Shown here piece after piece: positions 1-43,291 of a DNA stretch of 43,291 bases. The stretch is taken from positions 1 to 43,291 of the forward strand of contig JAFZQT010000018.1 of assembly GCA_017620235.1 (NCBI GenBank). Reading direction: 5' to 3'. Source of the DNA: Butyrivibrio sp. Lineage in GTDB: Bacteria; Bacillota; Clostridia; Lachnospirales; Lachnospiraceae. The notes beneath the pieces were generated by a model that was not told the DNA's origin, made no database searches, and was given only the letters and a program-made list of their open reading frames with translations. Positions within the stretch are counted from its first letter, which is position 1. Each line of letters begins with the position of its first letter. The translations under genes and the position numbers were made by a program.

Positions 1-572
<572 letters not shown>

Positions 573-576
573 TTAC

Positions 577-1266
577 TTATTGTGTAACGCCAACCATGCT
601 ATGTCTGAGCACAGTGTCGTGGAACATATATCCCTTTTGAAGTTCCTGTGCAACAACTCCGGATTCATATTCCTCGCTTTCCACCTGCATTACTGCGTTG
701 TGGAAGTTCGGATCGAATTCCTTACCCACAGCTTCAATCGGGGTTACTCCAAGATCTTCCATCTGCTTCATTATCTGCTTGTAGATCTTGTTCATACCAT
801 CTGCAAAGGCTCCGTCTTTTTCCTCTTCGGGAACTGCCTGAAGTCCTCGCTCAAAATTATCTATTACAGGAAGGAGCTTCTCAAGTACACTGCTCTGTCC
901 CTGCTCAAACATCTGAGCCTTTTCCTTATCAGTTCTCTTCCTGAAATTATCAAACTCTGCAACCTGTCTGATAAGTCTGTCGTTAAGTTCATCTATCTTT
1001 TCTTTGAGAGGATCCTTTTTTTCTTTTTTATTAAAAAGACCTTTTTTCTTATCTTCAGATCCCTCTTCGGAAGTTTCTTCATTCTCTTCCTCGGAAGATT
1101 CCTCTTCAGAAGTTTCAGCCTCGGCTTCAGCTTCTTCAGCAGCCTCTTTATTCTCTTTGGCTTCCTCTTCGAGCTCTTCCATAATTTCTTCGAGAACTTC
1201 CTTCTCCTGCTCGTTCACGTCTTTCTTAGGCTTATCGTGAACTTTCTTCTTATCTGTACTGCTCAA
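577..1266 (-). CDS. grpE: Nucleotide exchange factor GrpE
   Basis: GrpE dimers release ADP from DnaK. The conserved part is residues 90-229: a long helical segment with LIRQVAEFDNFRKRTDKEK, then the C-terminal beta domain with EAVGKEFDPNFHNAVMQVE and ending GYMFHDTVLRHSMVGVTQ. At 229 residues it is somewhat longer than usual because of an N-terminal region (about 20-80) that is almost pure Glu with Ala and Ser, probably disordered. The start is a TTG (1264-1266) with AAGG five bases upstream; the next in-frame Met is residue 29, inside the acidic tail, so the exact start is not certain. It sits between hrcA and dnaK and shares their CIRCE control. Confidence 0.95.
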   Translation of the reverse strand: MSSTDKKKVHDKPKKDVNEQEKEVLEEIMEELEEEAKENKEAAEEAEAEAETSEEESSEEENEETSEEGSEDKKKGLFNKKEKKDPLKEKIDELNDRLIRQVAEFDNFRKRTDKEKAQMFEQGQSSVLEKLLPVIDNFERGLQAVPEEEKDGAFADGMNKIYKQIMKQMEDLGVTPIEAVGKEFDPNFHNAVMQVESEEYESGVVAQELQKGYMFHDTVLRHSMVGVTQ

Positions 1267-1285
1267 TTTAACCTTGCCTCCTCAT

Positions 1286-2320
1286 CTAGCTCTTTTTCCT
1301 ATAAAGTTCATCAAGAGCGTATCTCATATTCTTAAGCGTCGAAATAACTTTGTCGTAGTCCATTCGCTTGGGACCTATTATTCCGACAGTACCTTTCATT
1401 CCGTCACCAAGTTCATATGTCGCGGTAACAACGCTACAATCCTTCATTGCCTGAACCGGAGTTTCGTTTCCGATGTAAACCTGAATGCCTGTCTCTTCTT
1501 CATCAGCCGAGAGCGTATTTTCAACGATGCTGTTAAGATCCTTGGCATCCTCAAATGTGCTTATAAGCTCGCTTGCCTTAGCACTGTCCGTAAGCTCGGG
1601 ATACTTGAAAATATTCATCGTTCCGCTCGTATAAATCTGAAGGTCATCATCCGCTGTGATCGACTCTGCCGCAGCATCAATGACATTTCCAATAATCTCA
1701 CTGTGTATGCCGGCTTCCTGTTTGACAGCGGCTATAAGTCCGAGGTTAATATCCTCAACTGCAAGCCCGTCCAGTCTGGTATTAAGCAAAATGTTGAGTT
1801 TCAACATCGTTGCGTCATCAAGCATTTCCTCAACATTTATGATCTTATTCTTAATGACATTACCTTCTATTACTATGGTCGCAAGAAGATGCTCTTCATC
1901 AACCTTAGATATCTGTATGAATTTAAGTTTGTTCTTCCTGATCTGAGGTGCCGAGATCATCGTCGCGTAATTTGTATCAATCGCAAGTGTCTTAGCAACC
2001 TTCTTAAGGAGTGTCTCAAGCTTCTCTTCTTTATCGAGAAGCATCTCTTTCATGTTCTCTACTTCCTGCTCTTTGTCACGAAGCATCTCGTCTACATATA
2101 CTCTGTAGCCCTGATCTGAAGGGATACGTCCCGCAGAAGTATGTGGCTGAATTATGAGCCCCATCTCCTCAAGATCTGCCATCTCATTCCTTATAGTAGC
2201 GGAACTAAGATTAAGGTCCGTGTACTTGGAAATCGTACGGCTTCCCACAGGTTCGCCTGTCTCAAGATAATTTCTGACTATCGCATGGAGTATTTTTCTT
2301 TTTCTTTCGTCTAATTCCAA
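1286..2320 (-). CDS. hrcA: Heat-inducible transcription repressor HrcA
   Basis: HrcA binds CIRCE operators and represses class I heat-shock operons; its activity depends on GroEL in Bacillus. The N-terminus is a winged helix with RKILHAIVRNYLETGEPVGS and SATIRNEMADLEEMGLI, followed by the TSAGRIPSDQGYRVYVDEM motif typical of the family. The C-terminal GAF-like domain ends with TVGIIGPKRMDYDKVIS. The reading frame is open from a GTG at 2329, but the better start is the TTG at 2318-2320: it gives MELDERKRK, the usual HrcA N-terminus, and puts AGGAAGG eight bases upstream. That gives 344 residues. It is first in the hrcA-grpE-dnaK operon and is autoregulated through the operator about 65 bases upstream. 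Confidence 0.97.
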   Translation of the reverse strand: MELDERKRKILHAIVRNYLETGEPVGSRTISKYTDLNLSSATIRNEMADLEEMGLIIQPHTSAGRIPSDQGYRVYVDEMLRDKEQEVENMKEMLLDKEEKLETLLKKVAKTLAIDTNYATMISAPQIRKNKLKFIQISKVDEEHLLATIVIEGNVIKNKIINVEEMLDDATMLKLNILLNTRLDGLAVEDINLGLIAAVKQEAGIHSEIIGNVIDAAAESITADDDLQIYTSGTMNIFKYPELTDSAKASELISTFEDAKDLNSIVENTLSADEEETGIQVYIGNETPVQAMKDCSVVTATYELGDGMKGTVGIIGPKRMDYDKVISTLKNMRYALDELYRKKS

Positions 2321-2384
2321 AGTGTCCACCTTCCTATGTATTCACCGGTTAAATTCATTGGACGGTAACTGTTTTTCTTATGTG

Positions 2385-2411
2385 TTAGCACTCACTTGAC
2401 TTGAGTGCTAA
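2385..2411 (-). promoter_or_regulatory. CIRCE operator (HrcA binding site)
   Basis: A perfect inverted repeat TTAGCACTC - 9 bases - GAGTGCTAA, identical to the CIRCE consensus. It lies between the promoter at 2427-2455 and the hrcA start, so bound HrcA would block transcription of hrcA-grpE-dnaK. Confidence 0.97.
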
Positions 2412-2422
2412 CATCTTCTGTA

Positions 2423-3142
2423 TCATAAATTATCACTCCCAAACAATAATGTCAACAATCCTTTTCTAAAAAGTCTATAAATAAGATACTCACTCGTTGC
2501 AAACAGCGCCAACACGTATACTACGGCAACAAGACTAAGTCCTCTGTAAAAAAGTGCATGCTCAAAACCGTACCACGGATTCAACCAGGAAATCCCCAGC
2601 GGATTGAGCACACTCGCAAATACGGTCGCTATGACCGATATCATCATAGCTTTAAGTTTACTTTTGAAAAAGAGAATAAGAAGTCCCACAATATTTATAA
2701 GGGTAAAAATATTCAAAATCGAAAGTGCAAGCCACTTCCACTCTTTTACCGGAAGTTCCATAGGATTTCCACCTTTCAAATAAACAAATCCCATAGTGAT
2801 AACAACCGCCATTGTAAAATAGGAAACATTTACAAGCCGTACAGTCAAAAGCTTCATTCTATAAATTTTATTTATTGAAATATCACTGAAATATGAATTG
2901 ACGATTCCGTGGTTCACCTCTTCTATAGAAAAGCTGCCGGCGACCACGACCGATATGAATATAGGAAAAAAGAGAGTTGAAAAAAGATCCATTGCAGTAA
3001 CATGAATGATATCACTTGTAATCTCTTTTACCCTAAGACCAAGACAGCCCTGAAAAGTAACTGACGCAACTGTCAGAATCAATCCGATAAGAAATATCCC
3101 CGAGCCTTTTATCTTTCTTAGTTCAAATCTTATATAATCCAT
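2423..3142 (-). CDS. ABC-2 type transporter permease subunit (second permease)
   Basis: This 239-residue protein has about six hydrophobic segments: residues 13-35, 55-75, 105-125, 138-160, 165-185 and 205-222. It lacks an ATPase domain, which fits the membrane half of an ABC-2 exporter. The start has an amphipathic lead (MDYIRFELRKIKGSG) common to permeases of BcrB type, and the motif SIEEVNHGIVNSYFSDIS follows the second span. It is the last gene of a five-gene operon, 8 bases after another permease, so the transporter is probably a heterodimer of two permeases with two copies of the ATPase encoded upstream. The substrate cannot be read from sequence; antimicrobial peptide export or immunity is a common role for this architecture. 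Its 3' end carries the hrcA promoter. Confidence 0.8.
   Translation of the reverse strand: MDYIRFELRKIKGSGIFLIGLILTVASVTFQGCLGLRVKEITSDIIHVTAMDLFSTLFFPIFISVVVAGSFSIEEVNHGIVNSYFSDISINKIYRMKLLTVRLVNVSYFTMAVVITMGFVYLKGGNPMELPVKEWKWLALSILNIFTLINIVGLLILFFKSKLKAMMISVIATVFASVLNPLGISWLNPWYGFEHALFYRGLSLVAVVYVLALFATSEYLIYRLFRKGLLTLLFGSDNL
2427..2455 (-). promoter_or_regulatory. Promoter of the hrcA-grpE-dnaK operon
   Basis: On the reverse strand a TTGACA (2450-2455) is followed after 17 bases by TAATTT (2427-2432); an alternative -10, TATGAT, sits at 2422-2427 with poorer spacing. The -35 and spacer overlap the last ten codons of the ABC permease gene ending at 2423. CIRCE begins about 15 bases downstream of the -10. 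Confidence 0.75.
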
Positions 3143-3150
3143 CTCTCCTC

Positions 3151-3876
3151 CTATGAATAGAACTTTTTCCCGCTTATATACACAATCACTGCGCCAAGTA
3201 CAATATTAGAAACCGCAGCGATTAAAAGAAATGTATGATCAAAAACTTTTCCAGCTTCAAACGCATAACTTCCTGCAGCCGCCCCTACATAATTTGCAAT
3301 CCGAACCCCCTCCCTCGCAAATCCGAATATGTATATAAAAAAAATCCCCAGCACGACGGCTACGGGGAAGCTTTTAATGTACAGCTGAATACAATATTGC
3401 AAAGCATAACAAAAGATATTTATGAAAAGCGCAATAACTGCCACACTACCAAACATTGCAGGACCAATATCCGCGTGCAGTATAATCTTTGCGACCGGCA
3501 CATACAGAACAAGTGAAAAGATTGTATAGACAAACTGATACAACATAAATACGGCAAACTTGGCAAATACAATCTTTTTCCCGTCAAATACCTTGATCAT
3601 CAAAAGATCCCACGTATCATTGATATACTCTTTGGTCAAAATGTTATATCCGACAAACATTGCGCACAACATCCCGACAATAACATTTATGCCGCAGAAA
3701 AAATATAGATCGACACCACTCTCTCCGTACAATGCAAGCACATCGGTATTAGTCACGTCAAACTTATAAAACGCGCATAATATCAGGTTACACATTACCG
3801 CAAACAAAGCTACTGCGGCTAATACACGATTATCTGCCTGCATCTTTCTTATTTCTTCTCTTATAAAACATCTCAT
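3151..3876 (-). CDS. ABC-2 type transporter permease subunit (first permease)
   Basis: A 241-residue membrane protein with about six predicted spans (near 18-36, 55-78, 105-130, 140-165, 172-188 and 215-235). A cytosolic loop after span two contains YNILTKEYINDTWDLLMIKV, the kind of motif that contacts the ATPase in ABC-2 permeases. The start overlaps the stop of the ATPase gene by four bases (ATGA), so the two are translationally coupled. It is similar in size and layout to the next permease but the sequences differ clearly, which suggests a heterodimeric channel. Substrate unknown. Confidence 0.8.
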   Translation of the reverse strand: MRCFIREEIRKMQADNRVLAAVALFAVMCNLILCAFYKFDVTNTDVLALYGESGVDLYFFCGINVIVGMLCAMFVGYNILTKEYINDTWDLLMIKVFDGKKIVFAKFAVFMLYQFVYTIFSLVLYVPVAKIILHADIGPAMFGSVAVIALFINIFCYALQYCIQLYIKSFPVAVVLGIFFIYIFGFAREGVRIANYVGAAAGSYAFEAGKVFDHTFLLIAAVSNIVLGAVIVYISGKKFYS

Positions 3877-4775
3877 ACTTTTCCTCTTTTCTTAGCGGTA
3901 ATCGTGAGATATATGCTTTCAAGGCTGTTATCTGGTGACACTTCATAGACTTCGACATTTTCGTTGATCAGATTTTTTAATAGTTTAGGGATATTCTCTT
4001 TTGCCGTCTCCATAAAGAAGGCCTCATTTTTTCTCTGATAGTTTATTCCAAACACATCAAAGATTTTCGCCGTTTTCTCGGAATCATTTGTCCTAATGCG
4101 GTATTCAAGGCCTTCCGTCTCATAGAGAAATTCAACAGTTCCTTCAAATATCTTTTGCCCTCTGTCGATTATGCATATCCTGTCTGAGAGTTTCTCTATT
4201 TCAGAGATATTGTGGCTTGAGATAAAAACTGTACATCCGCTTTGATGAGCCAGCTCTCCAAGCATCTCTCTTATCTCAAATATCCCCTTGGGATCGAGCC
4301 CGTTAGTTGGCTCATCAAGAATAAGTACCTTGGGATTATTTAAAAATGCGACGGCAAGCCCAAGTCTTTGTTTCATGCCAAAAGAAAAATCAGAAACCTT
4401 CTTATTTTCTACACCGTCAAGCCTTACCAGCTTGAGAACTCTGTCAGCATCTTCAACCGGTTTTCCAAGTATTCTCTGAAGATAAGTAAGATTTTCTCTA
4501 GCCGTCAGATTCGGATAGTAATTGGGTTTACTGATGAATACGCCTACCTCCTGCATAATACTGCTGTCCAGGTGCTTTAGCTCTTTTCCTCCATATCTGA
4601 TAACGCCCATATCCGGCTTTAACAATCCCACCATCATCTTCATGGTTGTTGTTTTCCCTGCACCGTTCGCGCCTATAAAGCCATATATCTTGCCTTCCGG
4701 AATCTCTAAAGATAAGTTTTTAACCGCGATTTGATCATCAAATCTTTTAGTCAAATTTTCTATAGTAATATCCAT
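3873..4775 (-). CDS. ABC transporter ATP-binding protein (BcrA type)
   Basis: A 300-residue ABC ATPase. Walker A is GANGAGKTT near residue 35, the signature motif is the variant FSFGMKQRLG near 135, Walker B is VLILDEPTNGLDP near 155, and the H-loop is ISSHN near 190. Residues 220-300 form a C-terminal domain like that of bacitracin/lantibiotic-immunity exporters. It energises the two permeases encoded immediately downstream. The ATG has AAGGA four bases upstream. The gene follows an XRE regulator by 20 bases in one operon. The exported compound is not known; the closest family role is export of, or protection against, a membrane-active peptide. Confidence 0.92.
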   Translation of the reverse strand: MDITIENLTKRFDDQIAVKNLSLEIPEGKIYGFIGANGAGKTTTMKMMVGLLKPDMGVIRYGGKELKHLDSSIMQEVGVFISKPNYYPNLTARENLTYLQRILGKPVEDADRVLKLVRLDGVENKKVSDFSFGMKQRLGLAVAFLNNPKVLILDEPTNGLDPKGIFEIREMLGELAHQSGCTVFISSHNISEIEKLSDRICIIDRGQKIFEGTVEFLYETEGLEYRIRTNDSEKTAKIFDVFGINYQRKNEAFFMETAKENIPKLLKNLINENVEVYEVSPDNSLESIYLTITAKKRGKV

Positions 4776-4795
4776 ATTTTCCTTTTTCGCATCTG

Positions 4796-5023
4796 TTATT
4801 CTTCATCCGATGCCGCGCTCGGATCATACTCAAGTATGTCTCCGGGCTGGCACTCAAGTGTCTCACATATTGCTTCAAGTGTAGAAAATCTGATAGCGCT
4901 TACTTTACCTGTTTTTATCTTAGAAAGATTTACATTTGATACTCCGACTTTTGCTGACAGTTCATTTAACGACATTTTCCTGTCAGCCATGACTCTGTCT
5001 AATCTAAGTATTATTTTTCCCAT
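4796..5023 (-). CDS. Small XRE-family regulator (YozG-like)
   Basis: A 75-residue protein that is nearly all helix-turn-helix: MSLNELSAKVGVSNVNLSKI contains the two HTH helices and RFSTLEAICETLECQPGDIL is the following helix pair typical of Cro/CI proteins of the YozG group. The frame opens at a GTG (5032), but the ATG at 5021-5023 has AGGTG six bases upstream and gives the common MGKIILRLD start. It follows the DUF2975 gene; the pairing of a short XRE protein with a DUF2975 membrane protein is common in Firmicutes. It probably regulates its own operon, including the ABC exporter; this is inferred from position. Confidence 0.9.
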   Translation of the reverse strand: MGKIILRLDRVMADRKMSLNELSAKVGVSNVNLSKIKTGKVSAIRFSTLEAICETLECQPGDILEYDPSAASDEE

Positions 5024-5047
5024 ATTGTTCACCTCATATTTCCTATG

Positions 5048-5662
5048 TTATAAGGTTTCATCTGATTCCTTCTGAAGTACATAGCCATAATCAAGTATGC
5101 AATATACGCTCCAGAAAACAGCGCCTGTAAGAACTGCCGATCCAAGACCTTCACTAAAAAAAGTATAAACAGTAATTATGATAAATACTGATTTAAGTCT
5201 CTTCATAATATCCACACCAAAAGGCGTATCGCTGTTCTGAATAAGTTTAAATACCTTCATTATTATGATGAAAATTCCTGCAATAATTGCTATTCTAACT
5301 CCTAATGAAATGAACCCCACCCCAAATGCTTCTGCATACATTTCTTTACCAATAAAATGTTTCATTAAATATGTTGTACCAATAAGAACTCCGTCTGAAT
5401 TAGAAAACTCAAATAACTCGTTCGTAGTTCCCTTGCTGTCAATTATTTGCATTACATGCATAATTGTTTCTCCATTAAAGTTTTTATCAACTTCAATCGT
5501 CATACATTCATTAACAATACCTCTACAAACAATAAATCCTATTCCACTAACCACCAAAAACGTAGCAACTATTACCATTATCACGTTTAACACCTTTGCA
5601 ACTTTTCTGGCTACATCGCAACTCTTCTTTACATTAGCAAGTTTGATCTCATACTCGTTCAT
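5048..5662 (-). CDS. DUF2975-family membrane protein
   Basis: A 204-residue protein with hydrophobic segments near residues 20-48, 105-130, 150-172 and 175-192. An extracellular stretch between the first two contains IEVDKNFNGETIMHVM. The fold and the adjacent short XRE gene match the DUF2975 family, whose biochemical role is not established. The frame is open from a TTG at 5701, but the ATG at 5660-5662 has GGGAG six bases upstream and is the likely start (MNEYEIKLANVKKS). It is first in the operon that continues with XRE, ATPase and two permeases, and the promoter at 5803-5831 lies upstream. A role as membrane sensor or anchor for the XRE regulator is possible but unproven. Confidence 0.8.
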   Translation of the reverse strand: MNEYEIKLANVKKSCDVARKVAKVLNVIMVIVATFLVVSGIGFIVCRGIVNECMTIEVDKNFNGETIMHVMQIIDSKGTTNELFEFSNSDGVLIGTTYLMKHFIGKEMYAEAFGVGFISLGVRIAIIAGIFIIIMKVFKLIQNSDTPFGVDIMKRLKSVFIIITVYTFFSEGLGSAVLTGAVFWSVYCILDYGYVLQKESDETL

Positions 5663-5802
5663 TTTATTCTCCCATCCGCGAACCCTTCTGTTCGCATTCA
5701 ACCTTTTTTATTTTGTATCTGACTCCATTATTGATTACATGTTTTCTCGAGAATATCTTTACTTTTCATCACCGCGTCCGGTTATTTCCTGTTCATGAGT
5801 AT

Positions 5803-5831
5803 AATATATCATTACCATTTACCCTTGTCAA
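5803..5831 (-). promoter_or_regulatory. Promoter of the DUF2975-XRE-ABC operon
   Basis: On the reverse strand TTGACA (5826-5831), 17 bases, TATATT (5803-5808). The leader to the ATG at 5662 is then about 135 bases. No other gene could use it on this strand. Confidence 0.75.
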
Positions 5832-5912
5832 TAACTTTTTAATGTAAAACATTAAATATTTATCTTGTACGTTTTATTATTTATCGAAAACAGCTTTAAA
5901 ATAGCGTTTTTT

Positions 5913-5948
5913 GTTTAATAGGAAATCCAGCGAATTTTCCTATTAAAC
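5913..5948. repeat. 13-bp inverted repeat
   Basis: GTTTAATAGGAAA (5913-5925) and its exact complement (5936-5948) flank a 10-base loop. Neither strand has a T-run after the stem, so it is not an obvious terminator. It lies in the 333-base gap between the DUF2975 operon and the histone-like gene; the rest of that gap holds the promoter at 5803-5831 and the terminator at 5950-5988. Confidence 0.6.
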
Positions 5949-5949
5949 G

Positions 5950-5988
5950 AAAAAGAAGCAATAACCGGATCGCTCCAATCATTGCTTC
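5950..5988 (-). terminator. Rho-independent terminator of the histone-like gene
   Basis: On the reverse strand GAAGCAAT and ATTGCTTC (5981-5988 and 5955-5962) pair around an inner GGA/TCC stem and are followed by TTTTTCG. It lies about 45 bases past the stop of the gene ending at 6036. Confidence 0.8.
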
Positions 5989-6035
5989 TCTGATGTCATT
6001 TTTGCAGGCTACCCACAGCCATCATGCACTTATCA

Positions 6036-6569
6036 TCAAATATCGATGTCGCCTGAAATCTTGTCATCAACTACGTAGTATGCCTTATCTTCCTGAGGCT
6101 TTACGTAGATGCTGAGCTTCTTTACTTTCTTAGGATCGCCCTTAAGATCGTACTGGTAGTTATCCAATGATTTCTGGACAAGCTCTTCATTTGAGATATG
6201 CTTGTATGAATACTGAATCTCGATCATAACATTAGGCTTTGTAGCTGCTTTCTTAGTTGTAGTCTTCTTTGCTGTTGTCTTCTTAGCAGTAGCCTTCTTT
6301 GTTGTGGTCTTCTTTGTAGTAGTTTTCTTTGCAGCAGTCTTAGTAGCTGTTGCCTTCTTTGCTGTGCTTGCAGCCTTCTTGGTAGTTGTCTTCTTGGCTG
6401 CTGCTTTCTTAGTTGTAGTCTTCTTTGCAGTAGCCTTCTTTGCCGGTGCTTTCTTTGTCTCGGCAGTTGTGCTCTTTACTTCCGGTGTTTTAACTTCTGT
6501 AATAAAAGTAGGGTTTTTGATAGTTGCAACAGGTTTTACAACCGCTTCCGACTTCTTAATCTCTGCCAT
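6036..6569 (-). CDS. Histone H1-like Lys/Ala/Thr-repeat protein with DUF6465-like C-terminus
   Basis: A 177-residue protein with three parts. Residues 1-35 are a short variable lead. Residues 36-110 are tandem copies of AKKTTTKKA-type units, very basic and much like the tail of eukaryotic histone H1 or bacterial HctB/AlgP proteins, so DNA or RNA binding is likely. Residues 112-177 are a compact domain (MIEIQYSYKHISNEELVQKS through VKKLSIYVKPQEDKAYYVVDD) that resembles DUF6465 of Lachnospiraceae; its function is unknown. The start is supported by GAGGAGG upstream. The gene is monocistronic, with a promoter at 6642-6670 and a terminator at 5950-5988. The repeats in the DNA are likely to vary in number between strains. 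Confidence 0.82.
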   Translation of the reverse strand: MAEIKKSEAVVKPVATIKNPTFITEVKTPEVKSTTAETKKAPAKKATAKKTTTKKAAAKKTTTKKAASTAKKATATKTAAKKTTTKKTTTKKATAKKTTAKKTTTKKAATKPNVMIEIQYSYKHISNEELVQKSLDNYQYDLKGDPKKVKKLSIYVKPQEDKAYYVVDDKISGDIDI

Positions 6570-6641
6570 TTCTCGTTATCCTCCTCAAAATCGCAAATGA
6601 TCCATGAAACTCGTTAAAACAATAAAGTGATTACGAAATTA

Positions 6642-6670
6642 AGTTTACCACCAATAAACTGCATTGTCAA
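6642..6670 (-). promoter_or_regulatory. Promoter of the histone-like gene
   Basis: Reverse-strand TTGACA (6665-6670), 17 bases, TAAACT (6642-6647), about 75 bases before the ATG at 6569. The spacer and -10 form a small dyad (AGTTTA/TAAACT). Confidence 0.7.
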
Positions 6671-6697
6671 AGCATCGACAGATAATTACCCTTTATT

Positions 6698-7360
6698 TCA
6701 TCCCATTTTATCTAGTGTAGCTTTGTATGCTGATATCAAAGTGGCTGAAAAAAGCAGTCCTGCACATATGTCACTGAACCAATGCACACCGGCAAGAACT
6801 CTTCCGACAACGCCTATGAACATTACCACACAGGCGCAGGTCTTCAGAACCGCCACCAGATTTTCGTCGTCATATAATCTTTCTCTCCATGCAACGATCG
6901 CACTTCCAAGTATCGTGCAGATCATAAGAACATGCGTAGATGGGAAAGAAGCCTCAAGTTCAACTTCATCCGGCAAAAGAACCGGTCTGTAGTTAAACGG
7001 AACCTTGTCAAAAAGGATATACAAAACAACCAGTATAACGTACAAGAAGCCCATTACAAGTATCTCTTTGTCGACTTCAGGCAAACGTCTTCTCTCTTTT
7101 ACAAGCTGCATGAATCCCACAGCAGCAAAATAAACAGCCGTAAGAATAGCTATCATCAGCATTATGTCAGTCACCTTATCCCACATGGGATTGTAGGAAA
7201 TTGCATCGAGCACTACTTTGTTGATCGCTGAAAAGCCCACGCTGGTGCCTTCCGGACCAATTGCCTGCTTGTCAACAAAAGTCACAAGCACTGTATATAT
7301 AGCTGAAATAATGAACAATAAAATTGTTTTCCCAAAATAATTCTTTCTCTTTTTCTTCAT
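6698..7360 (-). CDS. PAP2-family membrane phosphatase
   Basis: The 220-residue protein has about six membrane spans and the three signature motifs of PAP2 phosphatases: KVPFNYRPVL (K-x6-RP) near residue 120, FPSTHVL (PSxH) near 140 and GRVLAGVHWFSD (R-x5-H-x3-D) near 192. The two His and the Asp of the catalytic site are present and would face outside. Family members dephosphorylate phosphatidic acid, phosphatidylglycerophosphate or undecaprenyl pyrophosphate; which one applies cannot be decided here. The start has GGAGGAG eight bases upstream. It is 29 bases downstream of the aminotransferase gene and ends the pth-mfd cluster. Confidence 0.9.
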   Translation of the reverse strand: MKKKRKNYFGKTILLFIISAIYTVLVTFVDKQAIGPEGTSVGFSAINKVVLDAISYNPMWDKVTDIMLMIAILTAVYFAAVGFMQLVKERRRLPEVDKEILVMGFLYVILVVLYILFDKVPFNYRPVLLPDEVELEASFPSTHVLMICTILGSAIVAWRERLYDDENLVAVLKTCACVVMFIGVVGRVLAGVHWFSDICAGLLFSATLISAYKATLDKMG

Positions 7361-7389
7361 AGCACCCGCTCCTCCATATAGTGATAACG

Positions 7390-8580
7390 TTATTTCTTGT
7401 ATACTTCATTTACGAACTTGCGAAGTCTCTCCATTGCTCTCTCAACCTTCTCGGTCTCTATGCAATAAGCCATTCTGAAAAAGCCCGGTGCCCCAAAACC
7501 GTCTGTGGGTACGAAAATAAGATCGTACTCTTTAGCTTTTTTGCAGAATTCTATTGAGCTCTCTTCAAGTGCTTTAGGCATAATATAGAAAGTTCCGCCC
7601 GGCTTTACAACAGTAAATCCAAGCTCTACCAAAGTATCATAAATAATATTCATGTTTGTCTCATAAACAGAAAGATCTGCAGTCATGTCACAGACTTTTG
7701 CAACAGCCTGCTGAATGATTGAAGGAGGACAGTTGTGTCCTGTTCCTCTTGAGATCTGTCCGCACATGGGAACAATAAACTCTGCTCCGTCACACTTAGG
7801 ATTAACTGCAACGTAGCCTATTCTTTCTCCGGGAAGAGAAAGAGATTTGGAGAAAGAGTAGCAGCTCAAAGTATGGTCATAGAACTTTGAAACATAAGGA
7901 GCGTCAGCGCCCTTAAATACTATCTCTCTGTATGGTTCATCAGACATAAGATATACAGTATGTCCAAACTCTTTTGACTTAGCTGTAAGTATCTCTGCAA
8001 GTTTTGTAAGTGTCTCTGTTGAATATGCAACACCCGAAGGATTGTTTGGTGTGTTGACAAGAACTGCCGCAACATCACTTGTAAACATCTCTTCAAATTT
8101 ATCAAAGTTGATCTGGAAAGTCTCAGTATCTGCTGGAACAACTCCAAGCTCAACTCCCGCACCTGTTATATACGGATTGTACTCAGGGAAAAACGGTGCA
8201 AATGCGAGTACTTTATCTCCGGGCTTTGTGATAGCTCTAACTGCATGTGAGATAGCACCTGCTGCCCCTGTTGTAGGGAAGATGTGCTCAGGTCCGTAGT
8301 TCATTCCAAATCTTTTATTCAAAGACTGCGCGATTTTTTCTTTATACAAAGGATTTCCGAGACTCGGAGTATATCCGTGAAGTGTCATGGTATCTTCCGT
8401 CTGCAGAAGTCTGATCATCTCATCTGTAAATTCCTGAGGAACCGCAACGGAAGGGTTTCCCAAGCTGAAATCAAAAACGTTCTCGTATCCGATCTCTTTT
8501 CCCCTCGCAGTAGCGTACTCCGAAAGTTCTCTAATTACTGACTTTGCGCCAAGCATTGCTTTATATGTCTCGTTAATCAT
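7390..8580 (-). CDS. Pyridoxal-phosphate aminotransferase, class I/II
   Basis: A 396-residue fold-type I aminotransferase. Visible landmarks are TGAAGAISHAVRAI (cofactor phosphate region, near 105), NTPNNPSGVAYS near 178, YLMSDEPYREIV with the Asp that contacts the pyridine nitrogen near 212, SFSKSLSLPGERIGY with the Schiff-base Lys near 245, and FFRMAYCIE with the carboxylate-binding Arg near 372. Family members act on aspartate, alanine or branched/aromatic amino acids; substrate is not assigned. AAGGAG lies eight bases before the ATG. It follows mfd by 47 bases in the same direction and is probably co-transcribed. Confidence 0.92.
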   Translation of the reverse strand: MINETYKAMLGAKSVIRELSEYATARGKEIGYENVFDFSLGNPSVAVPQEFTDEMIRLLQTEDTMTLHGYTPSLGNPLYKEKIAQSLNKRFGMNYGPEHIFPTTGAAGAISHAVRAITKPGDKVLAFAPFFPEYNPYITGAGVELGVVPADTETFQINFDKFEEMFTSDVAAVLVNTPNNPSGVAYSTETLTKLAEILTAKSKEFGHTVYLMSDEPYREIVFKGADAPYVSKFYDHTLSCYSFSKSLSLPGERIGYVAVNPKCDGAEFIVPMCGQISRGTGHNCPPSIIQQAVAKVCDMTADLSVYETNMNIIYDTLVELGFTVVKPGGTFYIMPKALEESSIEFCKKAKEYDLIFVPTDGFGAPGFFRMAYCIETEKVERAMERLRKFVNEVYKK

Positions 8581-8627
8581 TATTATTTCTCCTTAATTAG
8601 TTTAGCCAAACTTTGCTTTTCAGTATA

Positions 8628-11600
8628 TCACAAAAGCTCTTCCATCGCAGAAAGAATATCCTCCGTATCCTTCAAAAGAATATCCTCAGCCTTATCGCTG
8701 TTTTTATCCTTCTTGTACTTATATATAAAGACAGGATTTCCGGCAGCATGGAAGTTCATCTTGCCCTCATACTTTGCAAGTAGTTCGGGAATCTTCTCGC
8801 CTTTTATCTTGGCGTTAGGAGTTACCTTTATCTCTATCTTGCCGTCGCCGCCTTTTATCTCAGTCACAAAGAGTCTGTGCGCAGCGGTACGGATGAGTGA
8901 AATTCTAAGAAGATTGAGAGCAGTCTTAGGAACTTCTCCAAATCTGTCAACGAGCTCATCTCTCATATCATCGCTCTCTGTCTGAGTTTCTATGCTTGCA
9001 ATTCTCTTGTATATCTCAAGTTTTTGCTCTTCGTTCAAGATATAGCTGTCGGGAATATATGCGCTGACATCAAGGTCGATAACGGTGTTGATGTCTTCTC
9101 TTGTATCTTTTTCACCCGGATTCTTCTTGTGACGGACTGCTTCTTCGAGCATCTTGCAATAAAGGTCATAACCTACAGACTGCATATGTCCGCTCTGTTT
9201 CTTGCCAAGAAGGCTTCCTGCGCCTCGGATCTCAAGGTCACGCATAGCGATCTTAAATCCGCTTCCGAGGTCGGTAAACTCTCTGATCGCAGAAAGTCTC
9301 TTTTCCGCAACCTCTTTTAACACCTTATCTCTCTTGTACATAAGGAAAGCATAAGCTGTTCGGTTCGATCTTCCGACTCTTCCTCGAAGCTGATAAAGCT
9401 GTGAAAGTCCCATCTTGTCAGAGTCATGTATGATCATGGTATTTACGTTCGAAATATCAAGTCCCGTCTCAATGATCGTCGTAGAAACAAGAACATCAAC
9501 TGTTCCGTCGATGAAATCGTACATAATCCTCTCAAGCTCTGATTCCTTCATCTGTCCGTGCGCAAAAGCAACGTTCGCCTCCGGTACAAGCTTCTGAATC
9601 CTAGCCGCAACATCTGCTATGTCATTAACTCTGTTGTATACGTAATAAACCTGACCGCCTCTTGAGAGTTCTCTTACTATAGCTTCCCTTACAAGTTCGT
9701 CGTTATATTCCATAACATACGTTTGGATTGGAAGCCTGTCGTTAGGCGCTTCTTCAAGAACTGACATCTCTCTTATTCCGACAAGCGACATGTGAAGGGT
9801 TCTCGGAATAGGCGTCGCAGTAAGTGTAAGAACGTCGACGCTTTCTTTTATAGTCTTTATCTTTTCCTTATGTGTAACACCAAAACGCTGCTCTTCGTCC
9901 ACGATAAGAAGTCCAAGATCCTTGTACTGGACATCCTTGGAAAGAAGTCTGTGTGTTCCGATAACAATATCGACAAGCCCCTTCTTAAGATCTGTAACGG
10001 TCTTAGACTGCTCTTTTGCCGTCCTGAATCTCGACATAAGATCAACTCTTACAGGGAAGTTCCTCATTCGCTCGCAGAAAGTGTTGTAATGCTGCTGCGC
10101 AAGAATGGTTGTAGGAACAAGAACCGCAACCTGCTTTCCGTCCTGAACCGCCTTAAACGCTGCTCTTATTGCAATCTCCGTTTTTCCGAAACCAACGTCT
10201 CCGCAGACAAGTCTGTCCATAATAACAGATGATTCCATATCGCGCTTGGTCTCTTCTATGGCATTTAGCTGATCTTCCGTCTCCTGATACGGGAAAGCGT
10301 CCTCGAACTCCTGCTGCCAAACCGTATCCTTACTGAACTCAAAGCCTTTGGTCTCTCGTCTCTTCGCGTAGAGCTCAACAAGATCCTGCGCAACTTCTTC
10401 AACTGCTGCCTTGACCTTATTCTTGGTATGTGTCCACTCCAAGGTGCCGAGCTTATTAAGCTTTGGCTTATGACCGTGCCCTTCTTCGCCGCCCGAAGCA
10501 TATTTCTGTATAACACCAAGCCCGGTTGCGAGGACATACAGGTTACCTCCGCCTCCGTACTCGATCTTTATATAATCTCTGACAACATTGTCAGTTTCAA
10601 CTTTCTCAATACCTTTATAAATACCAAGTCCGTGTTCTTCGTGAACTACATAGTCTCCAATCTTAAGGTCGGCAAAGTTCGAGATTTTTTCTCCCGTGTA
10701 CGAAGACTTCTTCTTTCTCTTCTTCCTCGTATGCTCGGTAAAAATGTCGCTCTCCGCGATCACCGCAAACTTAATCCCCGGATACTCAAATCCCTTCAGT
10801 ATCCTTCCGTAATAAGTCATTATCTCGCCGGGACGAAGCACGCGCCCGGGATCTTCGCTGTAGAACGCAGTAACGAGATTATCCCTTAGATCTTCTACAA
10901 TTCTTTTTGCTCTGGTCCTAGAACCTGAGAGTATAAGCACTCTGTAGCCTTTTTTCACATAACTCTTCAGGTCGTTTACAAGAGAATCAAAGCTGTTATT
11001 ATATGGAGCAACACTTCTTGCGCTTATGTCCCAGCTCTTTTCCGGTGAAAAAAGATTCTGCGACGCGGGCATGGCAAGTGCGGAAATAAGCACTCTTCGC
11101 CCATTTCCCATTCTTGAAATACAGTTATCTATAGAATATAAAAGATCCATCTGCCCTGGAAGGACGTAGCCCTTCTCGGCTCTGTGAGTCATGCTCTCTC
11201 TAAACTCGGCTTCAACAGCCATCGCATGCTCCTGAACTCTCTGAGGTTCGTCTATAAAGATGCAGCTCTTTCCCTTCGGGAACATCTCCTGAATTGTGAC
11301 AGTGTCGTCGTAAAAATAACGGATGTAACTCTCAAGATTGACCACTGAGTGGAGTTCAAAAAGTTGCTCGTTAAGTTCTTCCGTCTGCTTTTTTATCCTG
11401 TGCGCTTCTTCTGTCTTAAACTCTGCCCGAAGCGCTTTGCAGACTTTCTCGGTATCTTCGTTTACCCTGTCCATTCCTTCTCTGAGTTTTTTCTCATCAA
11501 GAATGATCTCGGATGCAGGATAAATATCGATGGATTCAAGCTTCTCAAGCGATCTCTGAGACATTATGTCAAAGCTTCTGATCGACTGGATCTCATCTCC

Positions 11601-12182
11601 CCAAAGCTCTATTCTGAACGGATTGTCTTCCGTAAGATCAAAGACGTCAACAATATCACCCCTAACAGAAAACTCGCCAGGTCCCTCTACCTGATAGTTC
11701 CTAACATATCCCATGGTGACAAGGCGTTTTGCAATCTCCGTTTCATCGATTGGTTTATGCCTGTCAATCGAAAGAATATTCTCTTTTATAACTTCAGGTC
11801 TAATCTGCGGCGCCATGAGCGCAGAGAAGGTTGTGACCACAGTGACCGGTCTTCCCTCGAGAAGTCTTCTCATACAGCGTATTCTCTGTCTGACTATCTC
11901 GTTGCTGTGCACATCCGCCTGATAAAAGATAAGGTCTTTAGCCGGATACACGGTGACGTTCTTATCGTAGAATTTATAGTCTTCGTATATCTCTTTTGCC
12001 CTTAGATCACTGTAAGTTACAATTATTCTGTACTTAAAGTCAGCCCCAAGACTGCTTATAAAGTGAAGTTTCTGGGAGTCAACACATCCCGTCACTTCCG
12101 CACAGGCAAAGGGCTTTTCAAGATACTTATTCAGTTCTTCGAATTCTTTTAATTCGTTTAAAGGAGTTGTTATCGCTCTCAT
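8628..12182 (-). CDS. mfd: Transcription-repair coupling factor Mfd
   Basis: Mfd removes RNA polymerase stalled at lesions and recruits UvrA. At 1184 residues it is full length. Residues 1-340 are the UvrB-like module; the RNA-polymerase interaction domain (KIGDYVVHEEHGLGIYKGIE) lies near 510; the translocase has Walker A GDVGFGKTE near 665 and the DEEQ box (LLIVDEEQRFGVTHKEK) near 760; the motif VRGRSN-like GRVGRSNRTAYAF follows near 930. The C-terminal TRCF domain includes YIPDSYILNEEQKLEIYKRI near 1040. The ATG directly follows the pth stop with no gap, the usual pth-mfd order in Firmicutes. Confidence 0.98.
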   Translation of the reverse strand: MRAITTPLNELKEFEELNKYLEKPFACAEVTGCVDSQKLHFISSLGADFKYRIIVTYSDLRAKEIYEDYKFYDKNVTVYPAKDLIFYQADVHSNEIVRQRIRCMRRLLEGRPVTVVTTFSALMAPQIRPEVIKENILSIDRHKPIDETEIAKRLVTMGYVRNYQVEGPGEFSVRGDIVDVFDLTEDNPFRIELWGDEIQSIRSFDIMSQRSLEKLESIDIYPASEIILDEKKLREGMDRVNEDTEKVCKALRAEFKTEEAHRIKKQTEELNEQLFELHSVVNLESYIRYFYDDTVTIQEMFPKGKSCIFIDEPQRVQEHAMAVEAEFRESMTHRAEKGYVLPGQMDLLYSIDNCISRMGNGRRVLISALAMPASQNLFSPEKSWDISARSVAPYNNSFDSLVNDLKSYVKKGYRVLILSGSRTRAKRIVEDLRDNLVTAFYSEDPGRVLRPGEIMTYYGRILKGFEYPGIKFAVIAESDIFTEHTRKKRKKKSSYTGEKISNFADLKIGDYVVHEEHGLGIYKGIEKVETDNVVRDYIKIEYGGGGNLYVLATGLGVIQKYASGGEEGHGHKPKLNKLGTLEWTHTKNKVKAAVEEVAQDLVELYAKRRETKGFEFSKDTVWQQEFEDAFPYQETEDQLNAIEETKRDMESSVIMDRLVCGDVGFGKTEIAIRAAFKAVQDGKQVAVLVPTTILAQQHYNTFCERMRNFPVRVDLMSRFRTAKEQSKTVTDLKKGLVDIVIGTHRLLSKDVQYKDLGLLIVDEEQRFGVTHKEKIKTIKESVDVLTLTATPIPRTLHMSLVGIREMSVLEEAPNDRLPIQTYVMEYNDELVREAIVRELSRGGQVYYVYNRVNDIADVAARIQKLVPEANVAFAHGQMKESELERIMYDFIDGTVDVLVSTTIIETGLDISNVNTMIIHDSDKMGLSQLYQLRGRVGRSNRTAYAFLMYKRDKVLKEVAEKRLSAIREFTDLGSGFKIAMRDLEIRGAGSLLGKKQSGHMQSVGYDLYCKMLEEAVRHKKNPGEKDTREDINTVIDLDVSAYIPDSYILNEEQKLEIYKRIASIETQTESDDMRDELVDRFGEVPKTALNLLRISLIRTAAHRLFVTEIKGGDGKIEIKVTPNAKIKGEKIPELLAKYEGKMNFHAAGNPVFIYKYKKDKNSDKAEDILLKDTEDILSAMEELL

Positions 12183-12752
12183 TTATTTTTTACCGTTAAA
12201 CTTGTTCATGGCGCTGTCTACACCGTTCTCCATTATCTCGCAAACAGCATCAACAGCTCGCTCTATTCCGTCTTTGATACCTGTGGCGTCTTCTCCTTCG
12301 AAGTGTCCGAGCACCCAGTTCACCATGTCATATTCCTTGGGCTTCTTGCCAACACCTACGCGAACTCTGCTAAACTCATCATGTCCAAGCTGAGCAATTA
12401 TGTTCTTGAGTCCGTTATGGCCGCCGGCACTTCCCTTGGGACGCACCCTGATATTTCCCACATCAAGCTCCACATCGTCTGAAATAACGATGAGCTCTGA
12501 CTTGGAATCAACCTTGAAATAATCACAGATAGGTCTGATCGCCTCTCCGCTTAAGTTCATATATGTAATAGGTTTTACAAGAATAACCTTCTGATCACCT
12601 ATCTTTCCTTTTCCATACACAGCCTTGAACTTTGTCTCCGTGAGACCAATATTATATTTATCCGACAATGCGTCTATTGTTTCAAAACCCACATTGTGTC
12701 TTGTTCCAAAATACTTCTTTTCGGGATTTCCCAGTCCCGCGATCACATACAT
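12183..12752 (-). CDS. pth: Peptidyl-tRNA hydrolase
   Basis: Pth cleaves peptidyl-tRNA released by drop-off. The sequence has the family start MYVIAGLGNPEKKYFGTRHN with the catalytic His in RHNVGF, the Asn in KPITYMNLSG, the Asp in VISDDVELD and the glycine-rich SAGGHNGLKNI. From the ATG at 12750-12752 the length is 189, normal for the family. The frame is open further upstream to 12863, and a GTG at 12804-12806 has a strong AGGGAG eight bases before it; that would add an 18-residue lysine-rich extension. Both starts are plausible. The gene abuts mfd and is read from the promoter at 12883-12910. Confidence 0.95.
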   Translation of the reverse strand: MYVIAGLGNPEKKYFGTRHNVGFETIDALSDKYNIGLTETKFKAVYGKGKIGDQKVILVKPITYMNLSGEAIRPICDYFKVDSKSELIVISDDVELDVGNIRVRPKGSAGGHNGLKNIIAQLGHDEFSRVRVGVGKKPKEYDMVNWVLGHFEGEDATGIKDGIERAVDAVCEIMENGVDSAMNKFNGKK

Positions 12753-12882
12753 ATTGCCAAAGTCCTCTTCTTTTTTTGAAAAAAATTTCTTTATTATCCC
12801 TAACACTACTACATCTCCCTCTATATTACAATGTCCCCCGGGCTCATTTGCCTTTTCCCACACTGTGTACTCTATAAATCAC

Positions 12883-12910
12883 ATTATATATTCTGTCAGT
12901 TCAATATCAA
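12883..12910 (-). promoter_or_regulatory. Promoter of pth-mfd cluster
   Basis: Reverse-strand TTGATA (12905-12910), 16 bases, TATAAT (12883-12888). It lies between the terminator at 12931-12969 and pth. Confidence 0.7.
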
Positions 12911-12930
12911 TGCAAAAAAGATTTTCCTGC

Positions 12931-12969
12931 AAAACAAAAACTGCGTCGGTATATTTTTCTCCGACGCAG
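12931..12969 (-). terminator. Rho-independent terminator
   Basis: CTGCGTCGG (12941-12949) pairs with CCGACGCAG (12961-12969). On the reverse strand the stem is followed by TTTTTGTTTT (12931-12940), so it ends the transcript of the small gene stopping at 12991. Confidence 0.9.
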
Positions 12970-12990
12970 CCTCATTATCTCTCAAAAATT

Positions 12991-13269
12991 TCAAGCTTCA
13001 TTACTTACGCGCTGATTGTTCACGCACATTGCTGCACACGCAAGTGGACATGCACTTGTAATGCCGTATGCCCCTATACATATCAATACGATATACATCA
13101 ATACCATAATCACAGCTATTATGAATCCGGCATATTCATAAACATCGTCAATATGCTCTTCTTCTCTGTCAGCCCTCTTCGCAGACAGCCTCCTTGCTGC
13201 TTTGTACATAGACCATAAACAAACTGTAGCCAAAAAAATGTGTAGCGAAACAATCATCACGTTTACCAT
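12991..13269 (-). CDS. Small membrane protein, unknown function
   Basis: A 92-residue protein with two hydrophobic segments, residues 3-22 and 47-72, separated by a charged stretch (RRLSAKRADREEEHIDD). Cysteines are clustered near the C-terminus (CIGAYGITSACPLACAAMC). I recognise no family. The frame is open to 13329, but the ATG at 13267-13269 has AAGGAG and GGGGA upstream and fits the first span better. It is a single gene with its own terminator at 12931-12969, divergent from the surface protein at 13471. The clear terminator and ribosome-binding site argue that it is a real gene. Confidence 0.65.
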   Translation of the reverse strand: MVNVMIVSLHIFLATVCLWSMYKAARRLSAKRADREEEHIDDVYEYAGFIIAVIMVLMYIVLICIGAYGITSACPLACAAMCVNNQRVSNEA

Positions 13270-13389
13270 AGTATTTCCCCAGCTCCTTATTAAGTTTTTT
13301 AATCTAACCTCTGTATGATATAATATCACATTTTGTTATAAATTTTTCTTCAATTTAATAGTTTTGTATAGTAATTCGTCAAAATTTCA

Positions 13390-13417
13390 TTGATTTTTCG
13401 AAACCATATGTTATTCT
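13390..13417 (+). promoter_or_regulatory. Promoter of the secreted Ig-like protein gene
   Basis: TTGATT (13390-13395), 16 bases, TATTCT (13412-13417), followed by GGAGGAG at 13457-13463 and the ATG at 13471. Confidence 0.55.
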
Positions 13418-13470
13418 TAGTATATTGTACTTACAATACCAACCAAAAAATATATTGGAGGAGAAATTAC

Positions 13471-14598
13471 ATGAAGAAAAGTTACTCATTATTAGGCTGT
13501 CTTGCCCTATCTCTGGTATTAGCACTGGTATTTTCTTGCAAACCGGTAAGGGCTGCCGAACCAACAACAATCAACCTTAGCGACCTCGAAGAAGGTCAAA
13601 AATTGGAAATCACAGAGGACAGTATTCTAAATCTTGACACAGATAAGACTCTTTCTGAGCTTACCGTAAACGATTGTGAACTGACCATAAACGGAACAGC
13701 AACTCTTACTATCAACGGTAGCTATCCAAAAGGTCTATACGGTTCCGGAAAAATAACTATGAATAGCGGTTCACTGGTATCAAATTACTTTGAGCTTGCA
13801 AAATTTGAACTAAACGATGGCACATTCAAACCTAACAACGTTTTTGTTTCTGACGATAACGGTTATTTTACTCTCAATGGGGGATATTTTTGCCCAAGAA
13901 ATATAATGTACTATGGAAAAAATGCATCATTAAATATAAACGGAGGTCATCTTGAATCAGACGAGAGTATCAATAGTACAAAAATCAATATAAGCGAAAA
14001 AATGTTTATTGTTGAACCATGGAATTCTGAGATATATTCAGGTCATAAAATATACTATGGACAAGCAGTAGAGGATATTTCTCCAATGTACCCCACCTCC
14101 AACTGTGTACGCATAATCCCTAAGGACGAAGTTATTTTTTTAAATAATCTCTCGTTAAGCGACTCAGACTTAACTCTTGAAATAGGTGAAACCAAACAAT
14201 TTTCTGCTAATTTCATGCCGGAAAATGCTGCAAACAAAAAAGTTACATGGAGTAGTAGTGATCCTTCAGTCGCATACATAGATATTAATGGTCTCGTTAC
14301 TGCCTATAAATCCGGAACTGCTACAATCACTGCGACATCAGAAGACGGCGACCTTACAGCAACTTGTGATATTACTGTCGGCGGTGCAGATACTAATTCA
14401 GAAGGCTTGAAAATTGAGATTTCATATTTTGTCTGGGATAGCACGCAAAAAATTCCATATATAAAAATCTTCTACAACGGTGTTGTTATAAAAGAAGGTT
14501 TTGATTACAACTTAAGCAACGAATATAACATGGACAACGGATTATCCACAACAACAATCACAGGACTCGACAATTTCGTTCTTAAGAGCAACAAATAA
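13471..14598 (+). CDS. Secreted surface protein with beta-repeat region and Big_2 domain
   Basis: A 375-residue exported protein. Residues 1-27 are a signal peptide (MKKSYSLLGCLALSLVLA, then FSCKPVRA before AEP). The Cys could be lipidated, but Phe at -2 makes the lipobox poor, so signal peptidase I cleavage after VRA is as likely. Residues 30-190 contain repeated short strands with NGG/NGT turns (LTINGTATLTINGS, FTLNGGYF, LNINGGHLE), suggesting a beta-helix. Residues 220-305 are a bacterial Ig-like group 2 domain (LEIGETKQFSANFMPENAAN, VTWSSSDPSVAYID, SGTATITATS). The last 60 residues end in a strand pattern (GFDYNLSN, TTTITGLDNF) common in Lachnospiraceae surface proteins. Function is unknown; adhesion or wall association is typical. 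It is monocistronic, with GGAGGAG seven bases before the ATG. Confidence 0.85.
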   Translation: MKKSYSLLGCLALSLVLALVFSCKPVRAAEPTTINLSDLEEGQKLEITEDSILNLDTDKTLSELTVNDCELTINGTATLTINGSYPKGLYGSGKITMNSGSLVSNYFELAKFELNDGTFKPNNVFVSDDNGYFTLNGGYFCPRNIMYYGKNASLNINGGHLESDESINSTKINISEKMFIVEPWNSEIYSGHKIYYGQAVEDISPMYPTSNCVRIIPKDEVIFLNNLSLSDSDLTLEIGETKQFSANFMPENAANKKVTWSSSDPSVAYIDINGLVTAYKSGTATITATSEDGDLTATCDITVGGADTNSEGLKIEISYFVWDSTQKIPYIKIFYNGVVIKEGFDYNLSNEYNMDNGLSTTTITGLDNFVLKSNK

Positions 14599-14617
14599 TA
14601 AAGTAACGTATTAAAAA

Positions 14618-14660
14618 GAGGCTTTGCCGGAATAACCACTCCGGCGCAAGCCTCATTTTT
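14618..14660. terminator. Bidirectional terminator between the surface protein gene and spoVG
   Basis: GAGGCTTTGCCGG (14618-14630) pairs with CCGGCGCAAGCCTC (14641-14654). The plus strand continues ATTTTTT and the minus strand TTTTTAATA, so it can end both convergent transcripts. Confidence 0.9.
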
Positions 14661-14686
14661 TAACCTATATTCTATTCAGCCGTTTA

Positions 14687-14968
14687 TCACGCTTCCCCCT
14701 CGCTGTCTTCTGCGGCTGCTTTATCATAAGCCTCCAGGATTGTGTCCTGAAGAACCTTTCTCATATCTGAATTGATAGGATGCGCAATGTCACGATATTC
14801 GCCATCCGTCGACTTCTTGCTGGGCATTGCTATGAACAAGCCCCTCTCGCCTTCAATTACTTTGATGTCATGAACAACAAATTCATTCTCAAATGTAACC
14901 GATACGATTGCACGCATTTTTCCTTGCTTTGTAACTTTTCTTACTCTGACGTCTGTTATCTTCATCAT
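14687..14968 (-). CDS. spoVG: Septation regulator SpoVG
   Basis: A 93-residue (or 92, see below) SpoVG. The sequence follows the family closely: [10 protein letters not shown], a beta-rich core with [20 protein letters not shown], then [10 protein letters not shown] and [20 protein letters not shown]. SpoVG is an RNA/DNA-binding global regulator; in Bacillus it affects septation and sporulation. Two ATGs are in tandem; the second (14963-14965) is seven bases from the GGGGG ribosome-binding site and gives MKITD, the usual start. The gene is 52 bases downstream of glgD in the same direction, with no terminator between, so it may be co-transcribed with glgCD. No clear sigma-H promoter was found. 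Confidence 0.96.
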
Positions 14969-15020
14969 ATAACCCCCTCTTGGTCAAATAAATTTCATGA
15001 AGTCTGCAGTAATTTTTTAC

Positions 15021-16139
15021 CTAGATCATGTATCTTTCGTTATTTTCTATAACTATTTTAATGCCATCATCCTCTTTGTAATATGAGTTTGCCTGAATCG
15101 TGCCGTGACTTTCAACGATACAGTTCTCAATATGTGTATTATCTCCGATATAAACATCATTTAAGATGATAGCATTCTTGATGTAACAGTTGTTTCCTAT
15201 AAAAGCACCTTTGAATATTACAGAATCTTCTATTGTGCCGTTTATAATACATCCGCTTGAGATAATGCTGTTCTTTACATTTACTCCCACGTTATACTTA
15301 GCGGGAGGAAGGTCTACGACTTTCGTGTAGATTCCGGGATATTCTCTAAAGAAATACTGCCTTATCTCAGCTTTCAGGAAGTCCATGTTTGTTCGGAAGT
15401 AATCTTCCACAGAAGCAATGTTGTTCCAGTACTCTTTTATCTTATATCCGTAGATGCGCTTCATCTCCTTGTATCTCACAAGGATGTCACGCACAAAATC
15501 ATAACGCCCTTCTTTATCAGCTTTCTCAATAAGTTCAATGAGTTGCCTTCGTCTGACTACGTATATTCCGCAGGATATCGTATTCGACCGTGATACCACG
15601 GGTTTTTCTTCAAACTCTTCTATCCGGCTCTCTTCATTCATCCTGACAGTTCCGAATCTCTCGGTGTCTATGTTAGCCGGCATATCCTTGCAAACGACCG
15701 TTATGTCTGCCTGCTTCTGGATATGATATTCGAGGAGTTTGCCGTAATCCATCTTGTATACGCAATCTCCGGAAGTGATGACCACATACGGCTCGTGGCA
15801 AGCCCTTAGGAAATCCAAATTCTGTGCAATAGCATCTGCCGTTCCCCTGTACCACAAGTTTCCGGATGCTTTCACCGCCGGAGTGAACACATAAAGACCA
15901 CCCTGCTTTCTACCAAAGTCCCACCACTTGGATGAACTTAAGTGTGCGTTGAGGCTTCCCGCGTTGTATTGAGTAAATACGGCAACTGTCTGAATATGGG
16001 AGTTCGTCATATTGCTCAGGGCAAAATCGATACTTCTGTAAAAACCTGCCACAGGCATTGCACAAACCGCTCTCTTCAAGGATAATTCCTGCATCCTGCT
16101 ACTGCTGCCGCCCGCTAAAATTATGCCAATCGCCCTCAT
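15021..16139 (-). CDS. glgD: Glucose-1-phosphate adenylyltransferase, GlgD subunit
   Basis: A 372-residue paralogue of GlgC, with an N-terminal nucleotidyltransferase-like domain and C-terminal left-handed beta-helix repeats (INGTIEDSVIFKGAFIGNNC). The glycine-rich nucleotide loop is degenerate: GGSSSRM in place of GGxGxRL, and the following region is reduced, as expected for the non-catalytic GlgD partner that modulates GlgC in Firmicutes. The start is the ATG at 16137-16139, with AGGTG six bases upstream inside the end of glgC; only one base separates it from the glgC stop. It acts with GlgC in ADP-glucose synthesis for glycogen. Later glycogen genes are not in the window. Confidence 0.95.
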   Translation of the reverse strand: MRAIGIILAGGSSSRMQELSLKRAVCAMPVAGFYRSIDFALSNMTNSHIQTVAVFTQYNAGSLNAHLSSSKWWDFGRKQGGLYVFTPAVKASGNLWYRGTADAIAQNLDFLRACHEPYVVITSGDCVYKMDYGKLLEYHIQKQADITVVCKDMPANIDTERFGTVRMNEESRIEEFEEKPVVSRSNTISCGIYVVRRRQLIELIEKADKEGRYDFVRDILVRYKEMKRIYGYKIKEYWNNIASVEDYFRTNMDFLKAEIRQYFFREYPGIYTKVVDLPPAKYNVGVNVKNSIISSGCIINGTIEDSVIFKGAFIGNNCYIKNAIILNDVYIGDNTHIENCIVESHGTIQANSYYKEDDGIKIVIENNERYMI

Positions 16140-16140
16140 A

Positions 16141-17409
16141 TCAATCACCTGCCTTATCTAGTGTTTTTCCGCTGTCAAGCTTACCGTCTTTGTAATCTTT
16201 TTCAGCGGTCACACCCGAGATAACCGTATTCTTTCCAATCGTTACGTTGTCGGGAATAACCGACTTCTCTCCGATAGTGCAGAGACCTTCGCAATATATG
16301 TGCGGCTTTGAGTCATTTTCTTTTTCCTCAAAAGCCCCGATCTTTACGTTGTTTCCTATGGTAACCTTCTCGGCGATGATTCCTTTTTCTATGTTGCAAC
16401 CTTCACCGATCACGGTTTCATTCATTATTATTGAATTACTCACCACAGTATCTTTTCCGATCTTAACTCCCGGACTTATTACAGAGCTGTAAACCTTTCC
16501 GTATATCTCACAGCCTTCGCCGATGATACTTCTCTCAACAGCGCTCTCGGGTCCCAGGTACTGCGGCGGTTGTACCCCGCTTGAAGTATATATCTTCCAA
16601 TATTCCTCATACAGGTTGAACTCGGGAACAATATCTATAAGCTCCATGTTTGCCTGCCAGTAGGATGTAAGCGTACCGACATCCTTCCAGTATCCGTCAA
16701 ACTCGTATGCATAAAGCGATTGTCCCTGCTCTTTGCAATAAGGAATAATATGCTTTCCAAAATCAAGTCCCGATTGATCCTTATTATTAATAAGAGAATC
16801 TTTTAATACTTCCCAGGAAAAAATATAGATACCCATTGATGCAAGATTGCTTCTGGGGTGATCCGGTTTTTCTTCAAAGTCCACGATCTTCTTATTTTCA
16901 TCCGCGATCATGATACCGAACCTGTTTGCTTCCTCCATCGGGACAGGCATTACAGCAATCGTAACATCTGCTCCACTCGACTTGTGGAAGTCAAGCATCG
17001 TCTCATAATCCATCTTATATATATGATCTCCGGAGAGAATCAATACATAATCCGGATTGTAATTTTCCATATACTCAAAGTTTTGGTAAATAGCATTGGC
17101 AGTACCGGTATACCATTCACTGTTAGAGCTCTTTTCATAAGGAGGAAGAACCGTGACTCCTCCGAAATTTCGATCAAGATCCCACGGTATACCTATTCCA
17201 ATGTGAGAATTAAGCCTAAGCGGACGATACTGTGTAAGGACGCCCACAGTGTCCACTCCAGAATTGATACAGTTACTGAGCGGAAAATCTATGATCCTGT
17301 ATTTCCCGCCAAAAGAGACAGCCGGCTTTGCCATCTTTGCTGTCAACACTCCTAATCTGCTTCCCTGGCCCCCCGCCAGCAGCATGGCGATCATCTCTTT
17401 TTTTATCAT
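16141..17409 (-). CDS. glgC: Glucose-1-phosphate adenylyltransferase, catalytic subunit GlgC
   Basis: GlgC makes ADP-glucose from ATP and glucose-1-phosphate, the committed step of glycogen synthesis. The 422 residues contain the intact nucleotide loop [12 protein letters not shown], the [20 protein letters not shown] region, [23 protein letters not shown] with the metal-binding Asp, and VDFEEKP. The C-terminal third is a hexapeptide-repeat beta-helix ([20 protein letters not shown]). It precedes glgD by one base, so the two are made together. AGGTGG lies just before the ATG. A GC-rich hairpin (17429-17444) occupies the leader about 20 bases upstream of the start. Confidence 0.97.
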
Positions 17410-17585
17410 GTTCCACCTCGTTGCGGATCCGACGCACGCGCCGGTTTTTGATACACCAAACTCACTGTCCTGTATTACAGAAAAAAATGTTACCTCTTAT
17501 ATATGAGTATATCATAAACATATTATTTAAAAAACATAAATAGTCTAAATATAGAATATATTTTCACTTTATCAGGTTTCACTTT

Positions 17586-17613
17586 TTGACTTTGTAAAAA
17601 ATCGTGTTACAAT
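17586..17613 (+). promoter_or_regulatory. Promoter of murC
   Basis: TTGACT (17586-17591), 16 bases, TACAAT (17608-17613), about 44 bases before the murC ATG. The 248-base gap from 17410 also carries the unassigned minus-strand glgC promoter. Confidence 0.75.
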
Positions 17614-17657
17614 ATAGATTACGTTGTAATACGTATTCTATGAAATGAGGGTAATTT

Positions 17658-19052
17658 ATGTACACGATTGATTTCAGCAGACCATCGCACGTATATTTTA
17701 TGGGGATAGGCGGTATTTCGATGAGCGGTCTTGCCCATATATTAATAGAGAAAGGATTTAAAGTTTCAGGTTCCGATTCCAAGGAATCTCCAATGACTAA
17801 AACTCTTTCCGATCTTGGAGTAAATGTAATGTACGGTCAATGTGCTCAGAACATCGCAGATGCGAGCCCTATTGACGTTGTTGTACATACAGCTGCTATC
17901 CACCCGGACAATCCGGAATTCATTGCCGCTAAAGAAGCAAATATTCCTATTCTTACAAGAGCCGAGCTTCTCGGTCAGATAATGAAGGAATATAAGATTC
18001 CCATCGCTATCAGCGGAACTCACGGAAAAACTACAACTACTTCAATGCTCTCAAAGATTCTTCTTGAGGCAGACACAGATCCCACACTTTCAATCGGTGG
18101 CGTGTTCAGCGATATCGGCGGAAACATTCGTGTCGGAAGATCTGATTACTTCGTGACTGAAGCTTGTGAATACACAAACAGTTTCCTCAGCTTCTTTCCC
18201 AAGATCAGTGTAATTTCCAATATAGATGCGGATCACCTTGATTTCTTCAAGGATCTTGATGATATAAGAAACTCTTTTACCAAATTCGCACATCTTCTTC
18301 CCGATGACGGAACTCTTGTGATAAACGGAGACATCGATAACATCTCCACAATCACAGACGGACTCAAGTGCGAGATAATAACATATGGTTCAAAAGAGGA
18401 ATTTGACTACTATCCTTCTGATATTAATTATGACGAGCACGGTAATCCTTCATTCAAGGCTCATATGCCCGGTGGCAAAGTACTTGATGTCAAGCTTGCC
18501 GTACCCGGTCTTCACAATGTATATAACGCTCTTGCATCACTTGCAGTAAGCAATATGCTCGGAATTGATGCAGATGTTGCAACTAAAGCACTCTCATTAT
18601 TCGGAGGCACAAGCCGTCGTTTTGAGCATAAGGGTGAGGTACACGGCGTTACTATTATTGACGATTACGCACATCATCCCACAGAGATCAAAGCAACGCT
18701 CACGGCAGCGCAGAATTATCCACATAACAAGATATGGTGCGTATTCCAGCCTCACACATACACAAGAACCAAGGCACTGCTGGATGAATTTGCCGAGGCA
18801 CTTTCACTTGCCGATAAAGTGGTACTTGTTGATATCTACGCAGCCAGAGAAACTGACACTTTGGGTATAAGTTCTCGCACACTCTGTGACAAAATCGTCG
18901 AATTAGGTCACGAATGTACGTATTTTCCTACATTTGACGGCTTTTCTGAAGTCGAGAAATTTCTTTTGCAAAATTGCACTAAAGGAGATTTGTTGATAAC
19001 AATGGGAGCCGGAGATGTAGTAAAAATCGGCAATGAGCTGCTAGGCAAATAA
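17658..19052 (+). CDS. murC: UDP-N-acetylmuramate--L-alanine ligase MurC
   Basis: MurC adds L-alanine to UDP-MurNAc, the first amino-acid step of peptidoglycan. At 464 residues it is full length. The Rossmann-like N-terminal domain has MGIGGISMSGLAHILIEKG; the ATP loop is SGTHGKTTTTSML near 118; ACEYTNSFLSF and SNIDADHLDFF with metal and substrate residues are near 170-195; RRFEHKGEVHGVTIIDDYAH lies near 320; and the C-terminal domain contains CVFQPHTYTRTKALLDEF. GAGGG is seven bases before the ATG. It is transcribed alone from 17586-17613 or together with the replication genes downstream; no terminator stem was found in the 289 bases that follow. Confidence 0.98.
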   Translation: MYTIDFSRPSHVYFMGIGGISMSGLAHILIEKGFKVSGSDSKESPMTKTLSDLGVNVMYGQCAQNIADASPIDVVVHTAAIHPDNPEFIAAKEANIPILTRAELLGQIMKEYKIPIAISGTHGKTTTTSMLSKILLEADTDPTLSIGGVFSDIGGNIRVGRSDYFVTEACEYTNSFLSFFPKISVISNIDADHLDFFKDLDDIRNSFTKFAHLLPDDGTLVINGDIDNISTITDGLKCEIITYGSKEEFDYYPSDINYDEHGNPSFKAHMPGGKVLDVKLAVPGLHNVYNALASLAVSNMLGIDADVATKALSLFGGTSRRFEHKGEVHGVTIIDDYAHHPTEIKATLTAAQNYPHNKIWCVFQPHTYTRTKALLDEFAEALSLADKVVLVDIYAARETDTLGISSRTLCDKIVELGHECTYFPTFDGFSEVEKFLLQNCTKGDLLITMGAGDVVKIGNELLGK

Positions 19053-19055
19053 TAC

Positions 19056-19226
19056 TTTTCCACTTTTCCACTTTTTTTGTTCAATTCGTGAAATACATTC
19101 ATCGTGGATAACAGTCAGACTTTTCAACAAGACCAATAATTCCGGTCTTTTTGAGAGTTTGGCTGTTTTTTAGGCCTTTTACAAAAATAATCCACGTTAT
19201 CCACATTATCCACAAAGATTTCCACT
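19056..19226. promoter_or_regulatory. Cluster of DnaA boxes
   Basis: Two adjacent perfect boxes TTATCCACA (19197-19205 and 19206-19214) head to tail. Near matches are TAATCCACG directly before them (19188-19196), the inverted box CGTGGATAA (19103-19111), and three weaker sites of the form TTTTCCACT/ATTTCCACT (19056-19064, 19064-19072, 19218-19226). They fill the gap between murC and the DnaD-domain gene. Known DnaA consensus is TTATNCACA. Binding here is inferred. Confidence 0.75.
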
Positions 19227-19291
19227 TTTTGTTACATCCTCTGTTACCGCTTCTCTTCGTCACTTTTCCCATATCATATTAAAAATTGCCA

Positions 19292-19300
19292 TGCTATAAT
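19292..19300 (+). promoter_or_regulatory. Extended -10 promoter of the DnaD-domain gene
   Basis: TGCTATAAT is a perfect extended -10 (TGnTATAAT). The -35 region 17 bases upstream (TATCAT at 19272-19277) is poor, as is common for extended -10 promoters. The DnaA boxes lie 70-240 bases upstream of the presumed start. Confidence 0.7.
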
Positions 19301-19341
19301 CCTACATGTGATGAAAAAAGTAAAGCAGGTGATTAGAGAAA

Positions 19342-20433
19342 ATGATGGGGCGAGTTACTATCAGTACTAAGGTGGGGGAGGATTCTACCAGTGTTTCAAA
19401 TATCTTTATAGATGAATACATGCAGGATGCTAATGATGCGCAGATTAAGATCTATCTTTATCTGCTTCGCATGATGAAGGCAAATCTGCCTACAAGCGTT
19501 TCTGCGTTGGCGGATAAATTCAACCATACTGAGAAGGACGTAGTCCGCGCTCTCAAATACTGGGAGAAAAAAGCTCTCATTAGCCTTGAATACGACAATT
19601 CGGATACTCTTATCGGAATACATATGGAAGATATTACTTCTCAGAAATCGGCTACTACTCGAAAGAACGAGACCGTTCTGAGATCTGTTCCCGCTTCCAA
19701 ACCGGAAAGCACAATTAAGGCAAAGCCTAACTACTCTGCCGCTGAACTCAGTGCTTTCAAACAGTCTTCCGCTGCGAACATCGTATTCCCTGCGGAACAA
19801 TATTTTAAAAGACCTCTTACATCGACAGAGCTTATGACTCTGTTCTACATAAAGGATGAACTAAAGTTTTCTGATGATCTTTTGGACTATCTGATGCAAT
19901 ATTGCGTCGATAATCATAAGGCTGATTTCAGATATGTGGAAAAAGTCGCATTAAACTGGACTCAGCAAGGCATCAAAACGCCAAAACAGGCTCGCGTGGA
20001 GAATTTCAAGCATGATCACGAGATAATCGAGATCATGAAGGCACTCGGTATGGAAAATAGTCCCACGGAAAAAGAAGGAAACTTCATTAAATCGTGGCGT
20101 AGGGAGTTGGGTTTTTCAATGGATATCATAATGGAAGCCTGCGACCGTACTGTTATGGCGACACAGAAGAATCGTCTCAAATATTGTGACTCAATTCTTC
20201 GAAGCTGGCATACTAACAACGTCTCTTCAAGGGAGGATATTGCCAGACTTGATGCTGACTTCACTGAAGATCTCCGCAAAAAGAGATCGAAGGCTTCCGT
20301 GGCATCCATTAATACCAAAAGCCGTTCCGACGAATCATATATTCGCCCAGGCGGGGTCCAGAATCGCTTTAATCAGTTCCAGCAAAATACATATAATTTT
20401 GCCGAGCTTGAGAAGCAGCTTTTGGACAACTGA
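19342..20433 (+). CDS. DnaD-domain replication initiation protein
   Basis: A 363-residue primosome protein. Residues 20-95 look like a winged helix (DAQIKIYLYLLRMMKANL, VSALADKFNHTEKDVVRAL). Two DnaD/DnaB_2-type C-terminal domains follow in tandem: residues about 160-230 (LMTLFYIKDELKFSDDLLDY ending VALNWTQQGIKTPKQA) and about 250-310 (FIKSWRRELGFSMDIIMEAC ending YCDSILRSWHTNNVSSRED). Both carry the aromatic-x3-Ile-x2-W motif of the family. In Bacillus, DnaD and DnaB recruit the helicase to DnaA-opened DNA; this protein may cover both roles. The DnaI-like loader gene lies 179 bases downstream, and DnaA boxes lie upstream. The start ATG has AGGTG ten bases before it. Confidence 0.88.
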   Translation: MMGRVTISTKVGEDSTSVSNIFIDEYMQDANDAQIKIYLYLLRMMKANLPTSVSALADKFNHTEKDVVRALKYWEKKALISLEYDNSDTLIGIHMEDITSQKSATTRKNETVLRSVPASKPESTIKAKPNYSAAELSAFKQSSAANIVFPAEQYFKRPLTSTELMTLFYIKDELKFSDDLLDYLMQYCVDNHKADFRYVEKVALNWTQQGIKTPKQARVENFKHDHEIIEIMKALGMENSPTEKEGNFIKSWRRELGFSMDIIMEACDRTVMATQKNRLKYCDSILRSWHTNNVSSREDIARLDADFTEDLRKKRSKASVASINTKSRSDESYIRPGGVQNRFNQFQQNTYNFAELEKQLLDN

Positions 20434-20469
20434 TGCTCATATTTGATTGGGGAATCAGATACGGGTACA

Positions 20470-20545
20470 TACATACTCGGCCCTGTACTTTGGTTCGGTG
20501 GCGGCATAGGCCTTCCCTGAAGCACGTACAGGGCATAAGTATGTA
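20470..20545 (+). other. Long stem-loop between the DnaD-like and DnaI-like genes
   Basis: TACATACT (20470-20477) pairs with AGTATGTA (20538-20545), and GCCCTGTAC (20480-20488) pairs with GTACAGGGC (20526-20534): 17 base pairs with a 2x3 internal loop and a 37-base apical region rich in G and C. No T-run follows on either strand, so it is not a standard terminator. It could be an mRNA processing or stability element, or a small mobile repeat. Confidence 0.6.
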
Positions 20546-20612
20546 AAATAATTATGTAAATAATGATAGTGTAACGATTTGCATTTTGCTGATTTTTGAA
20601 AGGTATGAACAT

Positions 20613-21596
20613 ATGGCATTGACCAACGCGCAATTCGATGAAATAATGCACACTTACGAAGAGATGCGCTCTCTTCACAGACAGGAACTCGAGGAGCGTA
20701 AACGCTCCGTTTATGAAAGTATCCCCGGTTACAGAGAACTCGAGGATAAGTCCTCGACAATCAGCGTTGATTTCGGCAAAAGACTTCTTTCAGGCGAGAG
20801 ACTCGACCGTTCCGTGCTCAGACACCAGCTGGCTGAACTCGCCCGTCAAAAAAAATTACTTCTAACCGAATCCGGTTTTTCAGAGGACTATCTCGATATG
20901 GGCTACTCCTGCCCCTATTGCAAAGATACCGGTTATATCGGAAATGAAAAATGTCACTGTTTCAAGCAAAAGATAATAGAAAAACTCTATGACAGATCCA
21001 ACCTCAAAGAAATGGCTAAAACAGCCAATTTCAAACTTGTAAATGAAAAATATTATCAGGGTGAAGACCTGCAAAGGTTCCAAGGCGCTCTAAAGGCAAC
21101 TGAACTTTTTGTAAACTCTTTTAACTCCGACTACCAAAATCTTTTCATTTATGGTACAGTTGGTGTTGGCAAATCATTCCTGTCCACTTGTGTTGCCAAT
21201 GAGCTACTCAAAAAAGGTCATTCTGTGATCTATTTCAGCTCATCGGGCTTGTTTGAACTTCTGGCAGAAAATTCATTTGACTACAAAAACAAGCAAGAAC
21301 TTCGCGGAATCTATGATGATATCTATAACTGTGAACTTCTTATAATAGATGATCTTGGTACGGAGCGCACAAACAGTTTCGTGTCGTCCGAGCTTTTTGC
21401 ATGCTTGAATGAACGAGATCTTCGCAAGAAGTCAACAATCATTAACACAAATCTGTCTTTGGAAGAAGTACAGATCATATATTCAGACCGCATTTTTTCA
21501 AGAGTTGCCAGCAATTATAAACTGCTCAAACTCTCCGGTCCTGACATCAGGAAAATCAAAAAGATTGCCATAAAAGAAAGTGAGGATTTTCAGTAA
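20613..21596 (+). CDS. Replicative helicase loader, DnaI/DnaC-like ATPase
   Basis: A 327-residue AAA+ protein. The N-terminal 90 residues are helical; a Cys cluster follows (YSCPYCKDTGYIGNEKCHCF, near 100) that probably binds zinc as in Bacillus DnaI. The ATPase has Walker A GTVGVGKSF near 188, Walker B LLIIDDLGTE near 248 and an arginine-finger-like YSDRIFSRV near 300. Such proteins load the DnaB-type helicase onto DNA at the origin. The frame is open from a TTG at 20586, but the ATG at 20613 has AGG nine bases upstream and gives MALTNAQFDE. Its stop overlaps the next start by one base (TAATG). Confidence 0.92.
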   Translation: MALTNAQFDEIMHTYEEMRSLHRQELEERKRSVYESIPGYRELEDKSSTISVDFGKRLLSGERLDRSVLRHQLAELARQKKLLLTESGFSEDYLDMGYSCPYCKDTGYIGNEKCHCFKQKIIEKLYDRSNLKEMAKTANFKLVNEKYYQGEDLQRFQGALKATELFVNSFNSDYQNLFIYGTVGVGKSFLSTCVANELLKKGHSVIYFSSSGLFELLAENSFDYKNKQELRGIYDDIYNCELLIIDDLGTERTNSFVSSELFACLNERDLRKKSTIINTNLSLEEVQIIYSDRIFSRVASNYKLLKLSGPDIRKIKKIAIKESEDFQ

Positions 21597-22810
21597 TGCC
21601 TAAAAAAGAAGAGAAACGTAATCTGGAAACAATTCCCGTTGGTTCGTTGGGAATCATTCCATTAAAGGGCGTTAAGCCTCTGGCTGAAAAAGTTGATTAC
21701 TATCTCGTAAAATGGAGAGCCGAAAGAGAAAACGAACACAAAGGAAGCCTGGCGTTTACCGGTTATGAGAGACCATCTTATATTTTAGATGCAGAAGTAC
21801 CGAGATTCGGAACAGGTGAAGCTAAGGGTGTTATTAAAACTTCCGTTCGTGGAGATGACCTTTTTCTTCTCGTAGATGTTTGTAACTATTCACAGACCTA
21901 CTCAATGTTTGGCAGAGAAAATCACATGTCTCCTGATGATCACTATCAGGATCTTAAAAGAATTATCGCTGCTGTTGGTGGAAAAGCAAGAAGAATCACT
22001 GTTATCATGCCTTTCCTTTATGAATCAAGACAGCACAAGAGAAATTCCAGAGAATCTTTAGACTGTGCTATCGCACTTCAGGAACTTGTAAGCATGGGTG
22101 TAGACAACATCATCACATTCGATGCTCACGATCCCAGAGTACAGAACGCGATTCCTCTCAATGGTTTTGAGACAGTCAGAACAACATATCAGTTTATTAA
22201 GGCATTACTCAGAAATGTCTGGGATCTTAAGATCGACTCAGACAATATGATGGTTATAAGCCCGGATGAGGGCGGAATGAGCCGTGCAATCTATCTTGCA
22301 AGTGTGCTCGGTCTCGATGTAGGAATGTTCTACAAGCGCCGTGATTACACACAGGTTGTAAACGGAAGAAATCCTATAGTTTCACACGAGTTCCTCGGAA
22401 CAAGTGTAGAAGGCAAATCTGTTATCATCGTTGATGATATGATCTCATCAGGCGAGAGCTTGCTTGATGTTGCCAAAGCTCTTAAAGAGCGCAAAGCTGC
22501 AAGAATTTACGCTTTCTCTACATTCGGTCTCTTCACAGGCGGACTCGATGTATTTGATGAAGCTTACAATAACGGCATCATTGACAGAGTATTTACAACA
22601 AACCTTGTATATCAGACACCTGAACTTCTCTCTCGTGAATGGTACATCAGCTGCGATATGAGTAAGTACATTGCTTACCTTATCGATACTCTTAATCACG
22701 ATGCTTCTATCAGCGATCTGCTCAATCCTGTTGAAAGAATCAACAGCATTATCGAAAGATATAACAGCGGAGAACTCAGAGCTTCTCTTGAAGCAGAAAA
22801 GAAAATCTGA
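21596..22810 (+). CDS. prs: Ribose-phosphate pyrophosphokinase (PRPP synthetase)
   Basis: Makes PRPP from ribose-5-phosphate and ATP for nucleotide, His and Trp synthesis. The 404-residue length is the long form seen in Clostridia rather than the usual ~315. Visible are DAHDPRVQNAIP (catalytic His/Asp loop), the segment VISPDEGGMSRAIYLASVLG, the flexible loop FYKRRDYTQVVNGRNPI, and the PRPP-binding motif VIIVDDMISSGESLL near residue 280. The N-terminal 60 residues and C-terminal 40 extend beyond the core. It overlaps the helicase loader stop by one base, so translation is coupled. The gene ends at the terminator 22820-22866. Confidence 0.92.
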   Translation: MPKKEEKRNLETIPVGSLGIIPLKGVKPLAEKVDYYLVKWRAERENEHKGSLAFTGYERPSYILDAEVPRFGTGEAKGVIKTSVRGDDLFLLVDVCNYSQTYSMFGRENHMSPDDHYQDLKRIIAAVGGKARRITVIMPFLYESRQHKRNSRESLDCAIALQELVSMGVDNIITFDAHDPRVQNAIPLNGFETVRTTYQFIKALLRNVWDLKIDSDNMMVISPDEGGMSRAIYLASVLGLDVGMFYKRRDYTQVVNGRNPIVSHEFLGTSVEGKSVIIVDDMISSGESLLDVAKALKERKAARIYAFSTFGLFTGGLDVFDEAYNNGIIDRVFTTNLVYQTPELLSREWYISCDMSKYIAYLIDTLNHDASISDLLNPVERINSIIERYNSGELRASLEAEKKI

Positions 22811-22819
22811 AAATATTTA

Positions 22820-22866
22820 GACCTGTTTAGTTGAATGGAAATCCCATTCAATTAAACAGGTCTTTT
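22820..22866. terminator. Bidirectional terminator, overlapping the HAD gene end
   Basis: GACCTGTTTA/TTGAATGG (from 22820) pairs with CCATTCAA/TAAACAGGTC (to 22862), about 18 pairs with one mismatch, followed by TTTT on the plus strand. The left arm also forms the stop region of the minus-strand HAD gene at 22848. Confidence 0.9.
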
Positions 22867-23519
22867 ATATCTATCAAAGAATCTATTTTCTTGTAGAGCA
22901 TCTTATTAAGTTCAGCATCAGGCTGAGTCAGATCGGGCACCATAATGACGTTGCATCCTGCGCGGTAAGCACTTGTAACGCCGTTTGGAGAATCTTCAAC
23001 GGCAAATGTTTTATCAGGCGACAATCCGAGCTGCTTACATGCATAAGCGTATATATCAGGCGCCGGCTTTCCTTTTTCCACCATATTTGCACATATTATC
23101 TTATCGAAGTACTCAAAGAGTCCTATCTTCTTAAGATAGCGCTCTGTTCTCTCATAATCATTGGCTGTAGCAATACATGTCAGTATACCTTTTTCTCTGA
23201 GCCATGTAAGTATCTCTTTTGCCCCACTCTTAAGTGGTATACCATTCTCCTTGATCATCTCTTCAACAAGACTTTTCCTATACTCTCTCACTTTCATATA
23301 GTCAAAATCTTCACCGTACCACTCTTTAAATTGTGCTGGTGCGAACGGTCTTCCAAGCGAACGAAGTTCCAGCGGTCTGTCTTTTTCCATGGTATATCCG
23401 AAATGTTCAAGCGCTTTAGGCCACGCCGTCTGGTAATATTTCTCCGTATCTGTCAATGTTCCGTCCAGATCAAAGATAACTGCTTCTACTTTTTTATCCA
23501 ACTCTATATCCTCATTCAT
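22848..23519 (-). CDS. HAD-superfamily phosphatase, beta-phosphoglucomutase-like
   Basis: A 223-residue HAD hydrolase with all four motifs: VIFDLDGTLTDTE (motif I, nucleophile and acid/base Asp, near 17), CIATANDYERTE (motif II), EKGKPAPDIYAYA (motif III Lys) and FAVEDSPNGVTSAYRAGCNV (motif IV). The helical cap of residues 30-95 places it with beta-phosphoglucomutase and YhdG/Gph phosphatases. Substrate is unknown. The ATG at 23519 has no good ribosome-binding site; a TTG at codon 7 has GAGGA seven bases upstream and would give MDKKVEAVIF, so the true start may be there. The 3' end lies inside a shared terminator. Confidence 0.88.
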   Translation of the reverse strand: MNEDIELDKKVEAVIFDLDGTLTDTEKYYQTAWPKALEHFGYTMEKDRPLELRSLGRPFAPAQFKEWYGEDFDYMKVREYRKSLVEEMIKENGIPLKSGAKEILTWLREKGILTCIATANDYERTERYLKKIGLFEYFDKIICANMVEKGKPAPDIYAYACKQLGLSPDKTFAVEDSPNGVTSAYRAGCNVIMVPDLTQPDAELNKMLYKKIDSLIDIKDLFN

Positions 23520-23604
23520 TCGTATCTGTCTACTATTTAAGTTCCTATCTCGTAATACTTTGTACTATAATTATATAAATGTCAATCTGACTAAGGAGGT
23601 TTCT

Positions 23605-24240
23605 ATGGCAATAAACGAAAACATCACAAAAAGAAATACCCTGCTTGCGCAGAAAGTAATAAGCGGTCTTGAATCAAGAAATATGAGCGGTTATTTTGCA
23701 TCTTCCAAAGAAGAAGCTCTGAAACTTGCTATGGTTCTGATCCCTACAGGCTCAAGCGTAACCATGGGCGGCGCAATGAGTGCTCATGAGATCGGTCTTG
23801 TCGATGCATTAAAAGAAGGCAGCTACAACTTCATAGATCGAGACGCATATGAAGACAAGCGCGCAGCAATGCTTGCAGCATACGATGCAGATGTATTTCT
23901 CTCAAGCGCCAACGCTATTACAGAAGACGGTATTCTCGTCAACATAGACGGCAATGCAAACCGTGTCTCAGCAATAGCCCAGGGTCCAAAAAAAGTTGTC
24001 TTTATCGTCGGAATGAATAAAGTATGCCCCGACGTAGACAGTGCGCTTAAAAGAGCAAGAAACGTCGCAGCACCCATAAACGCTCAGCGCTTTGGTCTTA
24101 ACACACCATGCTGCAAAACAGGTTCATGCATGAATTGCAAATCACCCGATACAATTTGTTGCCAGTTCCTCATAACACGTTTTTCCAGACATGCAGAAAG
24201 AATCCACGTCATCCTTGTAAATGACAGTCTGGGATTTTGA
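23605..24240 (+). CDS. LUD-domain protein (lactate utilization/YkgG-like)
   Basis: A 211-residue single-domain LUD protein. Typical features are GYFASSKEEALKLAMVLIPT, SVTMGGAMSAHEIGLV (the GGxxS-type loop), DVFLSSANAITEDGILVNID and KVVFIVGMNKVCPDVDSALK. The C-terminus has a Cys-rich patch (CCKTGSCMNCKSPDTICC) usual for this short form in Clostridia, probably binding metal. LutC-type relatives work with iron-sulfur lactate dehydrogenases, but no LutA/LutB genes are adjacent, so the role here is open. The start ATG has AAGGAGG five bases upstream; an in-frame ATG at 23560 lacks one. A TATAAT at 23566-23571 is a likely -10. Confidence 0.9.
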   Translation: MAINENITKRNTLLAQKVISGLESRNMSGYFASSKEEALKLAMVLIPTGSSVTMGGAMSAHEIGLVDALKEGSYNFIDRDAYEDKRAAMLAAYDADVFLSSANAITEDGILVNIDGNANRVSAIAQGPKKVVFIVGMNKVCPDVDSALKRARNVAAPINAQRFGLNTPCCKTGSCMNCKSPDTICCQFLITRFSRHAERIHVILVNDSLGF

Positions 24241-24256
24241 TGAATTTTAAGCTAAA

Positions 24257-24309
24257 GAAAAAAGTTGGAGGCAGTTCTTTTTATTCGGAACTCATCTCCA
24301 ACTTTTTTA
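24257..24309. terminator. Bidirectional terminator between LUD and nuclease genes
   Basis: AAAAAGTTGGAG pairs with CTCCAACTTTTT, with an inner GTTC/GAAC stem. T-runs occur on both strands, fitting the convergent genes on either side. Confidence 0.88.
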
Positions 24310-24343
24310 TTTTATTCTATACTTCCTTCTTTATTATTTTATA

Positions 24344-25078
24344 TTAAGTTTCATCAAGCCAGTTACTTCCGTCAGCATAATTCAGGACTACACCGGGCTG
24401 GACATTGTAGCAATAAACATTGAAACATATTCCTTCACCGCCATCTTCAACGGACAATGCTTCAATAGTAACTCCACTGCACAGGAGGTTATTGCCTTCA
24501 AAATCCGGTGTAACTCGGTACATTACGTGATTTCCTGTCTCCTTTACATACGATGCGACCATATTCTCATACGGAAGCATACCGTCCACGTTCAGGTACC
24601 TTGTTCCCGTCACAAAGTTTTTGTCATTATCGTTTTCACCCGTTAGCTGAAAACCAATGAGGTGACATCTGTTATACAAGTACGGAGGTTTAGATTTTAC
24701 CACTCCGGGATACTTATTCTGTACCCAGCCCGTAGGCTTTATCCTTGCAATAGATTCTCGCTTCTCGGTAGGCATGATGTCCTGTCCAACACAGGCGACC
24801 GCTGTTGTACACCTTCCCAGAGCGTCCTGTTCACCATATTCTTCAAAAGATTGATCAACAATCTCATCTTCAGTAAATGTAGGTTTATTTCCATTTACTT
24901 CTATCGAAGCATTGCCTGAAAACTCAGAATCTACATTTACATCACTTACAGCACTTGCATCAGGTAATAATTCCGGATGACAGACTGATAGATATACCGC
25001 GCAAATTAGCGACAGTAATAACATGAATTCTTTGTAGTGTGCAGTCTTTTTAGTACGTTTTCTCTTTTTCTTAGCCAT
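24344..25078 (-). CDS. Secreted DNA/RNA non-specific endonuclease (EndA/DNA-entry-nuclease type)
   Basis: A 244-residue exported nuclease. Residues 1-15 are very basic, residues 16-32 form a membrane span (EFMLLLSLICAVYLSVC), and the nuclease domain covers 80-244. The active-site motif is YNRCHLIGFQLTGENDNDKN, matching DRGHLIG... of the family with the catalytic His retained and Asn at the usual Asp; the downstream metal-site Asn is in the same segment. The stretch TGTRYLNVDGMLPYENMVA is typical of Endonuclea_NS_2 proteins. It would degrade extracellular DNA, for nutrition or uptake. It lies 68 bases downstream of the 901-residue protein. No strong ribosome-binding site is seen. Confidence 0.88.
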   Translation of the reverse strand: MAKKKRKRTKKTAHYKEFMLLLSLICAVYLSVCHPELLPDASAVSDVNVDSEFSGNASIEVNGNKPTFTEDEIVDQSFEEYGEQDALGRCTTAVACVGQDIMPTEKRESIARIKPTGWVQNKYPGVVKSKPPYLYNRCHLIGFQLTGENDNDKNFVTGTRYLNVDGMLPYENMVASYVKETGNHVMYRVTPDFEGNNLLCSGVTIEALSVEDGGEGICFNVYCYNVQPGVVLNYADGSNWLDET

Positions 25079-25146
25079 ATTATGCTATTCTGCTACACTA
25101 ACGTGAAAATCCTGTGTCTTAAGTATGTTTTTTCAGAAAACTTTGC

Positions 25147-27852
25147 TTATTTTTCATTAGGCACATAAGTAATGAAATGATTTCCGTTTTTACTAAACAA
25201 ATCCTTCGCATCACCCATTCCAAGTTTTTGAATTCTACCAGCCCTCGGATCCAGATATTCGATGTTCTGGCTATCATATGCAATCAGTAATACTGCGTCA
25301 TCGTTATTCATAAATGCCATTACGGGCAAACCTTTACATATATAATACAAAACTGTGTCGAGAGAACATCCATCAAGTTTGACAATATTTGCATCCGTAA
25401 GCTGCGATTTCAAAATATCCTCAACACTGTTTCCGCTTGCAAGCGAAGATTCAACATCAACGCTTCTTCCACCATAATGATTCAGAATAAGATCAATACA
25501 AACTGCGACAGGATTCTTAGATGTAATACCCTCGTAATTCTCTATCTTTTCTGTAAGTGTACCTACACGGGCATATGGAACTTTATCACCTTTTCTCCAA
25601 ATATAATTATTGGTATCACCAACAACCGCACCTGAACTGAGCTCAGCATCCCTAACAGCCTTTGCAGAATCGGTGTATACCTTCGCCCTTCCGGTCATAT
25701 CATATGCATAATAGAACGGATTTTTTCCGGCATCTCTATTAAGTTCCACATCGACGTCTCTGCTCTCCTCAAACAGAATCTGATTCGGAGTGAGAACTCT
25801 TACCTGCTTAGCTTTTATTTCATTCTTGGTATTGATCTGAACAATCTTCTTATATCCATCAACCGCTACCTGAGCAACTTTGTTTTTGACTTCATTGCCA
25901 CCTGTCGAATAATTGAAAACATACTCAAGGGGATCTCCAAACTCATCATACAGTTCTTCATATTCGCCCCGTTCATTCTTTTGTACACAGTAAAAATTGA
26001 TCTGCTTGTCAATTTTCTTAATACCTGTGACATATCCGTATCTCTCAGGTACTTCCTTATCTTCCAACGGTGCATTTCCTTCTTGCATATTCTGCATTCT
26101 CTGTACCTGTATTCTATGTATTGGATATAGCGGATTTCCCATCTGATCCTTACCTACATCCTCAGGTCTGACAAAGCCGAAAACATAATCCTCTCCCATA
26201 AATCCCAGAAGGATTACATTTTCTCCATTTTCAGAAGGAACTTCCTCTTTTACTTTCGTGTTTAGACTCATTACGTTAAATTTCGTCAGATCATCACCCT
26301 GCCATGCTATGGTACTCTCTGACTTTGAAATCTTATATGAACCCGCTCCTATATCCTCAACAACCAGATTGTATGTCCTGTCTGCAAGGTTTATCTCATA
26401 AATATTCTGATCGAGCATTATATAAAAAGTATTGCTGTCATTTACATAAGCAAGCGTATTCACGCAGTCTTCGAGAATCTCTGCCGCCTGGCCACACTCA
26501 ATAAATGCCTGTTCTTCCACAGCATTTATGGACGCACTGTAGCTATATACCGCTATACCTACTCTTCCTTCATGGATTCCCCTGTTCATATATCCGGCAA
26601 CAACAAATCGCACGTCACCGTCTTCATCGACGTTAAGTATCTTTACCTCGTTATTATCCCAGTTAGATCTTATATCATCGTTTTCTTCATCATAAAATCC
26701 AAATATATACGCAAGCCTTCCATCGGCATTGTTGTATGAAAAGAGCCTGTTCTCATTAACGAATGCAAATACGGTTCCGCCTTCACTTGAACTTCCGCTC
26801 TCCTTAAATTCAAAATTCGGATCGCATATTCCAAGGGTGATCGTATTCTTAACAACAGAGTCGGAATAAGAACTTGTATCAAAAATACAGTTCATTTTCC
26901 TTTCGAAATTCAAGATCGCCGGATTTTTTGTACTCCACTTAATCTTGTAAACCTCAGTGACATTATATAATTTGCTTACACCATTATCCTCAATTGTCAC
27001 TCTGTACTGCAATTTGTAAGTTCCAATCTCTCTCTGGATATCATTTACAAATATCTGTGGCTTGGTATGATCAGTTATCCTGCCATTGAAAACTTCTTCG
27101 TCTTTGTTTGAAACATTCTCCTTTTTGTTGTCAGTACCTGTACCAAGAAGGTCTCCCCATGTAACCTGATCGAAACTACTATAAATATTTACGCTTGCGA
27201 ATGAATCATTCTTCTCTTTGTTCGAATCTGATTCAAGCTTCTGCTTATAAGCTTTTGCTTTTTCCTTATCAAATGTAGCCTCGGAAAATTCTGTTATAAA
27301 ATTAATCTCGTTGTCGATATTATATCTCGTCTCATCTTCAGTCCAGACGATTCTTGTATAGTACTTAGCAACTGCACTTTCAGTTTCGACCTTAATTACA
27401 AGCATATACTCTCTGCCTGACAGAATAAGATCCGCAACGGGAGCAAGCTGAATCTTGCAATCGATAGTATTATCGTGCTCTTTAAATTCAGTCTGATCCT
27501 CATCCGCAATAAGTCTGTTGTCCTTGCCTATATTTCTCAGCTCAAATCCTACATTCGAAATCTTTTTTCCGAAAGTATTGATCTTGAATGACATGGTTCT
27601 GTCTGCATTAATTGGCCAGACTGTCCCCCTGACATAGTTGGCATCAACATCCGACAGGTAACCATGAAGCGGGTTTACTTCTTTGTCACCGCTCTGCATA
27701 GTTATTACCGGAAGAGTTGCTGAAGACATCTTCGCTGTCATATCTGCTCTGTCAACGTTAGATAATTTACTTATAACGAAGATCGATACGATCAGAAGAA
27801 TTATAAAGTATGCAATTTTAATGGTTGTTTTTTTGATAGTATTATCACGCAT
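25147..27852 (-). CDS. Large membrane-anchored extracellular protein with C39-like C-terminal domain
   Basis: A 901-residue protein I cannot assign. Residues 9-27 are a single N-terminal membrane anchor, the rest is extracellular. Residues 60-330 look like Ig-like beta-sandwiches with repeated YTRIVW/YNVTEVYKIKW strands; residues 350-620 have the short-strand pattern of a beta-propeller (VFAFVNENRLFSYNNADGRL, FYIMLDQNIYEINLADRTYN). Residues 780-901 resemble a C39-like papain fold: CIDLILNHYGGRSVD, then YYICKGLPVMAFMNNDDAVL and IEYLDPRAGRIQ. The usual catalytic Cys and His positions appear replaced (Pro/Asn and Asp), so it may be a binding domain. Divergent from the DUF402 gene; the nuclease gene follows. 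Confident as a gene, not as a function. Confidence 0.75.
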   Translation of the reverse strand: MRDNTIKKTTIKIAYFIILLIVSIFVISKLSNVDRADMTAKMSSATLPVITMQSGDKEVNPLHGYLSDVDANYVRGTVWPINADRTMSFKINTFGKKISNVGFELRNIGKDNRLIADEDQTEFKEHDNTIDCKIQLAPVADLILSGREYMLVIKVETESAVAKYYTRIVWTEDETRYNIDNEINFITEFSEATFDKEKAKAYKQKLESDSNKEKNDSFASVNIYSSFDQVTWGDLLGTGTDNKKENVSNKDEEVFNGRITDHTKPQIFVNDIQREIGTYKLQYRVTIEDNGVSKLYNVTEVYKIKWSTKNPAILNFERKMNCIFDTSSYSDSVVKNTITLGICDPNFEFKESGSSSEGGTVFAFVNENRLFSYNNADGRLAYIFGFYDEENDDIRSNWDNNEVKILNVDEDGDVRFVVAGYMNRGIHEGRVGIAVYSYSASINAVEEQAFIECGQAAEILEDCVNTLAYVNDSNTFYIMLDQNIYEINLADRTYNLVVEDIGAGSYKISKSESTIAWQGDDLTKFNVMSLNTKVKEEVPSENGENVILLGFMGEDYVFGFVRPEDVGKDQMGNPLYPIHRIQVQRMQNMQEGNAPLEDKEVPERYGYVTGIKKIDKQINFYCVQKNERGEYEELYDEFGDPLEYVFNYSTGGNEVKNKVAQVAVDGYKKIVQINTKNEIKAKQVRVLTPNQILFEESRDVDVELNRDAGKNPFYYAYDMTGRAKVYTDSAKAVRDAELSSGAVVGDTNNYIWRKGDKVPYARVGTLTEKIENYEGITSKNPVAVCIDLILNHYGGRSVDVESSLASGNSVEDILKSQLTDANIVKLDGCSLDTVLYYICKGLPVMAFMNNDDAVLLIAYDSQNIEYLDPRAGRIQKLGMGDAKDLFSKNGNHFITYVPNEK

Positions 27853-27919
27853 AATTGACTTTCAAATTTAATAATAGTAATATTTTCATAATATAATCAT
27901 CAATATGGAAAGGAAAAAT

Positions 27920-28411
27920 ATGAATTATCCTGTTCTATATCGAAAACGTTTCATACCGGATGAATGCGTTAAACTTAAGGATGACGAGATTCTTAAGCTT
28001 GATGATTCTGTCATAATCACCAAATGGAAAGCTCTCAAAAAAAGATGTGACATAAGTAGCGGTTACTCCTGCTATTATCTAAAGGACGGCTACAAAGTCA
28101 GCAAATTTCTTAAAGAAGACAATTCTCTTTTGTGTTGGTACTTTGACATTATAACCTATGACCGCGATACCGAATCCAATACTCTTACAGTTATCGACCT
28201 TCTTGCCGATGTCATAATCTATCCCGACGGCAAAATGAAGATCGACGATCTTGATGAATTGTCCGAAGCTTTTGAAAAAAAACTTATCGATGAATCTTTG
28301 CTCAAAAAGAGCCTGCTCTCTCTGAACAGACTCCTTAACGAAATCTACGAAAACGGCATTTCTTCACTGACCTCGCCCATAGAAAATATTATATCCGGGC
28401 AAGATCAGTAA
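27920..28411 (+). CDS. DUF402-domain protein
   Basis: A 163-residue cytosolic protein with the DUF402 pattern: CYYLKDGYKVSKFLKE, LCWYFDIITYDRD, TLTVIDLLADVIIYPDGKMK and DLDELSEAFEKKLID. The conserved acidic residues (DI..Y, DLLAD, DLDEL) that bind metal in relatives are present. Some family members are nucleoside di/triphosphate phosphatases; activity here is inferred only. The frame opens at an ATG at 27905, but the ATG at 27920 is preceded by AAAGG at the usual distance. The last seven bases overlap the 3' end of the convergent wall hydrolase gene. Confidence 0.82.
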   Translation: MNYPVLYRKRFIPDECVKLKDDEILKLDDSVIITKWKALKKRCDISSGYSCYYLKDGYKVSKFLKEDNSLLCWYFDIITYDRDTESNTLTVIDLLADVIIYPDGKMKIDDLDELSEAFEKKLIDESLLKKSLLSLNRLLNEIYENGISSLTSPIENIISGQDQ

Positions 28412-29601
28412 AATACATGTCCTCCGATATTGCGTCCCGAAAGACCGGGAATAGGAGTTCTAAAATATACACAGTTTCCTACATTCGAATAGCCCTTCAT
28501 GGCTTCGTCCGCTGCCTGAAAACAAGATGCAGTGGCTCTTCCTTCTGCAAGTGCAAGAGCAAGTCTTCCGCTCGCAACAGGTGAAAACTGCCTGTTCTGA
28601 TAGATCACACCTACAACCGTATCTGGATAAACAGAACTCAGCACCCTGTTTATAACAACTGCACCCACTGCAACTTTTCCCTCATAGGGCTCTGCCCCTG
28701 CTTCGCAGTATATGAGGTTTGCAAGCAGATACCTGTCTCCTTCGGCAAAAGAAACTTCAGAAATATCTCTCCACGAAGATGCTGCCGCCAATTTGGAAAG
28801 TCGCATCTCTTCCGCAAGCTTTGCTTCAAGCTGCTTTATATCTTCTTCCTGCGCTCTTATCTGCGCTTCGATCTCCTCAGCCTTCGCTTCCGCATCTTTG
28901 ATATCATTCGAGTACTGTTGTATCGTTCCAGAAGTCTGACTAACAAGCCCCGCAACTCTGCTCTGTTCAGCCTGTTGCTTTGCCTGATACATATCAAGCT
29001 CTTCCTTCTCGTTTTCCAGAGTTGCCTCTTTTTCCTCGATTATTTCTTTTATCTGAATATACTCTAAGAGTTTCTTTCTATCGTAGGCAGCGAGCTGTTC
29101 AATATACTGCTCCTGATTGAGAAAATCCGAAAAATTCTTGAAGCCGAAAACCAGATCCATCACCATGAAATTCTGCTTCTCATAGATGAACTGAATACGC
29201 TTTTTCATGGCAACATACTGATTCTCCTGATCCTGCTTTGCAGCCTCAAGCTCAGCAAGCGTATTCTCAATCTCGTTTTCCTTGCTTCCGATCTGTTCCT
29301 CGATCTGTTCAAGATTGTCACTAACTTCGCTCAGCTGTGTGTTGAGCGTATTGAGCTGACCTTGCAAAGATGACTTTTCCTCGTTCATCTCCGCTATATC
29401 TTTTTTCTTGGTATCTAATTCGTTTTCTGATTGGGCTTTTCTGTCTTTTGCATCCTGAAGCTGTTTCTTTGTAGATTCTGTGGCATACGAAATAGGCGAC
29501 ATCGAAAAGGCAAGCAAGATTGCTACCATAAGCGATGCCATAAGAGAAAAGAGCATACCGAACTTTTTTGTTGTTTTACCCCTAACCCCTACTTTTCTCA
29601 T
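28405..29601 (-). CDS. Cell wall hydrolase: coiled coil plus SleB-type catalytic domain
   Basis: A 398-residue secreted protein. Residues 1-41 form a signal peptide ending SYA-TES. Residues 42-275 are a long coiled coil of the PcsB/CwlO N-terminal kind, including RIQFIYEKQNFMVMDLVFGF near 135, the hinge seen in FtsEX-controlled hydrolases. Residues 290-398 are a hydrolase_2 (SleB/CwlJ) domain: YLLANLIYCEAGAEPYEGKV with the catalytic Glu, VAVGAVVINRVLSS, and the end GGHVFY. It probably cleaves peptidoglycan glycan strands. Putting a SleB domain on a PcsB-like coiled coil suggests regulated division or growth hydrolysis rather than germination. No clear Shine-Dalgarno precedes the ATG. It starts the block running into other minus-strand genes only by position. 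Confidence 0.9.
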   Translation of the reverse strand: MRKVGVRGKTTKKFGMLFSLMASLMVAILLAFSMSPISYATESTKKQLQDAKDRKAQSENELDTKKKDIAEMNEEKSSLQGQLNTLNTQLSEVSDNLEQIEEQIGSKENEIENTLAELEAAKQDQENQYVAMKKRIQFIYEKQNFMVMDLVFGFKNFSDFLNQEQYIEQLAAYDRKKLLEYIQIKEIIEEKEATLENEKEELDMYQAKQQAEQSRVAGLVSQTSGTIQQYSNDIKDAEAKAEEIEAQIRAQEEDIKQLEAKLAEEMRLSKLAAASSWRDISEVSFAEGDRYLLANLIYCEAGAEPYEGKVAVGAVVINRVLSSVYPDTVVGVIYQNRQFSPVASGRLALALAEGRATASCFQAADEAMKGYSNVGNCVYFRTPIPGLSGRNIGGHVFY

Positions 29602-29614
29602 ATACCATTCGTGA

Positions 29615-30097
29615 TCAAATAGTAATTTTTATATCTCTTCCGCTTCGCTCATATTTATAATATCTGACGCCTGCTGCGTCAAACATTTTCTTAGAAGCTC
29701 TTGTAGTTGCGGAAGATTCATATTTGTCGCTGTCATATACAACCGTCTTTATCCCTGCCTGAATGATCGCTTTCGCGCACTCATTACAAGGGAAAAGAGA
29801 TACATAAAGCTTAGCGCCTACAAGGCTTCCGCCTCTGTAGTTCAAAATGGCGTTGAGCTCACTGTGCGTAACAAATGGATATTTAGTGGAAAGTTCATCC
29901 TCTCCGTCGCGTTCCCAAGGAAAATCCTCATCCGAACACCCCTTGGGAAATCCGTTGTATCCCATGGAAAGAATGTTGTTATCCTCACTGACTATGCAAC
30001 TGCCAACCTGCGTATTCGGATCCTTGGATCTCATAGCGGCAAGCTTGGCAACTCCCATGAAATACTCATCCCATGATATATAGTCTTCTCTCTTCAT
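29615..30097 (-). CDS. Deoxycytidylate (dCMP) deaminase
   Basis: Converts dCMP to dUMP for dTMP synthesis. The 160 residues include the zinc site: THSELNAIL (His and catalytic Glu) near 78 and LFPCNECAKAI (two Cys) near 106. MRSKDPNTQVGSCIVSEDN and GYNGFPKGCSD are characteristic of dCMP deaminases of ComEB type. It follows upp by nine bases in a minus-strand operon (sua5, rpiB, upp), an arrangement common in Firmicutes. It lies 13 bases upstream of the wall hydrolase gene. Confidence 0.94.
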   Translation of the reverse strand: MKREDYISWDEYFMGVAKLAAMRSKDPNTQVGSCIVSEDNNILSMGYNGFPKGCSDEDFPWERDGEDELSTKYPFVTHSELNAILNYRGGSLVGAKLYVSLFPCNECAKAIIQAGIKTVVYDSDKYESSATTRASKKMFDAAGVRYYKYERSGRDIKITI

Positions 30098-30106
30098 GTC
30101 TGCTCC

Positions 30107-30736
30107 TTATTTGGTTCCGAAAATTCTGTCACCTGCATCTCCAAGTCCGGGAACGATATAGCCGTGTTCATTTAGTTTTTCATCCAAAGAGCCTACATAA
30201 ATATCAACATCGGGATGTGCTTCCTGCATCGCTTTAAGTCCCTCGGGAGCAGCGATTATACACATAAAATGAATGTGCTTACATCCCTTTTCTTTAAGCA
30301 TATTTATAGCTGCAACAGAAGATCCTCCTGTAGCAAGCATCGGATCTACCACAAAGATTTCTCTCTCTGAAACATCTGCAGGCATCTTGCAATAATACTC
30401 TACAGGCTTAAGTGTCTCGGGATCTCTGTAAAGTCCGATATGTCCAACCTTGGCTGCCGGAATAAGTGCAAGCATTCCGTCCACCATTCCAAGACCTGCA
30501 CGCAAAATAGGAACCACACAGAGCTTTCTGCCCTTTAGTTCCTTAACTGTTGTCTTGCATATAGGTGTTTCAATCTCAACATCGTGTAACTGAAGTTCTC
30601 TTGTCGCTTCGTAACAGATAAGCATTGCTATCTCGCTTATTGTCTGTCTGAAGTCTTTTGTTCCTGTATCAATTCTCCTGATATAGCCAATCTTGTGCTG
30701 AATCAAGGGATGATCCATAATAACTACTTTTCCCAT
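30107..30736 (-). CDS. upp: Uracil phosphoribosyltransferase
   Basis: Salvages uracil to UMP using PRPP. The 209 residues match the family end to end: [58 protein letters not shown], the PRPP loop [16 protein letters not shown] near 130, and the C-terminal uracil-binding segment [25 protein letters not shown] precedes the ATG. It lies between rpiB and the dCMP deaminase gene, so uracil and deoxycytidine salvage genes are together. Confidence 0.98.
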
Positions 30737-30768
30737 GCTGTCCTCCTAGCTTAAGAGTCCCCCATAAG

Positions 30769-31197
30769 TCATTTCTCAATCTTAGAAATTCTACGACTGT
30801 GTTTCTCCATATTTGAAAATTCCGTATCAAGAAATGTATCAACTATCTCAAGAGCAAGCAGGTCTCCTACGAGTCCGCCGCCCATTGCAAGCATATTAGC
30901 ATCATTGTGTTCTCTTGTAAGTCTGGCAGATGTAGTCTCTGAGCAAAGAGCACATCTTATGCCTTTAACCTTGTTTGCCACAATAGAAATTCCTATTCCG
31001 GTAGTGCAGATAACAATGCCTTTTTCACATTCTCCGCTTGCAACAGCTTCTGCTGCCGCTCTACCAAACTCGGGATAATCACAGGATTCTTTGTTGTAAG
31101 TACCAAAGTCCTTTACCTCGAATCCTCTTTTCTGTAAATGCTCTTTAACGACCTCTTTGAGGTCAAATCCGCCGTGATCACTTCCAATTGCTATCAT
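30769..31197 (-). CDS. rpiB: Ribose 5-phosphate isomerase B
   Basis: Interconverts ribose-5-phosphate and ribulose-5-phosphate. The 142-residue protein has the RpiB/LacAB start MIAIGSDHGGFDLKEVVKEH, the catalytic Cys in IVICTTGIGISIVANK near 69, and the conserved RLTREHNDANMLAMGG near 105. GAGGAAA precedes the ATG. It sits 32 bases upstream of upp and 36 bases downstream of sua5 in the same operon, where it could feed ribose-5-phosphate to PRPP. Confidence 0.96.
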   Translation of the reverse strand: MIAIGSDHGGFDLKEVVKEHLQKRGFEVKDFGTYNKESCDYPEFGRAAAEAVASGECEKGIVICTTGIGISIVANKVKGIRCALCSETTSARLTREHNDANMLAMGGGLVGDLLALEIVDTFLDTEFSNMEKHSRRISKIEK

Positions 31198-31233
31198 GCC
31201 TGTTTCCTCTTTTCATATTATAACTCAAAACTT

Positions 31234-32292
31234 TTATAAGACTATAACATTATGTCCCGCAGCCTTTAAAAGCCTGTTCATAATCGCCTGACCTATTCCG
31301 CTGTCATCAAATGATTCCGAAAACATAACATCTACGCCTTCATCATCAAATTCTCTGAGTGCCTTGAAGAGTTCATGTGCTATTGTCTTTTCATCATCGC
31401 GTTTTCCAAGACTCTTAACCGTGTCCGCCTCATATAGAGAAGTCGTTGAATCAGTACCTATTACTCCTGTTCTCTTACCTTCTTCCTTTGCCTTGGAAGT
31501 CTCTGAGTTAATATACTCAACTACTTTGTCTTGCGGACCGCTTACTATAGTAAGAGTTCCCTTTGGCGCATAATGTTTGTACTTCATTCCGGGTGCCTTC
31601 GGCTTAAGTGTCGAAGAACTGTCTATGATAGTCTTATCTATGCTGACTTCCCCAAGCACCTTCTCTATCATATCTGCGGTTATATATCCCGGTCTTAAGA
31701 TCATTGGAACATCTGACGTAAGATCTACGATCGTAGACTCAAGTCCTATCCCGACCTGTCCACCATCTATTATCATTTCTATCTTTCCGTCAAGGTCCTC
31801 TACGCAATATCTTGCGACTGTAGGACTGGGACGTCCGGATGTATTTGCGCTCGGTGCCGCTATATACCCGCCTGAAGCTTTTATAAGCTCAAGCGCTATC
31901 TTATTATTCGGCATCCTTATTGCTACGGTGCCAAGTCCGCCCGTTGTTTCAAGCGGAACTTTGTCGCTCTTATTCATTATCATTGTAAGGGGTCCCGGCC
32001 AATAAGCCTTGGCAAGCTTTTTCGCCGCCTCAGAAACACCCTCTGTTATAAATTCAAGATCTTCTATATCTGCAATGTGGACTATAAGCGGATTGTCCGA
32101 CGGTCTGCCCTTTGCTGCATATATTTTCTTTGAAGATTCAGGGTTTAAGGCGTCTCCGCCCAGACCATATACTGTCTCAGTCGGAAATGCTACAAGCCCG
32201 CCTTGTCTTATTATATCTCCGGCATGCCTGATAGCACTCTCAGCTTCGGCATCAATATTGTTCTCATCTATTACTACCAGCTCAGTTTCCAA
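31234..32292 (-). CDS. Threonylcarbamoyl-AMP synthase, Sua5 type
   Basis: Makes threonylcarbamoyl-AMP for the t6A37 modification of tRNA. The 352-residue length is the two-domain Sua5 form. The YrdC domain (1-210) has GGLVAFPTETVYGLGGDALN, KGRPSDNPLIVHI, the segment LTMIMNKSDKVP, SANTSGRPSPT and STIVDLTSDVPMILRPGYIT. The C-terminal Sua5 domain begins after the linker with PGMKYKHYAPKG. The start is a TTG (32290-32292) one base after the stop of the upstream GH18 gene, with GAGGG eight bases before it, so translation is likely coupled. Confidence 0.95.
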   Translation of the reverse strand: METELVVIDENNIDAEAESAIRHAGDIIRQGGLVAFPTETVYGLGGDALNPESSKKIYAAKGRPSDNPLIVHIADIEDLEFITEGVSEAAKKLAKAYWPGPLTMIMNKSDKVPLETTGGLGTVAIRMPNNKIALELIKASGGYIAAPSANTSGRPSPTVARYCVEDLDGKIEMIIDGGQVGIGLESTIVDLTSDVPMILRPGYITADMIEKVLGEVSIDKTIIDSSSTLKPKAPGMKYKHYAPKGTLTIVSGPQDKVVEYINSETSKAKEEGKRTGVIGTDSTTSLYEADTVKSLGKRDDEKTIAHELFKALREFDDEGVDVMFSESFDDSGIGQAIMNRLLKAAGHNVIVL

Positions 32293-32293
32293 C

Positions 32294-34117
32294 TTACTGT
32301 CCCTCTGTATAACTTGCTATCACATCCCAGACCTCGCTTGATTCCTGTCCGAGTGCCCATTCTGCAATTCCCGCAAGATTTCTCGCTTTCATCGCCTCAA
32401 TCTTTCTTGCAATGGACTGGGGATCTTCTACCCAAATTTTACATGCACTTCCGTCTTTAGTTTTACCCTCACCATAATTCAGACCTGTTTCTTCATCCCA
32501 TGAAACAGAAATTCCATTGGTTGAAAGATACTCTTGTACATTCTTCATGTGCTGGACATAACTTTCATATTTTCCGTCTTTTTCCTGCCATGCACGGCAA
32601 TAGAAAGGTACTGCATTTATAACCTTCGACGGATCAACATCCTGAAGTACCAGATCAAGTCCCTGCTCAACAAAACCTATAGAAGAATTAGGTCCGGGCT
32701 TATCACTGTTACTTGTATGCTGATCATATCCCATCAATATGATATAATCTGCAACTACTCCCTGCTCCTTTATATTCATGAGCTTGTTGTAGATAGGATA
32801 ATAGTTATCGATAGAAAATACTATTCCCTGTTGTCTGCACGCAATCGACATTTCTCGTACAAACTCAATAAACGGCTGTGATTTCTCTTCAGATATAATA
32901 CTCTCAAAGTCAAGGTTTAAGCCATCTGCACCCAAAAGAGTAACCTGTGCGATAGCTTCCTTTATTATCTTAGCTCTTTTCTCCGCATAAGGAAGAAGAT
33001 CCATAAGTTTGAACTTATCTTTATTTTTCATATCATCAAAGATAACCCATACATCCATTCCGGCTGCATGTGCTTCCTTGACATAGTCTGCCGATCCGAT
33101 ACTTCCTACCGTTCCGTCTGCATCTTCAAAATAAAGCCACTGCGGTGCTATAACATTAATTCCCTTTGTATTGGCTATATAATCTGTAAGTGTTGCATTT
33201 CCTGCTTCGCTTCCAATGCTGTGGAACGCAAGATTGATCAGATGATCTTTCTTGATTCTCGTATACTCAGGTTCCTGATAATCAGTAACAGGATCAGGTG
33301 TCACTTTTCTGGGATCCGTAAGTTTCTTTTTCTCTATATAACCTATGAGCGAATCTGCAGTCTTTACTTCGATCCAGTTTTCAAACTCTTCAAGAAGTAC
33401 AACATCTTCGCCTTTATTAAGCTTTCTAAGAACATCACTCTTAGGACCGCCCTTTACTCTGAGACTGGTCCTTCGCGCAATAGTTGCAACAGCCTTTTCA
33501 TCCCATTTTGTCGTAAGCTGTAAGTGATTAGGATCCTTAAATCCTTCATACGCAAAATTACTGAATTTCTTTACATAATCAAGAGCCACATAGAGAGTCT
33601 CGTCTCCCTCTTTGGAGATAACGTATTCCTCTTCTCCGGATCCCCCATTTGAATCCGTCCATCCCTTTTCTCCTATATTTGAAGTAATAATGGTATCGGG
33701 AGTTGTATACTTAAGCGTACCGTCTTCTTTACTATAGTAGAACTTAGGATTAATGTTGTTACGTATAACTTCAAGATCTACGTAGTATTCACCGTCCCAG
33801 AGCTTCGCTCTTTTCTCTATGTACTCATCACCGAGCACTATCGCAACGTCATCTTTGCCCTTTATATCAAAATAGGCTTTGAGATCTGCTTTTTTATTAC
33901 TATATGAAAACATATGAACAAGTGACTCTAAATCCTCGCCACTTTGAACAACGAAAACCGCTCCTAAAATTAAAATAAGGGCGATTATAAAAACCGCCGG
34001 ATTAAATCGCCTTCTTGGTCTTCTTCTCGATCCTCTCCTGGATCTCGATCTAGACCCGGACCTGGATCTTCCTCTTGAATTGGGGCTTGGTCTTCGTCTT
34101 GTATTTCTTCTTGTCAT
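32294..34117 (-). CDS. Membrane-anchored GH18-family protein with SH3 domain and Arg/Ser-rich tail
   Basis: A 607-residue protein. Residues 2-38 are a striking Arg/Ser-rich cytosolic tail (SRGRSRSGSRSRSRRGSRRR), followed by a membrane span at 42-60 (FIIALILILGAVFVVQSG). Residues 75-190 resemble a copper-amine-oxidase-like N-terminal domain, 205-265 an SH3 domain (RRTSLRVKGGPKSDVLRKLN), and 285-607 a glycoside hydrolase 18 barrel. The catalytic motif DGLNLDFESI near residue 400 retains the acid Glu, and AEWALGQESSEVWDVI ends the barrel. Relatives (YaaH/YvbX type) act on peptidoglycan or are found on spores. AAGGAG is seven bases before the ATG. First gene of an operon with sua5, rpiB and upp. 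Confidence 0.88.
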   Translation of the reverse strand: MTRRNTRRRPSPNSRGRSRSGSRSRSRRGSRRRPRRRFNPAVFIIALILILGAVFVVQSGEDLESLVHMFSYSNKKADLKAYFDIKGKDDVAIVLGDEYIEKRAKLWDGEYYVDLEVIRNNINPKFYYSKEDGTLKYTTPDTIITSNIGEKGWTDSNGGSGEEEYVISKEGDETLYVALDYVKKFSNFAYEGFKDPNHLQLTTKWDEKAVATIARRTSLRVKGGPKSDVLRKLNKGEDVVLLEEFENWIEVKTADSLIGYIEKKKLTDPRKVTPDPVTDYQEPEYTRIKKDHLINLAFHSIGSEAGNATLTDYIANTKGINVIAPQWLYFEDADGTVGSIGSADYVKEAHAAGMDVWVIFDDMKNKDKFKLMDLLPYAEKRAKIIKEAIAQVTLLGADGLNLDFESIISEEKSQPFIEFVREMSIACRQQGIVFSIDNYYPIYNKLMNIKEQGVVADYIILMGYDQHTSNSDKPGPNSSIGFVEQGLDLVLQDVDPSKVINAVPFYCRAWQEKDGKYESYVQHMKNVQEYLSTNGISVSWDEETGLNYGEGKTKDGSACKIWVEDPQSIARKIEAMKARNLAGIAEWALGQESSEVWDVIASYTEGQ

Positions 34118-34144
34118 TGTCTAGCTCCTTTACAATCGCCCTCT

Positions 34145-34173
34145 ATTATAACAGACTATTAACTATACGTCAT
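34145..34173 (-). promoter_or_regulatory. Promoter of GH18-sua5-rpiB-upp operon
   Basis: Reverse-strand ATGACG (34168-34173), 17 bases, TATAAT (34145-34150), 28 bases before the ATG. Confidence 0.6.
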
Positions 34174-34176
34174 TAT

Positions 34177-34284
34177 GAATGTCCCCTAAAGCAATAAATT
34201 TAACTATTTATTGTATATGTTATGGCGGGGAGCCTCTTTATAAAAATTTCATTTGATGTTTTTATCGCTATTTTGGGGACATTC
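34177..34284. repeat. Palindromic MITE/REP-like element
   Basis: GAATGTCCCC (34177-34186) and GGGGACATTC (34275-34284) are perfect 10-bp terminal inverted repeats; the similarity continues inward (TAAAGCAATAAA versus TTTATCGCTATTTT read in reverse). The 108-base element has no coding capacity and a small GGC/GCC stem in the middle. It resembles non-autonomous elements moved by IS200/RAYT-type transposases, but no transposase is in the window. Confidence 0.5.
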
Positions 34285-34433
34285 TATCCGAAACGAGAGC
34301 CAAAAGGTCTTACTTCTGTGACAATTCCTTGCTAAACCATTTTTCCGTTCCAAATATGATTTGACGTATATTAATATGTATGAGACACCATTCGCAAACC
34401 CTTATTTGTACGCTCAAATACAGCGCAAATGTA

Positions 34434-34681
34434 TGGTATAATGATATTGTAAACAATATCTTTTGTTTATGCTCAATCTGTTGTATTGATTTTGTTTTAG
34501 GGATTTATTTTTGAAACTATCTGTAAGACATTCTGCGAAGAAACGCAGAACCAAAGACTAGTAGATAAATAATTCCTCAATCGCCTCCTTCCCGGATTCA
34601 TATCCTCGAAGGGCGCCTCACAAAAATCAATAATAACAGATAAATCTTAAGAAATACCGCCGAAATTTCTTAAGATTTTAT
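34434..34681 (+). ncRNA. Candidate structured small RNA with its own promoter
   Basis: An extended -10 (TGGTATAAT, 34434-34442) is followed at once by a dyad GATATTGT-AA-ACAATATC (34443-34460) that looks like an operator. Downstream lie three hairpins: TTCTGCG/CGCAGAA (34531-34550); CGC-CCTTC-GGAT paired with ATCC-GAAGG-GCG (34582-34615), about 12 pairs; and a 14-pair terminator-like stem (34642-34678) ending in TTTTA. No open frame of useful length or ribosome-binding site is present. I do not recognise the class (not tmRNA, RNase P or SRP RNA). Confidence 0.45.
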
Positions 34682-34721
34682 GTAGATGCGAATTTATTTT
34701 TAAAATATGTCGATACATCTA

Positions 34722-34750
34722 TTGACATAGAAATCTCAATAAATTAGTAT
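34722..34750 (+). promoter_or_regulatory. Promoter of mecA
   Basis: TTGACA (34722-34727), 17 bases, TAGTAT (34745-34750), 32 bases before the ATG, with AGGAGG at about 34769. Confidence 0.78.
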
Positions 34751-34782
34751 CTATGTATTCCAAAGTCAGGAGGTAACGCATC

Positions 34783-35583
34783 ATGAAGATAGAAAAAGTC
34801 AACGATCACCAGATTCGATGCACGCTTACCAGAGATGACCTTGCGAAACGCGACCTTAAGATAACAGAACTTGCGTATGGTACCGACAAAGCAAAAGAAC
34901 TTTTCCAAGATATGATGCAACAGGCAAATATTGCGTTCGGTTTTGATGCAGAAGATACCCCGCTAATGATAGAGGCTATTCCGATCAATTCAGAATGTAT
35001 TGTTCTTGTAATCACTAAAGTAGATGATCCTGAAGAATTGGATACAAGATTCTCCAATTTTGCCCCCTCTGTTCACGAAGAAGACGTAGATGATGAGGAA
35101 TATGAGGATTATAACGAAGCAGATTACGACGAAAACGAGGAATCAGACGTTTCGTCTCTCTTTAAAAGATTGCAGCGTAGCAATTTGAATGAGTACCAGG
35201 ACTATACTGCAGGTAACACTTCATCAGATGTAAAAAAGCTTAAGGAAAAGACTTCAAGCGTCAGAAAAAAGGGTCAACCAACAAGAAGAGGCATACAGAT
35301 TTTTTCCTTTGATTCTTTGCATGAAGTAAGCAAATTCGCGGTTATTGTAAGCAAAAAATTTAATGGCGAGAATACATTATATAAAGATGAAGCAAAAGGT
35401 CAGTATTACCTTATCCTTCATCAAGGTGATCTAGAAGATAATCTCTTCAAAAATATCTGTTCCTTATTAACAGAATACGGAACAGCAAAATTCGGTAGCA
35501 ATGCCGAGGAGCAGTATTTATCAGAGCATTACTCCGTTGTACTTAAAAACAACGCTGTACAGACTCTTTCAGCAATTCAATAA
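34783..35583 (+). CDS. mecA: Adaptor protein MecA
   Basis: MecA delivers substrates to the ClpC/ClpP protease. The 266-residue protein has the N-terminal domain start MKIEKVNDHQIRCTLTRDDL, the segment KAKELFQDMMQQANIAFGF, an acidic linker at residues 100-130 (EEDVDDEEYEDYNEADYDEN), and the C-terminal ClpC-binding domain with FSFDSLHEVSKFAVIVSKKF, GENTLYKDEAKGQYYLILHQ and LTEYGTAKFGSNAEEQYLSE. The ATG has AGGAGG about eight bases upstream and its own promoter at 34722-34750. Transcription ends at 35597-35636. It is a single gene, unlinked functionally to the convergent CotH cluster as far as sequence shows. Confidence 0.95.
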   Translation: MKIEKVNDHQIRCTLTRDDLAKRDLKITELAYGTDKAKELFQDMMQQANIAFGFDAEDTPLMIEAIPINSECIVLVITKVDDPEELDTRFSNFAPSVHEEDVDDEEYEDYNEADYDENEESDVSSLFKRLQRSNLNEYQDYTAGNTSSDVKKLKEKTSSVRKKGQPTRRGIQIFSFDSLHEVSKFAVIVSKKFNGENTLYKDEAKGQYYLILHQGDLEDNLFKNICSLLTEYGTAKFGSNAEEQYLSEHYSVVLKNNAVQTLSAIQ

Positions 35584-35596
35584 ACAAACATAATAA

Positions 35597-35636
35597 ATGC
35601 AGGAGAAAAAGATAATTCCTTTTCTCCTGCATTTTT
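35597..35636. terminator. Bidirectional terminator between mecA and the CotH gene
   Basis: ATGCAGGAGAAAA pairs with TTTTCTCCTGCAT, followed by TTTTTG on the plus strand; the minus strand also continues into a T-rich stretch (TTTATTATG). Confidence 0.92.
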
Positions 35637-35650
35637 GTTACAGATGTGTT

Positions 35651-37477
35651 TTAACCATCCTCATAAGCATTATCATCTTTTTGCTCGCCGGGTCTGTGCC
35701 CATCCGGGCCTTCGCCGCCTTTGCCCATATCAAACTCTCCCATAACTTTAACATCGATATCGGAAGCATCAACAAGACTGGATGAGTCTTGCTTCTGTCC
35801 TTCATCAGTTGACGGTATTGTTCCGTCAAGCTGACCTGATATGCTCTCCGCACGAAGTTTTATAACCTTATTCAGCATTTCTGCTGCCGCATCATACTCC
35901 TCATAGTTATAGAAAGCTGTAGGATCTTTTTCTACCAAAGTATCGATCTGGCTTCTAATTCTCTGATACACTTCATCAAAGCGTCCGCCGTTTACGTATT
36001 CATCGACAAGCTGTCTCAAATACTCGTGATACTTCTCAAGGTAAGTCTCATTCTCAAGTAGCGCATCAAAGAAGTCTGTTCCGTCAAACGGTGTATCTAT
36101 GGCATCATTGATCATCTCTGTAGCTCCGCCTGATCTGCCCATGGACATTCCTCCAAGAGAAAGATTGTAATCCCAAGGGAAAATATTGAGCCGGCCATCC
36201 GATTCATAGAGATAATAATTGTGTGACATATTTCCCGACAGACTGTCCATATTTACAGAAAATGTATGTACTGCCATATATTTAAGGATATTGTCAATAT
36301 CAAGGTATTTCTCGAGATCATTTCCGCTATTTACATTCTTGATTGCTTCAACAACTCTCTTTTTATCCGCTTTACCCGATCCAAGAATATCTCCATCCCA
36401 AATCGTAGAATAACTGTCGAGATCGTCATCCGAATAATTCAGATTTGAACCGTTACCGCCCATTGGAGGTCCGCCCGGTCCACCTTCACCGGGGCCTCCT
36501 CCGGGAGGTACGTTCTTCGCAAAGTCTTCTCCATCCGGTGGTCCTCCGTTTCCAAAACTGCCTCCATTAGGAGGTCCATCTACACCTTCAGGCTTTCCTT
36601 CTTCCGGATCAGAATCCGAGTCTGGGGGTATATTGCTCGGATCGAAATTCCCATCCGGTGGTCCGCCTTTCCCAAAATCACCTCCACCGGGAGGCGCTCC
36701 TTTTCCGAAGTCACCTCCACCGGGTGGATCGCCTTTGCCAAAATCAAAATCTGCACCCTCGGGCATGTCTTCCGGATTAGGGAAGTCACTCGGGAAGTCG
36801 CCGGGCTTCTTATCTCCATTCTTTCCGTCTCCGCCTCCCATTTCCATGCTGTCAGGTTTGTACAGGTTCCCCTTCTGGGTACCATAGTTTCTCAGCAAGA
36901 AGCTCTCCTCAACCGCCTCAAGTGCAAGATAAACGCCCTTGTACTCGCCATTTAAAGACACTTCCGCATAATTGTATAGCGATGCATCAACACCAAGATA
37001 TTGGAACATGTCATATATAACAGCCTCTTTCATATTGGTTGCATCCGCATAATTATTGTTTAATATCAGCTTATCAAGTCCATAGCAGGTCTGCCCTTCC
37101 TCAAACTGATCAAATTCAAGCTTTAAACTAAATCTGTCAGTTTCATCATTCATCGCGATCGATGAAAGGCTTGTGTTTCCTTTCGGTCGAATTCCGACAT
37201 TTTTAACCGTCTCCCCATTTATAACAACATCACAGGAATAATATTCTTCGGACATGGCATTGGAAAGCATCTTTTCCCACTCATCCTCGTCCATCTTAAT
37301 ATCAATACTGATCACTTCATTAGTATTAAAAAGCTCAGTCTCATATTCTTGATTTACAGCCTGTCCTCCCAGATGTTCTGTCAACCTGTCAGAATAAGCC
37401 ATGGCAAGAAAGCACAGTACAACTGCTACAGCCATGATCCCGATAACAATCTTCGATATATATTTATTTGTTATCAT
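35651..37477 (-). CDS. CotH-family kinase, membrane-anchored, extracellular
   Basis: A 608-residue protein. Residues 8-27 are a membrane anchor, the rest is outside. The CotH domain starts near residue 50 (EVISIDIKMDEDEWEKML), continues with VGIRPKGNTSLSSIAM, YGLDKLILNNNYADATNMKE and GVYLALEAVEESFLLR, and includes the probable metal-binding Asp in FPWDYNLSLGGMSMG near 435. Residues 212-342, inside the domain, are a Gly/Pro/Asp-rich insert with repeats of PPGGGDFGKG. CotH of Bacillus is an atypical kinase that phosphorylates coat proteins with ATP. Here the gene follows DUF4956 (27 bases) and VTC (further up) in one operon, pointing to a phosphate-linked surface role. The C-terminal 40 residues are charged and low complexity. 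Confidence 0.9.
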   Translation of the reverse strand: MITNKYISKIVIGIMAVAVVLCFLAMAYSDRLTEHLGGQAVNQEYETELFNTNEVISIDIKMDEDEWEKMLSNAMSEEYYSCDVVINGETVKNVGIRPKGNTSLSSIAMNDETDRFSLKLEFDQFEEGQTCYGLDKLILNNNYADATNMKEAVIYDMFQYLGVDASLYNYAEVSLNGEYKGVYLALEAVEESFLLRNYGTQKGNLYKPDSMEMGGGDGKNGDKKPGDFPSDFPNPEDMPEGADFDFGKGDPPGGGDFGKGAPPGGGDFGKGGPPDGNFDPSNIPPDSDSDPEEGKPEGVDGPPNGGSFGNGGPPDGEDFAKNVPPGGGPGEGGPGGPPMGGNGSNLNYSDDDLDSYSTIWDGDILGSGKADKKRVVEAIKNVNSGNDLEKYLDIDNILKYMAVHTFSVNMDSLSGNMSHNYYLYESDGRLNIFPWDYNLSLGGMSMGRSGGATEMINDAIDTPFDGTDFFDALLENETYLEKYHEYLRQLVDEYVNGGRFDEVYQRIRSQIDTLVEKDPTAFYNYEEYDAAAEMLNKVIKLRAESISGQLDGTIPSTDEGQKQDSSSLVDASDIDVKVMGEFDMGKGGEGPDGHRPGEQKDDNAYEDG

Positions 37478-37504
37478 GGCTCTTTCCTCCTATATACCCT
37501 GCCA

Positions 37505-38176
37505 TTAAGACATGTACTCGCCATTGAAAGTTACAAGAGTCGCCATTGATACGCCTCTGATATCTTTTACTCTGTTTACAAAGCTTGTTGTATTGTCTTT
37601 TACACGAATCTCCATAGTAAGCTCAATTCCTGCATCGCTGACTGTTTTGGATTTTACGATATACTTTCCAACCGACTTTCCTACAGTTTTAAGTATGCTT
37701 TTCTCCGTCTCCTCTTCGTCACAATTTACAATCAAAATGTAAGGAACATTAGAAAACTTGCGGTTTGCAAATACTACAAAAATAATACCAATAACCAAAG
37801 AACCGATTACTGCGAGAGGTATCATTCCGGCGCCTATCACAATACCTGCGGCAAGCGACCAGAAAAGAAATACAATCTCCATGGGCTCTTTTATCGCTGC
37901 ACGGAAACGCACGATTGAAAGAGCGCCAACCATTCCGAGGGACAGCACTACATTTGAAGTAACCGCCATGATAACTAGCGTAGTTACGAGTGCCATACCT
38001 ATCAGAGACATTGCAAAGCCTGTGGAATACATGATTCCGCTAAATGTCTTTTTATAAATAAGAAAGATAAACAGTCCGACCGCCAGGGCAAACAACAATC
38101 CCACTACGGTATCAACAACCGAGAATTCTATTACACTCTCCAAGAAACTTGATTTAAAAATATCACTGAAATTCAT
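37505..38176 (-). CDS. DUF4956-family membrane protein
   Basis: A 223-residue protein with about four spans (23-42, 50-72, 78-95 and 108-135). The conserved segment LGMVGALSIVRFRAAIKEPM lies in the loop near residue 85-100, and the C-terminal 80 residues form a soluble alpha/beta domain (VPYILIVNCDEEETEKSILK, GIELTMEIRVKDN). Function is unknown. The family is very often encoded beside VTC-domain proteins and CotH kinases, as here. It lies 31 bases downstream of the VTC gene and 27 bases upstream of CotH. By analogy with the eukaryotic VTC complex, it could be the membrane channel for polyphosphate; this is an inference from context. Confidence 0.85.
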   Translation of the reverse strand: MNFSDIFKSSFLESVIEFSVVDTVVGLLFALAVGLFIFLIYKKTFSGIMYSTGFAMSLIGMALVTTLVIMAVTSNVVLSLGMVGALSIVRFRAAIKEPMEIVFLFWSLAAGIVIGAGMIPLAVIGSLVIGIIFVVFANRKFSNVPYILIVNCDEEETEKSILKTVGKSVGKYIVKSKTVSDAGIELTMEIRVKDNTTSFVNRVKDIRGVSMATLVTFNGEYMS

Positions 38177-38207
38177 CGTAGATCCTCCATATAATCATTC
38201 ACAATAA

Positions 38208-38900
38208 TCAACCAAATCTTCTACATGCACCATACTTTGAGAAAGACTGCTGTCTAAGTGCCGGAATCTGTACAAGATCCTGTATTATTCCGGGCATAAA
38301 GTCGTCGTACTTAACCTCAAGTATCATATCCTCCGGCTCGTCCGTCGCACTTATATCGACAACTTTTTTTGTCAGAAAATCCTTTGTAAAAAGACTTGTT
38401 CTTATCTTTGAATCAAAGGTTACTCTCACATTTCCCGCCGGATAAATGTAAGCCTCTCTTATATAAGAGACCAGTACTCTTGGCTTTAAATATTGATAAT
38501 GCATCTTGGCATACAGCTCTTTTACCAATTCACTCTTGTGCGTCCGCATAAACTCTATGTTGCCTGCAAGGATTTTCCTACATTCCTCTTCCGTAAGTCT
38601 CGCGCTACACTTAAGACATAATTTATCGTGCTTTATCTTTTTTTCTAAAGTAATAAAAGAAAAATCATCATTGTAATACCTGATCCGAAATTTTTCTCTT
38701 TTCTGTATCCCATCAACTTTTTCTCTGAGCGCTTTGTCATCCGCGTTGTCAAAATAAATACTGCGTATCTGATATATTCCTTCTCTCGAAGCATGGGGGT
38801 CCTTACGCATGACAAGGCTCAGCCTGTTCCGCATTGCGACATAATCCGAATAGCCGATCGCATATTTCAGTTCATGCCGATAGCGTTGTTTCTGTTCCAT
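38208..38900 (-). CDS. VTC-domain polyphosphate polymerase
   Basis: A 230-residue tunnel-fold protein of the VTC family (triphosphate tunnel superfamily). Motifs that line the tunnel are all visible: RHELKYAI near 8-15, IRSIYFDN near 45, KFRIRYYND near 70, FITLEKKIKH near 82, VSYIREAYIY near 144, VRVTFDSKI near 158, MILEVKYDDF near 191 and SFSKYGACR at the end. In yeast Vtc4 the equivalent basic residues bind ATP and growing polyphosphate. No membrane span is present, so it is cytosolic; DUF4956 downstream could be its membrane partner. AGGAGAGG precedes the ATG. The sensor-kinase gene upstream is separated by a terminator. Confidence 0.92.
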   Translation of the reverse strand: MEQKQRYRHELKYAIGYSDYVAMRNRLSLVMRKDPHASREGIYQIRSIYFDNADDKALREKVDGIQKREKFRIRYYNDDFSFITLEKKIKHDKLCLKCSARLTEEECRKILAGNIEFMRTHKSELVKELYAKMHYQYLKPRVLVSYIREAYIYPAGNVRVTFDSKIRTSLFTKDFLTKKVVDISATDEPEDMILEVKYDDFMPGIIQDLVQIPALRQQSFSKYGACRRFG

Positions 38901-38960
38901 TTTGCCTCTCCTTTCTTCATTATGTTTTCTATCTTATTTGACCAACCTGAAATCTACTTG

Positions 38961-38995
38961 AAAAAAAGAAGACCTTTTTCAGATCTTCTTTTTTT
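38961..38995 (-). terminator. Terminator after the histidine kinase gene
   Basis: AAAAAAAGAAGA (38961-38972) pairs with TCTTCTTTTTTT (38984-38995); the minus-strand transcript ends in a seven-base T-run. It separates the two-component genes from the VTC operon, which therefore needs its own promoter in 38901-38960 (only weak matches seen). Confidence 0.82.
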
Positions 38996-38996
38996 A

Positions 38997-40268
38997 TTAC
39001 AAAATCACTGTTATAGTCATATCTTTTCCGTCAGGGCAGCTTGCTTCTATCGTACCTCCATGTGCCTCCGCCACAGCTTTGGCAATCGCAAGCCCTATTC
39101 CGCTTCCTCCCGATTCCGAACTCCTTGATTCATCAGGTCTGTAGAAGCGGTCAAATAATTTTTCTTCATCCGGAGGCGTTTCATAATTACATTTATTAAA
39201 TACCTCCAAAACTGTATGCGACTTTTTCTTTGTAAGGCTGAGCCTGATCTCGCTCTCAGGACTTGAATATCTCACCGCATTGTCCAAAAGGACCGACACC
39301 ATCTGCTCCATTGCTGCCTTATCTCCCAATATCGCAATATCTTCACCGATGTTTGTATTAAGAGTTTTTCCGCTCGCTTTGATCTGCGGCTGATACACTT
39401 CAACAACTTCCCACAACATATCACTCAAGGAAAAATGTTCTTTTTCATTAAACGGCGTAGCCTCATCCATCTTAGAAAGCGCTACCATCTCATGTACAAG
39501 TTTGGATAACCGTCCTATCTGATTCTTAATATTATCCGTCCACTCGTCCTCACCATGCTCCATAGTCAGCACCTCAAGGCTTGTGGAAATGGAAGTGATC
39601 GGTGTCTTAAGCTCATGCCCCGCATCTGTGATAAACTGTTTCTGCATCTCAACATTTCGAACTATCGGCTTGATCGCCTTTCCGGAAAAGAGATATACAA
39701 GCGGAAACAGCGCTATAAGACTTATCTCCGCAATTATTATCGTCAATAAACGAAGCGATCGCATATACTGAATCTCTCTTATCGAATTCAGAAAAACCAC
39801 TACTCTTCTTCCGTTGATCTTAGTATTAAGGTAGCGATATTCCTTATAGTATCCGTGCGTTTTGCCTTTTTTTAATATCTGCTGCGCGTAATTTATAGCC
39901 TCTTTCTCATCAATAGATGCAATAAAATCCGTAAATGCCGATGAAGCAGTACCGTCCTCCCTAAATCTGACAATAAAAAATCTCGTCATATAGTTTGCTT
40001 CAACATCGGGCAATTCTCTAAACGAAGGAGGCCCATTGTCTCCCGGCCCGGGCCCCGGGCCCTGCCCCTGTCCCGGTTTGTCAGGCGGTCTCTCACCCGG
40101 CGCTTCCCTCTCTTCAAAGCCCGCAATATAGGTAAGAGTTTTATCGGCGCGCTTTGTTTCAACGCAGTAATTTACGATATTTACCAGAACCGCAATCACA
40201 ACAATAACTGAAAAAAAGGCGAGCATGGCTGCACAAATAACTCGCCGGCGCATCTTTTTTAGCATCAC
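38997..40268 (-). CDS. Sensor histidine kinase
   Basis: A 423-residue two-span kinase. Residues 12-32 and about 168-190 are membrane segments flanking an extracellular sensor region that includes a Gly/Pro-rich stretch (DKPGQGQGPGPGPGDNGPP, near 65). The H-box is FITDAGHELKTPITSISTSL near 217, the N-box DNAVRYSSPESEI near 325 and the G-box GSGIGLAIAKAVAEAHGG near 395. There is no clear HAMP domain. It overlaps the response regulator by four bases (ATGA) and is translated with it. The signal is unknown; the Gly/Pro-rich region recalls the insert in the nearby CotH protein. The downstream VTC-DUF4956-CotH operon is its likely target. Confidence 0.95.
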   Translation of the reverse strand: MMLKKMRRRVICAAMLAFFSVIVVIAVLVNIVNYCVETKRADKTLTYIAGFEEREAPGERPPDKPGQGQGPGPGPGDNGPPSFRELPDVEANYMTRFFIVRFREDGTASSAFTDFIASIDEKEAINYAQQILKKGKTHGYYKEYRYLNTKINGRRVVVFLNSIREIQYMRSLRLLTIIIAEISLIALFPLVYLFSGKAIKPIVRNVEMQKQFITDAGHELKTPITSISTSLEVLTMEHGEDEWTDNIKNQIGRLSKLVHEMVALSKMDEATPFNEKEHFSLSDMLWEVVEVYQPQIKASGKTLNTNIGEDIAILGDKAAMEQMVSVLLDNAVRYSSPESEIRLSLTKKKSHTVLEVFNKCNYETPPDEEKLFDRFYRPDESRSSESGGSGIGLAIAKAVAEAHGGTIEASCPDGKDMTITVIL

Positions 40269-40936
40269 GTCACCTCCAGCGAGTAGCCCGCTCCCCTTAT
40301 TGTCTTTATTTCTACATTTGCATCTAATTCGCGCAGTTTTTTCCTGACATATCCAATGTGTGTCCAGACAACATCTATGTCAGAATCCGAATCGCAGCCC
40401 CATATCTTTTCCATCAAATGATCTGTGGAAAAAACATGCTTGGGATGCAATACAAAGAGCTCCATAAGCTGATATTCCTTGTTCGTAAGGCTTATGCTCT
40501 TATCATCCACGCGCATTTCATATTTATTTCCATCAAGCAAAAGATTCCCCGCCTGCATTTCACGTGCAGAATAATTCTCGCTTCTGCGTCCAAGCGCCTT
40601 TATCCTGGCAATAAGCTCACTCGTTGCAAAAGGCTTTGGCAGATAATCATCCGCTCCCGCTTCAAGCCCGGCAACTCTGTCCTCTATCTCAGACTTTGCA
40701 GTCAGCATAAGAACAGGTGTTGAGATCTGTTCTCTTCGCATCTTGGTCAGAACTTCCAGTCCGTTCATTCCGGGCATCATGATATCAAGTACAATAACCT
40801 CGTATGAACCCGAAGAAATGTAGTTCCACGCGTCATTGCCGTTATGAACAATATCAACCGAATATTTTGCTTTTTCAAGCAATACCTTCAAAGCCTTTGC
40901 TGTTGCCACTTCATCTTCTGCAATCAAAATCCGCAT
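40265..40936 (-). CDS. OmpR-family response regulator
   Basis: A 223-residue regulator. The receiver domain starts MRILIAEDEVATAKALKVLL with the acidic pair, phosphorylation Asp in VIVLDIMMPGMNG near 51, Thr in VLMLTAKSE near 79 and Lys in YLPKPFATSEL near 101. The C-terminal winged helix (130-223) has SLTNKEYQLMELFVLHPKHV and ends TIRGAGYSLEV. The frame is open to 41005, but the ATG at 40934-40936 has AGGAGAG six bases upstream and gives the standard start. It forms a pair with the overlapping sensor kinase. A perfect dyad (40969-40995) spans the promoter region. Confidence 0.96.
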   Translation of the reverse strand: MRILIAEDEVATAKALKVLLEKAKYSVDIVHNGNDAWNYISSGSYEVIVLDIMMPGMNGLEVLTKMRREQISTPVLMLTAKSEIEDRVAGLEAGADDYLPKPFATSELIARIKALGRRSENYSAREMQAGNLLLDGNKYEMRVDDKSISLTNKEYQLMELFVLHPKHVFSTDHLMEKIWGCDSDSDIDVVWTHIGYVRKKLRELDANVEIKTIRGAGYSLEVT

Positions 40937-40960
40937 TGTACGCTCTCCTTTTAAGTACAC

Positions 40961-40995
40961 AATATATACATTCTTGAACATAAAGTTCAAGAATG
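40961..40995 (-). promoter_or_regulatory. Response-regulator promoter with overlapping 11-bp dyad
   Basis: CATTCTTGAAC (40969-40979), ATAAA, GTTCAAGAATG (40985-40995) is a perfect inverted repeat. On the minus strand its TTGAAC can serve as -35, with TATATT (40961-40966) 18 bases on as -10, so a bound dimer would block or modulate transcription. Confidence 0.6.
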
Positions 40996-41088
40996 CATCA
41001 ACCAAGCCAATTTGAATCGACTTTGTCGATGAGGCTTGGTTGACTCTTGAATCACTTTCTCACGAAATCCGCAGCTGGTGCGGATTTC
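40986..41088 (-). other. Two stem-loops upstream of the response-regulator promoter
   Basis: TCAACCAAGCC (40998-41008) pairs with GGCTTGGTTGA (41033-41043), extended by TTCAAGA/TCTTGAA (40986-40992 and 41045-41051). GAAATCCGCA (41064-41073) pairs with TGCGGATTTC (41079-41088). Neither has a good T-run. The TTCAAGA arm is shared with the promoter dyad, so the two structures exclude each other. Confidence 0.6.
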
Positions 41089-41153
41089 TGTAATTTCATT
41101 TAAGATATCATACTTAACCTGAACTGTACCTGAAATTGATCCTATGTTTATCT

Positions 41154-41843
41154 TTATTTCTTGATTTTTAAAGTCTTTAGATATGTCTTTTGCTCCGGCG
41201 TTATGCGATAACTCTCAACCGACTTCTGTATTGCCTTGTTGTGCGTCCACACATCGAGCTTTCTGTTCTCGATAAACGGAAGTATCGCATCATACTGCTT
41301 GGCAAGCGCTGTCGCAAAGTACCACGCGATCATCATATTTACGTAATACTCTTCAGATCTTACTGAAGCCACCGTCTCCGGATACTTGATGTCAAAATCT
41401 TCCTCAAGGAAATGCTCCATCAACATTCCTATTCCGTATCTTATCGTGTATGGCTTCTTCGACTTTATCCACTTATTTATGTACTTTAGAAGTTCGGCGC
41501 GGTGTTTCTTGAACACCTTTGGTGACATCTGATCGGTCGTCGCCCAGTTATTTACATGGGGTAAAAAAATCTCCAACCGCCCGATGCACTTCTCATAATC
41601 TTTCATCTCAGAAAGAATAAACGCATGAAGCTGATCTTCATCAAAAAACTTATGCGGAAGATCATCCAAAAATTCTTGTATATCTTCACGCTTCGAAAGC
41701 TGCTTGGCGTACTTTCTAAGTTCCGGTGTCCTCACTCCTATTATCGCTTCAGGCTTAACCGACGGAAGAATCTTAATCTGCAAATCTCTGTATTTCAAAT
41801 CTTGATGCTTATGTAATTCTTCTCTGATTTCATCTATTATCAT
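41154..41843 (-). CDS. DNA alkylation repair protein (AlkD-like DNA glycosylase)
   Basis: A 229-residue all-helical protein of tandem HEAT-like repeats. Landmarks are VKPEAIIGVRTPELRKYAKQ, FFDEDQLHAFILSEMKDYEK, the conserved HVNNWATTDQMSPKVFKKH near residue 97, KPYTIRYGIGMLMEHFLE and YYVNMMIAWYFATALAKQ. AlkD removes bulky or cationic alkylated bases such as 7- and 3-methylpurines. Its start overlaps the stop of the upstream DinB-like gene by four bases, so translation is coupled. Possibly part of a small damage-response unit with that gene. Confidence 0.88.
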   Translation of the reverse strand: MIIDEIREELHKHQDLKYRDLQIKILPSVKPEAIIGVRTPELRKYAKQLSKREDIQEFLDDLPHKFFDEDQLHAFILSEMKDYEKCIGRLEIFLPHVNNWATTDQMSPKVFKKHRAELLKYINKWIKSKKPYTIRYGIGMLMEHFLEEDFDIKYPETVASVRSEEYYVNMMIAWYFATALAKQYDAILPFIENRKLDVWTHNKAIQKSVESYRITPEQKTYLKTLKIKK

Positions 41844-42364
41844 TTTGTTATTCGTCCTTTTCTGTATCTGCCAAAAAAGATTCCGTCATCTACATACTTA
41901 TCTGTCTGGGAAACCCACATAGGAAACTTCCCCGTCGCAACGGCTGTCTGGCCATTCAACATTCCTGTATGAAAAGATATATGCCTGAACTGGCGAAGAA
42001 CCAGCTCTAATCTTGTATGCTCACATTCTTCGGGACATTCATAGAGCATCTCATCAGTAAGCGAATCGATGTAGTCATATGTCTTTTGCTCTATCTTTTC
42101 AAGATATTCAAGGAGCTGCTCATCAGAAAGAACTACCGATGATGGAGTCTCGGGATTATCCAATCCCTCTTCGTGAAATGGAGGTTCCTCATATACGCAA
42201 GGATTAATAAACCACTTGTCCGCAGAATGAAGTGCATGATAACCCCATCTCCAACACGGCGCGCCACAGCACAGTGCATCTCTGTCGTATGTCTGAATCG
42301 AAGTCCTGATATTAAGAAAATTCGGTTTCACCATATCTTTGATTATCATACAAAGTTCATTCAT
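41840..42364 (-). CDS. DinB-like four-helix protein
   Basis: A 174-residue protein with the pattern of the DinB/YfiT superfamily, which binds a metal through three His. Candidate ligands are His in WRWGYHALHSADKWF near 43-46 and the pair in FRHISFHTGMLNGQ near 130. The start MNELCMIIKDMVKPNF gives the first helix, and the C-terminus VSQTDKYVDDGIFFGRYRKG is an extension I do not recognise. Members include thiol-dependent S-transferases; activity here is not known. A GGGGGG ribosome-binding site precedes the ATG. The AlkD-like gene overlaps its stop by four bases. Confidence 0.72.
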   Translation of the reverse strand: MNELCMIIKDMVKPNFLNIRTSIQTYDRDALCCGAPCWRWGYHALHSADKWFINPCVYEEPPFHEEGLDNPETPSSVVLSDEQLLEYLEKIEQKTYDYIDSLTDEMLYECPEECEHTRLELVLRQFRHISFHTGMLNGQTAVATGKFPMWVSQTDKYVDDGIFFGRYRKGRITK

Positions 42365-42385
42365 TGTGATTCCCCCCTTATTCTG

Positions 42386-42847
42386 TTATAACTCTTTTGC
42401 CATACAGATTGCTCCCTCAAGCTTATCGTATGGAGGATAATTCTCTATCAATGAATATCCTCGCCTCTGATATAGCCCAACCGCATCTTTCATCATCGGT
42501 CTTGTCTGCAAAACCGCTCGTTTATAATTCATTTCTTTGGCTTTACCTTCAATTTCGTCCATTAAAGCTGATGCAATATGATTTCCTCTATGATCAGGCT
42601 CAACCCAGACTCGCTTAATTTCAACATCATCTTCTGAATATCTCTTTAGCCCCGCACATCCGACAGCTTTCCCATCGCAATATGCAATAAGTACGTCAGG
42701 AATCAGATTTGAAGCATTATACGAAACAAAACCGGTTCTATTCCCTTCTCCGCCGACTATCTGCGAATAATACTTTTCCGTTTCAAGATAAAACCTTTTA
42801 AAATCCTCATTGTTTCCGTCTGTCCATCTGTAGTCAATTTGTTTCAT
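42386..42847 (-). CDS. GNAT-family N-acetyltransferase
   Basis: A 153-residue single-domain acetyltransferase. The core strand and acetyl-CoA loop are IKRVWVEPDHRGNHIASALM near 88-107 (R-G-N-H-I-A fits the RxxGxA loop), preceded by AVGCAGLKRYSEDDVEIKRV and followed by RAVLQTRPMMKDAVGLYQRR and GYSLIENYPPY typical of motif B. Substrate is unknown. GAGGA precedes the ATG. It lies 21 bases upstream of the DinB-like gene on the same strand, so it may be the first gene of that three-gene unit. Confidence 0.9.
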   Translation of the reverse strand: MKQIDYRWTDGNNEDFKRFYLETEKYYSQIVGGEGNRTGFVSYNASNLIPDVLIAYCDGKAVGCAGLKRYSEDDVEIKRVWVEPDHRGNHIASALMDEIEGKAKEMNYKRAVLQTRPMMKDAVGLYQRRGYSLIENYPPYDKLEGAICMAKEL

Positions 42848-42885
42848 CTTATAGTCCTCTTGGCGTATTCATAATACAATTATAT

Positions 42886-42927
42886 AAAAAGAGCTTATAA
42901 AAGTGCAAAAACTACTTTATAAGCTCT
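42886..42927 (-). terminator. Terminator of the surface-protein gene at the right edge
   Basis: AGAGCTTATAAA (42890-42901) pairs with TTTATAAGCTCT (42916-42927). The minus strand ends in TTTTTATATA. The plus strand also has ATATTTTT, so it may work both ways. The 211 bases from 42848 to 43058 hold nothing else I can name. Confidence 0.8.
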
Positions 42928-43058
42928 ATATTTTTACTTTTTTATATTTCCCCAAAAATACACAACAGTGATCATAAAATTGCTATAATTCACTACTCTA
43001 TACAAATCATATTTGAATATATAAACAATCAACATCTTTTAAGATTAATCATGAAATA

Positions 43059-43291
43059 TTATAATGTATTTCCGTTTTCGCTTACACGTATAGTTACAGA
43101 TAAATTATCACTTAATCCAATTTTATTAGTTACAGTGCAAGAAAAAGTTACATATGCAAATTTATTAAAGATATACGCATATTTTCCTGTTCCAGATGTC
43201 GTTGATTTATTGGAAACTGTCACTCCAGAAACTGAAGATATGCCACCTGAAGCAGAAGAAACACTCACATCACCATTTCCCCATGAAAAAT
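43059..43291 (-). CDS. C-terminal end of a beta-sandwich surface protein (partial)
   Basis: The reverse frame is open to the window edge, so the true start is outside; a GTG at 43268 is only internal. The 76 visible residues (beginning FSWGNGDVSVSSASGG, then YAYIFNKFAYVTFSCTVTNK and SDNLSVTIRVSENGNTL) have the alternating Ser/Thr/Val strand pattern of Ig-like domains. No sorting signal or membrane span is at the C-terminus. It ends 132 bases before the stem of the terminator at 42886-42927. Confidence 0.6.
   Translation of the reverse strand, partial: FSWGNGDVSVSSASGGISSVSGVTVSNKSTTSGTGKYAYIFNKFAYVTFSCTVTNKIGLSDNLSVTIRVSENGNTL

Follow-up and report, generated by a model that had tools for sequence, protein, structure and literature searches.

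A candidate membrane-bound VTC module of Butyrivibrio that may couple polyphosphate synthesis to an exchangeable surface protein

Introduction

What a predicted polyphosphate polymerase, a DUF4956 membrane protein and a CotH-family kinase might accomplish together is the question raised by a locus of the rumen bacterium Butyrivibrio sp., found within a window of 43,291 nucleotides (the whole stretch of DNA analysed here), in which a two-component system precedes them in the order response regulator (RR), histidine kinase (HK), VTC, DUF4956 and CotH, all on the minus strand. In Gram-positive bacteria, CotH, PPP, DUF4956 and DUF4832 have been described as genes accessory to Pel, with no function established (Whitfield 2020, PMC7112168). 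An earlier sequence-only reading of this DNA had stated that no function was described for the set; our literature searches likewise yielded none, but the set itself had already been published in that study. The answer bears on the energy source for a kinase outside the cell and on dedicated bacterial polyphosphate export. Modules of this kind are found in many Clostridia and related bacteria, and in some subfamilies they adjoin synthases of matrix polysaccharides. What the module probably does is synthesise polyphosphate at the membrane and link it to a surface protein that is anchored there. The best explanation in full, a membrane-bound bacterial VTC module in which polyphosphate synthesis is coupled to a docked, exchangeable surface protein, is one in which we place about even confidence.

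Locus Organization

The features of the locus are listed below.

35595..35634, minus strand: terminator-like hairpin of 18 pairs just after CotH (pattern match)
35651..37477, minus strand: membrane-anchored CotH-family kinase, 608 aa (Pfam, 1.7e-61)
37370..37477, minus strand: N-terminal membrane anchor of CotH, its first 36 aa (profile matches)
37505..38176, minus strand: DUF4956 membrane protein (Pfam, 5.5e-12)
38208..38900, minus strand: VTC domain protein, 230 aa, predicted polyphosphate polymerase (Pfam, 4.1e-40)
38997..40268, minus strand: sensor histidine kinase with two transmembrane (TM) segments (HisKA/HATPase_c, Pfam)
40265..40936, minus strand: OmpR-type response regulator, first gene of the unit (Response_reg/Trans_reg_C, Pfam)

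The intergenic gaps measure 27 nt (CotH/DUF4956), 31 nt (DUF4956/VTC) and 96 nt (VTC/HK), and HK shares 4 nt with RR; the ORF list and Pfam agree with the sequence-only reading on gene order, coordinates, strand, the two short gaps and the overlap. The RR frame, listed at 40265-41005 from a TTG, was instead started at the ATG at 40936, which fits the domain start.

Conservation and the Exchangeable Third Gene

A VTC-type polymerase domain is paired near-obligately with DUF4956. Across 61 genomes, comprising that of the window and 60 relatives, the two genes lie side by side for 96 of 99 matches either way, and VTC is found within 4 kb of 55 of 103 CotH genes, where about 0.35 would be expected. 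The neighbourhood search had been proposed as a check on the grouping of DUF4956 with VTC and CotH, and random association is rejected by these counts. DUF4956 is also paired with VTC at 141 of the 142 loci of a survey in which all ORFs were scored and, in a broader sample of 28 loci, at 26, and the same three of 14 named control genomes are positive for both. The genome of Corynebacterium glutamicum is positive for VTC, DUF4956 and CotH alike.

In the window's subfamily the third position is taken at some loci by CotH and at others by a Cthe_2159 beta-helix protein. Their ectodomains are unrelated, and both carry a common N-terminal membrane anchor; this swap within one slot, with the anchor shared, is what is new here. 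A profile of the anchor was built from CotH sequences alone, leaving out two W-type CotH starts that begin MLATT (L075, L091). At E<1e-5 it recognized 24 of the 29 Cthe_2159 proteins in the third slot. When 3915 ORFs were searched with it, the strongest hit lying outside that slot had an E of 0.018, and below that value, besides labelled third-slot proteins, stood only four short ORFs (L096, L113, L153 and L166), three of which end at a contig end. A generic TM match as the source of the likeness is rejected by these near-exclusive third-slot matches. The third-slot proteins without the anchor (13 of 72 CotH, 5 of 29 Cthe_2159) belong to other subfamilies; the five anchorless Cthe_2159 proteins look like lipoproteins by eye. 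In a tree of 135 of the 142 VTC loci, which omits L100 and L105 (duplicates of L043 and L037) and five loci without a full-length pair (L059, L074, L150, L159 and L163), all 80 anchor-bearing loci fall within one clade of 88 (support 0.998), and the ectodomain changes four times in this clade, or at least three times after weak nodes are collapsed.

This distribution suggests that the anchor docks on VTC-DUF4956 and carries an exchangeable surface effector, although the anchor could also have been shared by recombination within the gene, which, like the third-slot proteins that lack it, counts against the preferred explanation. Because at 24 loci this slot is filled by an equally anchored Cthe_2159 protein, the VTC-DUF4956 pair does not need a kinase, which weakens the view that the module serves phosphorylation alone. 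The common anchor offers a direct way to test which proteins assemble into the complex.

The mechanism that we infer begins with cytosolic VTC, which would polymerise phosphate from ATP into polyphosphate, while DUF4956, its MgtC-like and near-obligate membrane partner, would probably be what conducts or gates the chain. The single-pass surface protein would dock on VTC-DUF4956 via its conserved N-terminal anchor, its ectodomain (CotH here, the Cthe_2159 beta-helix in relatives) may handle the product or modify the cell surface, and the adjacent two-component system may regulate the module.

Glycan-Synthase Context

The foremost competing explanation, itself unlikely, regards the locus as an exopolysaccharide accessory module whose role is to modify or regulate glycans of the synthase-dependent kind. 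CotH would be a kinase of the glycan or its machinery, and VTC-DUF4956 would supply phosphate or sense the energy state; free polyphosphate export would not be the point, and the window copy would target a polymer whose synthesis is encoded elsewhere in the genome. It draws on a Pel cluster of the same genus (L083), in which an epimerase protein, DUF2194, a PelF-like glycosyltransferase, PelG, CotH, VTC, DUF4956 and DUF4832 occur together as in PMC7112168, and on the PilZ-GT2, AlgX-like and MBOAT genes present in the genome of the window. A further parallel is L057, in a genome belonging to the same order, where a chitin-synthase-like GT2 and a HEAT protein stand beside VTC, CotH and DUF4956, resembling C. 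perfringens NELoc-2, in which VTC and CotH adjoin such a glycosyltransferase and a HEAT protein (PMC2879425). Among loci with 5 kb flanks, glycan-synthesis genes lie within 5 kb at 17 of 40 outside the window's clade versus 0 of 49 within it, and none was found at any of the 88 loci of the clade by phmmer with ten seed proteins, a search in which distant families can be missed. That no such gene was found near the modules of the window's clade makes the exopolysaccharide account less likely and speaks for the preferred explanation. Moreover, no glycosyltransferase was detected among the 20 window proteins scanned (43 ORFs picked), and neither PelG nor the contiguity with pelDEAFG that characterizes a Pel accessory cluster was found in the genome of the window, which is 86% complete.

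Outside the window's subfamily, 15 of 22 CotH loci with full flanks adjoin glycan synthases, and a glycan target is possible in those subfamilies. A single exopolysaccharide type as the partner is rejected, since contexts of the Pel, PilZ-GT2, GT2-MBOAT and chitin-synthase-like kinds are all present, none of which was found in the window's clade. The window has the same three families contiguous as in the Pel accessory genes, but differs in having a two-component system in front and no Pel genes found, and in its subfamily, in which the anchor is conserved and no synthase was found in the vicinity; it is likewise distinguished from NELoc-2 by the missing synthase.

The CotH Kinase and Its Phosphate Donor

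CotH belongs to PF08757 (209 bits against a cut-off of 23.8) and retains the catalytic residues: G100, D411 and D436 are invariant in a 29-sequence alignment, and among third-slot CotH proteins G100 and D436 are kept in 72/72 and D411 in 71/72, with one gap. Its single N-terminal TM segment (10-28), with the more positive side at the N terminus, bears out as a prediction the anchor and outward orientation proposed earlier, and a Gly/Pro/Asp-rich insert at about 205-350 splits its two halves. It shares family and catalytic residues with the Bacillus CotH spore-coat kinase (5jd9/5jda), and differs in its membrane anchor, predicted outside location, Gly/Pro-rich insert and Lys at the Tyr142 position. 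A solved-structure search with the CotH of the PilZ locus found nothing.

In Bacillus CotH, adenine is reportedly sandwiched between two residues, of which Tyr142 is one (PMC12189002). Among 59 window-type CotH, this position is Lys in 58 and Arg in one, by a register that combines one alignment with a one-residue shift inferred for the chain in the solved structure, and Trp245, the other sandwich position, is kept in 58. Because one of the two adenine-stacking positions is Lys/Arg in 59/59, a non-ATP phosphate donor is possible for window-type CotH. The neighbouring Y206, invariant in 59/59, could stack adenine instead, and 8 of 13 other CotH likewise carry Lys at the Tyr142 position.

A more elaborate form of the preferred explanation, which we consider rather improbable, envisages a synthesis-coupled export machine on an MgtC-like fold that hands the chain to a plug-in ectodomain, with polyphosphate serving as the donor or being attached in the CotH version; if true, the cell would phosphorylate its surface without extracellular ATP. 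The strict model of the sequence-only reading, in which exported polyphosphate is the donor for an extracellular CotH that phosphorylates surface proteins, is very doubtful: it agrees with the predicted outward orientation, the kept catalytic residues and the Lys/Arg substitution beside a retained Trp245, but is opposed by the Cthe_2159 proteins that replace the kinase, by the indirect register at Tyr142, and by both the candidate role of Y206 and the Lys of other CotH. To our knowledge, polyphosphate-dependent CotH is without precedent.

The VTC and DUF4956 Proteins

VTC is a member of PF09359 (138.2 bits against a curated cut-off of 23), its domain spans residues 8-226 of 230, and no second domain or TM segment was found by Pfam or TM prediction. 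Against solved structures, its profile matched Vtc4 at 2.4e-21, and the nine matched sequences were Vtc4, Vtc3 and Vtc2. Across 33 aligned sequences including that of the window, the 12 positions matching Vtc4 R196, K200, R264, R266, K281, K294, Y359, R361, R373, E426, K428 and K458 are invariant and that of S457 nearly so, which upholds the claim that all tunnel motifs are present except at K455, which is not kept. The invariant K222 of the window occupies the position of the catalytic Lys458. TTM hydrolases have Glu at four positions (PMC4641920), and by register VTC is basic at three of them; R8, K97 and K197 are basic as in Vtc4, and E10 is acidic and corresponds to one Glu of the hydrolases' acidic patch, the register being partly inferred. 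E10 counts against the preferred explanation, as does the PPK1 gene that the genome already carries. VTC as the genome's sole polyphosphate maker is rejected, PPK1 being present.

DUF4956 has hydrophobic segments at 23-41, 54-72, 77-95, 99-117 and 118-136, followed by a soluble C-terminal domain, and its invariant residues are G84, R90, F91, R92 and G111. By profile comparison (hhalign probability 97%, E 1.2e-10, 196 columns to MgtC), it is a remote MgtC/SapB relative, the homology extending over the membrane part and the C-terminal domain, and it differs from that family in a distinct GALSIVRFR motif and in its pairing with VTC. By curated scores the window protein itself falls outside MgtC/SapB, with 26.4 bits against a cut-off of 214 in NCBIfam and giving no PF02308 match at E<=0.001; a related DUF4956 (G017:C230) passes the PF02308 cut-off, with 32.3 versus 31.4 bits. 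Compared with solved structures, Vtc1 included, DUF4956 matched nothing at E<=1 in one search and gave weak unrelated hits in another, and this lack of a significant structure match also counts against the preferred explanation.

The least probable reading, that VTC is a triphosphatase or nucleotide sensor controlling DUF4956 as an MgtC-like regulator rather than a polymerase, appeals to the many activities of tunnel enzymes (PMC4641920), E10, the MgtC kinship and PPK1, and is countered by the exclusively Vtc4, Vtc3 and Vtc2 profile matches, the basic R8, K97 and K197, and the invariant K222. Among the closest known systems is the yeast Vtc4/Vtc3/Vtc1 complex, with which the module shares the Vtc4 tunnel domain, its catalytic residues and the association of the polymerase with a partner in the membrane, which in the module is a pairing of genes. 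In the window that partner is instead the MgtC-like DUF4956, together with a surface protein that is anchored, and Pfam found no SPX domain or Vtc1-type TM domain in its VTC or DUF4956, setting it apart from the eukaryotic-type complex.

Regulation and the Transcription Unit

The hairpin after CotH likely marks the end of the transcription unit, in a region with 7 such sites by pattern match versus 4.2 in shuffles. At the other end, the domains of RR and HK place the pair in the OmpR class of two-component systems; the best NCBIfam match of RR is RppA, at 235.1 bits and under its cut-off of 250, and HK has a predicted extracellular sensor part with a Gly/Pro-rich loop. The proposed link between this system and the module is strengthened by the wider survey, in which a relative of the sensor HK lies within 4 kb of the module at 32 of 88 loci of the window's subfamily versus 5 of 47 elsewhere.

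Gene layout and conservation of the VTC-DUF4956 pair

The five genes named in the sequence-only reading were borne out by ORF calls and Pfam domains, and all of them lie on the minus strand:

40265-40936, minus strand: response regulator (RR), ATG start used; the frame also runs from a TTG at 41005
38997-40268, minus strand: sensor histidine kinase (HK), ORF and Pfam
38208-38900, minus strand: VTC, ORF and Pfam
37505-38176, minus strand: DUF4956, ORF and Pfam
35651-37477, minus strand: CotH, ORF and Pfam

The HK and RR reading frames overlap by 4 nt, and gaps of 96, 31 and 27 nt follow HK, VTC and DUF4956, respectively. Because a pattern scan found a terminator-like hairpin of 18 pairs 3' of CotH (35634-35595) and listed none between HK and VTC, a single RR-HK-VTC-DUF4956-CotH transcription unit is plausible; a promoter scan gave 14 sites versus 13.3 in shuffles, i.e. 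no excess.

A neighbourhood search for random association instead upheld the grouping. Among 61 genomes (the window's own and 60 relatives), 47 of which carry VTC, 96 of 99 VTC matches and 96 of 99 DUF4956 matches have their partner on the same strand no more than 1.5 kb away. For CotH, 55 of 103 genes share the strand of a VTC gene at most 4 kb distant, compared with about 0.35 expected under uniform placement in 3.3 Mb genomes. The six unpaired matches are all partial; three begin less than 130 bases from a contig start, and one, in relative G025, contains two stop codons. A larger set of 142 VTC genes, with at least two duplicates, combined 60 fetched regions (one of which holds two VTC genes), 80 further loci and the window. 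In this set DUF4956 is adjacent in 141 and CotH within 3.5 kb in 89, counts that lean towards close relatives of the window since the 80 were the best of 584. In a phylum-wide draw, VTC was present in 27 of 199 genomes, the window's own included, and DUF4956 in 26 of the 28 loci obtained (L199-L226, one from a genome already used). No VTC-DUF4956 gene fusion occurred in the loci examined.

In PMC2879425, CP4_0461 (226 aa) and CP4_0464 (222 aa), next to VTC, are annotated as tubulin/FtsZ and predicted membrane proteins; they are probably DUF4956.

Features of the VTC and DUF4956 proteins

A VTC profile built from 33 sequences, the fetched-region proteins and the window's made non-redundant at 70%, matched Vtc4 structures (3g3q, 2.4e-21). 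The positions of Vtc4 R196, K200, R264, R266, K281, K294, Y359, R361, R373, E426, K428 and K458 are invariant in this alignment and that of S457 nearly so, while K455 is lost, so the earlier statement that all tunnel motifs are present stands except at that position. Besides R264, R266, E426 and Lys458, we take the mapped positions to be functional sites. To inactivate Vtc4, R264, R266 and E426 were mutated in PMC9911596, and Lys458 is named catalytic in PMC4641920, which also describes Glu in AtTTM3 at the places of four basic residues of the Vtc4 exit path. At these exit-path positions the window VTC has basic R8, K97 and K197 and acidic E10, in a register that is inferred, above all for Glu-90. 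These residues favour a polymerase without proving it. Pfam and transmembrane predictions gave the window VTC neither a second domain nor a membrane segment.

DUF4956 is predicted to have five hydrophobic segments followed by a soluble C-terminal domain, and G84, R90, F91, R92 and G111 are invariant in 28 sequences. Searches of solved structures yielded no significant match, but a comparison with MgtC proteins from the same order (12 sequences used, from 20 loci fetched) aligned 196 columns at 97% probability (E 1.2e-10). Some DUF4956 proteins of related genomes matched PF02308 weakly, one (G017:C230) above the cut-off at 32.3 versus 31.4 bits; the window's own DUF4956 is absent from these matches. 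By profile comparison, DUF4956 thus appears to be a remote MgtC relative, not a family member. In a literature set of mainly open-access papers, DUF4956 is mentioned in three, and the passages found gave no DUF4956 function. In PMC10434189, Bacteroides thetaiotaomicron BT3498-99, DUF4956 beside DUF2490, is tabulated in an iron-dependent stimulon.

An apparently swappable third gene with a shared anchor

The gene following DUF4956 (at least 250 aa, 113 loci) encodes CotH in 72 loci, Cthe_2159 (PF14262) in 29 and another protein in 12; six Cthe_2159 assignments came from Pfam and 23 from a profile built on those six. In the phylum draw, with 1.5 kb flanks, one of the two families was present in 22 of 28 loci (CotH 16, Cthe_2159 6). 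Cthe_2159 proteins are beta-helices binding celluloses and polygalacturonic acid, according to PMC6712302. A profile of the N-terminal anchor, built from the first 36 residues of window-type CotH only, recovered, at E<1e-5, all but five of the 29 Cthe_2159 proteins (24), and those five are lipoprotein-like in appearance; among 3915 ORFs, the sole other matches below 0.018 were four short third-position ORFs. The anchors share a mean identity of 0.29 when CotH is compared with Cthe_2159, 0.32 within CotH and 0.56 within Cthe_2159; the value reaches 0.48 between Cthe_2159 and the 12 CotH that start MST or MLT. The literature searches, which were aimed at other subjects, turned up no description of this common anchor.

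A VTC+DUF4956 tree built on 135 loci places every one of the 80 anchor-bearing loci in a single 88-member clade, that of the window (support 0.998). The remaining eight members lack a labelled third gene, in some cases because the contig stops there. The ectodomain changes four times within this clade (minimum three with nodes below 0.8 collapsed), compared with a mean of 21 and a lowest value of 15 for shuffled labels, so swaps are rare and for the most part inherited. Judged from sequence, the anchor tracks the VTC-DUF4956 subfamily while the ectodomain varies; the simplest reading is that it binds the pair. Within-gene recombination would explain how a swap could arise, and the likeness of the anchor afterwards suggests that the cell needs it. 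The explanation we favour, at about an even chance, is that VTC-DUF4956 would form a membrane-bound polyphosphate module carrying a docked surface effector.

A 40-residue stretch of at least 45% Gly+Pro occurs in 31/59 window-type CotH, the window's (35651-37477) included, 13/24 anchor-bearing and 3/5 lipoprotein-type Cthe_2159, 0/13 other CotH and 15/1251 background ORFs, as well as in 8/36 related sensor kinases, including the window HK (38997-40268). A Big_2-domain protein at 13390-14598 has a weak, sub-cut-off Cthe_2159 match.

The adjacent two-component system

The earlier reading placed the module under the neighbouring kinase and regulator, a link that is kept in part of the clade. In 32 of 88 clade loci, versus 5 of 47 others, an HK with a window-like sensor is found within 4 kb; in 19 versus 1 it sits immediately upstream in the same orientation. 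Some of these HK genes are divergent or lie downstream, and most clade loci have no related HK found within 4 kb. The best NCBIfam models, RppA and RppB, are both below cut-off.

Glycan-synthase contexts

The window's own genome holds four VTC loci, including VTC-DUF4956-CotH-MBOAT-AlgX-like-GT2 with PilZ (L034), FAD oxidoreductase-GT2-MBOAT-CotH-VTC-DUF4956 (L035), and VTC-DUF4956 without CotH (L033). In the last, VTC is longer and two further kinase/regulator pairs lie close by; this locus clusters with loci bearing lipoprotein-type Cthe_2159. A locus of the same genus (L083) encodes an epimerase protein, an unassigned gene, DUF2194, a PelF-like GT, PelG, CotH, VTC, DUF4956 and DUF4832, matching the second accessory group of Pel loci in PMC7112168, whose authors raise phosphorylation-based control of Pel synthesis as one possibility. 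L057 (chitin-synthase-like GT2, HEAT protein, unassigned gene, CotH, DUF4956, VTC) shares the layout of C. perfringens NELoc-2, as given in PMC2879425.

Such contexts would suit an accessory role in exopolysaccharide production, for which exported polyphosphate is not needed. Among loci flanked by 5 kb or more in both directions, a relative of one of ten Pfam-confirmed seeds (GT2, GT4, GT11, MBOAT, PelG) was found within 5 kb in 17 of 40 outside the window's clade, and in 15 of the 22 CotH-bearing ones there, but in none of 49 inside it; seeds drawn from the other clades could miss dissimilar synthases. Since this survey showed the window's clade not linked to the synthases tested, we lowered our estimate of this role slightly, to unlikely. 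No glycosyltransferase was found among 20 window proteins scanned out of 43 ORFs picked, and the window's genome (2.70 Mb, 86.4% complete) contains no PelG.

The CotH kinase and its nucleotide pocket

The window CotH matches PF08757 (1.7e-61) and has a solved relative, 5jd9. Among the 72 third-slot CotH, G100, E187 and D436 are kept in all, D145 in 71, and D411 in 71 with one gap. The anchoring proposed earlier agrees with a predicted membrane segment at residues 10-28, and its two preceding basic residues place the kinase domain outside the cell, by prediction. In Bacillus CotH, adenine is sandwiched by Tyr142 and Trp245 (PMC12189002). The Trp of the PWD motif counts as 246 in the printed solved chain, so an offset of one was assumed, equating Tyr142 with window K207. 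This column is K in 58/59 and R in 1/59 window-type CotH, and K in 8/13 and Y in 1/13 other CotH; the sandwich Trp is kept in 58/59 window-type sequences. If the register is right, one pocket position is altered, and the adjoining Y206, invariant in 59/59, could stand in for Tyr142 in adenine stacking. The stricter donor scheme of the sequence-only reading, with exported polyphosphate feeding extracellular CotH, fits the outward topology and the pocket Lys, but the kinase is dispensable for the VTC-DUF4956 pair, and we hold this scheme quite improbable.

Three tandem CotH genes precede VTC-DUF4956 at L051:2600-9357. A further own-genome CotH (L173:8082-10193) lies far from VTC, flanked, by eye, by ribosome-hibernation-like and thiolase-like genes, with the same neighbours in L174.
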